DNA of 64,000 nucleotides. It comes from Burkholderiaceae bacterium 26 (GTDB lineage: Bacteria; Pseudomonadota; Gammaproteobacteria; Burkholderiales; Burkholderiaceae). Made by a program: the position numbers and the translations under genes. Below the pieces are notes generated by a model. That model did no database searches. It was not told the origin of the DNA and saw only the letters and a list, made by a program, of their open reading frames with translations. The stretch is from contig JYOB01000002.1 of assembly GCA_000955795.1 (NCBI GenBank), forward strand, positions 173,682 through 237,681, written 5' to 3'. Of the stretch, positions 1 to 64,000 are shown piece by piece (the first letter of the stretch is position 1; every line of letters starts with the position of its first letter).

Positions 1-182
1 TGGCGAAAGATTCCTTGAATTTGCGTAACCGGGCGGAGGCGGGGAAAACTCGCTGCGCTCAGACAGTTCCCCGCCTTTTTTCCCCCCGCTTACGAAAATT
101 CAAGGCGCCATCAAGGGCAGGAACGGCCAAACCGATGGCGTGCCGAGGTGAGCGCTAAAACTCGCGCTGAGTGCAGAGCGAC

Positions 183-270
183 GGACACCGGACACCGGAC
201 ACCGGACGCAGGACGCAGGACGCAGGACGCAGGACGCAGGACGCAGGACGCAGGACGCAGGACGCAGGAC
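183..270. repeat. Heptanucleotide tandem array
   Basis: Three copies of GGACACC are followed directly by nine copies of GGACGCA and a partial unit. The copies are exact within each block. It lies between the two inverted REP-like copies and can be read in all frames without stops, which explains several spurious open frames on both strands. Seven-base units of this kind are prone to slipped-strand length change. Confidence 0.9.
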
Positions 271-468
271 GACGGGTTTGGCGTGTAAGACGAAGTTCCG
301 TACAGGCAATAGATGGTTTGCTTTTCCCTTGCCCTAGATGGCGCCTTGAATTTCTGTTGCAGGGAGGAAAAAGGAAGGGGAACTGTCTGAGCGCAGCGAG
401 TTTTCCCCTTCCCCTCCCTGCGACATAAATTCAAGGGGAAGCCGCCATCTCGGGCGCGCCTTTCTTTG

Positions 469-500
469 CTTACTTTCTTTGGCAAGACAAAGAAAGTAAG
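469..500. repeat. 13-bp perfect inverted repeat with 6-base loop
   Basis: Arms CTTACTTTCTTTG and CAAAGAAAGTAAG flank the loop GCAAGA. It lies about 60 bases beyond the stop of the minus-strand nrt operon, so it could act as a 3' end signal for that transcript. It lacks a clean run of U on either strand, so it is better described as part of the dispersed repeat family than as a proven terminator. Confidence 0.6.
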
Positions 501-562
501 TCAGCCCCGGCAGGGGATGAAAGGGAGGCAGACCACCAAGGCCAAAATCAAAAACCAAAAAT

Positions 563-1366
563 TCAGGCCGCCTCCGCCACCGGATGCCGCTGCTTCCGAT
601 ACAGAAAATCCAACACCGCCGTCCGACAAGCGTGATACGCCGGATCATCAGCAAGAGCCATCCGATCCCGAGGCCGCGGCAAATCCACCCTCAACACCTC
701 ACCGATCGTCGCAGCCGGCCCATTCGTCATCATCACGATGCGATCCGCCAGCAGCACCGCTTCATCCACATCGTGCGTGACCATCACCACCGTGCTGCCG
801 GTAGCGGCCACGATCTTCAGCAACTCATCCTGCAGATGCGCCCGCGTGAGTGCGTCCAGCGCGCCAAAGGGCTCATCCATCAGCAGCACCTTCGGCTCCA
901 TGGACAGCGCCCGCGCAATCCCCACCCGCTGTTTCATCCCGCCAGAGATCTCGTGCGGATGCTTCTGCTCGGCATGCGTGAGCCCCACCAACGCCAGCGC
1001 CGCATGCGTGCGCTCACGCAACTGCCCCTTCGTCTCCGTCTTCCCAAACACACGCTCGACGGCGAGATACACGTTGTCAAAGCACGTGAGCCACGGCAGC
1101 AGCGAGTGGTTCTGAAACACCACCGCCCGATCCGGCCCCGGCCCGGCGATCTCGCGTTCGGCCAGGATCAACCCACCCGTGGTCGGCCGCGTGAGCCCGG
1201 CAATGAGATTGAGCAACGTCGATTTGCCGCAGCCCGAGTGCCCGATGAGCGCGATGCACTCACCGCGCGCGACGGTCAGGTTGATGTCGCGCAGGGCAAC
1301 GAACGGGCCCCTCTTGGTCTTGAACGTCTGCCCGACGTTTTCGATGCGCAGGAATTTATCTGTCAT
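563..1366 (-). CDS. nrtD: Nitrate ABC transporter ATP-binding protein
   Basis: A 267-residue ABC ATPase that would power nitrate (or nitrite/taurine-class) import at the inner membrane. Visible are Walker A (GHSGCGKST), the signature (SGGMKQR), Walker B (VLLMDEP) and the H-loop (VTHDVDEA). The order and the substrate-binding partner fit the NrtD/SsuB/TauB group. The start chosen is the ATG giving MTDKFL; a longer open frame upstream lies inside the permease gene and is not plausible. It is the last gene of the minus-strand nrtA-nrtB-nrtD operon, 20 bases after the permease stop. No nitrate reductase gene follows inside the window. Confidence 0.93.
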
Positions 1367-1386
1367 GGCGATCCCCCCAATTTCCC

Positions 1387-2238
1387 TCAAACCGCGTCGT
1401 ACGAGAAGCGCCGTGCAATCGCCAGCAGCGCGTGCTCCAGCAGCAAGCCCACCACCCCAATCACGAAGATGGCGATGACGATGTGCTCGACCTTCAGGTT
1501 GTTCCATTCGTCCCAGAGCCAGAAGCCGATGCCGACACCGCCGGTGAGCATCTCTGCCGCGACGATCACCAGCCACGCGGTACCGATGGACAGCCGCACG
1601 CCGGTCAGCATGTACGGCAGCACGGCGGGAAACAGCACGCGCGTGAACACCTTCCACTCAGACAGGTTCAGCACACGCGCCACGTTCAGGTAGTCCTGCG
1701 GCACGCGCGTCACGCCCACGGCGGTGTTGATGACCATCGGCCAGATCGAGCAGATGAAGATCGCCCAGATGGCCGCTGGGTTGGCCGACTTGAACAGCAG
1801 CAGCCCGATCGGCAGCCACGCCAGCGGCGACACCGGCCGCAGCAGGCTGATGATGGGCGAGGCCATCGCATTGAGAAACGCAAAGCGCCCGATGATGAAG
1901 CCTGCCGGAATGCCGATGACCGCGGCCATGCCGAAGCCCGCACCCACGCGCGCCAGCGACGCCAGCACGTTCCAGCCCACACCTTGATCATTCGGGCCGT
2001 TGCGGTAGAACGGATCGGCAAACAGCGCGACCGCTGCTTTCCACGTCACTGCCGGTGTGGGCAGCGCCGGGATGGCGGTGGCGATGCCCTGCCACGCCAG
2101 CACAAACAGCACAAAGCCCAACACGGGCGGAAAGCCGCGTACCACGGCGGCGACAAACCAGTCGCGCACGGCAAAGCGGCGACGTTCAGGGGCGGCGTCG
2201 GACTGCACGCCGGACAACGTTTTGACGAGCGTGTTCAT
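1387..2238 (-). CDS. nrtB: Nitrate ABC transporter permease
   Basis: A 283-residue integral membrane protein of the NrtB/SsuC/TauC permease family with about six hydrophobic segments. The EAA-type cytoplasmic loop that contacts the ATPase lies near [20 protein letters not shown]. Start MNTLVKTL was preferred over two upstream in-frame ATGs because GGAG sits six bases before it. It lies between the binding protein and the ATPase on the same strand and is presumably cotranscribed from the sigma54 promoter upstream of nrtA. Confidence 0.93.
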
Positions 2239-2293
2239 GTCGGGCTCCATCGACGTGAGGGACCGCAATCAGAAATTCAGGAGGGCAGCGGCG

Positions 2294-3574
2294 TCAGGCT
2301 TTCAGCTTGAAACCGTCGGCATACGCGGCGGGGTTCTTCGCGTCCCACACCACGCCGTCGATCAGCTTGGCCGTGCGCATGTCGCTCTTGGGCAGCGGCG
2401 TGCCGGTGGCGGTTGCGGCCTGCTTGTAGATGTCGACGCGGTTGATCTGCTTCGCCACGGCCAGGTAATCCGGATGCGCCTTCAGCAGGCCCCAGCGCTT
2501 GTGCTGCGTGAGGAACCACATGCCGTCTGACAGGTACGGGAAGTTGACCGCCCCATCGTGATAGAAGCGCATCGGGTCCGGGTCGTCCCAGGTCTTGCCC
2601 AGACCATTCGAGTAGCGCCCCAGCATGCGGTCGAGAATGATGTCCATGTCGGTGTTGACGTAGGACTTGGCAGCAATGGTCTCGGCCGTCTTGCGGCGGT
2701 TTGATGCCGACGCATCGATGAACTTGCTTGCCTCCAGCACCGCGGCTGTGAGCGCGCGCGCCGTGTTCGGATACTTCTGCACGAACTCGGCCGTGGTGCC
2801 CAGCACCTTCTCCGGGTGATCTTTCCAGATGGCTTGTGTGGTCTCGGCGGTAAAGCCGATGTTGTCGGCAATCGCGCGGGCGCCCCACGGCTCGCCCACG
2901 CAGAAGCCATCCATGTTGCCCACGCGCATGTTGGCCACCATCTGCGGCGGCGGCACGGTAATCGCCTTGGCGTCCTGCAGCGGGTGGATGCCATGCGCGG
3001 CCAGCCAGTAGTACAGCCACATCGCGTGTGTGCCGGTCGGGAAGGTCTGCGCGAACACATATTCGCGCTTGTCCTTCGCCATGACGGCCTTCAACGATGC
3101 GCCATCCTTCACGCCCGCTTCCTTGAGCTTGGATGACAGCGTGATCGCCTGGCCGTTGTTGTTCAGCGTCATCAGCACGGCCATGTCCTTCTTGGGGCCG
3201 CCAATGCCGAGCTGCACACCGTAGATCAAGCCGTAGAGCACGTGCGCCGCATCCAGGTCGCCCGACGCCAGCTTGTCGCGCACACCGGCCCACGAGGCTT
3301 CTTTCGATGGCGTGATCTTGATGCCGTACTTCTTGTCGATGCCCAGCGTGGACGCCATGACCACCGAGGCGCAGTCCGTGAGCGGGATGAAGCCGACCTT
3401 CAGCTCGGTCTTCTCGGGCGCATCGGAGCCGGCGGCCCAGGCGCCGGCACGCACCAGCGGATCGATCAATGCCACGGCACTGCCTCCTGCAATCGTCGCC
3501 GCGGCTTTCATGATGCTGCGGCGCTTGGGGTTGATCGGGTTGACGAGGGCGTCGGTCTTGTCTGGCGCGGCCAT
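2294..3574 (-). CDS. nrtA: Nitrate ABC transporter substrate-binding protein
   Basis: A 426-residue CmpA/NrtA-type periplasmic binding protein. The N-terminus carries a twin-arginine-like signal (KRRSIMKAAATIAGG, residues about 17-31), so export as a folded protein by Tat is likely. The mature part begins around the run of charged residues before LKVGFIPLTDCASVV, a typical start for this family. The start (MAAPDK) has GGAG six bases upstream, immediately after the U-tract of the leader terminator. It is the first structural gene of the nrt operon and is subject to the leader control annotated at 3585-3721. The specific substrate, nitrate, is inferred from linkage to nasT. Confidence 0.93.
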   Translation of the reverse strand: MAAPDKTDALVNPINPKRRSIMKAAATIAGGSAVALIDPLVRAGAWAAGSDAPEKTELKVGFIPLTDCASVVMASTLGIDKKYGIKITPSKEASWAGVRDKLASGDLDAAHVLYGLIYGVQLGIGGPKKDMAVLMTLNNNGQAITLSSKLKEAGVKDGASLKAVMAKDKREYVFAQTFPTGTHAMWLYYWLAAHGIHPLQDAKAITVPPPQMVANMRVGNMDGFCVGEPWGARAIADNIGFTAETTQAIWKDHPEKVLGTTAEFVQKYPNTARALTAAVLEASKFIDASASNRRKTAETIAAKSYVNTDMDIILDRMLGRYSNGLGKTWDDPDPMRFYHDGAVNFPYLSDGMWFLTQHKRWGLLKAHPDYLAVAKQINRVDIYKQAATATGTPLPKSDMRTAKLIDGVVWDAKNPAAYADGFKLKA

Positions 3575-3584
3575 CCATGGCTCC

Positions 3585-3657
3585 AAAGAAAAGGCGTCCC
3601 GACGCAGGACTGCCGCCCATCCGCAAAGAGGGTCGCGCTGCCGTGCATCGGGACGCC
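3585..3657 (-). terminator. Intrinsic terminator (attenuator) in the nrtA leader
   Basis: On the minus strand two perfectly complementary 10-base arms (3648-3657 and 3593-3602, GGCGTCCCGA / TCGGGACGCC) enclose a 45-base loop and are followed at once by TTTTCTTT and then the nrtA ribosome binding site. Any transcript reaching nrtA has to pass this hairpin. Its 5' arm overlaps the 3' arm of the preceding hexaloop stem (3649-3654), so the two structures exclude each other. That is the expected design for ANTAR-type antitermination. Confidence 0.85.
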
Positions 3658-3691
3658 GTTGTCCCGTGCCGATACCCACGTTGGCACCGGC
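3649..3691 (-). promoter_or_regulatory. Dual hexaloop ANTAR (NasT) RNA target in the nrtA leader
   Basis: Read on the minus strand, stem-loop P1 (3691-3668) has a 9-bp stem with two G-U pairs around loop AACGTG. Stem-loop P2 (3666-3649) has stem CGGGAC/GTCCCG around loop AACGGC. Both loops are six bases long with A at position 1 and G at position 4, the known signature recognised by ANTAR domains. P2 overlaps the terminator arm. The only ANTAR protein in view, nasT, is encoded directly upstream. Binding of NasT should hold P2 and stop terminator formation. Confidence 0.85.
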
Positions 3692-3705
3692 TTCGAAGCG
3701 ACACT

Positions 3706-3721
3706 TGCAAGGGGTATGCCA
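3706..3721 (-). promoter_or_regulatory. Sigma54 (-24/-12) promoter of the nrt operon
   Basis: The minus strand reads TGGCATACCCCTTGCA, an exact match to TGGCAYR-N4-TTGCW. The GC of the -12 element predicts a start near 3695, only a few bases before stem-loop P1, so the transcript would begin with the ANTAR target. Sigma54 dependence implies activation by NtrC or a similar enhancer protein. rpoN is in this same window at 28113-29624. Confidence 0.85.
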
Positions 3722-3748
3722 ACGTTGAGCGGTGGGGCTCGGCGTTTC

Positions 3749-4032
3749 GCGTTCGGAGCTCCACGGGCCGAGCTTTTTTCTCGGCGCCCCGAGCTCAGAG
3801 CTCCGCGTGCGAGGCTTTTAGCTCGGCAACCGGAGCTCAGAACTCGACGCGCGAGGCTTTTAGCTCGGCCGTTGGAGTTCGGAGCTCGGCGCGTGAGGCT
3901 TTTTGCTCGGCGGTTGAGGCTCGGAGCTCGGCGCGTGAGGCTTTTAGCTCGGCGGTTGAGGTTCGGAACTCGGCGTGTGAGGCTTTTAGCTCGACGATCG
4001 GGGTTCGGAACTCGGTGTGTGAGGTTCGGAGC
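3749..4032. repeat. 42-bp tandem repeat, about seven degenerate units
   Basis: Units share GAGGCTTTTAGCTCGG and a GTTCGGAGCTCGGCG-type segment at a 42-bp period, with several substitutions per unit. Because 42 is a multiple of three, both strands stay open. The minus frame reads as a 14-residue repeat (consensus near TAELKASRAELRTS), which has two-heptad periodicity. The array fills the space between nasT and the nrt sigma54 promoter, where enhancer sites would be expected. No ribosome binding site or ATG supports translation. Confidence 0.85.
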
Positions 4033-4104
4033 GCCGCGCGCGACTGGTGCGTTTCCAGCGCCGGAGTTGTGCGGCGCACCAAAACTGGGCGGTGGCCCGA
4101 CCGC

Positions 4105-4743
4105 TCAACTGGCCATCACATCGATCACGCGTTGGGCGGCTTCCACCAGCTTGATGTTGCGGTCCATCGCCATCTTGCGCAGGCGTTTGAAGGCGTCGTC
4201 TTCCGACAGGTTCATCTGCTTCATCAGGAGGCCCTTGGCGCGTTCAAGCACTTTGCGTTCGGCCAGCTGCGTCTTGGCGGTGTCCAGCTCGGCGCGCAGT
4301 GCACTCTCGTGCTCGAAGCGGGCGTAGGCCACGTCCAACACAGCCTTGACGCGCGTGGGTTTGATGCCGTCGACGATGTAAGCCGTGATGCCGGCGGCAA
4401 ACGCCGTCTTGATGCGCGTGGCGTCGTCGTTGTCGGTAAACAGCACGATCGGGCGCGGCGCATGCTGTGTGGCCACGCAGACGTGTTCGATGGTGTCCCG
4501 CGCGGCCGATTCAGACGCGACGATGACCATGTCAGGCTGTGTCTCGGCAATGCGCTCTGGCAGCGTCAGGTCGGCGTCCGCCAGGCCCACATCCACAAAG
4601 CCAGCCTCGGCCAGTCCGGCGCGGATCAGCTCGAGGTTGATCTGTTCAGCATCGAGCGGATCGCGCACCAACAGCACGCGCATCGGCGCAGCCGGGTGTA
4701 GGGCGGCGGGCGGGGCAGATGGGGCGGGTGGTTTCGTTTGCAT
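4105..4743 (-). CDS. nasT: NasT-type ANTAR antitermination regulator
   Basis: A 212-residue response regulator: a receiver-like domain (from MRVLLVRDPLDAEQ) followed by a C-terminal ANTAR RNA-binding helix bundle (LAERKVLERAKGLLMKQ through LVEAAQRVIDVM). Family members bind hexaloop RNA pairs and prevent termination in nitrate assimilation leaders when released by a nitrate sensor such as NasS. It is divergent from nagK and upstream of nrtA, whose leader has the matching target. No nasS gene is adjacent; the NrtA-like binding protein itself could serve as sensor, which is speculation. Start is uncertain: MQTK (4743) is used, but MRVLLV (4683) fits the domain edge. Confidence 0.9.
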   Translation of the reverse strand: MQTKPPAPSAPPAALHPAAPMRVLLVRDPLDAEQINLELIRAGLAEAGFVDVGLADADLTLPERIAETQPDMVIVASESAARDTIEHVCVATQHAPRPIVLFTDNDDATRIKTAFAAGITAYIVDGIKPTRVKAVLDVAYARFEHESALRAELDTAKTQLAERKVLERAKGLLMKQMNLSEDDAFKRLRKMAMDRNIKLVEAAQRVIDVMAS

Positions 4744-4891
4744 GGTGCAAAGTGGGGCAGGGTGCACGCCACTCATGCAAGAACCGCGCCGGGCCGGTGC
4801 GGGTGTATTCTCGCAAACTCGTCGGTCGCCGGGGGGCGGTGGCCGCAGTGTCCCCACCTGTTCCAATCCAGCTTAGCTTCAGGAGACCCGC

Positions 4892-5593
4892 ATGACCGAG
4901 TTCGTCGTCACCCCGCCCGCCGTCAATGGCATTCCCGTCCGTGGTGGGCAGGGCCAGTTTCCGGTGCGCCGTGTGTACTGCGTCGGCCGTAACTACGCCG
5001 CCCACGCCCGCGAAATGGGCTCCGACCCCGACCGCGAACCGCCGTTCTTCTTCTGCAAGCCGGCCGACGCCGTGCGCTACGTTGCCGACGGTGAGACCGG
5101 CCAGTTCGTCTACCCGACCGAAACCAAGGATTGCCACTACGAGATCGAACTGGTGGTCGCCATCGGCACGGGCGGCCGCGACATTTCCGTGGAAACGGCA
5201 GCCAACCACATCTACGGTTACGCCATCGGCCTGGACATGACGCGCCGCGACCTGCAGAACGCAGCAAAGAAGGGCGGCCGCCCCTGGGAAACCGGCAAGG
5301 CGTTCGACGGCTCGGCACCCATCGGGCCGATCGTCCCTGCCAAGGATGTCGCCCACGCAGACAAGGGTGCCGTCACGCTGTCGGTCAACGGCCGTGAGCA
5401 CCAGCGCGGTGACCTGTCCGACCTGATCTGGTCGGTGCCGGAAACCATTGCGTATCTGTCGCGCCTGTTCGAACTGCGCCCCGGCGATCTGATCTACACC
5501 GGCACGCCCGAAGGCGTCGGCCCCGTGGTCGTCGGCGACCTGATGGTCGGCAAGATCGACGGCGTGGGCGAGCTGCACGTGAAGGTCATCTGA
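4892..5593 (+). CDS. nagK: Fumarylpyruvate hydrolase (FAA hydrolase family)
   Basis: A 233-residue fumarylacetoacetate-hydrolase-fold enzyme. It contains the metal-binding and active-site pattern of the family (YEIELVVAIG, GYAIGLDMTRRDLQ, GDLIYTGTPEGVGP). It has the short single-domain form typical of fumarylpyruvate hydrolase, which splits fumarylpyruvate into fumarate and pyruvate in the gentisate pathway. AGGAG lies seven bases before the ATG. The isomerase that makes its substrate follows 26 bases downstream, which supports the assignment. The ring-cleaving dioxygenase is not in this window. Confidence 0.85.
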   Translation: MTEFVVTPPAVNGIPVRGGQGQFPVRRVYCVGRNYAAHAREMGSDPDREPPFFFCKPADAVRYVADGETGQFVYPTETKDCHYEIELVVAIGTGGRDISVETAANHIYGYAIGLDMTRRDLQNAAKKGGRPWETGKAFDGSAPIGPIVPAKDVAHADKGAVTLSVNGREHQRGDLSDLIWSVPETIAYLSRLFELRPGDLIYTGTPEGVGPVVVGDLMVGKIDGVGELHVKVI

Positions 5594-5619
5594 TAGACCC
5601 GATAGAAGAGTCAGAAGCC

Positions 5620-6270
5620 ATGTCGATCAAGCTGTACAACTATTTCCGTAGCTCGGCGTCGTTCCGTGTGCGCATTGCCCTGGAGGTCAAGGGGCTGCCG
5701 TACGATTACGCGCCGGTGCACCTGCTCAAGGGCGAGCAGATGGCGCCGGATTTCGTCAAGCTGAACCCCGATGCGCTGGTGCCCGTGCTGTGCGACGGCA
5801 ACGATGTGTTGAACCAGTCTTTGGCGATCGTCGAGTACCTGGAAGAGACGCATCCCGAGCCCACGCTGCTGCCGGGCTCGCCGAGCAACCGCGCCCACAT
5901 CCGTGCGATTGCGCTGGCCATCGCGTGCGAGATCCATCCGCTGAACAATCCGCGTGTGCTCAAGTACTTGAAGAACACGTTCAACGTGGAAGAAGAGGCG
6001 CGCAACGACTGGTATCGCCACTGGGTGAAGCTGGGGTTTGCGGCGCTTGAGGCGCGCTTGTCGGCGTCACCGCTCACAGGCGCCTACTGTGTTGGCGACA
6101 CGCCAACGCTGGCCGACGTGTGCCTCGTGCCGCAGGTATTCAACGGCAAGCGGTTTGATGTGGCGGTGGAGGATTACCCGACGCTTGCGCGCATCTTTGA
6201 GCACTGCATGGCGCAGGAGGCGTTTCAGAGGGCTGCGCCTGCGGCGCAGCCGGATGCGGTTTCCGCGTAA
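5620..6270 (+). CDS. maiA: Maleylacetoacetate / maleylpyruvate isomerase
   Basis: A 216-residue zeta-class glutathione transferase. The N-terminal motif SSASFRVRIALEVKGL matches the SSCS-x-RVRIAL glutathione site of this class, and NQSLAIVEYLEE is the conserved glutathione-contacting helix. It isomerises maleylpyruvate (or maleylacetoacetate) to the fumaryl form used by the hydrolase encoded just upstream; the two genes form one operon. A strong bidirectional terminator follows. The linkage favours the maleylpyruvate role, but sequence alone does not separate it from the tyrosine pathway isomerase. Confidence 0.88.
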   Translation: MSIKLYNYFRSSASFRVRIALEVKGLPYDYAPVHLLKGEQMAPDFVKLNPDALVPVLCDGNDVLNQSLAIVEYLEETHPEPTLLPGSPSNRAHIRAIALAIACEIHPLNNPRVLKYLKNTFNVEEEARNDWYRHWVKLGFAALEARLSASPLTGAYCVGDTPTLADVCLVPQVFNGKRFDVAVEDYPTLARIFEHCMAQEAFQRAAPAAQPDAVSA

Positions 6271-6294
6271 TCTGCAGCGTTACTGCGCAAAACA

Positions 6295-6323
6295 AAACGC
6301 CCTGATCGAGTCAGGGCGTTTCT
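6295..6323. terminator. Bidirectional intrinsic terminator between maiA and ftsY
   Basis: An 11-bp perfect stem, AAACGCCCTGA / TCAGGGCGTTT, surrounds loop TCGAG. The A/T ends supply a short U-tract in either direction, so it can end both convergent transcripts. Confidence 0.85.
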
Positions 6324-6350
6324 ACGTTGAAGCGTTGCGCGCGAGGGTGG

Positions 6351-7541
6351 TCAACCCAACAACGCATCCGCAAATTCCCGCGCAGAGAACGGCTGCAGGT
6401 CTTCCACCTGCTCACCCACGCCAATGAAGTACACCGGCACCGGCCGCTGCCGTGCGATGGCGGCCAGGATGCCGCCCTTGGCGGTGCCATCCAGCTTGGT
6501 GACGATCAGGCCCGTGAGGCCCAGCGCTTCATCAAAGGCTTTGACCTGCGCGAGGGCGTTCTGCCCCGTGTTGCCGTCGATCACCAGCAACGTTTCGTGC
6601 GGCGCCGTGGCCATCGCCTTGGCGGTCACGCGGCGGACTTTCTTGAGTTCTTCCATCAAGTGCAACTGCGTGGGCAGGCGGCCGGCGGTGTCGGCCATGA
6701 CGATGTCGATGCCGCGTGCGCGTGCGGCGTTCACCGCATCGAAGATCACGGCGGCCGGGTCGCCCGATTCCTGCGCCACCACCGTGACGTTGTTGCGCTG
6801 ACCCCAGACCACGAGTTGTTCTCGCGCGGCGGCACGGAACGTGTCACCCGCGGCCAGCAGCACCGATTGGCCGTAGGTCTGGAAGTGCTTGCATAGCTTG
6901 CCGATGCTGGTCGTCTTGCCGGCGCCGTTGACGCCCGCGATCATGATCACCATCGGCTGTTCGCGGCCAAGCACCATGGTTTTTTCCAGGGGGTGCAGTA
7001 GCTCGACCAGCAAGTCGCGCAGGGCGGTCTTCACCCCTTCGGCGGTTTCGATGCGCTGAGCCTTGATGCGGCGGCGCAGTTCGCCCAGCAGGTATTCGGT
7101 GGCGTCGACCCCGGCGTCGGCCATCAGCAGCGCGGTCTCCAGCTCTTCGAACAGCGCTTCGTCCACCTTCACGCCAACGAACAGCGTGGTCAGGCCCTTG
7201 CTCGTCTTCGACAGGCCGGAGCGCAGGCGTGACATCCAGCCCTTGCGGGCCTGTTCGATCACGGCGGGCGTGGGCACGGTCTCGACATCGTCGGCTTGCA
7301 CGTCGAGTGCGGGCTGCACGGCAGGTGCGTCCGGCACGGCAATGTGAGCCGGCGGTGAAACAGGTACGGGTGCGGGAGCGGGTGCAGCGACGGGCTGGGG
7401 GGCTGCAACCGGGGCGGGTACGGGCGCGGGGGCAGGGATGGCAGCCGGGGCAGGTGCCTGCGCGGCTTCGGGCGCCACTGCGGGCGTGGGTTCGGCGGCC
7501 GGTTGGGGCTCTGCCTTGCGCTTCTTCCAGAAACTAAACAT
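6351..7541 (-). CDS. ftsY: Signal recognition particle receptor FtsY
   Basis: A 396-residue SRP GTPase. The first about 95 residues are a proline/alanine-rich acidic linker after the basic start MFSFWKKRK, typical of the membrane-associating A region. The N domain follows, then the G domain with GVNGAGKTT (G1), DTAGR (G3) and TKLDGTAKGG (G4). It docks the SRP-ribosome complex at the membrane. It is divergent from the M16 peptidase pair, the usual neighbour in this group of bacteria. The start is 60 bases before the peptidase ATG, so the two promoters overlap. Confidence 0.97.
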   Translation of the reverse strand: MFSFWKKRKAEPQPAAEPTPAVAPEAAQAPAPAAIPAPAPVPAPVAAPQPVAAPAPAPVPVSPPAHIAVPDAPAVQPALDVQADDVETVPTPAVIEQARKGWMSRLRSGLSKTSKGLTTLFVGVKVDEALFEELETALLMADAGVDATEYLLGELRRRIKAQRIETAEGVKTALRDLLVELLHPLEKTMVLGREQPMVIMIAGVNGAGKTTSIGKLCKHFQTYGQSVLLAAGDTFRAAAREQLVVWGQRNNVTVVAQESGDPAAVIFDAVNAARARGIDIVMADTAGRLPTQLHLMEELKKVRRVTAKAMATAPHETLLVIDGNTGQNALAQVKAFDEALGLTGLIVTKLDGTAKGGILAAIARQRPVPVYFIGVGEQVEDLQPFSAREFADALLG

Positions 7542-7601
7542 CGTAAAAGGCAGTCTATTTCGCCGTTAGAATCAAGCGTCGAATTTTATCAGACAGCCCT
7601 T

Positions 7602-9098
7602 ATGCGCTCTTCCATGCGAATCGTTTCAAACCGGGCTCGGTCGCGAGTCTGGCTATTGGCCGCGACGGCCCTGGCGGCGGGCCTGCTGGCCGGCCATGTT
7701 GGCGCGCAGGAACTGGCCGCTGCACCGGGGCGCCCGGTGGCTACCGCCAGCGGCGCCAAAGTGGGCGCCAGCCAGTCCGACACGCACGAATACAAGCTGC
7801 CCAACGGGCTGCAACTGATCGTCAAGGAAGACCACCGTGCCCCCACCGTGGCGCACATGGTCTGGTATCACGCCGGCAGTATTGACGAGCACAACGGCAC
7901 CACGGGTGTCGCCCACATGCTTGAGCACATGATGTTCAAGGGCACCAAGACTGTCGGCCCCGGCGAGTTCTCCCGCCGCGTGGCAGCCCTGGGCGGCCGT
8001 GAAAACGCCATGACCACGCGCGACTTCACGATGTATTTCCAGCAGATCGAGAAGTCGCACCTGGCCGATGTGATGGGACTTGAAGCCGATCGCATGGCCA
8101 ATCTCCAACTGACCGACAAGGAGTTCAAGCCGGAGATGAACGTGGTAAAGGAGGAGCGCCGCATGCGCATCGACGACTCCGCCCGTTCCACTGTCTACGA
8201 GCAGATGCTCGCCACGCTGTTCAACGCCGCGCCGTACCGGAACCCGACCATCGGCTGGCCGGGCGATCTCGACACGATGACGGTGCAGGACGCGCAGAAC
8301 TGGTACCACGCCTGGTACACGCCCAACAACGTCACCGTGATCGTCGCGGGCGATGTCAACCCCGATGAGGTTTTCCGACTGGCGCAGCGCACCTACGGCA
8401 AGCTCAAGCCGCATGCGCTGCCGCGCCGCTATGCGCAGGAAGAGCCCAAGCAGATGGGCGTGAAGCGCATCTGGGTGAAGGCGCCTGCCGAGAACCCGTA
8501 CGTTGTGCTGGCGTACAAGGTGCCGCGCCTGAGCGATGTGAAAAAGGACGTCGACCCGTACGCGCTGGAAGTCCTGTCGGCCGTGCTGGATGGCTATGAC
8601 AACGCGCGCCTCTCGAGCCAGCTCGTCAAGGGCGAAAAGCGTATCGCCGACGACGTCAACGCTGGCTACGACGGCCTGAACCGCGGCCCGTCGATCTTCC
8701 TGATGGACGGCACGCCCGCCGACGGCCATACCACCGCCGAGATTGAACAGGCCCTGCGCGCGCAGATCGAGCGCATCGCCAAGGAGGGCGTGACCGATGC
8801 CGAACTGAAGCGCGTCAAGGCGCAGGTTGTGGCCGCCCAGATCTACAAGCGCGACTCGGTGTTCGGCCAGGGCATGGAGATCGGCATGAACGAGATGAGC
8901 GGCCTGTCGTGGCGGTCCATTGATCGCCAGCTGGAGAAGATCAAGGCCGTGACGTCGGCGCAGATCCAGCACGTGGCGCAGACGTATTTCAGCGAAGACA
9001 ACCTCGTCGTCGCCACGCTGCTGCCGCAACCGATCGATCCCAACAAACCGGCGCGCAAGCCTGTTCCTGGCATGCGCGAAGAAGGAGGGCTGCGTTGA
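7602..9098 (+). CDS. M16 family zinc metallopeptidase, catalytic subunit
   Basis: A 498-residue pitrilysin-family protease. A signal peptide (hydrophobic LLAATALAAGLLAGHVGA, ending near AQE) precedes the mature protein, so it should act in the periplasm. The inverted zinc motif HxxEH is present as HMLEHMMFKGT, with the downstream zinc-ligand glutamate in the stretch EFKPEMNVVKEERR. The start at 7602 is preferred; another ATG lies at 7614. Its stop overlaps the ATG of a second M16 gene, so the two products probably form a heterodimer as mitochondrial processing peptidases do. Confidence 0.9.
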   Translation: MRSSMRIVSNRARSRVWLLAATALAAGLLAGHVGAQELAAAPGRPVATASGAKVGASQSDTHEYKLPNGLQLIVKEDHRAPTVAHMVWYHAGSIDEHNGTTGVAHMLEHMMFKGTKTVGPGEFSRRVAALGGRENAMTTRDFTMYFQQIEKSHLADVMGLEADRMANLQLTDKEFKPEMNVVKEERRMRIDDSARSTVYEQMLATLFNAAPYRNPTIGWPGDLDTMTVQDAQNWYHAWYTPNNVTVIVAGDVNPDEVFRLAQRTYGKLKPHALPRRYAQEEPKQMGVKRIWVKAPAENPYVVLAYKVPRLSDVKKDVDPYALEVLSAVLDGYDNARLSSQLVKGEKRIADDVNAGYDGLNRGPSIFLMDGTPADGHTTAEIEQALRAQIERIAKEGVTDAELKRVKAQVVAAQIYKRDSVFGQGMEIGMNEMSGLSWRSIDRQLEKIKAVTSAQIQHVAQTYFSEDNLVVATLLPQPIDPNKPARKPVPGMREEGGLR

Positions 9099-10450
9099 TG
9101 CGCGCCATGTCTCTGACCCTGAAGACGGCGCTGGTCGCCATTGTTGCCGCGGCGGCGCAGAGTGCTCTGGCCGCGCTGCCTATCGAGCACTGGACGGCGC
9201 CGACCGGCGCGCGCGTGTTCTTCGTGCCGAGCCCGTCGATCCCGATGCTCGACATCAATCTCGACGTGGATGCGGGGTCGCGCTATGAGCCAGCCGCGAA
9301 GGTGGGCCTCGCCTCGCTGACGGCCGGCATGCTTGACAAGGGCGTCGCCGCGCAGGGCAACGCGCCCGCGCGCGATGAAGCGGCAATTGCCGATGCGTTT
9401 GCCGATGTGGGTGCGAGCTTTGGCGGCGGTGCGGGCGGCGATCGCACAAGCCTGCGTCTGCGCACGCTGTCCGACCCGACCGAGCGCGGCCCGGCCATCG
9501 CGCTGATGACGCAGATCGTCTCGGCGCCGACTTTCCCAGACGCTGTGCTCGCGCGGGATAAGCAGCGCTTGGTGGCCGCCATCCGCGAATCGCTGACCAA
9601 GCCGTCGGTGCTGGCCGAGCGCGCGTTCGGCAAGGCCATCTACGGCACGCATCCGTATGGGCAGACCGCTTCGCCGGAAACGGTGGAGAGCATCACGCGT
9701 GACGACATCGTGCGCTACTACCAAGCCAACTACACGGCCAAGCGCGCAGTGGTGACGTTGATCGGTGCGATTAGCCGTAAGGAAGCCGAGGCCATCGCCG
9801 AGCAGATCACGCGCGGCCTCCCCCCTGACGGCGCCACGCCGCCAGCGCTGCCCGACGTGAAGATGCCGCTGGCGAAGGCGGAGACGATCCGCATTCCGCA
9901 TCCGGCGCAGCAGGCGACCATCATCCTTGGGCAACCGGGCATCGCGCGCGGCGACAAGGATTACTTCCCGCTGCTGGTCGGTAATTACGTGCTGGGTGGT
10001 GGCGGTTTCAGTGCGCGCCTGACCAACGAAGTGCGCGAGAAGCGCGGCCTGACGTACAGCATCGGCAGCTACTTTGCGCCAGCCGCGCAGCCCGGTCCGT
10101 TCGAGTTGGCGCTGCAGACGCGCAAGGACCAGACCGAAGAAGCGTTGGGCGTGGTGCGTGACACCGTTGCCAAGTTCGTCGCCGATGGCCCGACCGACGC
10201 GGAACTGAAGGCCGCCAAGGACAACCTCGTCAACGGTTTCCCGCTGCGCCTGGACAGCAACCGTAAGCTGCTGGACAACGTGGCAAACATCGGCTGGTAC
10301 AACCTGCCGCTCGACTACCTGGACACGTGGACGCAGCGCATCGCGGCTGTCACGCGTGACCAAGTGCGTGCGGCATTCCAGCGTGCACTGCAACCGCAGA
10401 CCATGGCGACGATCGTGGTGGGCGGTCCGGGGAAAGTCGCTGCGAACTGA
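9098..10450 (+). CDS. M16 family peptidase-like protein, non-catalytic subunit
   Basis: A 450-residue M16-fold protein with a signal peptide (about residues 1-25, ending near SALAA). The HxxEH zinc motif is missing: the corresponding position reads GLASLTAGMLDKG. It is therefore expected to be the substrate-holding, inactive partner of the upstream catalytic subunit. GGAGG lies just before the ATG, which overlaps the upstream TGA by one base, so the two are translationally coupled. An intrinsic terminator follows. Confidence 0.9.
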   Translation: MRAMSLTLKTALVAIVAAAAQSALAALPIEHWTAPTGARVFFVPSPSIPMLDINLDVDAGSRYEPAAKVGLASLTAGMLDKGVAAQGNAPARDEAAIADAFADVGASFGGGAGGDRTSLRLRTLSDPTERGPAIALMTQIVSAPTFPDAVLARDKQRLVAAIRESLTKPSVLAERAFGKAIYGTHPYGQTASPETVESITRDDIVRYYQANYTAKRAVVTLIGAISRKEAEAIAEQITRGLPPDGATPPALPDVKMPLAKAETIRIPHPAQQATIILGQPGIARGDKDYFPLLVGNYVLGGGGFSARLTNEVREKRGLTYSIGSYFAPAAQPGPFELALQTRKDQTEEALGVVRDTVAKFVADGPTDAELKAAKDNLVNGFPLRLDSNRKLLDNVANIGWYNLPLDYLDTWTQRIAAVTRDQVRAAFQRALQPQTMATIVVGGPGKVAAN

Positions 10451-10474
10451 CGCACGGCGGCTGAATTCGGAAAA

Positions 10475-10503
10475 GCCGGCGGCATCTCCCGCCGGTTTTT
10501 GTT
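10475..10503 (+). terminator. Intrinsic terminator after the M16 pair
   Basis: Stem CCGGCGG / CCGCCGG with a short loop is followed by TTTTTGTTTG. It separates the M16 operon from rsmD, whose ATG follows 25 bases later. Confidence 0.85.
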
Positions 10504-10527
10504 TGCGCTGGCACTACAATCGCGCCC

Positions 10528-11885
<1,358 letters not shown>

Positions 11886-11890
11886 AATGA

Positions 11891-12199
<309 letters not shown>

Positions 12200-12208
12200 G
12201 CACACAAA

Positions 12209-12236
12209 AAAAGAGACGGCTTTGGCCGTCTCTTTT
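12209..12236. terminator. Intrinsic terminator after the ferredoxin gene
   Basis: Stem AAGAGACGGC / GCCGTCTCTT with loop TTTG, flanked by A-run and T-run, so it can work for both the ferredoxin gene (plus) and the convergent gene at 12269-12916 (minus). Confidence 0.85.
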
Positions 12237-12268
12237 CATTGGTGCCTACTGTTTCGTTGGCAGCACGC

Positions 12269-12916
12269 TTACTGGATCGGCAGCAGATCTTCCGGCCCTT
12301 CGTACGCATAGCCCGGCTCGCAGACGATGCGGTAGTGCGGGTAATGCGGACGCGGCGGGCGCGGCACGATCGGTGTGGGCGCCACCGGCGCTTGCGCGAA
12401 CGGCTTCGGGCCATTGCCAGGTTGGCGTAGCGCGCCCGCAGCCGGCGCGGGAGGTTGGCGGATCACCGGCATCGGCGTCGGATAGGGTTGCGGATATGGC
12501 GCCGGGTACGGCAACGGCCCCACGTAGACGCGATGGCAGTAGCGAACGCCTTCCTGCGCAACCACCACTTTCTGCTGTTGCTCGCGGCGAGCCTGTTCCG
12601 CCGCCTGCGCGGCCATCTGGGCCTGCCGGGCATCTTCCGCTGCCTGCGCTTTGCGGCGTGCGGTTTCCATCTGCTGCACTTCGGCGGCTTCGGCACTGGC
12701 GCGTTCGCGGGCAGCTTTTTGATCGGCGGCGCTGGGCGTGTTGTCGATCATTGGCACGGGCTGCGCGCGCGTACCGCAGGGATGGTCGGAATAGGTCGTC
12801 TGGCCGTTCTCGCTGCAGCGATACACCTGCGCTTGCGCCGGCAAACTAGCCGCCAGGCAGAGCGCCAGCCCCGCCAGCACGGCGGCGCGTGAGGTCAGTT
12901 TGGCGAACGGTGTCAT
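12269..12916 (-). CDS. DUF4124-type periplasmic protein
   Basis: A 215-residue exported protein of unknown function. A signal peptide (AAVLAGLALCLAASLPAQAQ) is followed by VYRCSENGQTTYSDHPC, the short DUF4124 motif with two cysteines that is common in betaproteobacterial periplasmic proteins. Next comes an alanine/glutamine-rich charged helix (about residues 60-115) and then a proline/tyrosine-rich low-complexity tail. It is expressed toward the ferredoxin terminator and lies just downstream of pth on the same strand, 23 bases away. Confidence 0.75.
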   Translation of the reverse strand: MTPFAKLTSRAAVLAGLALCLAASLPAQAQVYRCSENGQTTYSDHPCGTRAQPVPMIDNTPSAADQKAARERASAEAAEVQQMETARRKAQAAEDARQAQMAAQAAEQARREQQQKVVVAQEGVRYCHRVYVGPLPYPAPYPQPYPTPMPVIRQPPAPAAGALRQPGNGPKPFAQAPVAPTPIVPRPPRPHYPHYRIVCEPGYAYEGPEDLLPIQ

Positions 12917-12939
12917 GGCGGTTCCTGGGTGTTGGCGGA

Positions 12940-13542
12940 TCAGCGTGCGGTGTGCAGGCGCATCATGGCTTTCTCGGCGTTGCCGGCAATCAGTTCGGGT
13001 AGCGCATCCAGGCTCTGATCGATGGCACGGTCGATGAGGTCCTGCTCTTCCTTGCGAGGCGCTTTGAGCACGAAGTTGGCGACGTCATGCTGACCGGACG
13101 CTGCCGTGCCCGGCGGCAACAGGTTGCGCGGGTGGCCAATGCCCAGCCGCAGCCGCCAGAACTGTTGCGTGGTCAGATGTGCGGCAATGTCCTTCAGGCC
13201 GTTATGACCACCCGAACCGCCGCCGAGCTTGAGCTTGACAGCGCCGGGCGGCAAATCCAGTTCGTCATGCACGACCAGGATCTCATCGGGCATCACTTTG
13301 TAGAAGCGGGCCAGCGCCACGGTGGCCAGGCCGGAGCGGTTCATGAAGGTTTGCGGCTGCAGCAGCCACACCTCGTTGCCCCAAAGGTTGGCGCGCGCTG
13401 CATAGCCGTGAAAGCGCGTCTCGTTGCGCAGCGTCACGTTGCCCATGCGCGCGAGTTGGTCGACCAGCCAGAAGCCGGCGTTGTGTCGCGTCGCCGCATA
13501 TTCGGCCCCCGGATTGCCGAGGCCGACGATGAGTTTGATCAT
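12940..13542 (-). CDS. pth: Peptidyl-tRNA hydrolase
   Basis: A 200-residue enzyme that releases tRNA from prematurely dropped peptidyl-tRNA. The catalytic histidine lies in [11 protein letters not shown], the N of LVGLGNPG and the substrate-contact segment [11 protein letters not shown] are present, and [20 protein letters not shown] is the family lid region. The start [12 protein letters not shown] fits the usual length. It follows rplY on the same strand, the common prs-rplY-pth order. Confidence 0.96.
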
Positions 13543-13642
13543 GCGATTCGTATCAGGTTGAGGTGCAGGAAGCGCCCCTTGATCGTACAAGCATAGCTGC
13601 TTTCCGCAGGCTGGAGGCGGTGCGCCGCGCGCCGCTCAGGCA

Positions 13643-13680
13643 GAAAAAAAAGCCCGGCGAGACAGGCTCGGCGGGCTTCT
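13643..13680 (-). terminator. Intrinsic terminator between rplY and pth
   Basis: On the minus strand, arms AAGCCCGCCGAG and the complementary CGCCGGGCTT are followed by a run of eight T. It would end the rplY transcript about 35 bases after the stop codon, leaving pth dependent on readthrough or its own promoter. Confidence 0.85.
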
Positions 13681-13712
13681 TTCGCTCGCACCGAAGTGCG
13701 AGGTGCGGCAAC

Positions 13713-14336
13713 TTAGGCTGCCGGCTTGTCTTCGCCTGCAGCAGCGCCTTCTTCGGCGGCAGCGGACTTCTCGCCAGCCGGCACGCTGATGTTGGCAACA
13801 GCCGGGTTCTCATCGCCACCGTGGGTGAGGATGGTCACGCCCTTCGGCAGCTTCAAGTCAGCGATGTGCAGGGTCTGGCCGATTTCCAGCGTACCCAGAT
13901 CCACTTCGATGAACTCGGGCAGGTCGGCCGGCAGGCACGACACTTCAACGTCGTTCAGGATGTGGTTCACGATACCGTGGCCCAGCTTCACGCCAGGAGC
14001 AGTTTCCTGATTCATGAAGTGCAGGGGCACCTTGACGTGGATCTTTTCCTTGGCCGACACGCGCTGGAAGTCGACGTGCAGAACCAGTTGCTTGAACGGG
14101 TGCAGTTGGAAGTCACGCAGCAGCGCCTTTTCCACCTTGCCAGCCACTTCGATGTCGAGGATCGACGAGTGGAAGGCTTCCTTCTTCAGCGCGTGGTACA
14201 GCGCGTTGTGATCGAGTTCGATCAGCTTCGGCTCAGCGCCAGCGCCGTAAATGATGGCCGGCGTCTTGCCGGAATTGCGCAGGCGGCGGCTCGCACCAGT
14301 GCCCTGAACGCTACGCTCGAAAGCGACAACTTTCAT
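13713..14336 (-). CDS. rplY: 50S ribosomal protein L25 (general stress protein Ctc form)
   Basis: A 207-residue long-form bL25. The N-terminal 5S-rRNA-binding domain is seen from [20 protein letters not shown], and the C-terminal TL5-type beta domain includes [20 protein letters not shown]. An acidic alanine-rich tail ends the protein. The start has GGAG close upstream (TTTGGAGCAATC). The leader between prs and this gene carries two hairpins, the second followed by a U-run that reaches the ribosome binding site (see 14351-14405). Confidence 0.96.
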
Positions 14337-14350
14337 GATTGCTCCAAACG

Positions 14351-14405
14351 AAAAAGACGACTCGCGACCAAGCCGTCTGGTGAACGGGGCGCCATATTGC
14401 GCCCC
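14351..14405 (-). promoter_or_regulatory. Two-hairpin leader with terminator-like end upstream of rplY
   Basis: On the minus strand a perfect hairpin GGGGCGC / GCGCCCC with a six-base loop (14405-14386) is followed by an 8-bp stem AGACGGCT / AGTCGTCT (14378-14355) and then TTTTT, only a few bases before the rplY GGAG. Any rplY transcript must cross this terminator-like element. It could be an attenuator responding to L25 or growth rate, or the prs terminator with weak readthrough. Confidence 0.55.
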
Positions 14406-14488
14406 GCAGACACCGCAGAAGTGCCGTCTAGTCGACGTTTTCTGCAGTAAAGCCTTGAATTATAACAGTAAGCCGCTCGGGTGCCGAA

Positions 14489-15439
14489 TCATTCCGCAAA
14501 CAGCGACATGATCGAATCACCGCGCACGATGCGGGTGAAGGTCTCGGCCAGCAGCGGTGCCGTCGAGAGCTGGCGGATCTTGCCGCACTTGATGGCGTCT
14601 TCGCGCAGCGGGATGGTATCGGTCACGACCACTTCGTCGAGCGCCGAGTCTGCGATGCGGGCAGCTGCGCCACCCGACAGCACCGGATGCGTGCAATACG
14701 AAAACACTTGCTTGGCACCGCGCTCCTTGAGGACCTGCGCGGCTTTGCACAGCGTGCCGCCGGTATCGATCATGTCGTCCATGATCACGCAGTTGCGGCC
14801 GTCGACTTCGCCGATGATGTTCATCACCTCAGCCACGTTGGCCTTCGGGCGACGCTTGTCGATGATCGCCAGATCCACGCCGAGTTGCTTGGCGAGTGCA
14901 CGTGCGCGCACCACGCCACCGACGTCAGGCGACACCACCAGCAGGTCTTCGTAGTTCTTCTTGCGCAGGTCTTCGAGCAGGATCGGCGACGCGTAAATGT
15001 TGTCGACCGGGATATCGAAGAAACCTTGGATCTGGTCAGCGTGGAGGTCCATCGTCAGCACGCGCTCGACGCCGGCGACTTCCAGCATGTTGGCCACGAC
15101 CTTGGCCGTGATCGCCACACGCGCCGAACGCGGGCGACGGTCCTGGCGGGCATAGCCGAAATAGGGGATGGCGGCCGTGATGCGGCGGGCAGACGCGCGC
15201 TTGAGCGCATCGACCATCACCATCAGTTCCATCAGGTTGTCGTTGGTCGGGGCGCAGGTGGATTGCAGGATGAACACGTGCTTGCCGCGCACGTTTTCCT
15301 GGATCTCAACCTGGACTTCACCATCGGAGAATCGGCCGACGAGGGCCTTGCCTAGCGGAATGCCTAGGTGCTTGACGACAGCTTCGGCGAGTTTCGGGTT
15401 GGCGTTGCCGGTAAAAACCATCAAGCCTTCGCTGCTCAT
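14489..15439 (-). CDS. prs: Ribose-phosphate pyrophosphokinase
   Basis: A 316-residue PRPP synthase supplying nucleotide, histidine and tryptophan synthesis. The flexible-loop motif [19 protein letters not shown], the PRPP signature [17 protein letters not shown] and the N-terminal [13 protein letters not shown] are all present and the length is standard. The tRNA-Gln gene and ispE lie upstream on the same strand, an arrangement widely conserved in beta- and gammaproteobacteria. Confidence 0.98.
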
Positions 15440-15521
15440 CGGGGCACCTGTTTTTCGACTTCAGACGCGCCGGTTAGTTAAAGCACCAACCGGGCTATTG
15501 CTGGGAACATGAGGAAGAAAA

Positions 15522-15598
15522 TGGCAGGGGCGGAAGGATTCGAACCTACGCATGCCGGAATCAAAATCCGGTGCCTTAACCAGCTTGGCGACGCCCCT
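15522..15598 (-). tRNA. tRNA-Gln (anticodon TTG)
   Basis: A 77-base cloverleaf read on the minus strand: acceptor stem AGGGGCG / CGCCCCT, discriminator G and an encoded CCA. The D arm contains AAGCTGGTTAAGG. The anticodon stem CCGGA / TCCGG closes loop TTTTGAT with anticodon TTG, and the T loop is GGTTCGAATCC. It lies between ispE and prs, the classical position. Confidence 0.98.
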
Positions 15599-15648
15599 AC
15601 ACAACCTATCGGTTACCGCCTCCATTGCAGAAGCGATAACTGCAAACC

Positions 15649-16518
15649 TTACAAAGCAAATCTTGCGAGCGGGTGATGCGTCAGACCTGCCGCACACCGA
15701 CCTTCCCATTCGGAAGGCACCTGATCCGCTACCGCTTGCGCATGCTCGACGTTCTCGAACGGAGCAAACACGCAGGCACCGGATCCGGTCATTCTTGCCA
15801 GAGGGCTGAATTGACGCAGCCAGACAAGTGCTCGGGCGATTTCGCCGTATTTCCTTTCCGCCACCGCTTGTAGGTCGTTGCGACCGTAAGCGAAAACAAT
15901 TTGTTGGTCAGGAAAGTCCGTAATTATGGTGAGTGGCGTATCGCGTGTCAACCCTTCATCGGAAAAAATTGCGGGGGTGGGCACATGCACACGTGGGTGA
16001 ATCACCACGAAGGCGGCCGGCGGCAGCGTGACGGGCGTGAGTTCTTCGCCGATGCCCTCGGCGAAGGCGTTCTGGCCGAACACAAAGAAGGGCACGTCGG
16101 CACCGAGCTTGAGGCCGATCGCCATCAGTTGCGTGCGTGGCAGATCAAGGCCCCAGAGGCGATTGAGCGCGAGCAGCGTGGTGGCGGCATCAGACGAGCC
16201 ACCGCCAATGCCGCCGCCCATCGGCAGACGTTTTTCGATGGCGATGTCGACGCCGTAGGTGCAGCCCGTTTCCGCTTGCAACAGGCGCGCGGCGCGGATG
16301 ACGAGGTCATCATCGGCGGGCACGCCCGGAATATCGGTGATGCGCACGAGGCGGCCGTCGGTGCGGCGCGTGAAATGTAGCGTGTCGCACCAGTCGATCA
16401 ACTGGAAGACGGTTTGCAGCAGGTGGTAGCCATCGGGCCGGCGGCCGACCACGTGCAGGAAGAGGTTGAGCTTGGCGGGCGCTGGGCAATCACGCAGCTC
16501 GACGGGTGCGGAAGACAT
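15649..16518 (-). CDS. ispE: 4-diphosphocytidyl-2-C-methyl-D-erythritol kinase
   Basis: A 289-residue GHMP kinase of the MEP isoprenoid pathway. [21 protein letters not shown] is the family N-terminus, [14 protein letters not shown] is the ATP-binding glycine-rich loop, and the C-terminal GSGACVFA loop is present. It lies 14 bases downstream of lolB on the same strand; lolB-ispE-tRNA-prs is the usual order. Confidence 0.97.
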
Positions 16519-16532
16519 GGCGAAGCGTGGCG

Positions 16533-17156
16533 TTACTGGTCGAGCACGAGCCGCACCGAGAGCGGTCCATTGGCGCCCTGCGGGCGATCAAGATCGAGTC
16601 GGCGGATGCTGGCCTTGGCGCCGTCGGCATTATTGCCGTCGTCAGTCCAGGCGACGTAATGGACAGTCCAGCCGTTCTGCTCGATGGTTTCGGGGCGCGA
16701 TTGCGCATCACGTGCCACGCGTGCCGGTGTGCCCGGAGTGGGGCGGGCGCGCAGCCAGTCGCGCAAGCCGGAGACCGGCAGCGAAAAGCCGAGCGCATCC
16801 TGCATCAGCGTGTCGACTTCGGGGGCGCGGCGCGGCGGCTGATTCGGCAGCTCAAGCGTGGCGCCCTGGTTGCTCTGGCTGACGATGGCCAGCGTCTGGC
16901 CCAGCGGCGACATCAATTCAAGCTGCACGTCGGGTCCGCGCTCACGCCAGAGGAAGTTGCCGACGGCGCTTTGCTCGGCGTTGTTCTGCGTGTAACGGGC
17001 CGAGAATCGACCCTGATAGCGCGTGACGGAGGCATCGGCGTCTTGCGTGCCGGCGAAGAGATCGTTGGCTGGCCGCAAGCTTGCGCAGCCGCTGAACAGC
17101 GCGCAGCCAGCGCCGAGCATCAGCGCGCCAAGCGCGCGCGTGAACCGCATCGCCAT
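16533..17156 (-). CDS. lolB: Outer-membrane lipoprotein localisation protein LolB
   Basis: A 207-residue lipoprotein that receives lipoproteins from LolA and inserts them in the outer membrane. A signal peptide with lipobox FSGC (cleavage before Cys near residue 24) is seen, then the LolB segment [27 protein letters not shown], and [10 protein letters not shown]. The ATG overlaps the stop of the upstream TPR gene by one base, so translation is coupled. Confidence 0.9.
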
Positions 17157-19093
17157 CAATTTGCACTCACGGGAACATTGGGCACCGGCTGGCCGAAACG
17201 GCGCAGCGTGTCGCGCAGCGTGGTGTCGTTCACGTCGAGCTTGGACGCTTCGATCCAGATCTGGCGCGCGTCGTCCTGCTTGCCCGATTGCCACAGCACT
17301 TCGCCCAGGTGTGCGCCGATTTCGGCTTGCGGGGCGGCAGCCCACGCCTTGCGCAGGATGTCTGTGGCGGCGGGCAGATCGCCGCGACGGTATTTGACCC
17401 AGCCCAGGCTGTCGGCGATGTAGGGATCATCCGGCGCCAGTGACACGGCTTTCTCCAGCAGCTCCTGCGCTTCCTGCAGGCGCACGTTGCGATCGGCCAG
17501 CGAGTAGCCGAGCGCGTTGTAGCCGATGGCCTGGCCGGGGCGCAGGTCGATCACCTTGCGCAGCAGCGTTTCCATGTTGTCGTAGTGGCCGTCGTGCTCT
17601 TCGAGCATCGCCAGTTGGTACGTGTATTCGACGTTGTCCGGATCGCTCTTGAGCAACTCGTTGACGCGGGCGCGGGCGCGGCCGTAAGCCTTGGCGTCCA
17701 TCAGCATGCCGATTTCTGCCTGGCGGATGCCGTCCATCAGGGCCTGGCGGCGCGGGCCATCGGGCACGTCTTCGGAATCGGCGACGAGCTCGTCAAAGGT
17801 CTGTTGTGCCTCGTCGATGCGGCGCAGCTTGCCGAGCAACTGGCCGCGCTTGATGCCGGCTGCCAGTGCGGTCTGGCCATCGGCGGCGCCGTTGGCGGAA
17901 CCGGTGATCTTGTCGACCCAGCCCAGCGCGCCGGCGTAGTCGCGTTTTTCCTCGGCCAACTGGGCGAGGCCCTGGTAGCCAGGTTCGGGGCTCAGGGTGG
18001 GCGACTTGGCGGTGGCCGTGACGTATTCCTTCAGGTAACGCTCGGCGTCATCGTACTGGCGCTGCTGCAGGTTCAGCAGGCCCAGTGCAAGCGTGATGCG
18101 CGCATCGTTGGGCGCGATCTTCTTGAGCGTTTCGAATTCAGCGCGCGCCTTGTCCTGCTGATTGCGCACGAGGTACATGCGGGCGAGCGCTAGGTGGCCA
18201 TCGATGGAGGCTGGCGCGGCTTTCAGGAAACTGCGCAGGCCGGCGATGGCGGCATCGGGATCGCCGTCGGCACGCAACTCGGCGGCGAGGATGGCGGCAT
18301 CTTCATAACCGGGTCGCAGCTTGAGCGCGGTGTCCAGTTCCGTCAGTGCGCCGGGGAGATCCTTGGCGGCAACCTTCGCGCGTGCCAAGGCCAGATGCGT
18401 TTCCGGGCGCTGCATGTCATGCGAGGCGATGCGCTGCAGCGCGCCTACGGCACCCGCCGGATCGCTGCTCTTTGACATCTGCTGCTGCAATTGCAGCAGG
18501 GCATCGGCACGCTGGCCGGGCGAGACCTTGTTCAACTGCGCCTGCAGCATCGGCTCGACTTCCGACCACTGGCCCGTCGCCACCAGCAAGAGCTGCTGCA
18601 CTTGGCGGGCCGGCATGGACGTTGGCGACAGTTCCACCCACAGGCGCGCGGCGGTCAGCGCTTGCGCGGGGGAGCGCGTCAGAAACGCGATTTCCGTGGC
18701 TCGCTGGGCAAAGCGGGGGTCGCGCGTGTCCTGTGCGAGCGCGAGGTAGGTGCGGTACGCCGGCTCGACCAGCCCACGCTGCAGCGACACTTCCGATGCC
18801 AGCACGCGGTACATGATGTCTTCCGTGAGCGCGACGCGCGGCAGATCGGTGCGCTCCGAGCTCGGCAGGCCGGTGCGCGGGCGCGAGCGTTCAATCTGGA
18901 TGGCTGCGCGGCCGCCTGCGCCGCCTTCCTGTGCCGCCTGGGCAAGGAGCGGGGCGCCAGCAACCGACTGCGACGACCAGGCCGGCAGGCTCGTCAGCCC
19001 TCCTGCCACCAGCGCGGCCAGAAGGGCCGTTCGGCTGCGCAGGAATCGCCGCGGGCGTTGCGTCGCGGGCGAACGGGAGAGGGCGTGAGGCAT
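17156..19093 (-). CDS. Tetratricopeptide repeat protein, exported
   Basis: A 645-residue TPR protein. A basic N-terminus and hydrophobic segment ([19 protein letters not shown]) predict export to the periplasm. Many TPR helices follow; the C-terminal part is most typical ([19 protein letters not shown], then [19 protein letters not shown]). It is the standard neighbour of lolB in this group, and its periplasmic location suggests an assembly or scaffold role in the envelope, which is inference. Start MPHALS is used; another in-frame ATG at 19126 lies on the putative -10 box and is less likely. Confidence 0.85.
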
Positions 19094-19124
19094 GGTCTCG
19101 AAGCTCCAGATGGGGGTTCGGGGC

Positions 19125-19146
19125 ATTGTAGCCTGACCGCTACAAT
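19125..19146. promoter_or_regulatory. Palindromic divergent -10 boxes between the TPR gene and mutM
   Basis: ATTGTAGC and GCTACAAT form an exact 8-bp inverted repeat around CTGACC. Each arm contains TACAAT in the correct orientation for one of the two divergent genes, so the -10 elements of both promoters lie within 22 bases of each other. RNA polymerase could occupy only one at a time. Confidence 0.5.
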
Positions 19147-19194
19147 CGCCCGCATCGTAAAAAAGGTTGGAGCAGCACATGGGATGGAGGTTCG

Positions 19195-20070
19195 ATGCCT
19201 GAGTTGCCGGAGGTCGAGGTCACTCGCCTGGGTTTGCTACCGCATATTACGGGGCGACGTATCGTGCGCGCCGTGGTGCGCCATCACGGCTTGCGCTGGC
19301 CGATCGATCCGGCGTTGCCGGAGTTGCTCGCGGGCTTGACTGTCACGCGCTTGCTGCGCCGGGGCAAATACCTGCTCATCGAATGCATGCCCGCGGTAAG
19401 TCAATCCGCAGCCCACGCCGATGCCGCAGGCGGCTGGCTGTTGATCCACCTGGGCATGACCGGCACGTTGCGCGTGCTGGAGGCGCCCGTGCCGCCCGGC
19501 CCACACGATCACGTCGATGTCGAACTGGCGGACGCAACTGGCGTACCCGTCACACTGCGCTATCGGGACCCGCGCCGCTTTGGCGCTGTGCTCTGGCACG
19601 CCGGGGACGAAGCCGGCTTGGCCGAACACCCGCTGCTGCGCAACCTCGGCATTGAGCCGTTCGACGCGCGATTCGACGGCGACTGGATGTTTGCCCGCAC
19701 GCGGGGGCGCCGGGTTGCCATCAAGTCGGCGCTGTTGGCAGGCGACATCGTGGTCGGCGTGGGCAATATCTATTGTTCGGAGAGTCTGTTCCGCGCCGGG
19801 ATTCGTCCGACCACGGCGGCGGGCCGCATCAGCCGGCCACGCTATGCGGCGCTGGCTGAGGCCATTCGCGCCACGCTGGCCGATGCCATCGCGCGTGGCG
19901 GCAGCACGCTGCGCGACTTCGTCGGGTCAGACGGACAAAGCGGCTACTTCCAGCTCGAAGCTTTCGTGTACGACCGCGCTGGTCTGCCGTGCCGAGTGTG
20001 CGGCACACCGATCCGCCAGATCGTCCAGGGGCAGCGCTCCACTTTCTACTGCCCGACCTGCCAGCGCTGA
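19195..20070 (+). CDS. mutM: Formamidopyrimidine-DNA glycosylase
   Basis: A 291-residue DNA repair glycosylase for 8-oxoguanine. The N-terminal catalytic proline and glutamate are in MPELPEVEV. The helix-two-turn-helix region includes [16 protein letters not shown], and the C-terminal zinc finger is C-x2-C-x16-C-x2-C (CRVCGTPI ... FYCPTC). GGAGG stands before the ATG. mutY lies 2.3 kb downstream, so two parts of the oxidised-guanine repair pathway are close together. Confidence 0.97.
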
Positions 20071-20359
20071 TCGGCCTGCCAAGGGCATCGAAAGCCGCCT
20101 GAAAATGTGGTGCTGGAGCGATCTGGCCGCCATTTCGCAAGGTTTTTGAAGTGGGGTGTCCGGCCGCCGATGGCATCCCGCAACACTTGTCTGCCAGGGC
20201 TGGAGAACCTTGCGGAAAGTTCGCCCGGAAGCTGGCGGTTCGCTGTATCGTTCCACCTAAATTTGTGCATTTCTGTGCCGTAATTGGGCGGAACAGCGAT
20301 GTCGAGGGGCGCGCGCATTTTTCTTTGCGGTCGGGTCGCGCACACAATAAGACAGAACG

Positions 20360-22303
20360 ATGAACAACACACTGAGCACACAGTTCGAGCAGTACAGCGC
20401 CTGGCGCGCTTCGGTACTGCAGTCGGTGGGGGAATTCCAGGACTGGCTGCAAGCCCAGGAGCTGTACGACGCCCAGGCTGACATGCGCGCGCAGCGCATC
20501 CGCGGCGTCCTGCGCAGCGACAAACTGAAGGTTGCCTTCATTGCCGAGTTCTCGCGCGGCAAGAGCGAACTGATCAACGCCATCTTCTTTGCGGACTTTG
20601 GCCGCCGCATTTTGCCGTCGTCGGCGGGCCGGACCACGATGTGTCCGACCGAACTGATGTACGACGAAAGCTACGCGCCGTCGATCCGCCTGCTGCCGAT
20701 CGAGACGCGTCTGCATGACGCATCGACGGCGGATTTTCGCGATGCGGGCAGCCACTGGCTGTCGGTGCCGCTCGATCCGTCGTCGCCCGAGGGCATGCTC
20801 GAAGCGTTCCGCCACGTGGTGGAAACAGTGCGTGTGCCCAAGGAAGAAGCTGAACAACTGGGTCTCTATAACGACGCCGACCCCGACGCCGCGTTCTCGG
20901 TGGATGCCGCAGGCACGGTCGAAGTGTCGAAGTGGCGTCACGCGATCATCAATTTCCCGCACCCGATGCTCAAGCAGGGGCTGGTGATTCTGGATACGCC
21001 GGGCCTGAACGCGATCGGTACCGAGCCGGAGCTGACGCTGCGCCTGATTCCGGATGCGCATGTCGTCGTGTTCGTGCTGGCAGCAGATGCCGGCGTGACC
21101 AAGAGTGACCTGGAGCTGTGGCGCTCGCACGTGGGCGGTGGTCAGCGCAAAGGCTGCATCGCGGTGCTCAACAAGGTCGATGGCCTGTGGGATCCGCTCA
21201 AGTCTGAAGAGGAAGTCGAGAACGAAGTCAGCCGCCAGATCATGACGACGGCGCAGGTGCTAGACATCGATGTCGAGCGCGTGTATCCGGTGTCGGCGCA
21301 GAAGGGCCTGGTGGCCAAGGTCAGCCATGACCATGAGCTGCTGGCCAAGAGCCGGCTGCCGGAGCTGGAGTCGGTGCTGTCGGATCAGCTGATTCCGCAG
21401 CGTCGCGAGATCGTCACCGAGCAAGTGCAACTGGCGGTGAAGGACATGGCCACCGGCGCGCAGCAACTGCTGCAGATGCGCCGCCGCGACATTGTCGAGC
21501 AGTTGTTCGAGCTGCGCGGCCTGCGCGGCAAGAACCACACGATGGTCAAGCACATGCTGATGCGCGTGCAGGGCGAGAAGGAAGAGTTCGAGCAGAGCAT
21601 CGCCAAGTTCCAGGCGCTGCGCACGGTGTTCGGCCGGCACAGCGCAGAGATCATTAAGAGTGTGCAGCTCAAGCAGATCCGCTCGACGATGCGCGAAGCA
21701 CGCGAGAAGATGAAGGAGCGCGTGTTCTCGCGCGGCCTGCGCGACGACATGGACAAGCTGTTCGGTCACCTGACGGGCCTGGTGCGCGACGCGGCCAACC
21801 GCATCGACCAACTGCACCAGATGGTCGATGGCATGTACAAGAAGTTCAACGCCGAGCACGGCTTCACGCTGTCGCCGCCGCTGCGCTTCCTGGGCACGCG
21901 CTATGACGCCGATCTGAAAGAAACGCTGATGCTCGCGCACAACCATTTTGGCGCGTTCAGCTTCCTGACCCGTCCGAAGCCGCAACTCGTGCATGGTGCG
22001 TTCTCGACGGTGGCCAGCCGCGTGCTGGATACCTTCCAGGACATGAACCGTGACATCGAGATCTGGCTGAAGTCGGTCATGACGCCGCTCGAAGCGCAGG
22101 TGCGCGATCACCAGAAGCAACTGCGCAAGCGCGTGGATTCGATCGAGCGCATTCACGAGGCGACCGATACGCTGGAAGCGCGCATTACTGAACTCGAAGC
22201 GCTGCTCAATACGCTGGATGAGCGCAGCGGCACGATCGCCCAGTACACCGATCGCATTCTCGCGGCCGGAACGATTCTGGAGCGGCAGTCATTCGCGGCC
22301 TGA
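20360..22303 (+). CDS. Dynamin-family GTPase
   Basis: A 647-residue large GTPase. The P-loop is FSRGKSELINAI, with DTPGL (G3) and NKVDGL (G4). A long helical stalk with coiled-coil character fills residues about 340-647. Bacterial dynamin-like proteins remodel or protect membranes; this one has no obvious transmembrane segment. It stands alone between mutM and mutY with its own terminator. The 289 bases upstream hold no gene. Its frequent position beside mutM/mutY in relatives suggests a housekeeping rather than mobile gene, but the actual role is unknown. Confidence 0.85.
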   Translation: MNNTLSTQFEQYSAWRASVLQSVGEFQDWLQAQELYDAQADMRAQRIRGVLRSDKLKVAFIAEFSRGKSELINAIFFADFGRRILPSSAGRTTMCPTELMYDESYAPSIRLLPIETRLHDASTADFRDAGSHWLSVPLDPSSPEGMLEAFRHVVETVRVPKEEAEQLGLYNDADPDAAFSVDAAGTVEVSKWRHAIINFPHPMLKQGLVILDTPGLNAIGTEPELTLRLIPDAHVVVFVLAADAGVTKSDLELWRSHVGGGQRKGCIAVLNKVDGLWDPLKSEEEVENEVSRQIMTTAQVLDIDVERVYPVSAQKGLVAKVSHDHELLAKSRLPELESVLSDQLIPQRREIVTEQVQLAVKDMATGAQQLLQMRRRDIVEQLFELRGLRGKNHTMVKHMLMRVQGEKEEFEQSIAKFQALRTVFGRHSAEIIKSVQLKQIRSTMREAREKMKERVFSRGLRDDMDKLFGHLTGLVRDAANRIDQLHQMVDGMYKKFNAEHGFTLSPPLRFLGTRYDADLKETLMLAHNHFGAFSFLTRPKPQLVHGAFSTVASRVLDTFQDMNRDIEIWLKSVMTPLEAQVRDHQKQLRKRVDSIERIHEATDTLEARITELEALLNTLDERSGTIAQYTDRILAAGTILERQSFAA

Positions 22304-22323
22304 CGCGCATCGCTGGTCACGGA

Positions 22324-22349
22324 GAAGGCGCCTGAGGGCGCCTTTTTTG
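22324..22349 (+). terminator. Intrinsic terminator after the dynamin-like gene
   Basis: Stem AAGGCGCC / GGCGCCTT with loop TGAG and a following T6 run. Confidence 0.85.
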
Positions 22350-22406
22350 TTCTGGTAGGATCGCCGCCAGCGCGCATCTTCTGCTCGCCGCTTCCTCAAC
22401 ACACGC

Positions 22407-23555
22407 ATGACCGCCACCCCTCGCCGCACGCGCCGCGCCGCGCAACCTGCTGCCGTATTGCCTTCGCTCCCCGATGATTTTGCCGTGCGCGTCATCGCAT
22501 GGCAGCAGCGTCATGGCCGCCACCATTTGCCGTGGCAGAACACCGGCGACGCATATCGCACGTGGCTGTCAGAGATCATGCTGCAGCAGACGCAGGTGAG
22601 CGCAGTGCTGGGCTACTACGCACGCTTCATCGAGCGCTTCCCGACCGTGCAGGCGCTGGCCGCTGCGCCTGCAGACGACGTGATGGCTGCGTGGGCCGGT
22701 CTCGGTTACTACACGCGTGCGCGAAACCTGCATCGCTGCGCGCAGATCGTGGTGGCGGAGCACGGCGGCATCTTCCCGCGCGATCCCGACGTGTTGGCGA
22801 CGCTGCCGGGCATCGGCCGCTCGACCGCGGCGGCTATCGCAGCGTTTTCGTACGGCGTGCGTGCGGCCATTCTGGACGGCAACGTCAAGCGCGTGTTTGC
22901 GCGTGTGTTCGGCATCGATGGCTTTCCTGGCGACAAGCGCGTGGAAGACACGATGTGGCGCATCGCCGAAGCCGTACTGCCGCGGGCCGAAGGCATTCAG
23001 CCGTACACGCAGGGTTTGATGGACCTGGGGGCCACCGTTTGCACGCGCGGCAAACCGGCATGCCTGACCGGCGAACGCGCCTGTCCGCTCGAATCGCTAT
23101 GCGAAGCGCGCAGTACCGATCGCGTGATGGAATTGCCCGTGCCGCGCCCGCGTAAGGTGATACCCGAGCGTGCAGCGACACTTGTCATCGCGCTGCACGC
23201 CGACGCGGTCCTGCTGCAGCGTCGGCCGCAACGGGGCATCTGGGGTGGATTGTGGTCTTTGCCGCTGGTGGGTGAGATGGACGACGCGCTCGACGCGCAT
23301 CCGTTGGATGTGGGCACGGTGCGTAGTGCCGCGCAGGCATATGGTGCGGTCTCGACCGTGGAAATGGCTGGCGCGCTCACGCACACCTTCACGCATTTCC
23401 GCCTGCATATGCACTTGCTTCGCGCAGAGATCGCCACGCCCGCCGCGCTCGACGAAGACTGGCGTTGGGTACCGCTCGCGCAACTCAATTCGGTGGGATT
23501 GCCTGCGCCGGTGAAGTTGGCGCTGGAGACGCTGGTGCAGCCAAGCCTGATCTAG
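22407..23555 (+). CDS. mutY: Adenine DNA glycosylase
   Basis: A 382-residue enzyme removing A opposite 8-oxoG. LPWQNTGDAYRTWLSEIMLQQTQV is the conserved start, helix-hairpin-helix with the catalytic Asp is LPGIGRSTAAAIAAF...AAILDGNVKR, and the 4Fe-4S cluster is C-x6-C-x2-C-x5-C in the region CTRGKPACLTGERACPLESLC. The C-terminal Nudix-like domain that reads 8-oxoG is present. The product works with MutM encoded upstream. Confidence 0.96.
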   Translation: MTATPRRTRRAAQPAAVLPSLPDDFAVRVIAWQQRHGRHHLPWQNTGDAYRTWLSEIMLQQTQVSAVLGYYARFIERFPTVQALAAAPADDVMAAWAGLGYYTRARNLHRCAQIVVAEHGGIFPRDPDVLATLPGIGRSTAAAIAAFSYGVRAAILDGNVKRVFARVFGIDGFPGDKRVEDTMWRIAEAVLPRAEGIQPYTQGLMDLGATVCTRGKPACLTGERACPLESLCEARSTDRVMELPVPRPRKVIPERAATLVIALHADAVLLQRRPQRGIWGGLWSLPLVGEMDDALDAHPLDVGTVRSAAQAYGAVSTVEMAGALTHTFTHFRLHMHLLRAEIATPAALDEDWRWVPLAQLNSVGLPAPVKLALETLVQPSLI

Positions 23556-23585
23556 CCAGTTCGGCCGGGCTTGGCTGATACGGCA

Positions 23586-24239
23586 TCACAGAATGTGATG
23601 CTGCTTCATGTACCGATGGACGATCTCGATGCGCATGCCGGCATCCATCAGTTCCATCAACTTCTGCTTGGCTTTGAGCGGCACCGGCAGCAGTTCACAA
23701 AGTCGATTTGCGACCCAGCTGGGGCTGGTCCACTCGTAGGGCTCCGCCATCGGGACGTTGCCATCTTCGCGTGATCCGAGTGTGGTGATGATGCGGCGCA
23801 GGGCGCCCACGCAATCGTCGAAAAGTTCGCCCTTGCAGTCTTCCACGTCTGCGCCGATGGGCTCGACCGTGCCGCGCATGAGGCCGTCGGGCGTAGTCTC
23901 GAACGAAAGCACCTTGAAGCGCTGCGTGCCGCGCACCTTGATCATGAGCAGGCCGAGTTGCTCCATGTCGCATTCGACGATGTGGGCGATGCAGCCGACG
24001 TCGACCGGTACGGTTGGGCCATCCGTGACGGCAGCTTCGTTGCCGCGCTCGATCAGGCAGACACCGAACGGCGTCTTGTCGCGCAGGCACGTGCGCACCA
24101 TGTCGATGTAGCGGGCTTCGAAAATGCGTAGCGGGAGAAGGCCGCCGGGAAACAGCACCGTGTGCAACGGAAACAGCGGCAGCTCGGTGGGCAGCGGCGG
24201 CAGCGGCGAGAACGGTGAGAGAGCGATGTCTTCTTGCAT
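23586..24239 (-). CDS. LON substrate-binding domain protein
   Basis: A 217-residue protein with only the N-terminal LON domain: LPLFPLHTVLFPGGLLPLRIFEARYIDM is the characteristic opening, and there is no AAA or protease part. Stand-alone LON-N proteins are common; their substrate is not known. Start MQEDIALS is used, since the longer open frame has no family support. It is convergent with mutY, 30 bases apart, and followed upstream by rapZ on the same strand. Confidence 0.85.
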   Translation of the reverse strand: MQEDIALSPFSPLPPLPTELPLFPLHTVLFPGGLLPLRIFEARYIDMVRTCLRDKTPFGVCLIERGNEAAVTDGPTVPVDVGCIAHIVECDMEQLGLLMIKVRGTQRFKVLSFETTPDGLMRGTVEPIGADVEDCKGELFDDCVGALRRIITTLGSREDGNVPMAEPYEWTSPSWVANRLCELLPVPLKAKQKLMELMDAGMRIEIVHRYMKQHHIL

Positions 24240-24342
24240 GGACGGGCTTTCAGCAGACGGCGGCAAGACTTTCGCGTGGCGCCGCGCAAGAAGCCGCATC
24301 CAATGAGGCTGGCCAACGCGCTCGGTGTGTCTGGCGCGCAGT

Positions 24343-25236
24343 TCAGCCGTCTACGGCCAATTCGCGGTGGCGGACCAACACATTACCATGCGCGCGGAAG
24401 TACGTGGCAAGCCGTTCTGCGATGTACACCGAACGATGCTGGCCGCCCGTGCAGCCGATCGCGACGGTCAGGTAGCTGCGGTTGTCTGCGATGAAACTCG
24501 GCAACCACTTTTCCACGTAGGCGCGAATATCCTCTGCCATTGCAAGGACCATCGGCTGGCTTTGCAGGAAATCGATGACGGGCTGGTCGCGGCCGGTGAG
24601 GGGGCGCAGTTGCGTGTCGTAGTACGGGTTGGGCAGCGAACGCACGTCGAAGACGAGATCAGCATCGGTCGGCACACCATGCTTGAAGCCGAACGATTCG
24701 AACATCAACGTGATGTCATGCGGCTCGTCGCTGATGAATTCCTTGATGTACGCGCGTAGGGCATTCGTGCGCAGCGTGCTGGTGTCGATGCGATGGGCCG
24801 GATCAGCAAGCGGGCTCAGCAGCTCGCGTTCCATTTCGATCGCTTCGATGAGCGAGGTGTCCAGGCCCCTGGCGGCCGCTTGCACGTTTGCGGCGGTGTC
24901 AGGGCGGCCGTTACGGATCGACAGCGGATGCCGACGGCGCGTCTCGGAATAGCGCTGCACCAGCGCGTTCGTGCTTGCTGTCAGGAACAGCATGCGCACG
25001 TCGTGTTCCTTGCGCAGCACGGTGACCGTCTCGGGGACCTTGCGCAGCGATTCACGGCTGCGGATGTCAGTGGCCACGCCCAGATGCGTATAACCCTGGT
25101 CCGCCAGGTAGCGCGCCAGTTCGGGAATGAACTGCGCGGGCAGGTTGTCGACGCAGTAGTAACCCGCGTCTTCGAGCACGTTCAGGGCGACCGATTTCCC
25201 TGAACCCGACATACCGGTGATGAGAATGATCCGCAT
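24343..25236 (-). CDS. rapZ: RNase adapter protein RapZ
   Basis: A 297-residue P-loop protein: [26 protein letters not shown] is the Walker A region, and the C-terminal domain holds the conserved [10 protein letters not shown]. In enterobacteria it binds the GlmZ/GlmY RNAs to control amino-sugar synthesis; in this lineage the RNA partner is not known. It belongs to the rpoN-hpf-ptsN-hprK-rapZ set, although psiF is inserted between hprK and rapZ here. Confidence 0.95.
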
Positions 25237-25276
25237 GCCGCGAGGATAGCATCCCTGTATTGCAAAGCAGCGACCA

Positions 25277-25311
25277 GTAAAAAAGGCGACCGATCTGGCC
25301 GCCTTTTTTTA
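25277..25311. terminator. Intrinsic terminator between psiF and rapZ
   Basis: AAAAAAGGCG and CGCCTTTTTTT arms surround an 11-base loop; the inner part (ACC / GGC) gives extra partial pairing. It works on the minus strand for psiF. Confidence 0.8.
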
Positions 25312-25328
25312 CGAAGCTAAAGGAATGC

Positions 25329-25670
25329 TCAGCTCTTCGAGAGGCACTCTTTCTGGGCGTTCTTGTAGGCGTCGCCCTTCTTGCCCTTGTTGGCCTTAGA
25401 GCACGCCGCCATCTTTTCCTGCTGCGTCATCGGCTTGGCGGCAGCGGCCGGCTTGTCAGACAGACAGCCTTTCATGAAAGCCTTGCGCTCGTCGCCCTTC
25501 TTGCCGGCGGCGTCCATGTTGCATTGCTTCATCTTTTCTTGCTGCGAATTCTTGGCTGCCGGAGCGGCTGCAGGTGCGGCCGGCGCGGCTGCCGGTGCGC
25601 TGCCTTGGGCGAAAACCTGGCCAGCCAGGAACGGGAGCGCGAGGGCGCAAGCGGCAATCAGTTGTTTCAT
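25329..25670 (-). CDS. psiF: PsiF family phosphate-starvation protein
   Basis: A 113-residue small secreted protein with signal peptide (IAACALALPFLAGQVFAQ). An alanine/proline linker precedes two repeats of the PsiF motif, each with paired cysteines (QQEKMKQCN...KGCL and QQEKMAACS...KECL). The function is unknown; in E. coli it is induced by phosphate starvation. No pho box was verified upstream. It is a single gene with its own terminator placed inside the hprK-rapZ block. Confidence 0.85.
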   Translation of the reverse strand: MKQLIAACALALPFLAGQVFAQGSAPAAAPAAPAAAPAAKNSQQEKMKQCNMDAAGKKGDERKAFMKGCLSDKPAAAAKPMTQQEKMAACSKANKGKKGDAYKNAQKECLSKS

Positions 25671-25857
25671 CGTCGTGTTCTCCTTGGGTACCGTCAGAAG
25701 AGCGGGCGAAGACGGCCGCCGCGCTCGCGATGAACGCCGCCGCGTGCGTGCTCGGCGCATTCCCCTCCCACAACGGAGAGGTCGCATGTCGGGTTGACGT
25801 TTCCCATCAAAAACTAGGGTAAAACCGGCCCGATAGCGAAACTTTGTGGCGACTTTG

Positions 25858-26832
25858 TTAAAGCAGGCGACCCTGAGGCGAGTGCGAGGCAGCTTCGGCC
25901 TGCATGGCGGCGCGCTGGCGGTCCATGAAGTCGCGCAACGTATCGATGCCGCGCAGACGCAAGATCGTGTTGCGCACGGCGGCTTCGACCAGCACGGCCA
26001 AGTTGCGGCCGGCTGCCACCTGGATCTTCACCATGTGAATGGGCAAGCCGAGCACATCGAGGTACTGCGAATCGAGTGGCAAGCGCTCGAACTCGCCATC
26101 GTTGCGACGCACGAGCTGGACGATCAGCTTGATCTTCATCTTCCGGCGCACCGCCGTCTCACCGAAAATCGTCTTGATGTCGAGCAGGCCCAGACCGCGC
26201 ACTTCCAGCAGATTCTGCAGCAGCGGCGGGCAGCGGCCTTCGATAAAGTCCGGCCCGAGGCGAACGAAATCGACTGCGTCATCGGCCACCAGACCGTGGC
26301 CGCGCGAGATCAGCTCTAGGCCCAATTCGCTTTTGCCCAGGCCAGAATCGCCCATGATCAGCACGCCCATGCCGAGGATGTCGAGAAACACCCCGTGCAT
26401 CGTCACGCGCGGTGCCGAGATGCGCGACAGATACAGGCGCAGATGATCAATGACCGCAGCCGACGAAATCGGCGACGTGAACAGTGGCGTGGACGAGCGG
26501 GTGCAGCGCAGTTCCAGATCGGGCGGCGGATCCACGCCATCGGCCACGACCAGGAAGGGCGGCTCAAGCAGGATCAGCTCGCCCATCTGCCGCTTGCGGT
26601 TTTCTTCCGACAAGCGCTGGTAATAGGTGATCTCGGGCTTGCCGAGCACCTGGATGCGATTCGGGTGGATAAGGTTCAAGTGCCCGACCAGGTCGGCAGC
26701 AGATGTCGCTTCCTTGGCGAAATCCACGTCGAACGCGCGGTCCGCGCCCTCCAGGCCGGCGACCCACGACAGCTTCAGATCAGCTGCGTTGTCGTCAAAG
26801 ATCGATTGGGCGATGACGCCGGTCAGTTCCAT
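25858..26832 (-). CDS. hprK: HPr kinase/phosphorylase
   Basis: A 324-residue enzyme. The N-terminal domain is followed by the kinase P-loop [19 protein letters not shown] and the family signature [20 protein letters not shown]. It phosphorylates HPr on serine; in betaproteobacteria it works with an incomplete PTS used for regulation. The start MELTGV was preferred over an upstream frame extension. It follows ptsN by 73 bases. Confidence 0.95.
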
Positions 26833-26905
26833 AGCAGGGCACAGTGGTGCCGACGGGGCATAGCGCGTTCGCAATCGGTTGCGCTTGCCACCGATTGCGC
26901 TGCGA

Positions 26906-27361
26906 TCAGGGCCGCCAGTCGGTCAGTAGCTGGTGAATCGCCTCGGGCGACGGCAGGGTGGCGAGGCCTTCGCGCATGTCTCGGTCGGACAGCAACTGGG
27001 CGATTTCAGAGAGGATTTCCAGATGCTGCTGGGTGGCCTGTTCGGGCACCAGCAAAAAAATCAGCAACGAGACGGGTTTGCCGTCCGGTGACTCAAAAGG
27101 CACCGGCTCGGACAGGCGCATGAATGCAGCCAGCGGTTGCTTGAGCCCCTTGATACGGCCATGCGGGATCGCCACGCCGGCGCCCAGACCCGTGGAACCA
27201 AGCGACTCGCGCGCAAACAGGTTGTCGGTGACGACTGCGCGCGTCACGCCGTGGTTGTTCTCGAACAGCAGGCCGGCCTGTTCAAATACCCGCTTTTTGC
27301 TGGTTACGCTGACGTCGAGGGCAATGTTCCCGGGCGGCAGCAGTTTGGCCAAGCGATTCAT
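26906..27361 (-). CDS. ptsN: PTS IIA-like nitrogen regulatory protein
   Basis: A 151-residue EIIA-Ntr. The phosphorylated histidine is in [12 protein letters not shown], with [23 protein letters not shown] downstream. It links carbon/nitrogen signals to potassium transport and sigma54-dependent genes. Start [11 protein letters not shown] fits the family length; another in-frame ATG at 27424 would add 21 residues. It lies in the rpoN-hpf-ptsN-hprK cluster. Confidence 0.95.
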
Positions 27362-27708
27362 GTGCAATGCGTGAAATGAGCGGCGTCCTTCTGCACCAAG
27401 ATGGCGCGCGGACAATGGGGTCATTATAGACCACGTGCCGCGCGGCTTTGTGCGGCGCACCAGCGGCGCACCGCGTAGGGCAGAGAAGCGAATCCCCCAG
27501 GGGCTGCGATCAGCCGATGCCGGCAATGTGCGCGCGGCATCGACCCTGTTTTTGCCAGCATCGCGCCAAAAACCGCGCCACGCCAGCATTCATACTTTCG
27601 TCAGATTTTAGCCCGACTTAAATCCGTTGCAATCGGATTCGTCACGAATGCACCACGGCATAAAAAAACCGCGCCAACTTGGGGCGCGGTTTTTGCGGTG
27701 CCGTCCTG
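27362..27708. other. Intergenic region between hpf and ptsN
   Basis: About 350 bases without a supported gene. It holds the hpf terminator at its low-coordinate side of the plus strand (27663-27695) and presumably the ptsN promoter above 27361. An open frame reading through from 27589 into ptsN lacks family similarity. Confidence 0.6.
27663..27695. terminator. Intrinsic terminator downstream of hpf
   Basis: AAACCGCGCC and GGCGCGGTTT arms with loop AACTTGG, with an A-run on one side and a T-run on the other. On the minus strand it ends the hpf transcript 14 bases after the stop. Confidence 0.85.
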
Positions 27709-28062
27709 CTATTGCTGCATCTGCACGGCCTGGAGGGCTTGGTGCTTCATGCTGTCACGATCGTGCCCTTGCACGCGGTCCTTGTACTTGATCACTTGCC
27801 TGTCCAGTTTATCGACGAGTAGGTCGATGGCCGCATAAAGATCTTCATGGTGTGATTCGACGAAGACGTCCTTACCCTTGAGGTGCAAGTTGATTTCCGC
27901 GTACTGACGCCGATCCTTCTCCTTGTGGTTATCGACCGATAGCAACACGCTGACGCCAATCACCTGATCGAAGTGCCTGATCACACGCTCCAGTTTCGTT
28001 TCCACGTACTCACGCAAAGCGGGCGTGATGTCCAGGTGGTGTCCACTGAGTTTGAAGTTCAT
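27709..28062 (-). CDS. hpf: Ribosome hibernation promoting factor
   Basis: A 117-residue short-form HPF/RaiA protein starting [27 protein letters not shown] and containing [25 protein letters not shown], which stabilises inactive ribosomes in stationary phase. AAGGAGA precedes the ATG. It follows rpoN by 50 bases as in most proteobacteria. The last about 15 residues are a glutamine-rich tail. Confidence 0.95.
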
Positions 28063-28112
28063 AGCGGTTCTCCTTCTCAAGATGAGCCGCACCGGAACTG
28101 CCCGCGATGCGG

Positions 28113-29624
28113 CTATAAAGACTTGCGCAAATTCACTGCAGGGATCTTGAGGGCTTCGCGGTATTTGGCCACCGTCCGACGGGCCACCACGAATCCTTGT
28201 TCGCCTAACAGCTCGGCAATTCTGCTATCGGACAGAGGATTCTTCGGGTCTTCGGCTCCTACAAGTTGCTTGATGAGCGCGCGTATCGCGGTGGATGACG
28301 CGGCCCCGCCGGTTTCCGTCGATACATGGCTGCCGAAGAAGTACTTCAACTCGAACGTCCCCATCGGGGTCGCCATGTATTTGTTGGTTGTCACACGGGA
28401 GATCGTGGACTCGTGTAGACCCAGTGTATCGGCTATTTCCCGCAAAACCAAGGGGCGCATGGCGATTTCGCCGTGCGTGAAGAAGCTCTTTTGACGCTCG
28501 ACAATGGCTTGCGAGACACGCAGGATCGTATCGAAGCGCTGCTGAATGTTCTTGATCAGCCAACGTGCTTCCTGCAGCTTCTGCTGCAGATTGGCGGCAC
28601 CCGATTCACCGCGGCTGCCGCGCAGGATTTGCGCGTACATGTCGTTGATGCGCAGACGCGGCATGACATCAGGGTTCAGTTGCGCCATCCAGCCAGCGCT
28701 CGTTTTACGCACGATCACGTCAGGCACTACGAAATCCGCCTCAGCGCGGCCGAACGCATGACCCGGGAACGGTGTCAGTGAACGAATCAGCTCATGCGCT
28801 GCTTTCAGTGCGGGTTCGTCGACGGACAGTGCCTTCTTCAGACGCGTGTAGTCGCGCGCGGCCAGCAGTTCGAGATGCTGATTGACGATGATGAGCGCCA
28901 GCGCTTTCGCAGGCGAATCGAGCCGATGCAATTGCAGTGACAGGCATTCAGCAGCTGAACGTGCGCCGACGCCGGGCGGGTCGAAGCTCTGCAGCATGCG
29001 CAGCGTGGCTTGCAGTTCGTCGAGTTCGACTTCGAGTTCGGCGGGCAGATCCGCGAGGATTTCGTCGAGTGTGCCGGCCAGATAGCCTTCGTCGTCGAGC
29101 GACTCGATCAGGAAAATGACGAGGCCCTTGTCGCGCATCGACAGCTTGAGCGGCGCGAGTTGCTCCATGAGGAATTCGCGCAGGCTTTGTTCGGCCTCGC
29201 GCAATTGCAGCGGGGCGCGGTCGTCTTCGTCGGATTGTGGTTTGCGGGCGAAGTCGTCAAGGCTCCAGTCGGAGCGGTCGGAGCCGTAATCGCTGTCGAA
29301 ATCGGCGCCGCTGTCGTGGCTGTTCTCGTAGCTGCTGTCCGAGCTGTTGCTGCTGTCGGCACCGTTGGGTGCGGGCGGGGGCGATTCGGTGGGTAGGGGC
29401 GTGGCGGTGTTGCTTTGCAGCGCGTTCACGGAGCCGTCCGCGCCAATGCGCGCGGAGGTGTCGAGCCACTCGTTTTCCCGCTCCAGCAGCGGGTTTTCGG
29501 TCAGAGCCTGCTCAACTTCTTGTTGCAGTTCGATGGTCGACAGCTGCAGCAGTCTGATCGATTGCTGCAACTGCGGCGTGAGCGCGAGATGCTGAGAGAG
29601 ACGGAGCTGGAGCGACTGTTTCAT
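28113..29624 (-). CDS. rpoN: RNA polymerase sigma-54 factor
   Basis: A 503-residue sigma54. Region I is the glutamine-rich [29 protein letters not shown], an acidic serine/aspartate-rich linker (about residues 60-135) is region II, and the helix-turn-helix and RpoN box ([10 protein letters not shown]) are at the C-terminus. It recognises -24/-12 promoters such as the one seen at 3706-3721 before nrtA. It sits between lptB and hpf as usual. A short inverted repeat TTAAGG / CCTTAA (29672-29699) lies in the gap to lptB. Confidence 0.98.
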
Positions 29625-29720
29625 GCGGGCTATTCTATGCCCAACACTCGGTCGATGGAACGGATTTTGCTTTAAGGTGCGGCTTTGCCACGTCCTTAAG
29701 GCGTAGGCGTGCGGCGTGGC

Positions 29721-30509
29721 TTACATCCGGAAGTTATCGCCCAGATACACCTTGCGTACATCCTCGTTTTCGATGATCTGTTCAGGCATGCCCGCGGCCA
29801 GGACGGTGCCTTCGCTGATGATGTACGCGTGATCGCAGATGCCCAGCGTTTCTCGCACGTTGTGATCGGTGATCAGCACGCCGATATTGCGGTCTTTCAG
29901 GAAGCTGACGATGCGTTGAATCTCGCCCACCGCGATTGGATCGACGCCGGCAAACGGCTCATCGAGCAGGATGAAGCGCGGCGATGAGGCCAGTGCGCGG
30001 GCAATCTCCACGCGGCGACGTTCGCCACCTGAGAGCGACAGCGCAGGGTTGTCGCGCAGGTGGGCGATCTGCAAGTCGTCGAGCAGGCCATCGAGGCGGC
30101 GGTTGACTTCGTCTTGCGAGAGCTTCTTGCCGTTCTGTTCCTGCAGCTCGAGCACCGCGCGGATGTTTTCCTGCACGTTGAGCTTGCGGAACACCGACGC
30201 TTCCTGCGGCAGATACGACAGGCCCATGCGCGCACGCTGGTGGATCGGCAGGCGGCTGATGTGTTCGCCGTCGAGCACGATGTCGCCGGCGTCCAGCGCC
30301 ACCAGGCCGACGATCATGTAGAACGAGGTCGTCTTGCCCGCGCCGTTGGGGCCGAGCAGGCCGACCACCTCGCCACTTTTAACGTCAAGCGACACGTCCT
30401 TGACCACCGTGCGCGTGCCGTAGCGCTTCTTCAGATGGCGGACGACCAGCGTGCTGGAAGTCGTGGCCTGCGGCGCTGCAGTTTTGGGGGCGAGGGTGGT
30501 GGCAGACAT
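29721..30509 (-). CDS. lptB: LPS export ABC transporter ATP-binding protein
   Basis: A 262-residue ATPase of the LptBFG complex. Walker [11 protein letters not shown]-loop [12 protein letters not shown], signature LSGGERRR, Walker [14 protein letters not shown] and the H-loop [10 protein letters not shown] are present. An N-terminal extension of about 20 residues (alanine/threonine-rich) precedes the domain. It lies 30 bases after lptA. LptF and LptG are not in this window. Confidence 0.97.
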
Positions 30510-30539
30510 AAGCGAAACAGAAAGGACAGGCGGTGCGGA

Positions 30540-31127
30540 TCAGGGCTTGGCGGCCGGGCTGGATGCCGGCGCGGCAGGCGTGCTTGTGCGCGGTGCGAGA
30601 ACGGCGCGCACGCGGCCCGACGGGTTGGCGGAGGTGGCGTTTTCCGCGCCGCCCGAGGCCGTGTAGAACTCCTTCTGACCGTCGTACGTGATGATCGCGC
30701 CGCGGATTTCGTCGAGCTGCGTCGCGCCTTGCAGGCGCTCCATGCGTGCGCGGGTGATCAGCTTGGAAATCTCTTGCTTGCCGTCGTATTCGATGCGCTC
30801 GCCCCAACCCTGGATGTATTCGTCGACGTTGTCCCGCTTCTGGCGAATGAAGGCGAGATTGCCGGGCTTGGATGTGGCGACGGCGTAGTTGTAGCCCTCG
30901 GGATCGGTCCGCAGATCGGCCTCGTCTGAGCGCAGCACCATGGTGCCCTTGGTCAGCACTACGTTGCCGGTCAAGTGGTAGACCTGCTTCAGATCGTCGT
31001 AGCTGGCGTTGTCGGCTTCGAGCACGAGCGGCTTGTCGCGGTCGGCGCGCTCGGCGTGCGCGGGTAGGGCCGGGAGCAGCAGCGCAGCGAGGATGGCGAG
31101 GCCGGCAGCACGGAGGGAATCAGTCAT
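30540..31127 (-). CDS. lptA: Periplasmic LPS-binding protein LptA
   Basis: A 195-residue OstA-fold protein with signal peptide (AGLAILAALLLPALPAHAE). The family opening is KPLVLEADNASYDDLKQVYHLTGNVVLTKGTM. It forms the periplasmic bridge between LptC and LptD. A proline/alanine-rich tail ends the protein. The start MTDSLR is used; a GTG nine bases earlier is possible. It lies between lptC and lptB. Confidence 0.94.
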   Translation of the reverse strand: MTDSLRAAGLAILAALLLPALPAHAERADRDKPLVLEADNASYDDLKQVYHLTGNVVLTKGTMVLRSDEADLRTDPEGYNYAVATSKPGNLAFIRQKRDNVDEYIQGWGERIEYDGKQEISKLITRARMERLQGATQLDEIRGAIITYDGQKEFYTASGGAENATSANPSGRVRAVLAPRTSTPAAPASSPAAKP

Positions 31128-31186
31128 GGGGATCACGTCGGAAAAGGGCGCGGTCGGTGGGCGTAGTCAGGTGTCGGGGGCAGAGT

Positions 31187-31819
31187 TTACTGCTTTGGCG
31201 CCCCAAGCCCTTCGATTCGGCCGCGCACATTGCCCAGCAATTGTACTTGGCGCGTCACGTTGTTGAAGGTGAGGCCATTGGCGTTCATGATCGACGGCCC
31301 CCGATGCAGCTCGACCGGCTTGTCGGTGCGCACGATGTCGTCGTTGAGCAGCACCTGGAAGTACGTCGAGTCGGCCGTCATCAGAGGGTCCTGGCGGGCG
31401 TCGGGGCCCTGCGCGCGGATGACCTTGGCGTTGTTGTACAGATCGATGATGGTGCCGTCGCCGTTCATCTTGCCGAGGTCTGCACGGGCGGTGACCTGCG
31501 GGCGGTCGGGCGCATACACGCGCAGCGCGGGATACGTGACGTCGTAGGTCAGGTCGTCCTCATAGTGATTCATGTGGACGCCGGTGAAGCGGTATTTGGT
31601 CGTGCCGGTCTCGTCCAGCGCGGTGGCCGAGATGCCGTCCATCGTGTAGTCGGCGATGTGGCGCTTGGGCTGGGTGGCGGCTTCGTCGGTTTGCGGCGTG
31701 TTGACTTGCACGAGCAGGAACGTGACGCCGCAGACGATCGCCATCAGCAGAATGGGCAGCCCGCGCAGCATGACCTGCAGCACGGTGGAGACGAGGCGTT
31801 GGGAGCGTTCGCTGGCCAT
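31187..31819 (-). CDS. lptC: LPS export protein LptC
   Basis: A 210-residue bitopic membrane protein with one N-terminal transmembrane helix (LPILLMAIVCGVTFLLVQV) and a periplasmic beta-jellyroll. The segment TKYRFTGVHMNHYEDDLTYDVTYPALRVY and the C-terminal LNDDIVRTDKPVELHRG fit the family. It hands LPS from LptB2FG to LptA. It follows kdsC by four bases. Confidence 0.92.
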   Translation of the reverse strand: MASERSQRLVSTVLQVMLRGLPILLMAIVCGVTFLLVQVNTPQTDEAATQPKRHIADYTMDGISATALDETGTTKYRFTGVHMNHYEDDLTYDVTYPALRVYAPDRPQVTARADLGKMNGDGTIIDLYNNAKVIRAQGPDARQDPLMTADSTYFQVLLNDDIVRTDKPVELHRGPSIMNANGLTFNNVTRQVQLLGNVRGRIEGLGAPKQ

Positions 31820-31823
31820 GGAG

Positions 31824-32408
31824 TCAGAAGGATTGCGGGGCCTGCAGCAGTTGCGCAAGCAGGTCGTCGTAGGCGCCTTGGGCCTTGAGGATCAGATCGG
31901 CGACTTCGCGCACTGCGCCGCGTCCGCCCGTGGCCTGGGCTACATAGTGGGCGCGGCTGCGCAGTTCGGCATGGGCCTGGGCGGGGCAGGCGGTAAAGCC
32001 CACCATCGTCATCACCGGAAGGTCGGGCCAGTCGTCGCCCATGTAGCCGGCGTCGGTGGCCTGAAGTTGCGTGGCGGCCAACAAATGGGCAAATGCCTCG
32101 CGCTTGTCGGATACGCCTTGGTACAGATGTTCGATGCCGAGTTCCCCGGCGCGCCAGGCCACGATCTCGGATTGCCGTCCGCTGATGATGGCCGTGGTGA
32201 CGCTGGCCTGTGCCAACAGCTTGATGCCGTGACCGTCGAGCGTGTCGAACGCCTTGCTGATCTCACCCTCAGGGCCGACCAGCAGACGGCCGTCTGTCAG
32301 CACGCCATCCACATCGAACACCATCAGACGCACGCGCGCGGCGCGTTCCATTGCCTGCGGAAAGCGAGCGTCGATGTTGCTGTGAACTGGATCGGCCGGG
32401 GTGGTCAT
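31824..32408 (-). CDS. kdsC: 3-deoxy-D-manno-octulosonate 8-phosphate phosphatase
   Basis: A 194-residue HAD phosphatase without cap. The nucleophile is in MVFDVDGVLTDG, motif II is IISGRQS, motif III YMGDDWPDLPVM. It makes free Kdo for LPS. It lies between kdsD and lptC in a five-gene LPS block on one strand. Confidence 0.95.
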   Translation of the reverse strand: MTTPADPVHSNIDARFPQAMERAARVRLMVFDVDGVLTDGRLLVGPEGEISKAFDTLDGHGIKLLAQASVTTAIISGRQSEIVAWRAGELGIEHLYQGVSDKREAFAHLLAATQLQATDAGYMGDDWPDLPVMTMVGFTACPAQAHAELRSRAHYVAQATGGRGAVREVADLILKAQGAYDDLLAQLLQAPQSF

Positions 32409-32424
32409 CAGCGGCGTGGGCGGG

Positions 32425-33408
32425 TCAGATGACCTTGGCCCGCGTCAGGTCGTGGATGTGCAGGGCGCCGACCAGCAGGCCGGCGGCATCGACCACCAGC
32501 AACTGGTTGATGCGGTGCGTTTCCATGACTTCGACGGCTTCAACGGCGAGCTGGTCGGGACCGACCGAGCGCGGGTTGCTATGCATGACCTCGTGGATGG
32601 GCACTGTGCGCCAGTCGCGCGGGGTTTCGAGCAGGCGGCGCAGGTCTCCGTCGGTGAACACGCCCACGGCGCGGCCTTGCGCATCGACCACGGCGGTCAT
32701 CGCCATGCCCTTGCGGGTGATTTCCATCAGCGCCTGTGACAGCGGCGTGTCTTGGTTCACGCGGGGGATGGCGTCGCCGGCGCGCATGACGTCACGCACG
32801 TGCGTCAGCAGCTTGCGGCCGAGCGAGCCGCCCGGATGCGAGCGCGCGAAGTCTTCGGCACCGAAACCGCGTGCGTCGAGCACGGCCACAGCCAGCGCAT
32901 CGCCCAGCGCGATCTGCGCAGTGGTGCTGGCGGTGGGGGCAAGGTTCAGCGGGCAGGCTTCGACATCGACGTGCGAGTTGAGCACCACGTCGGCGTGCTT
33001 GCCGAGCGAGGACGCCGGGTTCCCCGTGACGGCGATCAGCTTGGCGCCCATCCGCTTGACCAGCGGCAGGATGACGTTCAGCTCCGACACTTCGCCGGAA
33101 TTGGAAAAGCCGATGAAAACGTCGTCGCGGGTGACCATGCCGAGATCGCCATGGCTGGCTTCGGCCGGGTGCACGAAGAAGGCCGGCGTGCCGGTCGAGG
33201 CCAGCGTGGCGGCAATCTTGCGCGCCACATGGCCCGATTTGCCCATGCCGGAGACGACGACGCGGCCGGTGCAGCCAAGCACCATTTCGACCGCGCGCGC
33301 AAAGTCGGCGGACACCTGGGTTTTGAGACCGAGTACGGCTTGCGCTTCGATGTCGAAGGTTTGCTGCGCCAGCGCAAGCGCTCGATCCGGATTGAAATTC
33401 GCTATCAT
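32425..33408 (-). CDS. kdsD: Arabinose-5-phosphate isomerase
   Basis: A 327-residue SIS-domain enzyme with two C-terminal CBS domains. VVSGMGKSGHVARKIAATLASTGTPAFFVHPAEASHGDLGM is the SIS active region, and the CBS pair begins near VRDVMRAGDAIPRV. It supplies arabinose 5-phosphate for Kdo. Start MIANFNPD fits the family length. The gene heads the kdsD-kdsC-lptC-lptA-lptB-rpoN run and is divergent from the antiporter gene. Confidence 0.96.
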   Translation of the reverse strand: MIANFNPDRALALAQQTFDIEAQAVLGLKTQVSADFARAVEMVLGCTGRVVVSGMGKSGHVARKIAATLASTGTPAFFVHPAEASHGDLGMVTRDDVFIGFSNSGEVSELNVILPLVKRMGAKLIAVTGNPASSLGKHADVVLNSHVDVEACPLNLAPTASTTAQIALGDALAVAVLDARGFGAEDFARSHPGGSLGRKLLTHVRDVMRAGDAIPRVNQDTPLSQALMEITRKGMAMTAVVDAQGRAVGVFTDGDLRRLLETPRDWRTVPIHEVMHSNPRSVGPDQLAVEAVEVMETHRINQLLVVDAAGLLVGALHIHDLTRAKVI

Positions 33409-33731
33409 GGCGGCGAAGTATAACAACGATTGACACTGGCCCTGATTGGCTGCCGTTCGTTCTGGCATTGCATTTGGGCTGGCTTTGCGGGGAGTCGCGG
33501 GGCGTGCGGGCGCTCCGTTTTGCTGCGCCGCGGCATTCAGCTTTCAAATCACTTTTCTGCCCGTCGCCACGCCGTCATTTTTTTGCTCTGCGGCGTCTCG
33601 CGTATCGCGTTCTTCGTTTATATCCTGGCATCGGTCTTGCAGCGCCTGCGTGCTCGCTTGCGCACGCACCGTCCTGATGCGCGGCATCTGGCCCTCCTGT
33701 CCAACCTCTTTCGATTGGTTTTTCGCGTCGC
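33409..33731. other. Divergent intergenic region between kdsD and the antiporter gene
   Basis: About 320 bases containing the promoters of two divergent genes. Several open frames cross it, but none has family similarity or a ribosome binding site. TTGACA occurs at 33430 on the plus strand without a good -10 at the expected spacing. Confidence 0.6.
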
Positions 33732-35711
33732 ATGCATTCGCCGCTGGAACTCACCCTCGTGTTGCTGGCCGCCGTCGTGATCGGCGTGGTGTTGTTCCGG
33801 ATGCTGCAACTGCCGCCGATGCTGGCGTACCTCGTGGTGGGCGTCCTCATCGGGCCGAAGGCGACCGGGCTGGAATCCGATACGGCGCAGACGCGCTATC
33901 TGGCGGAATTCGGGGTGGTCTTCCTGATGTTCTCGATCGGGCTGGAGTTCAACCTCTCCAAGCTGCGTTCGATGCGGCGGCTGGTGCTGGGGCTCGGGGC
34001 GTCGCAGGTGGGGCTGACCATCCTGCTCACGATTCCCGTTTCGATGGTGCTGTCCCACTGGTACCCGCTGTCGTGGCAGGCAGGACTGGCGCTGGGCGGC
34101 GCGTTGGCCATGTCGTCCACGGCCATCGTCTCGAAAATGCTGGCCGAGCGTCTGCAGCTCGAGACCGAGCATGGCCGCAACATCATCAGCGTGCTGCTGT
34201 TCCAGGATCTGGCGGTCGTGCTGCTGCTGATCGTGGTGCCGTCATTGGGCAAGAACCCAACGGACCTCGTGCTCGCGCTGTCCATTGCCGCGCTCAAGAT
34301 CACCGTCGCGCTGGTGCTGATCCTGTTCCTGGGGCAGAAGCTGCTGTCGCGCTGGTTCCACCTCGTGGCGGCGCGGCGCTCGCAGGAGCTGTTCATGCTG
34401 AACCTGCTGCTGGTCACGCTGGGCATGGCCGCGTTGACCGAGCGGCTGGGCTTGTCGATGGCGCTGGGCGCGTTCCTGGCCGGCATGCTGGTGTCGGAAA
34501 CGCCGTACAAGCTGCAGGTGGAAGAAGACATCAAGCCGTTCCGGGATGTGCTGCTGGGGCTGTTCTTCGTGACGGTCGGCATGCTGCTGGACCCGCGCGT
34601 GGTCTTCGAGCATTGGGCGCTGGTGCTGGGCTTGGTGATGGCGCCGGTGCTGTTCAAGTTTGTGCTGATTGCGTTGCTGGCACGTGCCTTTGGTTCGGGA
34701 GGCGGCGCGGCGATCCGCACGGCGCTCGGGCTGGCGCAGGCCGGTGAGTTCGGTTTCGTGCTGCTCAACCAGATTGACGGCATGAGACTGATCGACCCGC
34801 TGCTCGGCCAGGCGATCCTGGCGGCGATGCTGCTGTCGATGCTCCTGGCGCCATTCCTGATCCAGTACAGCGACGTGATCGCCATGCGGCTGTCGCGCAC
34901 GGACTGGCTGATGCAATCGCTGGCCATGACCAAGATTGCCGCGCAGAGCATTGCCACCGAGCGCCACGTCATCATCTGCGGCTACGGGCGCAGCGGCCAG
35001 AACCTGGCGCACATGGTGGAGCAGGAGGGCATCGGCTATGTCGCGCTCGACCTGGACCCCGACCGCGTGCGCGAAGCTGCGGCCGCGGGCGAGCATGTCG
35101 TCTACGGCGATGCGGCGCGGCGCGAATCACTGGTGGCCGCCGGTATCCACCGCGCAGCGGCGGTCGCCGTTACGTATGCCGATACGGCGTCCGCATTGAA
35201 GGTGCTGCACCACGTGCAGGCGCTGGAGCCGACCCTGCCCGTGATCGTGCGCACCATCGACGATGCCGACCTGGATCGGCTGCAGCAGGCTGGCGCCACC
35301 GAGGTCGTCCCCGAAATTATCGAAGGGAGCCTGATGCTGGCCTCGCACGCGCTGGTGCTGCTGGGCGTGCCGCTGCGCCGCGTGGTGCGGCGTGCGCAGG
35401 AGATGCGTGACGCACGTTACAGCCTGCTGCGCGGCTACTTCCATGGCCAGGATGACGAGGAAGACATGCTCGAGCGCGACGCCGTGCGCCTGCATTCTGT
35501 GCCGCTGGCAAAGGGCTCGCCGGCCATCGGCCACAAGCTTGGCACGATGGGGCTGGAGACGTTCAAGACGTCGGTCACGGCGATCCGGCGCCAGGGCATT
35601 CGCGCGCTCGATCCCGATCCAGACACGGTGCTGGAGCTGGGCGATATCGTTGTTCTGCGCGGCACACCCGAGGGGCTGCAGATGGCCGAGGAGCGGCTCT
35701 CGCCGCGTTGA
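33732..35711 (+). CDS. CPA2-family monovalent cation:proton antiporter (Kef/YbaL type)
   Basis: A 659-residue protein with about 12 transmembrane segments (residues 1-390) of the Na/H exchanger fold, followed by a TrkA-N (RCK) nucleotide-binding domain starting HVIICGYGRSGQNLAHM and a TrkA-C-like end (VRLHSVPLAKGSPAIGHKL, GDIVVLRGTPEGL). It likely exchanges potassium or sodium for protons under control of a bound dinucleotide or ligand. It is a single gene. It is closer to YbaL than to KefB/KefC in domain layout, but the ion is not determinable. Confidence 0.88.
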   Translation: MHSPLELTLVLLAAVVIGVVLFRMLQLPPMLAYLVVGVLIGPKATGLESDTAQTRYLAEFGVVFLMFSIGLEFNLSKLRSMRRLVLGLGASQVGLTILLTIPVSMVLSHWYPLSWQAGLALGGALAMSSTAIVSKMLAERLQLETEHGRNIISVLLFQDLAVVLLLIVVPSLGKNPTDLVLALSIAALKITVALVLILFLGQKLLSRWFHLVAARRSQELFMLNLLLVTLGMAALTERLGLSMALGAFLAGMLVSETPYKLQVEEDIKPFRDVLLGLFFVTVGMLLDPRVVFEHWALVLGLVMAPVLFKFVLIALLARAFGSGGGAAIRTALGLAQAGEFGFVLLNQIDGMRLIDPLLGQAILAAMLLSMLLAPFLIQYSDVIAMRLSRTDWLMQSLAMTKIAAQSIATERHVIICGYGRSGQNLAHMVEQEGIGYVALDLDPDRVREAAAAGEHVVYGDAARRESLVAAGIHRAAAVAVTYADTASALKVLHHVQALEPTLPVIVRTIDDADLDRLQQAGATEVVPEIIEGSLMLASHALVLLGVPLRRVVRRAQEMRDARYSLLRGYFHGQDDEEDMLERDAVRLHSVPLAKGSPAIGHKLGTMGLETFKTSVTAIRRQGIRALDPDPDTVLELGDIVVLRGTPEGLQMAEERLSPR

Positions 35712-35720
35712 TGCCAGCGC

Positions 35721-36125
35721 TTACTTGATGAACGCTTCCAGCAGCGGCCCGCGTGAGCGGCGCGGCGGCGGGGCATCCGCCATGTTGGCCGGCAGGCCAT
35801 CCAGCACCGCCGTGGCATCGAGCGAACTGATCGACACCCGCGTATCGGCCGGAATGCGCCCCTCCTGCTTCAGCATGAGATAGCGCAGGCAGCAGACGCG
35901 CAGGAACGACGCGAAGTTCGCCACCTCGCCGCGACGCTCGAACAACTCGTCATAGAGCTTGCTGATGAGCTGGTTGACCGTCAGGCCGTCGCGCTGGCCA
36001 ATCTCTTCGAGCACCTCCCAGAACAGGCACTCCAGCCGCACGCTGGTCGCCACGCCGTGCAGGCGTAGCGAACGCGCGAGGCTATCGTAGGAATGGGGAT
36101 TGGCGCGGATGAAGATTTCGCACAT
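35721..36125 (-). CDS. Ribbon-helix-helix domain protein
   Basis: A 134-residue protein with RHH-like features in residues 1-70: RSLRLHGVATSVRLECLFWEVLEEIGQRDGLTVNQLISKLYDEL, typical of the larger RHH group in which the strand is followed by two helices. DNA binding and dimer formation are likely. It lies convergent to the antiporter gene with only nine bases between stops, and 41 bases after the PfpI gene on the same strand. No target is known. Confidence 0.7.
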   Translation of the reverse strand: MCEIFIRANPHSYDSLARSLRLHGVATSVRLECLFWEVLEEIGQRDGLTVNQLISKLYDELFERRGEVANFASFLRVCCLRYLMLKQEGRIPADTRVSISSLDATAVLDGLPANMADAPPPRRSRGPLLEAFIK

Positions 36126-36166
36126 GGCCGGGGGCTCCTGGGGCGCCCGGCGTGCGGGCAACCGGA

Positions 36167-36745
36167 TCAGTGTAGAACCCGCGTGCCCAGGACTTCAAGA
36201 AACTGTGCCAACCACGCCGGATGTGCCGGCCAGGCGGGAGCCGTGACCAGCTTGCCGTCGGTGTGGGCCTGGTCGACGGGGATGTCCTTGAAGCTGCCGC
36301 CCGCCGCCGTGACTTCCGGGCCACATGCCGGATACGCCGAGCACGCCTTGCCTTCCAGCACACCCGCCGCCGACAGCAACTGCGCACCGTGGCAGATGGC
36401 CGCGATGGGTTTGTCCGCATGGGCGAAGTGCCGCACGACATCAAGCACGCGGGCGTTCAGCCGCAGGTATTCGGGCGCGCGGCCGCCGGGCACGACAAGT
36501 GCGTCATACGTTGCCGGGTCGACGTCGGCGAAGGTGGCGTTGACGGTGAAACGATGGCCGGGCTTTTCGGAGTACGTCTGCGCGCCTTCGAAATCGTGAA
36601 TGGCGGTCGCGACGGAATCGCCAGCGCGCTTGTCCGGACAGACGGCGTGCACCGTGTGGCCGACCATCTGCAGCGCCTGGAAGGGGACCATGACTTCGTA
36701 GTCCTCCACATAGTCGCCGACCAGCATCAGAATTTTCTTTGCCAT
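36167..36745 (-). CDS. DJ-1/PfpI family protein
   Basis: A 192-residue class I glutamine amidotransferase-like protein. The nucleophile elbow cysteine is in [14 protein letters not shown], and the acidic residue near the N-terminus is in [14 protein letters not shown]. Family members act as glyoxalase/deglycase or chaperones; the specific role is unknown. The start MAKKILM has GGAGA upstream. It is divergent from apt. Confidence 0.85.
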
Positions 36746-36852
36746 TGCCGCGTCTCCTGTATGGTTGGGGTTTGCCCATTGTGGTTCGGCGCCATTCGGC
36801 CCGGGTGGTAACCCATTACCGCAGACCACGTTTCCTGCTTTCCGTTTTTGCC

Positions 36853-37461
36853 ATGAACCAAGTTCCCCCTCACCAGGCGGCGCTGCTCACGCCGTCGTCC
36901 ATTCCCGCTTCCACCGAACTGGGCGATGTATCGCGCTACCTGCGCGACCGCATCCGCACGGTGCCGGACTGGCCGCAGGCCGGGGTGATGTTTCGCGATA
37001 TCACGCCGCTGCTGCAGGACCCGAAGAGCCTGCGCGTGCTGGTGGACGTATTCGTCCATCGCTACATGGGGCAGGGACTGAATCTGGTGGCGGGCATCGA
37101 TGCGCGTGGATTCATCCTCGGCTCGATCGTGGCGTATGAGCTGAACCTCGGCTTTGTGCCGATCCGCAAGAAAGGCAAGCTGCCGTTCAACACCGTGGCC
37201 GAGGAGTACATGCTCGAATACGGCAGCGCGACGGTGGAAATCCACGCCGATGCCTGCAAGCCCGGAGATCGCGTCCTGTTGATCGACGACCTGATTGCCA
37301 CCGGCGGCACCATGATGGCCGGCAAGCGCTTGCTTGAACGGCTGGGCGCGACGGTGGTGGAGGGCGCGGCGATTGTCGACCTGCCCGAATTGGGCGGCTC
37401 GCAACTGCTGATAGACGGCGGGCTGCCGCTCTTCACGGTCTGCCGGTTTGATGGGCACTGA
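36853..37461 (+). CDS. apt: Adenine phosphoribosyltransferase
   Basis: A 202-residue purine salvage enzyme. The PRPP site is [20 protein letters not shown], and the opening [24 protein letters not shown] plus [18 protein letters not shown] are conserved. An N-terminal extension of about 25 residues before the domain is seen. Start MNQVPP is used since the upstream open frame overlaps the divergent gene. Confidence 0.95.
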
Positions 37462-37586
37462 GCAGGCACCCGCTGCCTTTGCGTGATGCGCCAGCCGCAT
37501 ACGCTCATGTGACAAAAATATGACGTTCTACTGCCGCGCGCAGTAGCATGATCCTTTCCATTTCCCCTGCGCCCCGGGAGACGTCG

Positions 37587-38207
37587 ATGCCCCACGTATT
37601 GCTGTTCCTGCTGACCTCGATTGCCATCACGGTGATGCCCGGGCCGGACAACCTGCAAGTGATCGCGCGCGGCGCAAGCCAGGGCCGTAAGGCGGGTTTG
37701 TCTGCGGCGGCGGGGTTCGCGTCGGGCTGCCTCTTTCATACGACGCTGGCGGCGCTCGGGCTGGCCGCAGTGCTGCAATCGTCCCCTGTGGCGTTCCAGG
37801 CGATCCGCTGGCTGGGTGCAGCGTATCTGATCTGGCTGGGCATCCAGGCCCTGCGCAGCAAGGGCAGCATCGGCGCGAATCGTGCTGACGCGCAGGCGGC
37901 CCCAGACCTCTGGCAGGTGTATCGCCAGAGCGTCTTTGCCAATTTGCTCAACCCGAAGGTGACGCTGTTCTTCGTGGTGTTCCTGCCGCAGTTCGTCGAT
38001 GCGCAGGCCGGTCATGCTGCGTTGCAGATGTTGCTGCTGGGCGGCGTGTTCATGGCGCAGACCATCGTCGTGTTCAGCCTCTACGGTTGGTGCGCGGCCG
38101 CGCTGGGCGGCTGGATGCGCCGCACACCGCGTGCCTCGCTGTGGCTCGACCGGGTGAGCGGCTGTATTTTCATCGGGCTGGGGCTGCGGGTTGCCCTGAC
38201 CAAATAA
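37587..38207 (+). CDS. LysE family amino acid exporter
   Basis: A 206-residue inner membrane protein of the LysE/RhtB family, with about six transmembrane segments. The opening LTSIAITVMPGPDNLQVIARGASQGRKAGL is the conserved PGP region of the family. The segment NPKVTLFFVVFLPQFVD is also typical. GGGAG precedes the ATG. The substrate cannot be inferred; members export lysine, homoserine or threonine. Confidence 0.88.
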   Translation: MPHVLLFLLTSIAITVMPGPDNLQVIARGASQGRKAGLSAAAGFASGCLFHTTLAALGLAAVLQSSPVAFQAIRWLGAAYLIWLGIQALRSKGSIGANRADAQAAPDLWQVYRQSVFANLLNPKVTLFFVVFLPQFVDAQAGHAALQMLLLGGVFMAQTIVVFSLYGWCAAALGGWMRRTPRASLWLDRVSGCIFIGLGLRVALTK

Positions 38208-38226
38208 GCAAGACTGCACGGCAACA

Positions 38227-39903
38227 ATGATCACCCTGCTTAAGCTGCTTTCCGGCGTCGCCCTGTTGGTATGGGGCACGCAAACCGTCAAGGTCGGCAT
38301 GTTGCGCCTGTACGGCGCGGACTTGCGCCGCCTGTTGTCGCGCAGCGTATCGAACCGATTCTCTGCACTACTTGCCGGCATTGGCGTGACATGCCTTGTG
38401 CAGAGCAGTAACGCCACGGCCACCATCGTCGGGGCGTTTGTTGCGCAAGGGCTGATGGGCGTGTCGTCGGCGCTGGCGATTCTGCTGGGTGCCAACGTGG
38501 GCACGGCCATCATGGCGCAGGTATTTGCGCTGGACTTGTCGTGGCTGTCGCCGCTGCTGATCTTCTTTGGCGTGATCCTGCATCTGTCGCGCAAGGGCAG
38601 TGCGGTGGGACACTTCGGGCGGGTGCTGATCGGCCTGGGCCTGATCATGATGGCGCTGGAACTGATCTCGGTCGCGTCGAGCCCGATGGTGGAAGCCAAT
38701 GCGCTGCGCGTGCTGCTGAGTTCCTTCTCGTCAGACACCGGCCTGAACATGTTGATTGGCGCAGTGCTCACGCTGCTGTGCTATTCGAGCCTGGCGGTGG
38801 TGCTGTTCTGCGCGACGCTGGCGACGTCCGCGGCGGTGTCGGTCAAGGTGGCGTTTGCGATTGTGCTGGGCGCCAATATCGGCAGTGCCGTGGCCGCATT
38901 GGCGACCACGCCGTCATCGAGCCAGGCCGCACGCCGCGCAACGCTCGGAAACTTGCTTTCGCGCATGCTGGGTGCCGCGCTGGCGCTGCCCTTTCTGGAC
39001 AAGCTGGCGGAGTGGGCGCCGCACGCGGGCGTCGCACCACAGCACGTGGTCGTGGCGTTTCATGTGGTGTTCAACGTGGCGTTGGCGGTGCTGCTGATCG
39101 GCTTCACCGATACGATGGCGCGCCTGTGCGCGCGCATCCTGCCGGGCGGCGCGCATATCGACGATCTCGTTGCGCCGCGTTATCTCGATCCTTCGGCGCT
39201 GGCCACGCCAACGTTGGCGTTGGGCAATGCGGCGCGCGAGGTACTGCGCATCGGCGATCGCGTTGAGCACATGCTCGACAACACCCTGCGCGTGCTCAAG
39301 ACCAACGACGTACGCCTGCTGCAAACCACCCGCGCCATCGACGACGAGGTGGATGCGCTTTACACCGCCATCAAGCTTTATCTCACGCAACTGAGCCACG
39401 AAGCGCTGGACGCGCGCGAGGGCAAACGCTGGGCCGACATCATCTCGCTCACCATCAACCTGGAGCACGCTGGCGACATTCTCGACCGGCTGCTGCAGGA
39501 TGTGCGCGAGAAGAAGATCGCCCACAAGCTGGCCTTTTCCGAGGCCGGCATGGAAGAGCTGGAAGACATGCACGCACGCCTCGTCACGAACCTGAAGCTG
39601 GCGCTATCGGTGTTCCTGACGGGGGACCTGCGCAGCGCGCAGAAGCTGATGCTTGAGAAGGCGCACTTCCGCGATCTGGAGAAGCGCTACTCGCGCAGTC
39701 ACCTCACGCGAGTGTCCGCCCAGACGGCCGAGAGCATCGAGACCAGCTCATTGCATCTGGACATCATCAGCGATTTCAAGCGGTTAAATTCGTTGTTCTG
39801 CGCGGCCGCGTATTCCGTGCTGGATGAAGCCGGGGCGCTGAACCGCAGCCGCATGAAAGACGCGGATGACGTGGAGACCGAGACGGCGCCAGCCGGCCAC
39901 TGA
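38227..39903 (+). CDS. Na/Pi cotransporter family protein
   Basis: A 558-residue protein. Two repeated QSS-containing halves of the Na/Pi (NptA/YjbB) transporter are seen (LVQSSNATATIVGAFVAQGL and the second repeat ending LGANIGSAVAAL). The C-terminal 200 residues are a PhoU-like helical domain. It should move phosphate with sodium, likely outward in the YjbB group. It is 19 bases downstream of the LysE-type gene and ends at a bidirectional terminator. Confidence 0.87.
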   Translation: MITLLKLLSGVALLVWGTQTVKVGMLRLYGADLRRLLSRSVSNRFSALLAGIGVTCLVQSSNATATIVGAFVAQGLMGVSSALAILLGANVGTAIMAQVFALDLSWLSPLLIFFGVILHLSRKGSAVGHFGRVLIGLGLIMMALELISVASSPMVEANALRVLLSSFSSDTGLNMLIGAVLTLLCYSSLAVVLFCATLATSAAVSVKVAFAIVLGANIGSAVAALATTPSSSQAARRATLGNLLSRMLGAALALPFLDKLAEWAPHAGVAPQHVVVAFHVVFNVALAVLLIGFTDTMARLCARILPGGAHIDDLVAPRYLDPSALATPTLALGNAAREVLRIGDRVEHMLDNTLRVLKTNDVRLLQTTRAIDDEVDALYTAIKLYLTQLSHEALDAREGKRWADIISLTINLEHAGDILDRLLQDVREKKIAHKLAFSEAGMEELEDMHARLVTNLKLALSVFLTGDLRSAQKLMLEKAHFRDLEKRYSRSHLTRVSAQTAESIETSSLHLDIISDFKRLNSLFCAAAYSVLDEAGALNRSRMKDADDVETETAPAGH

Positions 39904-39912
39904 CGCCCGCAT

Positions 39913-39947
39913 GCTAAAAAAAAGCGCAGCCGAAGCCGCGCTTTTTT
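39913..39947. terminator. Bidirectional terminator between the Na/Pi gene and uvrA
   Basis: A/T-flanked stem with arms AAAAAAGCGC / GCGCTTTTTT. On the minus strand it is capped by a TTCG tetraloop with GC pairs and a G-U pair, so it is strongest for uvrA; on the plus strand it has one A-C mismatch. Confidence 0.88.
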
Positions 39948-39965
39948 GTTGCCGGATGACCGCGC

Positions 39966-42830
39966 TCACTTCCGCTTGAGCAGCGGCGCGAGGTATTTGC
40001 CGGTAAAGCTTGCCTTGCTCTTCGCCACATCCTCGGGAGTGCCCTTGGCGATGATCTGCCCACCGCCGGCACCGCCTTCGGGCCCGAGATCTAGCAGCCA
40101 GTCCGCCGTTTTGATCACGTCGAGGTTGTGCTCGATGATCACGATCGTATTGCCGTGATCGCGCAGCTTGTAAATGACCTTCAGCAGCAGCTCGATATCG
40201 TGGAAGTGCAGGCCGGTGGTCGGCTCATCCAGGATGTAGAGCGTGCGGCCTGTGTCTCGCTTCGATAGCTCCAGCGACAGCTTCACGCGCTGCGCCTCGC
40301 CGCCCGACAGCGTGGTCGCCGATTGCCCCAGCCGGATGTAGCCCAGGCCCACATCCAGCAGCGTCTGCAGCTTGCGGCGCACCACGGGCACCGGCGCGAA
40401 GAACTCGTGCGCCTGCTCCACCGTCATCTCCAGCACTTCGGTGATGTTCTTGCCCTTGTAGAGCACTTCCAGCGTTTCACGGTTGTAGCGCTTGCCGTGG
40501 CACACGTCGCATGGCACATACACGTCGGGCAGGAAGTGCATCTCGACCTTGAGCACGCCGTCGCCCTGGCACGCTTCACAGCGGCCGCCCTTGACGTTGA
40601 AGGAGAAGCGGCCGGGGTCATACCCGCGCTCCTTGGCCGACGGCACGCCGGCAAACAGCTCGCGGATCGGCGTGAACAGGCCCGTGTAGGTGGCCGGGTT
40701 CGAGCGGGGCGTGCGGCCAATCGGCGATTGGTCGACGTTGATGACCTTGTCGAAATGCTCCAGACCGTCGATGCGATCGTGCGCTGCGGGCTCCGGCGTC
40801 GAGCCGTACAGATGGCGTGCCACCGCGTGGTAAAGCGTGTCGTTGATCAGCGTCGACTTGCCCGAACCCGACACGCCCGTGATGCACGTCAGCAGCCCCA
40901 CCGGAATGTCCGCCGACACATTCTTCAAGTTGTTGCCGCTGGCGTTGATGATGCGCAGCCAGCGCTCTTCATCGGGCGCCGTGCGCTGCTTGGGCACCTC
41001 GATGCGGCGCTTGCCCGACAAGTAGTCGCCCGTCAGTGACGCCGGCGATTGCTCGACTTGCTGGGGTGTGCCCTCGGCGATGATCTGGCCGCCGTGCACG
41101 CCGGCACCGGGGCCGATGTCGACCACGTAGTCCGACGCGCGGATCATGTCTTCATCGTGCTCCACCACCAGCACCGAGTTGCCGAGATCGCGCAGGTGCT
41201 TGAGCGTGCCGATCAGCCGATCGTTGTCGCGCTGGTGCAGGCCAATGGATGGCTCGTCCAGCACGTACATCACGCCGGTCAGGCCCGAGCCGATCTGCGA
41301 CGCCAGCCGAATGCGCTGTGCCTCGCCGCCCGAGAGCGTATCGGCGCTGCGCTCCAGCGACAGGTAATCGAGCCCGACGTTGTTCAGGAAGTTCAGCCGC
41401 GCGGTGATCTCCTTGACGATCTTGTCGGCAATCTCGCGCTTGGCGCCGTGCATGTTCAGCGTCAGGAAATACGTAAGCGCATCGCGCAGTGGCCAGCCGT
41501 TGATCTCGTAGATGCCGCGTGCCTGCTCGGCTTCGCCAATCTTGACGAAGCGCGCTTCGCGGCGCAGGCGGGTGCCGTGGCACTCCGGGCACTGCTGGTT
41601 GTTCTGGTACTTGGCCAGCTCCTCGCGCACGGCGATGGAGTCGGTCTCTTTGTAGCGCCGCTCCAGGTTGGGGATGATCCCCTCGAACGCGTGCTCGCGC
41701 ACCGTGGTCTTGCCGCGCTCGTTGATGTACGTGAACGGAATCTGTTGCGTGCCCGAGCCGTGCAACACGACCTGCTGGGTCTCAGGCGGCAGGTCTTCAA
41801 ACGCGACATCGATGTCGACGTCATAGAACGCCGCCAGGCTCTGCAGCATCTGGAAGTAAAACTGGTTGCGGCGATCCCAACCCTTGATGGCGCCAGAAGC
41901 GAGCGACAGATTCGGAAAGGCCACCACGCGCTTCGGATCGAAGAAGGTGATCTGGCCCAGGCCGTCGCAGTGGGGGCAGGCGCCCATCGGGTTGTTGAAC
42001 GAGAACAGCCGCGGCTCCAGCTCCTGCAGCGAATACGAGCAGATCGGGCAGGCGAACTTGGAGCTGAAGCCGTGCTCCTTGCCCGTGTCCATTTCCAGCG
42101 CGATGGCGCGGCCGTCTGCTAGGCGCAGCGCGGTTTCGAACGACTCGGCCAAGCGCTGCTTGAGTTCGGGGTTGACCTTCACGCGGTCGACCACGACCTC
42201 GATCGAATGTTTGTCGTTCTTCTTGAGCTTGGGCAGGTTGTCGACTTCGTAGACTTTTGCTTCGGCCTCGTGCGCGGTACCGCCGCCCGAGCGGATGCGA
42301 AAGCGCACGAAACCCTGTGCCTGCATCGCTTCAAACAGGTCGACGTGTTCGCCTTTGCGGTTGGCCACCACCGGCGCCAGGATCATCAGCTTGGTGTCCG
42401 CCGGCAGCGCCAGCACGGCATCCACCATTTGCGACACGCTTTGCGCTTCCAGCGGCTGGCCGTGATCGGGGCAGTAAGGCGTACCGGCGCGCGCATACAG
42501 CAGGCGCAGGTAGTCGTGGATCTCGGTAACGGTGCCGACTGTGGAGCGTGGGTTGTGGCTGGTGGCCTTCTGCTCGATGGAAATGGCCGGCGACAGACCT
42601 TCGATCAGGTCAACGTCGGGTTTTTCCATCAGTTGCAGGAATTGCCGGGCATACGCCGACAGCGATTCCACGTAGCGCCGCTGCCCCTCCGCATACAGCG
42701 TGTCGAACGCGAGCGACGACTTGCCCGACCCCGAAAGCCCGGTGATCACGATCAACTGGTTGCGCGGCAGATCGAGGTTGATGTTCTTCAGGTTGTGGGT
42801 GCGGGCCCCACGAATCTTGATTTCGTCCAT
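39966..42830 (-). CDS. uvrA: Excinuclease ABC subunit A
   Basis: A 954-residue nucleotide excision repair ATPase. Two ABC halves are seen with Walker [15 protein letters not shown] and [14 protein letters not shown] and two signatures ([24 protein letters not shown]). Zinc modules include C-x2-C pairs [11 protein letters not shown]...CPHCDGLG and CEACQGDG...[10 protein letters not shown]. Length and start are standard. It is divergent from the MFS gene. No SOS box was recognised in the divergent region, although uvrA is SOS-regulated in many bacteria. Confidence 0.99.
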
Positions 42831-43032
42831 GTGCGGCTGAGTGCTGCTGAATGCGGCGTCGGAGTGCAGACCGCCTGCGGCAATCGGCGGGAGGCGTGGA
42901 AAAGGGTAAGCCTGCTAATATACCGAACTTCGGTTTTGCTGGTATCTGCTCCCGGATGGGGCAATCCGTGAAACCGTTCAAGTGTCCTTGTCGCCGCTTT
43001 TTCTTTCTGGTTTTTGCGGCGGTTTCCGCACC

Positions 43033-44238
43033 ATGACCTCCGCCTCCCCATCCATGACTTCCGCTTCCGGCCGCATGAACGGCCTTGAGCTGCGCGCGGC
43101 CGCTTCGCTGGCCGGCATCTTCGCGCTGCGCATGTTGGGTTTGTTCATGATCATGCCGGTCTTCGCGGTATTCGCGAAAACGCTGCCCGACGGCAACAAC
43201 ACCCAACTCGTCGCCTTCGCCATCGGCGTATATGGCCTCACGCAGGCGGTGCTCTATATCCCCTACGGCTGGCTATCGGATCGCTTCGGACGCAAGCCCG
43301 TCATCGTCACGGGCCTGGTGATCTTTGCGGTGGGCAGCCTGGTGGCGGCGTTTTCGCACAGCGTCGCCGGCATCGCCGTGGGGCGTGCCATCCAGGGCGC
43401 GGGCGCGATCTCGTCGGCGGTGATCGCCTTCGTGGCCGATCTCACGCGCGAGGAGCATCGCACCAAGGCCATGGCCATGATCGGCGGCAGCATCGGCTTG
43501 TCGTTTGCCGTGGCCATCGTGAGTGCGCCAATCATCTTCCGCTGGGTCGGCATGCCAGGCATGTTCACGGCGATTGGCGTGCTGGCCATCGTCGCCATCG
43601 GCGTGGTGGTGTGGGTGGTGCCCAACCCGCCGCGGCCGCCCGAGCATGTGAAAGCGCCGTTCCGCGAAGTTTTGCGCAACCCTGAACTGCTGCGCCTGAA
43701 CTTTGGCGTGTTCGCCCTGCATGCCACGCAGACGGCGTTGTTCGTCGTGCTGCCGCACATGCTGGAAGCCGCCGGCTTGCCGGTTGATTCGCACTGGAAG
43801 ATCTACCTGCCGGTGATGGGCGTGTCGTTCGTGCTCATGGTGCCGGCCATCATTGCCGCCGAGAAGCGCGGCAAGATGAAGATCGTGCTGCTGTCGGCCG
43901 TGGCGCTGGTGATGGTGGCGCAAGTAGCTCTGGGCGAGGTCAATCCGACGCTCGCCGCGCTGGCGATCGCTCTGCTGGTCTACTTCCTCGGTTTCAACGT
44001 GCTGGAAGCGTCGCAGCCGTCGCTGGTGTCGAAGTACGCGCCGGGCGTGCGCAAGGGGGCGGCCATGGGCGTGTACAACACGACGCAGGCGCTGGGCCTG
44101 TTTGCGGGCGGAGCTGGCGGCGGCTGGATTCTGCTGCACGCGGGGCAGCATGCTGTATTCCTAAGCTGCGCTGCGCTGGTTTTTGCCTGGCTTATAATTG
44201 CGAGCCCCATGCAGATGCCGGCGCTGCGCCGACACTAA
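43033..44238 (+). CDS. MFS transporter (drug/metabolite efflux type)
   Basis: A 401-residue 12-helix transporter. Motif A is GWLSDRFGRKPVI between helices 2 and 3, and motif C-like GRAIQGAGAISSAVIAFVADLT follows. The start is ambiguous: MTSASPS (43033) is used, with MNGLELR a possible later start and a GTG at 42982 earlier. The substrate is unknown. It is the normal neighbour between uvrA and ssb. The ssb promoter probably lies in its last 50 bases. Confidence 0.88.
   Translation: MTSASPSMTSASGRMNGLELRAAASLAGIFALRMLGLFMIMPVFAVFAKTLPDGNNTQLVAFAIGVYGLTQAVLYIPYGWLSDRFGRKPVIVTGLVIFAVGSLVAAFSHSVAGIAVGRAIQGAGAISSAVIAFVADLTREEHRTKAMAMIGGSIGLSFAVAIVSAPIIFRWVGMPGMFTAIGVLAIVAIGVVVWVVPNPPRPPEHVKAPFREVLRNPELLRLNFGVFALHATQTALFVVLPHMLEAAGLPVDSHWKIYLPVMGVSFVLMVPAIIAAEKRGKMKIVLLSAVALVMVAQVALGEVNPTLAALAIALLVYFLGFNVLEASQPSLVSKYAPGVRKGAAMGVYNTTQALGLFAGGAGGGWILLHAGQHAVFLSCAALVFAWLIIASPMQMPALRRH
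44193..44198 (+). promoter_or_regulatory. Putative -10 element for ssb
   Basis: TATAAT lies inside the 3' end of the MFS gene, 86 bases before the ssb ATG. No good -35 match is seen at 17 bases, so this is a tentative promoter. Confidence 0.35.
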
Positions 44239-44283
44239 CCCGGGCCCACGGCGGCATCACTTCAATTACCTTCGGAAACTCAT

Positions 44284-44865
44284 ATGGCGTCCGTCAACAA
44301 AGTCATCATCGTCGGCAATCTCGGCGCCGATCCTGAAACGCGTTACATGCCCAGCGGCGACGCTGTCACCAACATTCGCGTGGCAACCACCGACCGTTAC
44401 AAGGACAAGGCCAGCGGCGAAATGAAGGAAGCCACCGAATGGCACCGCATTGCCTTCTTCGGCCGCCTGGCTGAAATCGCCGGCGAATACCTGAAGAAAG
44501 GCTCGTCGGTCTACATCGAAGGCCGCCTCAAGACCCGCCAGTGGGAAAAGGACGGCCAGAAGCAATACAGCACCGAGATCGTCGCAGACCAAATGCAGAT
44601 GCTCGGCGGCCGCGGTAGTGAGGGCGGCGGCAGCGGTGGCGGTGGTGCTGGCTACTCGCGCGGTGGTGAAGGCGGCGGTGGTGGCGGCGGCTACGGCGGT
44701 GGCCGCAGCCAAGGCCAAGGCCAAGGCCAAGGCCAAGGCCAAGGCCAAGGCCAAGGCGGTGGCTACTCGCGTGGCGGCGAAGGCGGTGGTCAGGGCGGCG
44801 GTGCACGCCGTCAGCCTGCACCGTCGAACGGCTTTGAGGATATGGACGACGATATTCCGTTCTAG
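44284..44865 (+). CDS. ssb: Single-stranded DNA-binding protein
   Basis: A 193-residue SSB. The OB fold covers residues 1-110 ([57 protein letters not shown]). A glycine/glutamine-rich linker of about 70 residues follows, then the acidic tip EDMDDDIPF that binds repair and replication partners. The linker includes an 8-unit QG run encoded by an exact 6-bp repeat. A terminator follows and the accessory island begins just beyond it. Confidence 0.98.
44710..44757. repeat. Exact 6-bp microsatellite inside the ssb linker
   Basis: CAAGGC is repeated eight times without change and encodes alternating Gln-Gly in the SSB linker. Unit gain or loss would change linker length by two residues without shifting the frame. 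Confidence 0.9.
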
Positions 44866-45253
44866 TGAGTCGTTTTAGGACGGTGTAACTAACTAGCCTG
44901 CAGCCCTTTGGGTTGCAGGCTTTTTTGTTGTTTACGTTTTTTGGGGGTGGGTTGGACTTGCAGTAAACCGGGCAGTTTCTATTGTGTAAACAATCCCGTA
45001 GGGCGGCGGTGCTTTGACGGGGTTGCTGGAGATGCCTTCCGTCAGCATGGGGCCGGCTGAAGTGCTTCCTGGTGGAGCAGACCAATTTTCAGTGCCCTAG
45101 CGTTGACGTGCTGCAATCGGTCCACGAGTTGGTTATCAAGCACATCTGCGCGGGCCGTGCCGCTGGCAGGCGGCGTCAGGTCAGTGGACCGACCGCCTTT
45201 GTTCGGGCCGCACACCTGCTATTGAGCGGGGTCTTTTACTGCGGAGTGGGGCG
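44866..45253. other. Intergenic region holding the ssb terminator and the left island edge
   Basis: No gene is supported. The ssb terminator is at 44895-44927. Directly after it, three GTAAAC-type hexamers occur within 60 bases: TTGTTTAC (44928-44935), GTAAAC in CAGTAAACCG (44963-44968) and GTAAACAA (44986-44993). The first and last form an 8-bp inverted repeat. They could be recombinase binding sites at the end of the element. The rest shows nothing clear. Confidence 0.55.
44895..44927 (+). terminator. Intrinsic terminator of ssb
   Basis: Stem GCCTGCAGCCC / GGGTTGCAGGC with loop TTT (one G-U pair) followed by TTTTTTG. Confidence 0.9.
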
Positions 45254-46552
45254 ATGACGGTGCGCTACACAATCAAGCAGCCTCTCTTTGCATCCGGCGA
45301 ACGCTTTCCGATGCTGGTGGACCGCCAGACCGGCTCCCCGCTGTTTGATCCGACGGTCTTTACGCTGACCGAATTCCGGATGTGCAATCGGGCCAGTGCC
45401 ACCATCGAGCAGGTGCTGCGCGCGCTGATGCTCTTTCATCTGTTTTGCGACAAACACCAGATCGATCTCCTTGCCAACATGCGGGACGGGCGGTTGTTGG
45501 AGCTGGGTGACATCGACGCGTTGGTTCGGTTATGCCGTCTTCCGATGACGGAGGTGGAGCGGCCAGGGGAGGCACGCCCATCCCAGCCAGTCAGGACGAA
45601 GACTTCCTCCCTTGAGCATTATCGGGCTGGCCCGAAGGCGAGCAAGGCGATTCCACACGTCATCGGCCACCATGCGGCCACACGTCTACGCTACATCGCT
45701 CGATACATTGGATGGCTGGCGGATCGGCGTATTCAACACCTGGGCGCCAGTCATCCGATGCGTGCGCCGCTGCGCCTGGCGAAGGACCTCACCGTCCAAG
45801 GACTCCTCACTCGGATCCCAACCGATAAGACGCGCGGCAAGAAACGCAACAGCGCTCACCGGCGTAAAGCTCTCGACGAAGCGGCGCAAGAGCGTCTTTG
45901 GCAGGTGATCGCTAGGCACTCGCAAGAGAACCCATGGAAGGGCCGCCACGTCAGGGCGCGCAACGACCTGATCGTTCGGTGGTTCATGGGGCTCGGCATA
46001 CGGCGTGGTGAGCTCCTTGGCATACGTGTCACCGATATCGATTTCCGCACGAACCAAGTGGTGATTGCCCGGCGCGCGGATGACCTTGACGACCCGCGGC
46101 CACACGAGCCGAACGCCAAAACCCTGGCTCGCTTGCTGCCGCTCAGCGACGATTTGGCACGACGCACACGCCAATACATTCTGGAGGAGCGACGTCGCTG
46201 CCCACGAGCGCGGCAGCATGCGTTCTTGTTTGTGGCCAATGGTGGAGCGCCCCTCTCCTTGCGGGGATTGAACGGGGTCTTCAGCAGGCTGAGCAACCAG
46301 TGCCCTGAACTCCCCAAGATCTTTCCGCATTTGTTCCGGCACACCTACAACTACAACTTCTCGAAGATTGCAGATGAACGGCACTTAAATTCGGAGCGGG
46401 AGAAGAAGGTGCGGTCCCATCTCATGGGCTGGTCGGAGACGTCCGGTTCGGCTGAGGAGTACACCTACCGAGAGACCGAACGAGAGGGTCGAGAAGCGTC
46501 GTTGCAACTGCAGGAGAAGATGGGAAAACCACGTCATGACGGTGCACAGTAG
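45254..46552 (+). CDS. Tyrosine recombinase, first of three
   Basis: A 432-residue site-specific recombinase. Catalytic features: the box I arginine in GIRRGELLGIRVTDID, HxxR-H in PHLFRHTYNYNFS, and a candidate nucleophile tyrosine in AEEYTYRET. A lysine/arginine-rich middle (TRGKKRNSAHRRKALD) separates the N-terminal core-binding domain. The stop overlaps the next gene by 17 bases. Tandem recombinase operons of this kind occur in Tn554-like, RIT and GMT-type mobile elements; the exact class was not tested. Confidence 0.85.
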   Translation: MTVRYTIKQPLFASGERFPMLVDRQTGSPLFDPTVFTLTEFRMCNRASATIEQVLRALMLFHLFCDKHQIDLLANMRDGRLLELGDIDALVRLCRLPMTEVERPGEARPSQPVRTKTSSLEHYRAGPKASKAIPHVIGHHAATRLRYIARYIGWLADRRIQHLGASHPMRAPLRLAKDLTVQGLLTRIPTDKTRGKKRNSAHRRKALDEAAQERLWQVIARHSQENPWKGRHVRARNDLIVRWFMGLGIRRGELLGIRVTDIDFRTNQVVIARRADDLDDPRPHEPNAKTLARLLPLSDDLARRTRQYILEERRRCPRARQHAFLFVANGGAPLSLRGLNGVFSRLSNQCPELPKIFPHLFRHTYNYNFSKIADERHLNSEREKKVRSHLMGWSETSGSAEEYTYRETEREGREASLQLQEKMGKPRHDGAQ

Positions 46553-48089
46553 CAGCGCTCCTGTCGGCGATCCACAGTACGTTGGGCTTCTTCCCAAGAC
46601 TGCCACGGCGCGCGGTGGCTGTGTGTTCGAGCCTAGAAGCGACGTCTGGAAGCTGAGAGAAGGAACGTACGAGGTCACGCTCCGATTTAACAAACTTCCT
46701 CAGTCAACGGCCGATTTTTCGGTGGCATTCAAGACTGTATTGCTTTGGTATGCGGAAAATCGGGCTGCACAGTATGTGACCTCCTTGTTCTATCGCAGCA
46801 AGAAGCTTTTCTTGTTCAAGTCTAGTATCTCAGGGAAGCCCTTGTCCGAAATCACAGACGTCGACCTTCTCAATTACAAGAGCAATATTGGACCGGACCG
46901 GGAATGGTACTTAGGGACATTGTCAGGGTTCCTGGAGCAATGGGCACTTCTGGGACTAAACGGTGTCACGGAGAGCGCGCTTTTACTTCTTACCCAACTA
47001 CGGCTGAAGGGCTGTCCGAAAGGTGTTGCGATTGCAACGATGGACCCAACCGACGGGCCACTTACCGCGCTCGAACTTGAGGCCATACAAGCAGCCTTGA
47101 ATATTACGTACGCGAGCAACAGCGTCAGCCTCGATGATTATGTCCTGTGCTGGTTACTGATGGCATTGGGTCAGAGGACAAAGCAGTACGCGGCATTGAG
47201 GGTTTCCGACATCAGGCCGGTCCCTGCGGGCGACGGCTCGTTGACTTACGTTTTGAGGATGCCCAGGGCAAAAACGGGCTCGAGCGACCCCCGAGCAGAG
47301 TTTAAAGATCGTGTACTAAGCCCAGATTTAGGGCCCCTCGTGATGAAACAAGCGGCTCAAGTCAAGGCACGCTTTGTTGGCGTATTGGTAGACGTGGAGG
47401 AAGCGCCAATGTTTCCCGGCAAGTTGGTGGACGAGCCGATTGCTGGGTATGAATACCATCGGACGTCAGATCAACTCCGCGACCGGATCATCTCAACTTT
47501 GAGCAAACTGCTGGTCAGCTCTGAGCGCACGGGTGACCTGGTTCACATAGGCCCTCGGCGATTCCGATCGACAATAGGTACCAGGGCAGCCGAAGAAGGC
47601 TACGGCGAACTGGTGATCGCGGAGTTGCTGGACCATTCAGACACGCAAAATGTTGGGGTCTATGTGCGCGCCACACCGGCGATTGTCGAGCGCATTGATC
47701 GTGCGCTGGCCATGAACGTTGCGTCAATGGCGCAGGCCTTTGCCGGGACGCTGATCGACGGCCCTGAGGAGGCGTCCAGGGCGGACGATCCGAGTAGCCG
47801 AATTCGCGCACCAGCGATCACGGGGAACTTTGCCGCGATTTCCAGCTGTGGGAAACACGGCTTTTGCGGATTCCTCAAGCCCATTGCCTGCTACACCTGC
47901 AAGAGCTTCGAGCCTTGGTTGGATGGGCCGCATGAACAGGTGCTGGAGTATTTGCTCGCAGAGCGCGAACGCCTCTTCAAGGTCGACAAACGTATCGCTT
48001 GCGTGAACGATCGGACCATCTTCGCGGTGGCTGAGGTTATTCAGCGCTGCGACACTGAACATCTCGTAAGACAAGAATCACATGGCTGA
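46536..48089 (+). CDS. Tyrosine recombinase-like protein, second of three
   Basis: A 517-residue protein with a recombinase catalytic region around residues 200-390: box I LGQRTKQYAALRVSDI, a box II in which the usual HxxR is RRFR (PRRFRSTIGT), and LLDHSDTQNVGVYVRAT carrying the box III histidine and candidate tyrosine. The altered first histidine may lower activity. The C-terminal part has a cysteine cluster (CGKHGFC...CYTC) suggesting zinc binding. Overlaps exist with both neighbours (17 and 8 bases). Confidence 0.75.
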   Translation: MTVHSSSAPVGDPQYVGLLPKTATARGGCVFEPRSDVWKLREGTYEVTLRFNKLPQSTADFSVAFKTVLLWYAENRAAQYVTSLFYRSKKLFLFKSSISGKPLSEITDVDLLNYKSNIGPDREWYLGTLSGFLEQWALLGLNGVTESALLLLTQLRLKGCPKGVAIATMDPTDGPLTALELEAIQAALNITYASNSVSLDDYVLCWLLMALGQRTKQYAALRVSDIRPVPAGDGSLTYVLRMPRAKTGSSDPRAEFKDRVLSPDLGPLVMKQAAQVKARFVGVLVDVEEAPMFPGKLVDEPIAGYEYHRTSDQLRDRIISTLSKLLVSSERTGDLVHIGPRRFRSTIGTRAAEEGYGELVIAELLDHSDTQNVGVYVRATPAIVERIDRALAMNVASMAQAFAGTLIDGPEEASRADDPSSRIRAPAITGNFAAISSCGKHGFCGFLKPIACYTCKSFEPWLDGPHEQVLEYLLAERERLFKVDKRIACVNDRTIFAVAEVIQRCDTEHLVRQESHG

Positions 48090-50136
48090 CGTGTTCACGT
48101 TTATGCCTCGGGTCGAGGCCGATGCCAGTGAGAATATGGCTCGCTTTGTCGAGCTATGCCGAACGCGATTGACTGTGTTTGGGCAGTCGCTGCCTTTCGA
48201 TGAGGATGTGTGGGATGTATCGGACACCGTCCATATCAAAGGCAAACATCATGCGGTGCTCGTCGTGTTCAGCAATTTCGAGACGGCGAAGAAAAAACGC
48301 GGTCGGGTCATGATGAGTGAGCCGTTTAAAGCGTTCGCAAAGTCGTACATTCGCTACCAACACGCCATGCGGCCGACGAAGAACATCAGTCAGCGCGTGG
48401 CCGCGTTGCGGTCGCTGGAGGCTGCGCTCAAGGAAGTGGGCACCTCGGATCCGGTTCAGATTACTGCCCAGATTTTCAATCGGGCAGTACAACTGCTGAG
48501 AGAAAGTTTAACCGGGGCTACCGCCTACCGGACGGCTGGTCAGCTGGAACTGGTTGCCCGTTTCCTTACGGACCACAACCTGGTGATCGTTCCCATGCAA
48601 TGGCGCAGTTCGCTCCCTCGGCCTATCGATACCGAGCGGGTTGGCAAGGAGGCCGATGAGCGCCGCGCCGCGAAGATGCCGAGTGAGGCGGCGCTGGAGT
48701 CTTTGCCGAAGATATTTCGTCTGGCGGCGGGAACTGGCGACGTGCTGGTGTCTTCTGTGGCCGCGATTCTCTGCGCCGCGCCAGACCGCATTTCAGAAGT
48801 GCTTGAGTTACCCGCGGACTGCGAAGTCCGCCAGTCAGTCAAGGAATCCGGTGCAAATGCTTACGGGTTGAGATGGTGGCCAGCTAAGGGCGCTGAGCCC
48901 ATGGTGAAGTGGATCATCCCGTCGATGACCAGTGTTGTTGAGGAGGCGATCGGAAAGATACGGAAGGTCACGAACGAGGCACGACGGATCGCACGCTGGT
49001 ACGAATTGAATCCCGACAAAATCTATCTTTCCGAGGATGTCGAGCACTTTCGCGATGCGGAGTGGCTCAGCATGGCAGACGTTGGACAGATCGTCTTTGC
49101 TGTGCCCGTATCGAATAACACAGCCTGGGCCTGGTGCAGGACAAACGCGGTTCCAACTCGGGCACGAGGGAGAAAGATCTATGTTCGCTTCTCCGACGTA
49201 GAGGCAGCAGTATTGAACATGCTTCCCCGTGGGTTTCCAGTCGCGCATCGAACCAACGGGATGGCGTACAGCCAGACGCTCCTGGTACTGCAGCGAAATG
49301 AGCTGCACGAGAGTAGGGCCACAATGCGCAGTGCTATTGAGGCGGTCTCATATCTTCAGATTCGTGATCGGCTCGGCGGTCGGTCGGAGTTCGGCATCGA
49401 ATCACTATTTGAGCGCTACGGCTTCTATGAACCGGATGGCAGCAACATTCGTGTAACGCCCCACCAGTTCCGCCATTACCTGAACACGCTCGCGCAGATC
49501 GGCGGCTTGAGTCAGCTCGATATTGCGAAATGGTCGGGAAGAAAGGATGTCAGGCAGAACCGAGCCTACGACCATGAGACGCCGCAGGCCATCGTCGAAC
49601 GGATTCGATCGGTCGTGCGGGAGGACACGCGGCTGTCCGGGCCGGTGGCGACACGACCACGAGCCGCATTGATCCCGCGGGACGAGTTTGCGCGGTTGAA
49701 AGTTGTCACAGCGCACACGACGGATTTCGGCTATTGCATCCACGACTATGTGATGTCGCCCTGCCAATTGCATCGGGATTGCCTGAACTGCGGTGAGCAG
49801 GTCTGCATCAAGGGGGATGCGGAAAAGGAGGCCAGAATTCGGCAGGCGCATGCAGAGGCACGGCGACTGCTGGTACAGGCGGAGCAAGCCGAGCGCGAAG
49901 GTGAGTTCGGCGCGCGCGAATGGGTGGAGCATCACCGTCTTCTAGTGGACCGCCTGAACGGACTCGTGGACATCCTGGATGACCCCAAAATTCTGCGGGG
50001 GGCAGTGATTCAACTCAGGCCCGCTGACATGCCATCGCGGCTCGAACACGCGGCGCAAGCCAGGGCGCGTCTGTTGGGGCTGGAGGATGATCTATCGCCA
50101 CCGCGACTCCCGCGGCCCAGCGGGGAGGCCACATGA
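48082..50136 (+). CDS. Large tyrosine recombinase, third of three
   Basis: A 684-residue recombinase. Box I is probably DRISEVLELP, box II HQFRHYLNTLAQ, and the tyrosine lies in NRAYDHETP. A C-terminal cysteine-rich zinc-binding region (CIHDYVMSPCQLHRDCLNC) precedes a charged coiled coil of about 100 residues. The size and tail resemble the TnpB-type partner of Tn554-like systems. Its stop overlaps the ATG of the next gene (ATGA). Confidence 0.82.
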   Translation: MADVFTFMPRVEADASENMARFVELCRTRLTVFGQSLPFDEDVWDVSDTVHIKGKHHAVLVVFSNFETAKKKRGRVMMSEPFKAFAKSYIRYQHAMRPTKNISQRVAALRSLEAALKEVGTSDPVQITAQIFNRAVQLLRESLTGATAYRTAGQLELVARFLTDHNLVIVPMQWRSSLPRPIDTERVGKEADERRAAKMPSEAALESLPKIFRLAAGTGDVLVSSVAAILCAAPDRISEVLELPADCEVRQSVKESGANAYGLRWWPAKGAEPMVKWIIPSMTSVVEEAIGKIRKVTNEARRIARWYELNPDKIYLSEDVEHFRDAEWLSMADVGQIVFAVPVSNNTAWAWCRTNAVPTRARGRKIYVRFSDVEAAVLNMLPRGFPVAHRTNGMAYSQTLLVLQRNELHESRATMRSAIEAVSYLQIRDRLGGRSEFGIESLFERYGFYEPDGSNIRVTPHQFRHYLNTLAQIGGLSQLDIAKWSGRKDVRQNRAYDHETPQAIVERIRSVVREDTRLSGPVATRPRAALIPRDEFARLKVVTAHTTDFGYCIHDYVMSPCQLHRDCLNCGEQVCIKGDAEKEARIRQAHAEARRLLVQAEQAEREGEFGAREWVEHHRLLVDRLNGLVDILDDPKILRGAVIQLRPADMPSRLEHAAQARARLLGLEDDLSPPRLPRPSGEAT

Positions 50137-50597
50137 AGAGGCCCAGGAGCCGTAACCTTGGCGACGAGGAGATCGCCGACATCGCCGCGATTCTCGATGG
50201 CTGGCGCGGTAAGTTGAGCTGGGATAGCTTGGTGGAAACAGTCGCAAGTCGTACTGGGCAGCAATACACGCGGCAGGCGCTCCATCGGCATGAGCGAATT
50301 CGTCTGGCTTTCGCCGTTCGAAAGAGAGCGCTATCCGGGCAGAATGAAGAGGAGCCGAAGGAAGCCGAGTCGCCTGAATTGAGGATTGCCTTGGACAGGA
50401 TCACGCGGTTAGAGGCAGAGAACCAGCGGCTGCAGGCAGAAAACCAAGGGTTGCTGGAGCAGTTCGCTCGGTGGGCGTACAACGCTTACACGCGAAATCT
50501 CACGAAGGAGTTCTTGGACAACCCCTTACCTCCAGTCGATCGTGCGCGTAGCGATAGGCCACGTACGGGCAACAAGAAGCGATCCAACCGATCCTGA
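50133..50597 (+). CDS. Small coiled-coil accessory protein of the recombinase operon
   Basis: A 154-residue protein. The N-terminal half resembles a small helical DNA-binding domain (WDSLVETVASRTGQQYTRQALHRHERIRLAF), the middle is a leucine/glutamate coiled coil (ITRLEAENQRLQAENQGLLEQF), and the tail is basic. The position and shape correspond to TnpC of Tn554 or GmtX-like proteins, which guide the recombinases. The ATG overlaps the preceding stop. The assignment is by context. Confidence 0.7.
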   Translation: MKRPRSRNLGDEEIADIAAILDGWRGKLSWDSLVETVASRTGQQYTRQALHRHERIRLAFAVRKRALSGQNEEEPKEAESPELRIALDRITRLEAENQRLQAENQGLLEQFARWAYNAYTRNLTKEFLDNPLPPVDRARSDRPRTGNKKRSNRS

Positions 50598-50704
50598 TCA
50601 ATTCGCGAACCGGAGCGCGATCCCATTGCCAAATGCCCCGAAACACGTACTCCGGGTCGGTTGGTGTTTGTTGTCTCTGAGAGATTGGACGTACAGGCTG
50701 AAGG

Positions 50705-50941
50705 CTATGACTTCCGCTTTTGAAGCAGTGTGGCGGGTTCGACCTGCAGTGCGGTGGCGATGCGTTCGATGTTGTAGATCGTCACGTTCTTCTCCGAGCG
50801 CTCGAGCATACCCACGTAGGTGCGGTGTACGCCTGCCTTTTCGGCAAGCTGCTCCTGCGATAGTCCAAGCGCAATGCGTCGACGCCTAACATTGTGGGCG
50901 AAGATGGCAACGAGTTGGCATTCATGAGGTGCAACGGACAT
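50705..50941 (-). CDS. Xre-family helix-turn-helix regulator
   Basis: A 78-residue single-domain repressor. The HTH is RRRRIALGLSQEQLAEKAGVHRTYVGMLERSEKN, with the usual IERIATALQVEPATLLQ end. It is convergent to the recombinase operon, with 107 bases between. It may control the island, but no operator was identified. Confidence 0.88.
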   Translation of the reverse strand: MSVAPHECQLVAIFAHNVRRRRIALGLSQEQLAEKAGVHRTYVGMLERSEKNVTIYNIERIATALQVEPATLLQKRKS

Positions 50942-51083
50942 GCAGCAAATGTCCGTCGTTGCACACTATGGTTCTACATACTATGATTAGCAGTTTTTGA
51001 CGGCGATGATGGTTTTAGCTAGGGCGAGAGTGGGTTCACGCCTTGTTGCTGGATGCTCCGTCGTTTGCTTCAGGAACTGAGAC

Positions 51084-51572
51084 ATGTTGCTCACGGAATA
51101 TGGCTATGAGGCGAGTCAACCTGCATGGCTATCCTCGCAACTACCCTTCCAGTCTTGGCGCTACGTCGGCATTGGAGCCGATTGGCGGTGTTTCCTAATT
51201 GATCGAGGGCCGAACAATCCAAGCACTGCGAAGCTCTTGCGGGCGTGCCTCGTGACATCCCCTGAACAGTTGCGTGAGGACCTACGGTCCATTTGTCAGG
51301 ACGGCTATCGCGTGTACGTCTTTGACTTCTCCGATGCACGTGAATCCGAAAGTCAACTGGTGCCGCTTATTGCCCTGTACAGCTACGTTGCGGCTGGCAC
51401 GACGTGGTTCAGCTACATGACCCACGATGGGAGGATTCAGCCGTGCATGCCCTCGCAGCCTGCGCCATCCACAGACGCTGATTGGGCGGTGGAATGGGCG
51501 GAAGGCTGGACGCCAGTGAAGCAACGCGAAAGCTACCTAACCGTAGCTACCCGACAATGGAGGGCCAAATGA
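51084..51572 (+). CDS. Hypothetical protein, 162 residues
   Basis: Not recognised. The protein is acidic and aromatic-rich, no transmembrane segment or signal peptide is seen, and it contains no clear motif. It starts MLLTEYGYEASQPAW. The end overlaps the start of a 22-codon frame by an ATGA junction, which in turn overlaps the next gene by GTGA. This suggests a translationally coupled set with 51634-51945. Confidence 0.6.
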   Translation: MLLTEYGYEASQPAWLSSQLPFQSWRYVGIGADWRCFLIDRGPNNPSTAKLLRACLVTSPEQLREDLRSICQDGYRVYVFDFSDARESESQLVPLIALYSYVAAGTTWFSYMTHDGRIQPCMPSQPAPSTDADWAVEWAEGWTPVKQRESYLTVATRQWRAK

Positions 51573-51637
51573 CTGACGTCCGAGTCCGAACTGGCTTCTT
51601 GATCCGTTCAAACCAGCTTCCGGTGGGGCCGGCGTGA
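51569..51637 (+). CDS. Possible 22-residue coupling peptide
   Basis: ATG overlaps the preceding stop (ATGA) and the TGA overlaps the GTG of the next gene (GTGA). The predicted product is MTDVRVRTGFLIRSNQLPVG plus two residues. Its arrangement suggests coupling of translation rather than a functional protein. It has no other support. Confidence 0.3.
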   Translation: MTDVRVRTGFLIRSNQLPVGPA

Positions 51638-51945
51638 TCAAGCGCAAATTCGCACGTCATCAGAGAGGCGGCCTAGTTGCCACACGACGCCGGTCACGCG
51701 ACTTTCGAGTGGCGATCAGGGCGATTGCCGCACGCGTTGGTGCGAAAGAAGTCAACGTTGCAGGTACACCGATGTCTGTCTTCAAGAGGCACTATACCGC
51801 TGTGCTCAAACGCTCCAAAGCCGGTTCGATCGAGATCGTCTGTCAGGGTGCAGAGCCGTTCGTGATTCTTGGAGCGAAACAACTTCATGCTCTGGTTGCC
51901 AGTCTAGAACGCGATCATGCCCTCGCGGAAGTTGATGTGCCCTGA
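51634..51945 (+). CDS. Phd-like small protein (possible antitoxin)
   Basis: A 103-residue basic protein starting at GTG. The segment VNVAGTPMSVFKRHYTAVLKRS followed by GSIEIVCQGAEPFVILGAKQL resembles the Phd/YefM fold, where the first part is the DNA-binding strand/helix and the later part the neck. An unusual arginine-rich N-terminal extension (residues 1-35) is present. No toxin of a known family follows; the neighbours at 51084 and 51972 are unrecognised. The antitoxin role is therefore a suggestion. Confidence 0.45.
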   Translation: MIKRKFARHQRGGLVATRRRSRDFRVAIRAIAARVGAKEVNVAGTPMSVFKRHYTAVLKRSKAGSIEIVCQGAEPFVILGAKQLHALVASLERDHALAEVDVP

Positions 51946-51971
51946 ATGCTGAGTCACCGAGATAGGTTGCC

Positions 51972-52271
51972 ATGCAGGCAGATTTGGATGTGCTGCGCGA
52001 TTTGACCATTGCGCGAGTGACGGTTGATAACACCCACTACGTCCGCCTCGTTGATATCCCTGAGCCATTTCGCGCGGAGTTCCGTGCGTGGATGCGCTTC
52101 GGAGCTTGTCCTGGAATCGAGGGGGAGGAGCGGTGCGGTTGTATGTACGAGCACGACTTCGAGGGCTACCGCCAGGAGCGGCTAAGGGGGATCTATCGTA
52201 AATGGCAGGGCAAGGCGCCATGGGAGTTGTCGCACTATGAGCCGCCGCCAACGAACGACGATCGGAGGTAA
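51972..52271 (+). CDS. Hypothetical protein, 99 residues
   Basis: Not recognised. It begins MQADLDVLRDLTIARVTVDNTHYV and contains RFGACPGIEGEERCGCMYEHDFEGYRQE with three cysteines. It could be a small DNA- or protein-binding factor. Together with the two genes upstream it forms a short plus-strand run of unknown function. Confidence 0.5.
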   Translation: MQADLDVLRDLTIARVTVDNTHYVRLVDIPEPFRAEFRAWMRFGACPGIEGEERCGCMYEHDFEGYRQERLRGIYRKWQGKAPWELSHYEPPPTNDDRR

Positions 52272-52348
52272 GCGATAGGTGAGGTCATCTGTCGCACACG
52301 AGGAAGTAATGAGGGAGGCAACAACTGATTCCGCAAGGGCAATTGCAC

Positions 52349-53042
52349 GGAAGAGCAAGCTAGCTCGCTGGAGGAAACGGCATCGAGCATGGAGGAGCTA
52401 ACCTCCACAGTAAAGCAGAATGCCGACAACGCCCATCAAGCAAGTGCTCTTGCAAACAGCGCCTCGGATATCGCTATCAAGGGTGGCGAGGTAGTTGGCC
52501 GCGTGGTGGAAACCATGACCGGTATTAACGAGAGCAGCACCAAGATTGCCGACATCATCGGCGTGAGTGAGGGCATTGCGTTCCAGACAAATATTCTGGC
52601 CCTGAACGCGGCGGTTGAGGCCGCTCGCGCTGGCGAGCAGGGGCGTGGCTTTGCCGTGGTGGCCGGCGAGGTGCGCAGCTTGGCTCAACGCAGTGCGACG
52701 GCTGCTAAGGAGATCAAGCAACTGATCGGTGATTCGGTGGGGCAGGTGCGGGACGGCGCCACGCTTGTCAAACACGCAGGTGCGGTGATTGAGGAAGTTG
52801 TGGTTGCCGTCAAGCGTGTAACGGACATCATGGGTGAGATTTTGGCGGCGTCGGAAGAGCAGCGTTCCGGCATCGAGCAGATTCATCAGGCTGTTACGCA
52901 AATGGACGACGCCACACAGCAGAACGCAGCGTTGGTCGAGCAGGCTGCTGCTGCCGCGCAATCCCTTGAAATGCAATCGGCAAAGCTAAAGGACGCCGTA
53001 TTCGTGTTCGAGCTCGATGAGAGTGTTCCTTTGGGCGAGTGA
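52349..53042 (+). pseudogene. Truncated methyl-accepting chemotaxis protein (signalling domain only)
   Basis: The frame from about 52349 reads [25 protein letters not shown] and continues through the conserved hairpin tip ([41 protein letters not shown]) to the C-terminus. The periplasmic sensor, transmembrane helices and HAMP part are missing. Internal ATG 52389 gives a 217-residue open frame, which is unlikely to be functional by itself. It is a 5'-truncated fragment left by rearrangement inside the island. Confidence 0.85.
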
Positions 53043-53095
53043 ATGGTCCCATCGCGCGTTTGCACGCACATGGGTACACCGTCAAGACAATTGCC

Positions 53096-54151
53096 CTAGT
53101 CGTTAATGAACTCCTCGAATTTCCGATGCAAGAGCCGGTTCGGAGTCCGAGTCAGACGTTCAGCGTCAACCAAATACGATCCAATCGATTTAGGTTTGTG
53201 TCCCAGTTCTCGATTTGCAAGTGCGGATACCGCGCCAAACAGGGCTCCGGCGCACAGGCGAAATGGTGTGTAGGGGTCGCCTCCTTCAAGCGTAGGCAGG
53301 GCAACGAACGTTACAGCGGCGGGCAATCCGACCGAAAGAAGGCTGCAGACGCTGGACTTCCCGAAGAAGCCAATCGATGCGCTGTACTCTGCCTTTGCAT
53401 GCTCAAACCGCTTGATGAAATCTTCGACAATGTACTTCGCGTGTTGCTTATTGTTGCAGCGAGAGATTTCTTCCTGGAGTGACTTGAGTTCCTTCTGGAA
53501 TGCGACCCGCAACTCGACCGTCTCCTCGCGAAATCTAAGAATCGAATCGATGGGAACGGCGCCCAGGTCGTCCGGCAGAAGATCGTCGATGGCCAGATTC
53601 GCGAGATACGCGTCGGCGTGCTCGTCATACACTTGGTCGGTAAAGCTGCCTTCGTTCGCGAAGTAGGTCCCGACTGCCCAATAGTCAGATGAGTCGGTAG
53701 TCAGATCAAGCGCGCGCTGCTGAGCAACAGCCGTGGCGAGATAGAACATGTAGCCGCCTGCGTGTTCGTGCGGAACTTCCAGGAAGCCATCGGCGGTTAG
53801 CCGCTGGGCAAGTTGTTCAAACAGAGGGACAAGTTTGGCGTCGATTTTGTCAGGGTTGATCCGAGTAAACGTCTCCGTCGAGAAGCCCGCAGGCCATACA
53901 AGCCGTGTATCTGGAGATTCGCGGGAAGCGTAGAAATCTAGGAAGCGATGGGCGGCCTTCGACTTCTCAGCAGCATCCACAGTCAAATTCTGTACTACGC
54001 CTGCAGTAACGGCCGTGATTACTTCCGGTTGATCCTCGGGGGTATATCCGTTGGGAACAATCCGGTGTATGCGATCCCAAACCAGCAGAGAGCGTTTGAG
54101 AGCATCAAGGTCGCTGAATTCGATTGACGGATAGTGCAGTGCGTGGGGCAT
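53096..54151 (-). CDS. Unknown membrane-associated protein next to the ABC-3C operon
   Basis: A 351-residue protein. The N-terminus MPHALHYPSIEFSDLDALKR and the VWDRIHRIVPNGYTPED segment resemble the DUF6236-type proteins seen in other defence regions (from memory, not tested). Coiled-coil helices follow (residues 205-260). The C-terminal part has one or two hydrophobic segments (CSLLSVGLPAAVTFVALPTL, LCAGALFGAVSALA). It is on the same strand as the ATPase, 104 bases downstream, and could be a fourth member or a separate gene. Confidence 0.65.
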   Translation of the reverse strand: MPHALHYPSIEFSDLDALKRSLLVWDRIHRIVPNGYTPEDQPEVITAVTAGVVQNLTVDAAEKSKAAHRFLDFYASRESPDTRLVWPAGFSTETFTRINPDKIDAKLVPLFEQLAQRLTADGFLEVPHEHAGGYMFYLATAVAQQRALDLTTDSSDYWAVGTYFANEGSFTDQVYDEHADAYLANLAIDDLLPDDLGAVPIDSILRFREETVELRVAFQKELKSLQEEISRCNNKQHAKYIVEDFIKRFEHAKAEYSASIGFFGKSSVCSLLSVGLPAAVTFVALPTLEGGDPYTPFRLCAGALFGAVSALANRELGHKPKSIGSYLVDAERLTRTPNRLLHRKFEEFIND

Positions 54152-54255
54152 ATACCTGGCGTGAACTTAGAAAGATGCAGGTGCCGAATGACAGGTCCAT
54201 CATTCGCGCTCCTGAAAGGTGTATCGGCCATCAGAGCGACAGCCTAGAGTAGGTA

Positions 54256-56121
54256 TCAGGCTCGGCTGCTCAGCAAGCCAAAGCGCCCATTGCCCTTAGA
54301 GCCGGTAAACGTCTCAATTCGAGCAAGGTCCCGGATAGCAACTGGCGGATCGGAGTTCTCTATGATGATGATCTGAACCTCGGTTGCCAAGCTCGCGAGG
54401 TGCTTGTAGAAGTGCTCAGCGAGGTTTGTAGCCTTAAGTTCGGCCTCATCCTCGGAAAGCTCACCATGCCTCGACGTAAGTGGCTCGCGATATGTCAACA
54501 ATGGAGTGTCGAGGACGAGAAAGGCCGGGTGAGGCAGCTTATTCTCGATGCAATAGACGATGACCGCCACATTGAACGCGGCATGGAGTATCGCCCGAAC
54601 CCCCTTACCGTTGGCAGCGCGGAGCTTGCCACGAATTGTGATGTCCTTATATTCCGCGTCGAACTGGGCCTTGTCTGCGTCAGGGAAGCGCCACAAGCCC
54701 AGCACAGTCTTCACGGTCTCGCCGAAAGCGAACACGGTGGTCGCATCAGGGCCTACTGGCGCCGGCACACCTCTGCGTTTAGTGGGCTCTGCATCGATTT
54801 CCGCGCGCCTGACTTCTAGCTTCGCCTGCCGCTCGTAGAGGTCTAGGAGTTTTGTAATCTCGACGCGCTTCCCGCTATACGTCTCATACGATTCTCGCAG
54901 GGAGGCTTCTTGCGGGCGCGCCTCCTGAATGAGTGCATTCAGTCTTTCAGTCTCGGTGTCGAGATTCGCGATCGTCCTGCGCAAGCCAGAAACCTCAGCC
55001 TCAAGCGAGGCGACTACATGAGTCAGCTCTCGTTGTTCGCACTCGATTTTTCGGGCTTCAGCGGCCGCAGCTGCATGGGCCATTGAGATTTCGTCTGCCG
55101 CGTGATTGTGCTTCTGCGCATCTGGAGGTGCACCGCATACCGGGCACTCCATTCCAGTCATCGCCACAAGCACATAGCCACCCTCTTCAATTGACTGCAG
55201 GCGTTCCAAGTCCGAGCTATACACGGCCTGCAGTTTGGCAAAGCGCTGTAACGTCAGGTCGAGTTCGGTTGCGCGTTCTTGCAATTCGTGACACCGGTCG
55301 ATTGTGCGGCGCCGGTTAGTTACGAGTGAGTCAAGCTCACGCTGTGCAAGCCCAATCTTTGGGAGCAAGTCCGAGAACTCTTGATCCAGCCGGTCGAGTT
55401 GTGCTTCTGCCTCTGCCCAGCCGATCTGGTTCGCACCGAGCTCTGAGTTGATCTGAGCAATTAGTTCATCTACCAGTTCAATTTTTGCGTCCTTCGCCGC
55501 CTTGCGCACCTTCTGTTGCGGAAGTGTCACGGCAGCCGCGTCATCTCGACCAGTGAGGAGGAGCTTGAAAAGGTTCTGCTCAAACGTCCGTTCGGTAGGC
55601 GCACCCGAGACATAAACAGGGCTCCTGGCGGCGATGATGTCTTCTTCGGACACCACGGCATAAGGCGACAGTAGATTGATAGACAGAGTGGTCTTCGTCC
55701 CGTCGGCATCACGCACGATCTGCTTGCGAGCGAGCCCCATCGCATCCAACAGCATGTACGAGACGTTGTTGGTACGTTTCGCGTCGTGTCTCGGACTCAG
55801 ACTCGCGCTGCTGCCTGAAATGTCGCCCCTAACCAGCCCTTCGTAGAGCTTGAACGGGCCCCCTTGGGTCGCCCGATAGAGTGTGACCTCGCCCCGGCCG
55901 GGCAACGAAAGGCCCAGCCAAACCGCATCGTATGACGCGATTTCATCAATAGCTGGCAGGCTCTTCGAGACACCAAGCATGAACAGAATCGCACACGTGG
56001 CGAAAGACTTGCCCGTGTTCGACGCCCCATAGATGATGTTCAACCCATCTACGAACTTGAGATCAACGGGCTCGGTATTGGGACCGGTGAAGGCAATATG
56101 GCGTAACCGGATACCACTCAT
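54256..56121 (-). CDS. Rad50/SMC-like AAA ATPase of an ABC-3C (Lamassu-like) system
   Basis: A 621-residue ABC-type ATPase. Walker A is YGASNTGKSF (residues about 31-40). Two coiled-coil stretches (about 205-310 and 345-430) flank a CPVC zinc-hook-like motif near residue 326. Walker B is AFLVLDTPLLT near residue 545. This layout matches the ATPase of ABC three-component and Lamassu defence systems, which senses invading DNA or its ends. Its start overlaps the middle-component stop by four bases. Confidence 0.82.
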   Translation of the reverse strand: MSGIRLRHIAFTGPNTEPVDLKFVDGLNIIYGASNTGKSFATCAILFMLGVSKSLPAIDEIASYDAVWLGLSLPGRGEVTLYRATQGGPFKLYEGLVRGDISGSSASLSPRHDAKRTNNVSYMLLDAMGLARKQIVRDADGTKTTLSINLLSPYAVVSEEDIIAARSPVYVSGAPTERTFEQNLFKLLLTGRDDAAAVTLPQQKVRKAAKDAKIELVDELIAQINSELGANQIGWAEAEAQLDRLDQEFSDLLPKIGLAQRELDSLVTNRRRTIDRCHELQERATELDLTLQRFAKLQAVYSSDLERLQSIEEGGYVLVAMTGMECPVCGAPPDAQKHNHAADEISMAHAAAAAEARKIECEQRELTHVVASLEAEVSGLRRTIANLDTETERLNALIQEARPQEASLRESYETYSGKRVEITKLLDLYERQAKLEVRRAEIDAEPTKRRGVPAPVGPDATTVFAFGETVKTVLGLWRFPDADKAQFDAEYKDITIRGKLRAANGKGVRAILHAAFNVAVIVYCIENKLPHPAFLVLDTPLLTYREPLTSRHGELSEDEAELKATNLAEHFYKHLASLATEVQIIIIENSDPPVAIRDLARIETFTGSKGNGRFGLLSSRA

Positions 56122-56633
56122 TTCGACAATCCCGCTTGTGTCTCGTCAGTTCCGAATTCAGCTGTCCAGCGCCCGATTCGCTCTTCAACAAGTGACCGAA
56201 TCTCTGTCGTGTCCAATGCTGCAAAACGTTCCGCCATCCACCTCGCTCGCTGCTTGAGCGCAACCGAATATGGGGCTTGCAACAAGTCAAGGTAACTTGG
56301 CGCGTCTTCGCTGGCAGAGAACTCGATGCCGGCCTCTGTTTCGAATACCTCAACCAAGTGCACCTGCTGCATCATGCGTAGGCTTTGCTCGACCAACTGG
56401 CGACGCACCAACAGCTCACCCGTGCGGTTGGGCAAATCGGGGTGCAGGCTTTCAGGCACGTCTTGCCCACCTAGGTCTCCTGTATGCACTACAAGATGGT
56501 CTAGCCAGGTCATTTCCAGGAGATCGCAGCGCCGTGGGTAGAAAGCCTCCAGTACCACGAGTGCTCGAATCCCTGTCTCAAGCGTGCTGTTAAAGGGGTA
56601 AGCAGCCGAATAGTTGTGCTCTAGCGATGCCAT
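56118..56633 (-). CDS. ABC-3C middle component protein
   Basis: A 171-residue protein. The opening FNSTLETGIRALVVLEAFYPRRCDLLEMTWLDHLVVHTGD is the recognisable winged-helix-like part of ABC-3C middle components, and the end carries helices. In such operons it connects the ATPase with the effector. Overlaps with both neighbours (13 and 4 bases) imply coupled translation and fixed stoichiometry. Confidence 0.75.
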   Translation of the reverse strand: MASLEHNYSAAYPFNSTLETGIRALVVLEAFYPRRCDLLEMTWLDHLVVHTGDLGGQDVPESLHPDLPNRTGELLVRRQLVEQSLRMMQQVHLVEVFETEAGIEFSASEDAPSYLDLLQAPYSVALKQRARWMAERFAALDTTEIRSLVEERIGRWTAEFGTDETQAGLSK

Positions 56634-57622
56634 GGCAGTCGCCCCTCATTCGCAAACTGATGGCAGGTACCCTGCTTGACCTGTGGGCCCGCGTGTTTCC
56701 CCAGGACGCCGGACGGCTGCAGGACGGCAGCCTGTTTCATTACCTCTTTGAGTCTTACCCAGCCATTTGCATGTTCGTCGCCGTACGCTTCGACGACACC
56801 GTGGTAAACCTCATCCTTGAAGGTCGTTAGATAGTCGTGGGGCGTGGAATCGCGATAGAAGCGGTCGAATGCCATTGAGTCGAAGAAGCGGGTCCGCTGA
56901 TCAAGCAGATGCTGACCGAACTCTGCTGAGGCCAAAGCGGTCGCCGCGTCCGGGAATGTCCCCGGACCCTTCTCCTCGTAAAGTTTGAGAAGCTGCCCAA
57001 TATATACAGATTCGCTGTCCTGAATATTGACCGGAACAACGCCTCGTGGCGAACGGCCAGGATCATCGCCGAACCATTTGACCAACGCAGGCTTACAGGC
57101 TCGATCGTTTACGAGCCGCGTCGCGTCAAGCCAATGAATCTGAGTGAAATCGAAAGCGCAAATTGCGGCTTCGATATCTGAGGTGAGGGAAATGAATTGA
57201 TTTTCGACAAGCCGCCCCGCAATTTCGTTATCCCATCGGCTGAGGAAGGCTTGCCTGAATTGCTCGGGGTGAGCGATGAAATGTTGCACACGTCGAACAA
57301 CTCCACGCGGCGCCACAAAGGTGTAAGAGCGCGGAAGCGAGTATTCACCGGCGGCCGAATGCATGAAGACTTTGCCCAACTCGATGAGAGCGGCGCTTTC
57401 GGACAACTTGGTACTGAGTTGCTTACACTGGAAGTTGTCCCACGGACCCTCCATGCGCCTATCGGTGGCGTACCCGGTGACGTCACGCCCCATGTCACCC
57501 GTTCCGCGCCACAGTTCGTGAGAGTGATACTCCCTGCAGCGTTGGGCAAGCCAGTCGTCGACAAACTCCTCAAGGTCGGCCGCAGACAGCGCGCAGATTT
57601 GAACAGCGTGATTGATACGCAA
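56621..57622 (-). CDS. ABC-3C effector with PD-(D/E)xK nuclease-like N-terminus
   Basis: A 333-residue protein. Residues about 17-68 (DLEEFVDDW, GTGDMGRDVTGY, NFQCKQ) are laid out like a restriction-endonuclease fold with E, D and QxK catalytic positions. The C-terminal about 130 residues would be the ABC-3C CTD that receives the middle component. It is the first gene of the operon. The only in-frame start is TTG; an ATG 23 bases upstream (57645) would be in frame if the 7-G tract at 57628-57634 had eight G. See findings. Confidence 0.75.
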   Translation of the reverse strand: MRINHAVQICALSAADLEEFVDDWLAQRCREYHSHELWRGTGDMGRDVTGYATDRRMEGPWDNFQCKQLSTKLSESAALIELGKVFMHSAAGEYSLPRSYTFVAPRGVVRRVQHFIAHPEQFRQAFLSRWDNEIAGRLVENQFISLTSDIEAAICAFDFTQIHWLDATRLVNDRACKPALVKWFGDDPGRSPRGVVPVNIQDSESVYIGQLLKLYEEKGPGTFPDAATALASAEFGQHLLDQRTRFFDSMAFDRFYRDSTPHDYLTTFKDEVYHGVVEAYGDEHANGWVRLKEVMKQAAVLQPSGVLGKHAGPQVKQGTCHQFANEGRLPWHR

Positions 57623-57627
57623 GAACG

Positions 57628-57634
57628 CCCCCCC
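57628..57634 (-). repeat. Seven-G homopolymer at the 5' end of the ABC-3C operon
   Basis: Seven consecutive G on the minus strand lie between the ATG at 57645 and the TTG at 57622. One additional G would join the ATG to the nuclease frame, giving M-I-Q-V-G-G-A-F-L-R-I-N. Such tracts slip easily. Confidence 0.8.
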
Positions 57635-57654
57635 ACCTGAATCATTTTTCTTGG

Positions 57655-57660
57655 ATTATA
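57655..57660 (-). promoter_or_regulatory. Putative -10 box of the ABC-3C operon
   Basis: TATAAT on the minus strand places a start near 57648, almost on the ATG at 57645. The transcript would be nearly leaderless. No good -35 sequence is seen. Confidence 0.4.
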
Positions 57661-58276
57661 TGTGTGGAGATGCCAAGTTGGATTATTGCCACGCCAGAGC
57701 GTTGCATATACTTGGGGCTGGATTTGCGGCTCCGGCCACCCACCGCTCCAACATTCGCTGTCGGCGCAGGGCCGGCGCATAGGACGTGTGCGGGATGCTC
57801 ATCTAGTGCACACGATTCGTTGCCGCCACTAGTCGCCCGCTTTCTGCCCGTGTCGACTCAGCAAGTAGCGCGTTGGGATGCCGGAAGACGATCCGAGGCT
57901 TGTCACTGCAAGTCCGTAGCTTGACGCCCGTACAGGGGTTCGCCGCGATGATCTTCAAGTCCCCAGGGGTAGTGGAACAGTTTAGATGCGGAGGTGAGAA
58001 TCCGCTTTCATGCTGTCCGTGTTCGATTGCGGTCGCTTGTCAGTGATGACGCCACACAAGCAGCGCATCCGGAGGCAGCTGGTTGATGTTCGCGGCGCTG
58101 AAAGCACGTAGTCAGGCTTTCGGCCCAATCTCGGACGAGTGCCATCTGCAGCGCGTAATAATGCGCTATCTTACTGACTGCCATGCAGGCAATTTCGTCA
58201 CTAGACGAATAGAAGCCGACTGGCTGGATTGGTAAAAAATAGAAAAAGAACCATTGAATATCAACCGAGGCGGGTG

Positions 58277-59182
58277 ATGGCACACGTATTTGGTGGTGAG
58301 TGGACTGAGCAGAAGCTGGTGGCACTCAGAAAGTACCTTGAAGCGTATCGGAAAATATTCACTGCGAACGCTAAAGCAAGGTATTACCGCACGGTCTATA
58401 TCGACGCTTTCGCTGGCACGGGAGAGCGGAGCGACAAACCGCACATGCCACCAAACCAGTCGCTACTGGACGCGGTTGTGACAGAAGAACCTCTATCCAC
58501 GTTCCTGCACAAGGGTAGTGCTCGGATTGCTCTCGAGCTCAGTTCGCCATTCGATGAGTATGTATTTGTTGATAAGAATCCGGCTCATACAGCCGAGTTG
58601 TCAGCAATGGTCGAGCGAGATTTTCCACATCTGGTTGATCGGTGCAAAATCTATACAGCTGATGGTGCCGAGGTTCTCCACGAGCAACTGGCTTATGGCA
58701 AAGATTGGTCAAAGACGCGGGCGGTGCTGTTCCTTGATCCCTATGGGATGAGTATCCATTGGGATCTGATCGCACGGATAGCGAAGACCAAAGCAATCGA
58801 CATGTGGTTACTTTTCCCTTTGGGCCAAGGTATCAATCGATTGCTGAGCAAAGATCATCTTCCGATGCCAGCACACGAAGCAAAGTTGACGGCCGTGTTG
58901 GGCACGGATGCTTGGAAGCAGCGCTTCTATTCGACACACGTCCAAACGGACCTCTTCGGCGAAGAGCATTGCCAGAGTCACAAGACGGCAACGTTCGAGA
59001 ACATGATTTCCTTTCTAAAGGAAAGGTTGTCCACGGTCTTCGCGGGTGTCGCGCCCGACGTCATGCTGTTGGAGAATTCGAAGGGTAGTCCGCTCTATGC
59101 GTTGTGTTTCGCCGCGGGGAATCCCGCTGGTGCTCGCCCTGCGATCAGCATCGCTTCCGATCTGCTGAGAACCCGGCTATAG
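58277..59182 (+). CDS. tcmP: Three-Cys-motif partner protein TcmP
   Basis: A 301-residue protein with a methyltransferase-like core: [10 protein letters not shown] near the N-terminus and [15 protein letters not shown] further on. These belong to the TcmP family, defined by genetic linkage to three-cysteine proteins of the Gp37/Gp68 (DUF5131) type. The start MAHVFGGEW has GAGG upstream. The partner gene follows 26 bases after its stop. The reaction is unknown; links to phage and mobile elements suggest conflict or repair. Confidence 0.85.
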
Positions 59183-59202
59183 TACTGGATGTTTACACAG
59201 TA
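59183..59202. promoter_or_regulatory. LexA (SOS) box upstream of the DUF5131 gene
   Basis: TACTGGATGTTTACACAGTA matches TACTG-N10-CAGTA exactly at both ends and differs from the CTGT-N8-ACAG core by one base. It begins right after the tcmP stop and ends six bases before the next ATG. This suggests that the downstream gene is induced by DNA damage from its own, nearly leaderless, promoter. Confidence 0.65.
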
Positions 59203-59208
59203 TTCATC

Positions 59209-59949
59209 ATGGCTGCCACGACTTCGATCGAATGGACCGAAATGACCTGGAATCCGGTAACGGGTTGCGTCAAGGTGAGCCAGGGCTGTAAGCACTGTTA
59301 TGCGGAGACGATGGCCAAGCGGCTCCATGCCATGGGTGCCGCTAGGTATAGCAATAAATTTGCACCAACGCTGCACTGGGACCTTGTCGATGTGCCGAGG
59401 CGCTGGAAGAAGCCCCGAACTGTGTTTGTGAATTCAATGAGTGATCTCTTCCAGGAAGATGTGCCACTCGAGTTCATCCAGGCGGTCTTCCAGACGATGG
59501 TCGAATGTCCACAGCATACTTTCCAGATTCTGACCAAGCGCGCCGAGCGTCTTCTCGAGTTGGCGACAAGTTTGCCCTGGCCGTCCAACGTGTGGATGGG
59601 AGTCAGTGTTGAAGACTCCCGCGTAGTCGACCGAATTCATTACTTAGCTGCCACTCCGGCGCAGACTAAATTCTTATCTTGCGAGCCCCTTATTGGTCCA
59701 CTCGAAGACCTCTGTCTGACAGGGATTGACTGGGTCATCGTTGGAGGCGAATCCGGCCAAGGCGCCAGGCCTATGGAGGAGGTTTGGGTGCAGTCCATTC
59801 GACGTCAATGTCGGAGCGCTCGCGTTGCTTTCTTCTTCAAGCAGTGGGGTGGGGTCCGCAAGGGTAAGAATGGCCGCCAGCTCAACGGGCGCACCTATGA
59901 TGAAATGCCGCGGAACAGGAAGGTGATTCCTATTCAGCCCGCAGCGTGA
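59209..59949 (+). CDS. Phage Gp37/Gp68-like (DUF5131) three-Cys protein
   Basis: A 246-residue protein. The opening [28 protein letters not shown] carries C-x6-C-x2-C (Cys 20, 27, 30), the three-cysteine motif that likely binds an iron-sulfur cluster, as in radical SAM-like enzymes. [15 protein letters not shown] and [15 protein letters not shown] are also family segments. It is paired with tcmP. Its expression is probably SOS-controlled (59183-59202). The substrate is unknown. Confidence 0.87.
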
Positions 59950-60116
59950 CAACGATAGTTGTCTGCAAATGCGTTTTCTCGTTGCAGCGGGGGCGACTAT
60001 TCTTCGAGCTAGGGGGGCTTGAGTAGGGGGCTGATCGACGAGACGCCACCAGTTCAGGAAGCCTTGCGTTCGGCCCTGATCCTCCTCGTACGGTTCGCCT
60101 TCTTCTGAGATTCCCC

Positions 60117-60878
60117 GTGGATGATGACGCCGGTTACGACAAGGCTCTCGACGATTTCGCGTTGGACCAAATGGATGGCGCTCGCTGCATGAACAGCTCA
60201 GGACTCACACAACCGCTCATTCCGCTGCCGCTCCATACCGCCTTGGCTTGCCGCGGTTGGGCTCGGTATGTTGCAGAGGGTGTAGAAGGCGATTCTGTCC
60301 CGGCTGAACTCGACCGTCTAGGCAATCTGATTGGGGCTCGTGTTGAGGGCCGTGCCGGCGCACTCATGGAACTTATTCGTCCTCAAACCGCAAATGATGC
60401 GCATCCACGCTCGTTGAGCGCGCGTTACGGGATGGGCGAGTTTCCACTCCATGTTGAGCTTAGTCATAGACCTCGACCTTGTCGCTACATTCTTTTAGGT
60501 TGTATAGAGCCGGGGACGCTGAGCGTCCCCACGTTGCTGCTCGATTGGTGGTCCCTCGACTTTACGCACGAGGAACTCGATCTGCTCGGGAACGCGCCCA
60601 TTCTTGTTCGAACTGGTCGGCGCTCGTTCTATTCGACCATCCTGTCCTCTGATCGCGCCTTCCTTCGATACGATCCGGCATGCCTTGAGGCTGTTGACGA
60701 GCGAGGAGAGGCAGCCCTGGAGTTGGTCGAGCAACGGCTGGCTGCAGGCCTACCGGATGTTCACTATTGGCGCCGAGGCGATATCTTGATCATCGACAAC
60801 TGGCGCGTTTTGCACGGGCGCGGAGTGTCGGAGCTTGGCTCTGAACGGTGCCTTGCGAGGATGCTCATCAATGCCTAA
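60117..60878 (+). CDS. TauD/TfdA-like Fe(II)/2-oxoglutarate dioxygenase, possibly shortened at the N-terminus
   Basis: A 253-residue protein with features of the clavaminate synthase-like fold: SARYGMGEFPLHVE, HRPRPCRYILLGC, then GDILIIDNWRVLHGRG. Candidate iron ligands are H112-x-E114 and H233; the usual HxD is HxE here. A C-terminal arginine (RCLARML) could bind oxoglutarate. The start is GTG. In the preceding +1 frame, 60020-60106 encodes a helix (PPVQEALRSALILLVRF) that looks like the missing N-terminus, so a frameshift is possible. It overlaps the HEPN-like gene by eight bases. Confidence 0.65.
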   Translation: MDDDAGYDKALDDFALDQMDGARCMNSSGLTQPLIPLPLHTALACRGWARYVAEGVEGDSVPAELDRLGNLIGARVEGRAGALMELIRPQTANDAHPRSLSARYGMGEFPLHVELSHRPRPCRYILLGCIEPGTLSVPTLLLDWWSLDFTHEELDLLGNAPILVRTGRRSFYSTILSSDRAFLRYDPACLEAVDERGEAALELVEQRLAAGLPDVHYWRRGDILIIDNWRVLHGRGVSELGSERCLARMLINA

Positions 60879-61809
60879 CGACGTCTTCATTGCTATCAAC
60901 GGCGACGCACTTCATGGGAAGTCAACGGTTTATATCGGTCGAGCTCTTAGAAGAAAAGGAGACGGCGATCTTGATGAGTATCAGCTCTGGGCCTCACTCG
61001 CGTTGGAATTGCTAGGTAAGGCCGCGCTCGCACGCAAGCACCCGAGCCTTGTAGTCGATCCCACTCACTATCAGTCGTTGTTCGTTGCTGCCGGTATCAA
61101 TGTCACAACGGACGTAAAAACCATTACTGCAAAGACGCTATTCGAGCGCCTCGCACATTTGGTGCCTCGGTTTGATAAGGTCATTCAGAAATTCTGCCAG
61201 GACATTTCAGAGCGTCGCAACGCCGAGCTCCATTCTGCCGATATCCCGTTCCGGACCATGCGACTTGATGCTTGGGAGGCACGGTACTGGCATGCCTGCG
61301 ACACCATCCTTCAACACATGGGATCCTCGCTTGAACAATGGCTTGGCGCCGCAGATGCAAAAGCTCCGAGGCAACTACTTGATGAGGCGGCCAAAGCTCT
61401 CGTCGCAGCTGTACAACTGCGTGTTGCCGCAGCGAAGGAGCAATTTGGAACCCTGAAGAAGGCTGAACGGGAGCGCTTGGCGGCGGAAGCCGCCTTGAGG
61501 GAGCCGCAACATCAAGCCGCACTTTTCAAGGGTGGGTACGATGAAATCTGGAAGGAAGACTGCCCGGCTTGCAACTGTCGAGCCTTCATGACAGGAGAGC
61601 AGACCGGCGAGGATATCAATGAGGAGCGGGACGAGGACGCCATCTGGGAAATTGTCGATCGTGAATTTGTAGGCGAAGAATTTCGCTGCCCGACGTGTGA
61701 CCTAACGCTCATGGGAAGCGACGAGATCAATGCCGCTGGCATGAACTACATATACGAGGACCAGCAGGAACGCGAGATGGAGTATGAGCCGGATTACGGC
61801 AACGATTGA
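60871..61809 (+). CDS. HEPN-like protein with C-terminal zinc ribbon
   Basis: A 312-residue protein that I could not place in a named family. Residues about 35-150 are helical and contain R116-N-A-E-L-H121, the Rx4H signature of HEPN ribonucleases, preceded by ALELLGKAALA (a usual HEPN first helix). A coiled, charged linker follows (residues 170-215). The C-terminal part has CPAC (231-234) and CPTC (273-276), a zinc ribbon, and then an acidic tail. The ATG overlaps the dioxygenase stop. RNase activity is inferred. Confidence 0.6.
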   Translation: MPNDVFIAINGDALHGKSTVYIGRALRRKGDGDLDEYQLWASLALELLGKAALARKHPSLVVDPTHYQSLFVAAGINVTTDVKTITAKTLFERLAHLVPRFDKVIQKFCQDISERRNAELHSADIPFRTMRLDAWEARYWHACDTILQHMGSSLEQWLGAADAKAPRQLLDEAAKALVAAVQLRVAAAKEQFGTLKKAERERLAAEAALREPQHQAALFKGGYDEIWKEDCPACNCRAFMTGEQTGEDINEERDEDAIWEIVDREFVGEEFRCPTCDLTLMGSDEINAAGMNYIYEDQQEREMEYEPDYGND

Positions 61810-62128
61810 TTCGCGGATCTGCAGCGCGTTGCTGCATGAGCGCTGACAAGACAAACCGGAGGCCGGAAGATCTAAATCCATTAGCCTGGACGGGCGGTGA
61901 CAGTGAAGCGCGGTTTTTTCCATGCCAGGCAATGTGCACGACGCTACGCGTTCCGCGCGCCGCGATCAGCGCTCGCTAATTTCCCGCCGCATCGCGTAGT
62001 CGTAACGTTCACCCAAAAAATGGGTGAACGAGATCTCGATCACCTCGCCTTCAGCAGTGCTGGACGGGCCGGCGTGGAGGTGCTGAGCAAGCGCGGCCGC
62101 ATTCCCAGTTGGGAAAAGCTGTTCTTGC
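61810..62128. other. Right island edge, no supported gene
   Basis: About 320 bases. A perfect 10-bp hairpin CGTTCACCCA / TGGGTGAACG with loop AAAAA lies at 62006-62030 without a U-tract. Open frames across the region are out-of-frame shadows. The boundary between island and chromosome probably lies here, but no direct repeat matching the ssb side was recognised. Confidence 0.5.
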
Positions 62129-62668
62129 TCACGTCCCTGTGGGAACCGCGCCGAGGTCAGGTGGCCGAGCGGGCTGCTGCGGCAATATGGTCGATGCAGG
62201 ATTTGGAACATAGTAGAAAACCCAATCGGAATACTTCTTGAGCCGATTGAAATTCTCGAACGGTGCGCTGAAATTCGCCTGCCGGATCGGCTCGAGCTCC
62301 GAGCGACTGTGCAATCCCGCCACCCCCCCTTCTGGAGACATGAGCAGCGCCCAGTCGTTGCGTTGCGTGATGGGGTCGGGGTAGAGCGAGCGCAGGTAGC
62401 GTCGCGGTTGCGGGTAGCGCGGATCGCGCAGCAGCGCTTCCAGTGTCGGTGGGAAACGAGGTTGGCCAGGAGGCGTGGCATCCACGTACAGCTGCAATGC
62501 CCGACGATACTGGGCGCCCACATACAGTAACTGGTCCTCGGCTTCGCGACGGTCGGCGAGTGCTCCAATCCTCAGTGCTGACATACCCACCAGACCCAGT
62601 ATGGCGATGAAGATCAATAGCGCCAGCAACGCAAAGCCACGCTGGCCATGCCGGTTACTTGGCGTCAT
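62129..62668 (-). CDS. Type II secretion-like pseudopilin without Glu5
   Basis: A 179-residue prepilin-like protein. The leader ends GQRG and the hydrophobic helix FALLALLIFIAILGLVG follows. The residue that is Glu5 in most pilins is Ala here, as in GspK-type tip pseudopilins. The later segment (FPPTLEALLRDPRYPQPRRYLRSLYPDPIT) is common in small GspG/H-like proteins of these clusters. The ATG overlaps the stop of the preceding pseudopilin. It is the last gene of the cluster before the island. Confidence 0.75.
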   Translation of the reverse strand: MTPSNRHGQRGFALLALLIFIAILGLVGMSALRIGALADRREAEDQLLYVGAQYRRALQLYVDATPPGQPRFPPTLEALLRDPRYPQPRRYLRSLYPDPITQRNDWALLMSPEGGVAGLHSRSELEPIRQANFSAPFENFNRLKKYSDWVFYYVPNPASTILPQQPARPPDLGAVPTGT

Positions 62669-63072
62669 AGCGAACTGAACGGCGTGCCGTCCCGGGTCGT
62701 GCCTTGCGCACTACTATGCAAATCGTAAAGTTTACCCAGGTCGGGGTCGCTGGGCGCAATAACAGTCCAAGTTGCGTTGCTGTCAGTGATCGGATCGACG
62801 GGCAACGCATGGAGGTATCGCCTAGTCACCAACTCCTGCAAGTCCTCGGGATAGCGCCCGGTGTCACGGAAGTACTGATCGATGGTCTGACGCGTGATGC
62901 GCAGGTTCTCCTTCAGGACGGTTTCCTTGGAGGCGTCGACGCTACGGAAATAGCGAGGCAATGCCAGCGAAAGCAGCAAGGCTACGATGCTAAGCACCAC
63001 CAACAGTTCGATCAGCGTGAACCCTTTCGGCCGGTATCTCACGCGTTGGCACAGGATGGACTGGATCAGCAC
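62665..63072 (-). CDS. GspG-like pseudopilin
   Basis: A 135-residue protein starting at GTG. The prepilin peptidase site is [25 protein letters not shown], with Glu5 present. The pattern ETVLKENLRITRQTIDQYFRDTGRYPEDLQELV and DPIT is the usual GspG C-terminal part. It begins four bases after the previous gene stop and ends in an ATGA overlap with the next. Confidence 0.88.
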   Translation of the reverse strand: MLIQSILCQRVRYRPKGFTLIELLVVLSIVALLLSLALPRYFRSVDASKETVLKENLRITRQTIDQYFRDTGRYPEDLQELVTRRYLHALPVDPITDSNATWTVIAPSDPDLGKLYDLHSSAQGTTRDGTPFSSL

Positions 63073-63076
63073 GGGT

Positions 63077-63586
63077 TCACCAGCGGTTGTAGGGAATACC
63101 GTTCAAGCCCACGGTCGAGGAGCGTGAGTAGACATCGAAGACATCACGCCCTTCGGCGGGCGCATCGGGCTCGCTGTCGTAGCTGCGTCTGCCCCAGGTC
63201 TGTGCGTCGCTCAGTGTCGAATCGTGCACCATCGGATCTCTTGGAATGCGGCGCATGAAATAGATCTTGTGCTTCTCAGGATCGCGCGCGTCCTCGACCC
63301 CATCGACCAGCATTTCGAGCGTTGCAGGATAGCCGCTATCCCCAACAGAACGCACCATGCGTCCAGAGTCGTAGGCTTGCTTGTAGGCGTCGATGCCGCT
63401 GCGGATTTCACGAAGCGCCAGTCGGAGATCCTTTTCTCGCGTCCGCTGAACTTCTAATTGTGCGACGGGCAGCACGAGTACGGCCAGCACAGCAAGAATG
63501 GCTAGGGTGACAAGCAGTTCAATCAGGGTGAAGCCGGCTGGCCGACGATGAGATCGGGGCATCTGATTGGATCGTCCAAACCACAT
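63077..63586 (-). CDS. GspG-like pseudopilin
   Basis: A 169-residue protein. The processing site [25 protein letters not shown] has Glu5. The rest contains [18 protein letters not shown] and [18 protein letters not shown], typical of the GspG-like proteins of this cluster type. Start MWFGRSNQ is used; MPRSHRR at 63562 is a second choice. It lies 16 bases after the cohesin-domain gene. Confidence 0.85.
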
Positions 63587-63602
63587 TACATTCGTTTCCC
63601 GG

Positions 63603-64000
63603 TTACTGCGATCCGGCGGTGATCGCCAGCGTCTGAACTGACGTTGGCAACGGTACGGCAGAGCCATCGGATCCCGTGGCGGAAATCGATAGCACCTTCA
63701 ATTGGGTGGACCCAGTGGTTTTTAACGGCATGAACGTCAGCGACACCAGTGGGCCTTGCCCTGTTGCGCCGGCAGACGCGTTGGCAGTCCGTGTATCGCT
63801 GATGAATATCTGGCCGGTAGACGCATCCACCCGCTGCGAGAACGAGGTTTGAGTTCCATCCGCATTGAGCGCCGTACCCTCGGCGACGTTGACTAACTGC
63901 ATGACGGAGGGATCATAGCCCAACATCAATGTCGCGCTGCGCACGGGCTGCTGGGTGCTGAGAATCAGTTGCTGCTGGACGCTAGTTCCCGTTGCAGCTT
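63603..64000 (-). CDS. Cohesin-domain / secretin-like protein, C-terminal part (runs off the window)
   Basis: At least 131 codons are seen, with the start beyond 64000. The fold pattern [25 protein letters not shown] with [27 protein letters not shown] is that of a cohesin domain, found at the C-terminus of GspD-like proteins in some betaproteobacterial secretion clusters. Its place before two pseudopilins supports this. The secretin core itself is not visible, so it could also be a separate cohesin protein. Confidence 0.7.

Follow-up and report, generated by a model that had tools for sequence, protein, structure and literature searches.

A putative NasT-dependent attenuator upstream of nrtABC

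We found that the nrtABC genes in a 64,000-nucleotide stretch of DNA (the window, by which we mean the whole stretch analysed) are preceded by a leader that is, to judge from its sequence, a textbook ANTAR/NasT attenuator in a new place, and that its NasT belongs to a variant without NasS. It is highly probable that this leader operates as a sigma54-driven transcription attenuator of the NasT/ANTAR type, and control of nrtABC termination by NasT is likely to the same degree. The window's genome is, on sequence similarity, a Ralstonia related to Ralstonia pickettii; its NasT shares 92-99% identity with the NasT of 10 Ralstonia-titled loci and 100% with the NasT of one Burkholderiaceae MAG.

The leader lies on the minus strand between nasT and nrtA (Table 1). 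A preliminary description of this DNA had named an exact -24/-12 promoter, two stem-loops with the hexaloops AACGTG and AACGGC, a 10-bp terminator overlapping the second stem and, after it, a U-tract, a ribosome site and nrtA in that order, and each of these elements was recovered on re-reading. The promoter element has the form GG-N10-GC. Counting the C of its TTGC (3707) as -12 puts the predicted start of transcription (+1) at 3695, four bases before the first hairpin (P1) begins, which agrees with the distance of about four bases claimed earlier. Both hexaloops carry A at position 1 (A1) and G at position 4 (G4), as ANTAR leaders do; P1 and the second hairpin (P2) are separated by a single nucleotide, and the step from loop to loop is 22 nt. 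The description had also placed nasT directly upstream: nasT is indeed upstream, but about 380 bp separate its stop codon (4107-4105) from the promoter. Downstream, the true start of nrtC is probably inside its annotated frame.

Table 1. Features of the nrtABC leader, its surroundings and two further leaders (window positions unless another contig is given)
Feature	Position	Strand	Basis or detail
nrtC, ATPase	563..1657	-	TIGR01184, 343 bits over residues 122-352
nrtB, permease	1387..2268	-	TIGR01183, 246 bits, above cut-off
nrtA, nitrate-binding protein, twin-arginine-like signal	2294..3574	-	PDB 2g29 NrtA, E 6.5e-85; RR signal by eye
nrtA start codon ATG	3574-3572	-	
Ribosome site GGAG	3584-3581	-	
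U-tract TTTTCTTT	3592-3585	-	
Intrinsic terminator, 10-bp stem, 14 bp in predicted fold	3593..3657	-	Folds; consensus fold over 33 leaders
Terminator 3' arm TCGGGACGCC	3602-3593	-	
Terminator 5' arm GGCGTCCCGA	3657-3648	-	Starts within P2 loop
P2 hairpin CGGGAC-AACGGC-GTCCCG, 6-bp stem, hexaloop AACGGC	3666-3649	-	Overlaps terminator 5' arm
P1 hairpin GCCGGTGCC-AACGTG-GGTATCGGC, 9-bp stem, hexaloop AACGTG	3691-3668	-	Pairs kept in 9 Ralstonia leaders
Sigma54-type -24/-12 promoter element TGGCATACCCCTTGCA	3721-3706	-	Exact match; also precedes hairpins in relatives
Array of 42/21-bp tandem repeats separating the enhancer-like boxes from the promoter	3756..4032	-	TRF
Pair of adjacent degenerate boxes, possibly an NtrC-type enhancer	4058..4091	-	Just past nasT stop
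nasT, receiver-like and ANTAR RNA-binding domains	4105..4683	-	Pfam ANTAR 72.8 bits; receiver 20.7 (cut-off 30.2)
Second leader (L168), sigma54 element, weak P1, hexaloop/terminator	Own genome C1:208464-208520	-	
PilJ-domain protein behind the third leader (L173)	Own genome C2:521425-522153		

In the mechanism that we propose, sigma54 RNA polymerase, possibly with NtrC as its activator when nitrogen is limiting, would start near 3695, and P1 and P2 would fold while being transcribed. With the two hairpins unheld, the P2 3' arm would be drawn into the terminator, ending transcription at the U-tract; NasT bound to both hexaloops would keep P2 in place, so that no terminator would form and nrtABC would be transcribed.

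Folding and rarity of the leader

The RNA from 3700 to 3575 folds 4.9 standard deviations below dinucleotide shuffles, none of 200 shuffles reaching its level. The best predicted fold contains the terminator (-62.8 kcal/mol, against -48.1 kcal/mol when P1 and P2 are forced), and in RNA that runs from 3695 and ends short of the terminator's 3' arm, every pair of P1 and of P2 has a predicted probability of at least 0.96. The nascent RNA is thus predicted to form the two hairpins before the terminator, the terminator fold winning once it is complete; this is consistent with the two alternative structures envisaged in the preliminary description, and the models make the second hairpin and the intrinsic terminator mutually exclusive.

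Exact matches to TGGCAYN5TTGCW number two in the 64 kb, one being the leader promoter and the other at 33626. With one mismatch allowed there are five in the window against a chance mean of 5.5, and because this count is at chance level the promoter motif is weak evidence when taken by itself. The combination of a hexaloop hairpin with a 3' arm shared by a T-tailed terminator occurs at a single site on the two strands of the window, and the same scan of both strands of 20 Markov-shuffled windows returned no site. On 96 loci the same strict scan gave 23 matches; one of them (L073, loop ACAGGT) is of another type, so that chance matches do occur.

Conservation of the leader in relatives

The locus set comprised 26 loci of titled contigs and the best matches from a scan of the genus (16 genomes). 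A scan of the family covered 398 genomes, 297 of them with an ANTAR match, from which the best loci (30 at most) were used, and 40 further stretches were picked among the family matches listed. In Ralstonia and its sister genera, loci that have nrtA downstream repeat the order promoter, P1, P2, terminator, and the distance between leader and promoter is nearly fixed in these relatives. P1 was present in 41 of 42 distinct leaders having a strict promoter and P2; as the P1 scan accepted only hairpins with A1, G4 and a stem of 4, the identity of the loop is not independent evidence here. In Burkholderiaceae rows the first base of the P1 stem lies at +1 to +5, in Moraxellaceae-type rows at +14 to +16. 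In a consensus fold of 33 leaders, 6 of 12 pairs have one or more rows with a double change. Within Ralstonia (nine leaders), 134 of 135 cells pair and double changes affect 2 of 15 pairs, a level equalled by 32 of 500 shuffles, so that covariation within the genus gives thin support.

Pattern searches did not find P2 in seven loci (L020, L050, L068, L026, L031, L071 and L090). Three of these, L068 and the pair L020 and L050 (one leader seen twice), do have the hairpin but do not match the U-tract pattern, and the hairpin loop of L026 reads AATGGT. For L071 and L090 the pattern search found neither promoter nor hairpins, and only 118 and 155 bp, respectively, separate nasT from the first nrtA residue in the alignment; with the two genes so close, a natural loss of the leader is possible there. 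One locus (L066) has P2 without a strict promoter.

Leaders in one sister genus (g3, which we guess to be Cupriavidus) differ in the number of their hexaloops: 15 of 20 have a third, the middle one lying 24-27 nt before P2, against two hexaloops 22 nt apart in Ralstonia. The leaders with three are L063, L070, L075, L079-L082, L085, L086, L089, L091-L093, L097 and L098.

Relation to Rfam families

At gathering thresholds the Rfam search returned only a tRNA, the leader falling below the cut-offs of two families that match it end to end: RF03032 (narK RNA; 31.8 bits, gathering 43.2) and RF00625 (P11; 28.3 bits, gathering 70). RF03032 reached its gathering score in none of the 16 genomes of the genus. 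By reading, both consensuses contain two hexaloops, of which the annotated structures show the first and not the second. Over the span 3733-3593 of the minus strand, both consensuses also carry -24/-12 letters near their 5' end. Each family probably describes an ANTAR-type leader together with its promoter, and reading narK RNA and P11 as a sigma54 promoter plus ANTAR hexaloops would alter the annotation of both. An antitermination study of P11 and the Pseudomonas nirBD operon is reportedly in print; for narK RNA or the narK motif we found nothing in the open-licence literature.

Rfam files P11 as a gene, and the end-to-end match of the leader to that family could be taken to mean that the terminated 5' product is a trans-acting small RNA, readthrough being incidental. 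We consider this highly improbable, given that what comes immediately downstream is a terminator, a ribosome site and a gene of a nitrate transporter, and that other nitrate genes have similar leaders.

NasT and known ANTAR systems

The candidate regulator of the proposed attenuator has the NasT architecture of a receiver-like domain plus ANTAR, the receiver part scoring below the Pfam cut-off, and carries no recognised nitrate-sensing domain. It is the sole ANTAR match in the window's genome, and one match per genome was likewise found in 16/16 genomes of the genus. Its matches among solved structures are 1s8n, 6wsh (response regulator) and 4akk (nitrate regulatory protein); we take 6wsh to be EutV and 4akk to be NasR.

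The comparisons that follow draw on excerpts of the cited papers. The structure 1s8n is that of Rv1626, and the EutV residues that contact G4 are Arg142, Lys149, Glu160 and Tyr164 (PMC8934654); at the aligned positions, on an inferred numbering offset, the window's NasT has R, K, E and F, the tyrosine being replaced by phenylalanine. The Enterococcus faecalis EutV/eut system resembles the nrtA leader in these contact residues and in its dual hexaloop, the second exclusive with the terminator, whereas EutV is activated by phosphorylation and the Ralstonia NasT receiver is without the aspartate (PMC3369931, PMC8934654). The linker between hairpins is 5-12 nt in eut leaders, a range known for EutV only, as against 1 nt in the nrtA leader, and a 3-nt linker was harmful in eut genes (PMC3369931). 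Klebsiella oxytoca NasR/nasF likewise has A1/G4 hexaloop hairpins before a terminator, upstream of nitrate assimilation genes, although NasR has a nitrate-sensing NIT domain of its own and the Ralstonia NasT has no recognised one (PMC3369931, PMC7496416). Another close system is NasS-NasT/nasA of Paracoccus denitrificans, in which a receiver-plus-ANTAR NasT likewise goes with leader hairpins before nitrate assimilation genes and bound the nasA leader RNA; there, nitrate frees NasT from NasS, whereas for the Ralstonia leader NasS is undetected and the receiver aspartate lost (PMC3795266). Acidovorax citrulli has nasS and nasT together (PMC10052978).

Among the open-licence titles and abstract openings listed, we found none on the nrtA leader or on a NasT lacking NasS, and the open-licence literature yielded no expression or binding report for the window's species. 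Nitrate assimilation in R. solanacearum is said to be the subject of a 2014 paper. Text matches to ANTAR and NasT in excerpts of two R. solanacearum papers (PMC10763947, PMC10653808) fell by chance within unrelated words (Antarctic, Nastou).

Further leaders in the genome

A covariance model built from 33 leaders, those of Ralstonia included, recovered the nrtA leader in 16/16 genomes of the genus, as expected, together with one further match of 55-57 nt in each. In the window's genome, where gene context was read, this second leader (Table 1) precedes a major-facilitator transporter, presumably narK-like, and nirB. The third leader precedes a protein of 243 residues with a PilJ domain (42.4 bits) and a partial MCP domain below cut-off. 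For 16 loci of this protein (L171-L186), taken from 19 strong, nearly full-length matches, a sigma54 element was found in 16/16 and two hexaloops in addition in 14/16, the window's genome included; a terminator is visible by eye in the three such leaders inspected. When the model was run on the window's genome, with 150 of 8274 candidates scored, the leader of the PilJ-domain protein was not among the matches listed. The one NasT of this genome probably serves at least two leaders besides that of nrtA.

NasS and the nitrate input to NasT

The more interesting part of the system is how nitrate would reach a NasT without NasS. Elsewhere, according to excerpts of PMC3795266, NasS holds NasT until nitrate or nitrite is bound. 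A search with a NasS of the family detected no NasS in any of the 16 Ralstonia genomes; it returned NrtA, complete or fragmented, all other matches being of 24-29% identity. Among 27 genomes of the sister genera g3, g17 and g18 with the same NasT type, 24 gave only NrtA at E <= 1e-15 and three (G106, G355 and G066) gave NrtA plus a homologue of 30-33% identity; the same search of nine NasS-bearing genomes gave NasS at 59-100% identity. Apart from NrtA, the strongest NMT1_2 match in the window's genome reaches 100 bits, whereas two NasS-like proteins reach 217 and 298. The protein next best after NrtA (L003) was rejected as a NasS because it has a signal-like N-terminus and, by eye, neighbours an ABC ATPase and a CoA-transferase-like gene, and so reads as a transporter part.

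The receiver is altered in the same clade. Its NasT proteins form one branch (support 100/100) with 38 of 70 distinct rows, and the receiver aspartate is replaced by alanine in 50 and glutamate in 3 of its 53 loci, a count in which some species appear twice, from two collections. At loci labelled nasT-then-nasS the residue is D in 20 of 21, the exception (L052) being a gap. Phosphorylation is therefore an unlikely input to NasT in this clade. The three glutamates (L059, L064 and L087) might mimic the phosphorylated state. Nine genomes outside the family, eight of them MAGs, argue against a simple link between loss of NasS and loss of the aspartate. One (L021) is a Methylophilales MAG and the others (L022 and L024-L030) group with Moraxellaceae; all nine gave only NrtA at E <= 1e-10, lie on other branches of the tree and keep the D.

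We infer that, in this clade, either the nitrate signal gets to NasT in some other way or control by nitrate has partly disappeared. Antitermination, as claimed in the preliminary description, remains the best reading of the leader; the nitrate response that it expected is less secure, because NasS, which confers that response elsewhere, was not found. The clade can test whether NasT needs any sensor partner, since it has kept several RNA switches with no NasS detected and a degenerate receiver.

One possibility, which we doubt, is that the RNA switch works as proposed with a NasT that is constitutively active in this clade, the leader reporting the amount of NasT and, through sigma54, nitrogen status, and not nitrate. 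Both the missing NasS in 16/16 genomes of the genus and the aspartate replaced in 53/53 clade loci would fit; maintaining such leaders at three places in the genome would be costly without a signal of their own.

The same RNA switch might instead be informed by a part of the transporter, either an NrtA precursor folded in the cytoplasm or an idle NrtC ATPase holding NasT. MalK, which holds MalT, is a precedent for an idle ATPase holding a regulator, and in twin-arginine export the precursor is folded in the cytoplasm beforehand; the signal of NrtA looks to be of the RR type. NrtA shares about 50% identity with a NasS. Of 36 genomes compared at E <= 1e-15, the 27 with the clade's NasT type have an NrtA at the nasT locus and the nine NasS-bearing ones are without a further homologue above 31% identity; the nine genomes outside the family also combine nasT and NrtA, with no NasS detected. 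This evidence is one of co-occurrence, however; little NrtA would be made before induction from a gene behind a terminator, and one locus (L033) carries both NasS-like and NrtA-like genes, so that the two are not exclusive in general. We regard a sensing role of the transporter as unlikely. The wider proposal, that Ralstonia and its sister genera use a NasS-free NasT antiterminator with a lost phosphorylation site, signalled by its own transporter (NrtA precursor or idle ABC), is equally speculative, and if NrtA or the ABC transporter did sense nitrate it would add one more ANTAR input mechanism.

It is very unlikely that the soluble PilJ-domain protein took over the sensor role of NasS, a role that its domain and its own sigma54 element and hexaloops might suggest. 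Strong matches are present in 9/16 Ralstonia, 6/24 g3 and 0/3 g17/g18 genomes, and also in 3/9 NasS-bearing genomes; this patchy distribution argues against a general sensor, a role in single species being possible.

The region between nasT and the promoter

The gap between nasT and the promoter contains a pair of NtrC-like boxes and an array of 42-bp tandem repeats. The core of the box pair, TGGTGCrN1-3GCACr, is found in 24/24 Ralstonia rows and 14/21 g3 rows, but the window has it at two further sites. Taken singly, the boxes each agree with only 8 of 12 letters of the NtrC consensus, and 280 window sites do as well or better; use of NtrC at this promoter is a possibility.

The repeats were rejected as a specific feature of the nrtA promoter, because the repeat family is dispersed in the genome (11 matches at about eight places). 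By a crude count of repeat words the array is present in 18 rows, the window included, and in 14 of these the distance from nasT to the promoter is 42n+8 bp; two others (L014 and L040) are off by 21, and L018 and L047 fall outside the rule. The array spacer of the 14 rows thus differs by multiples of 42 bp, about four helical turns.
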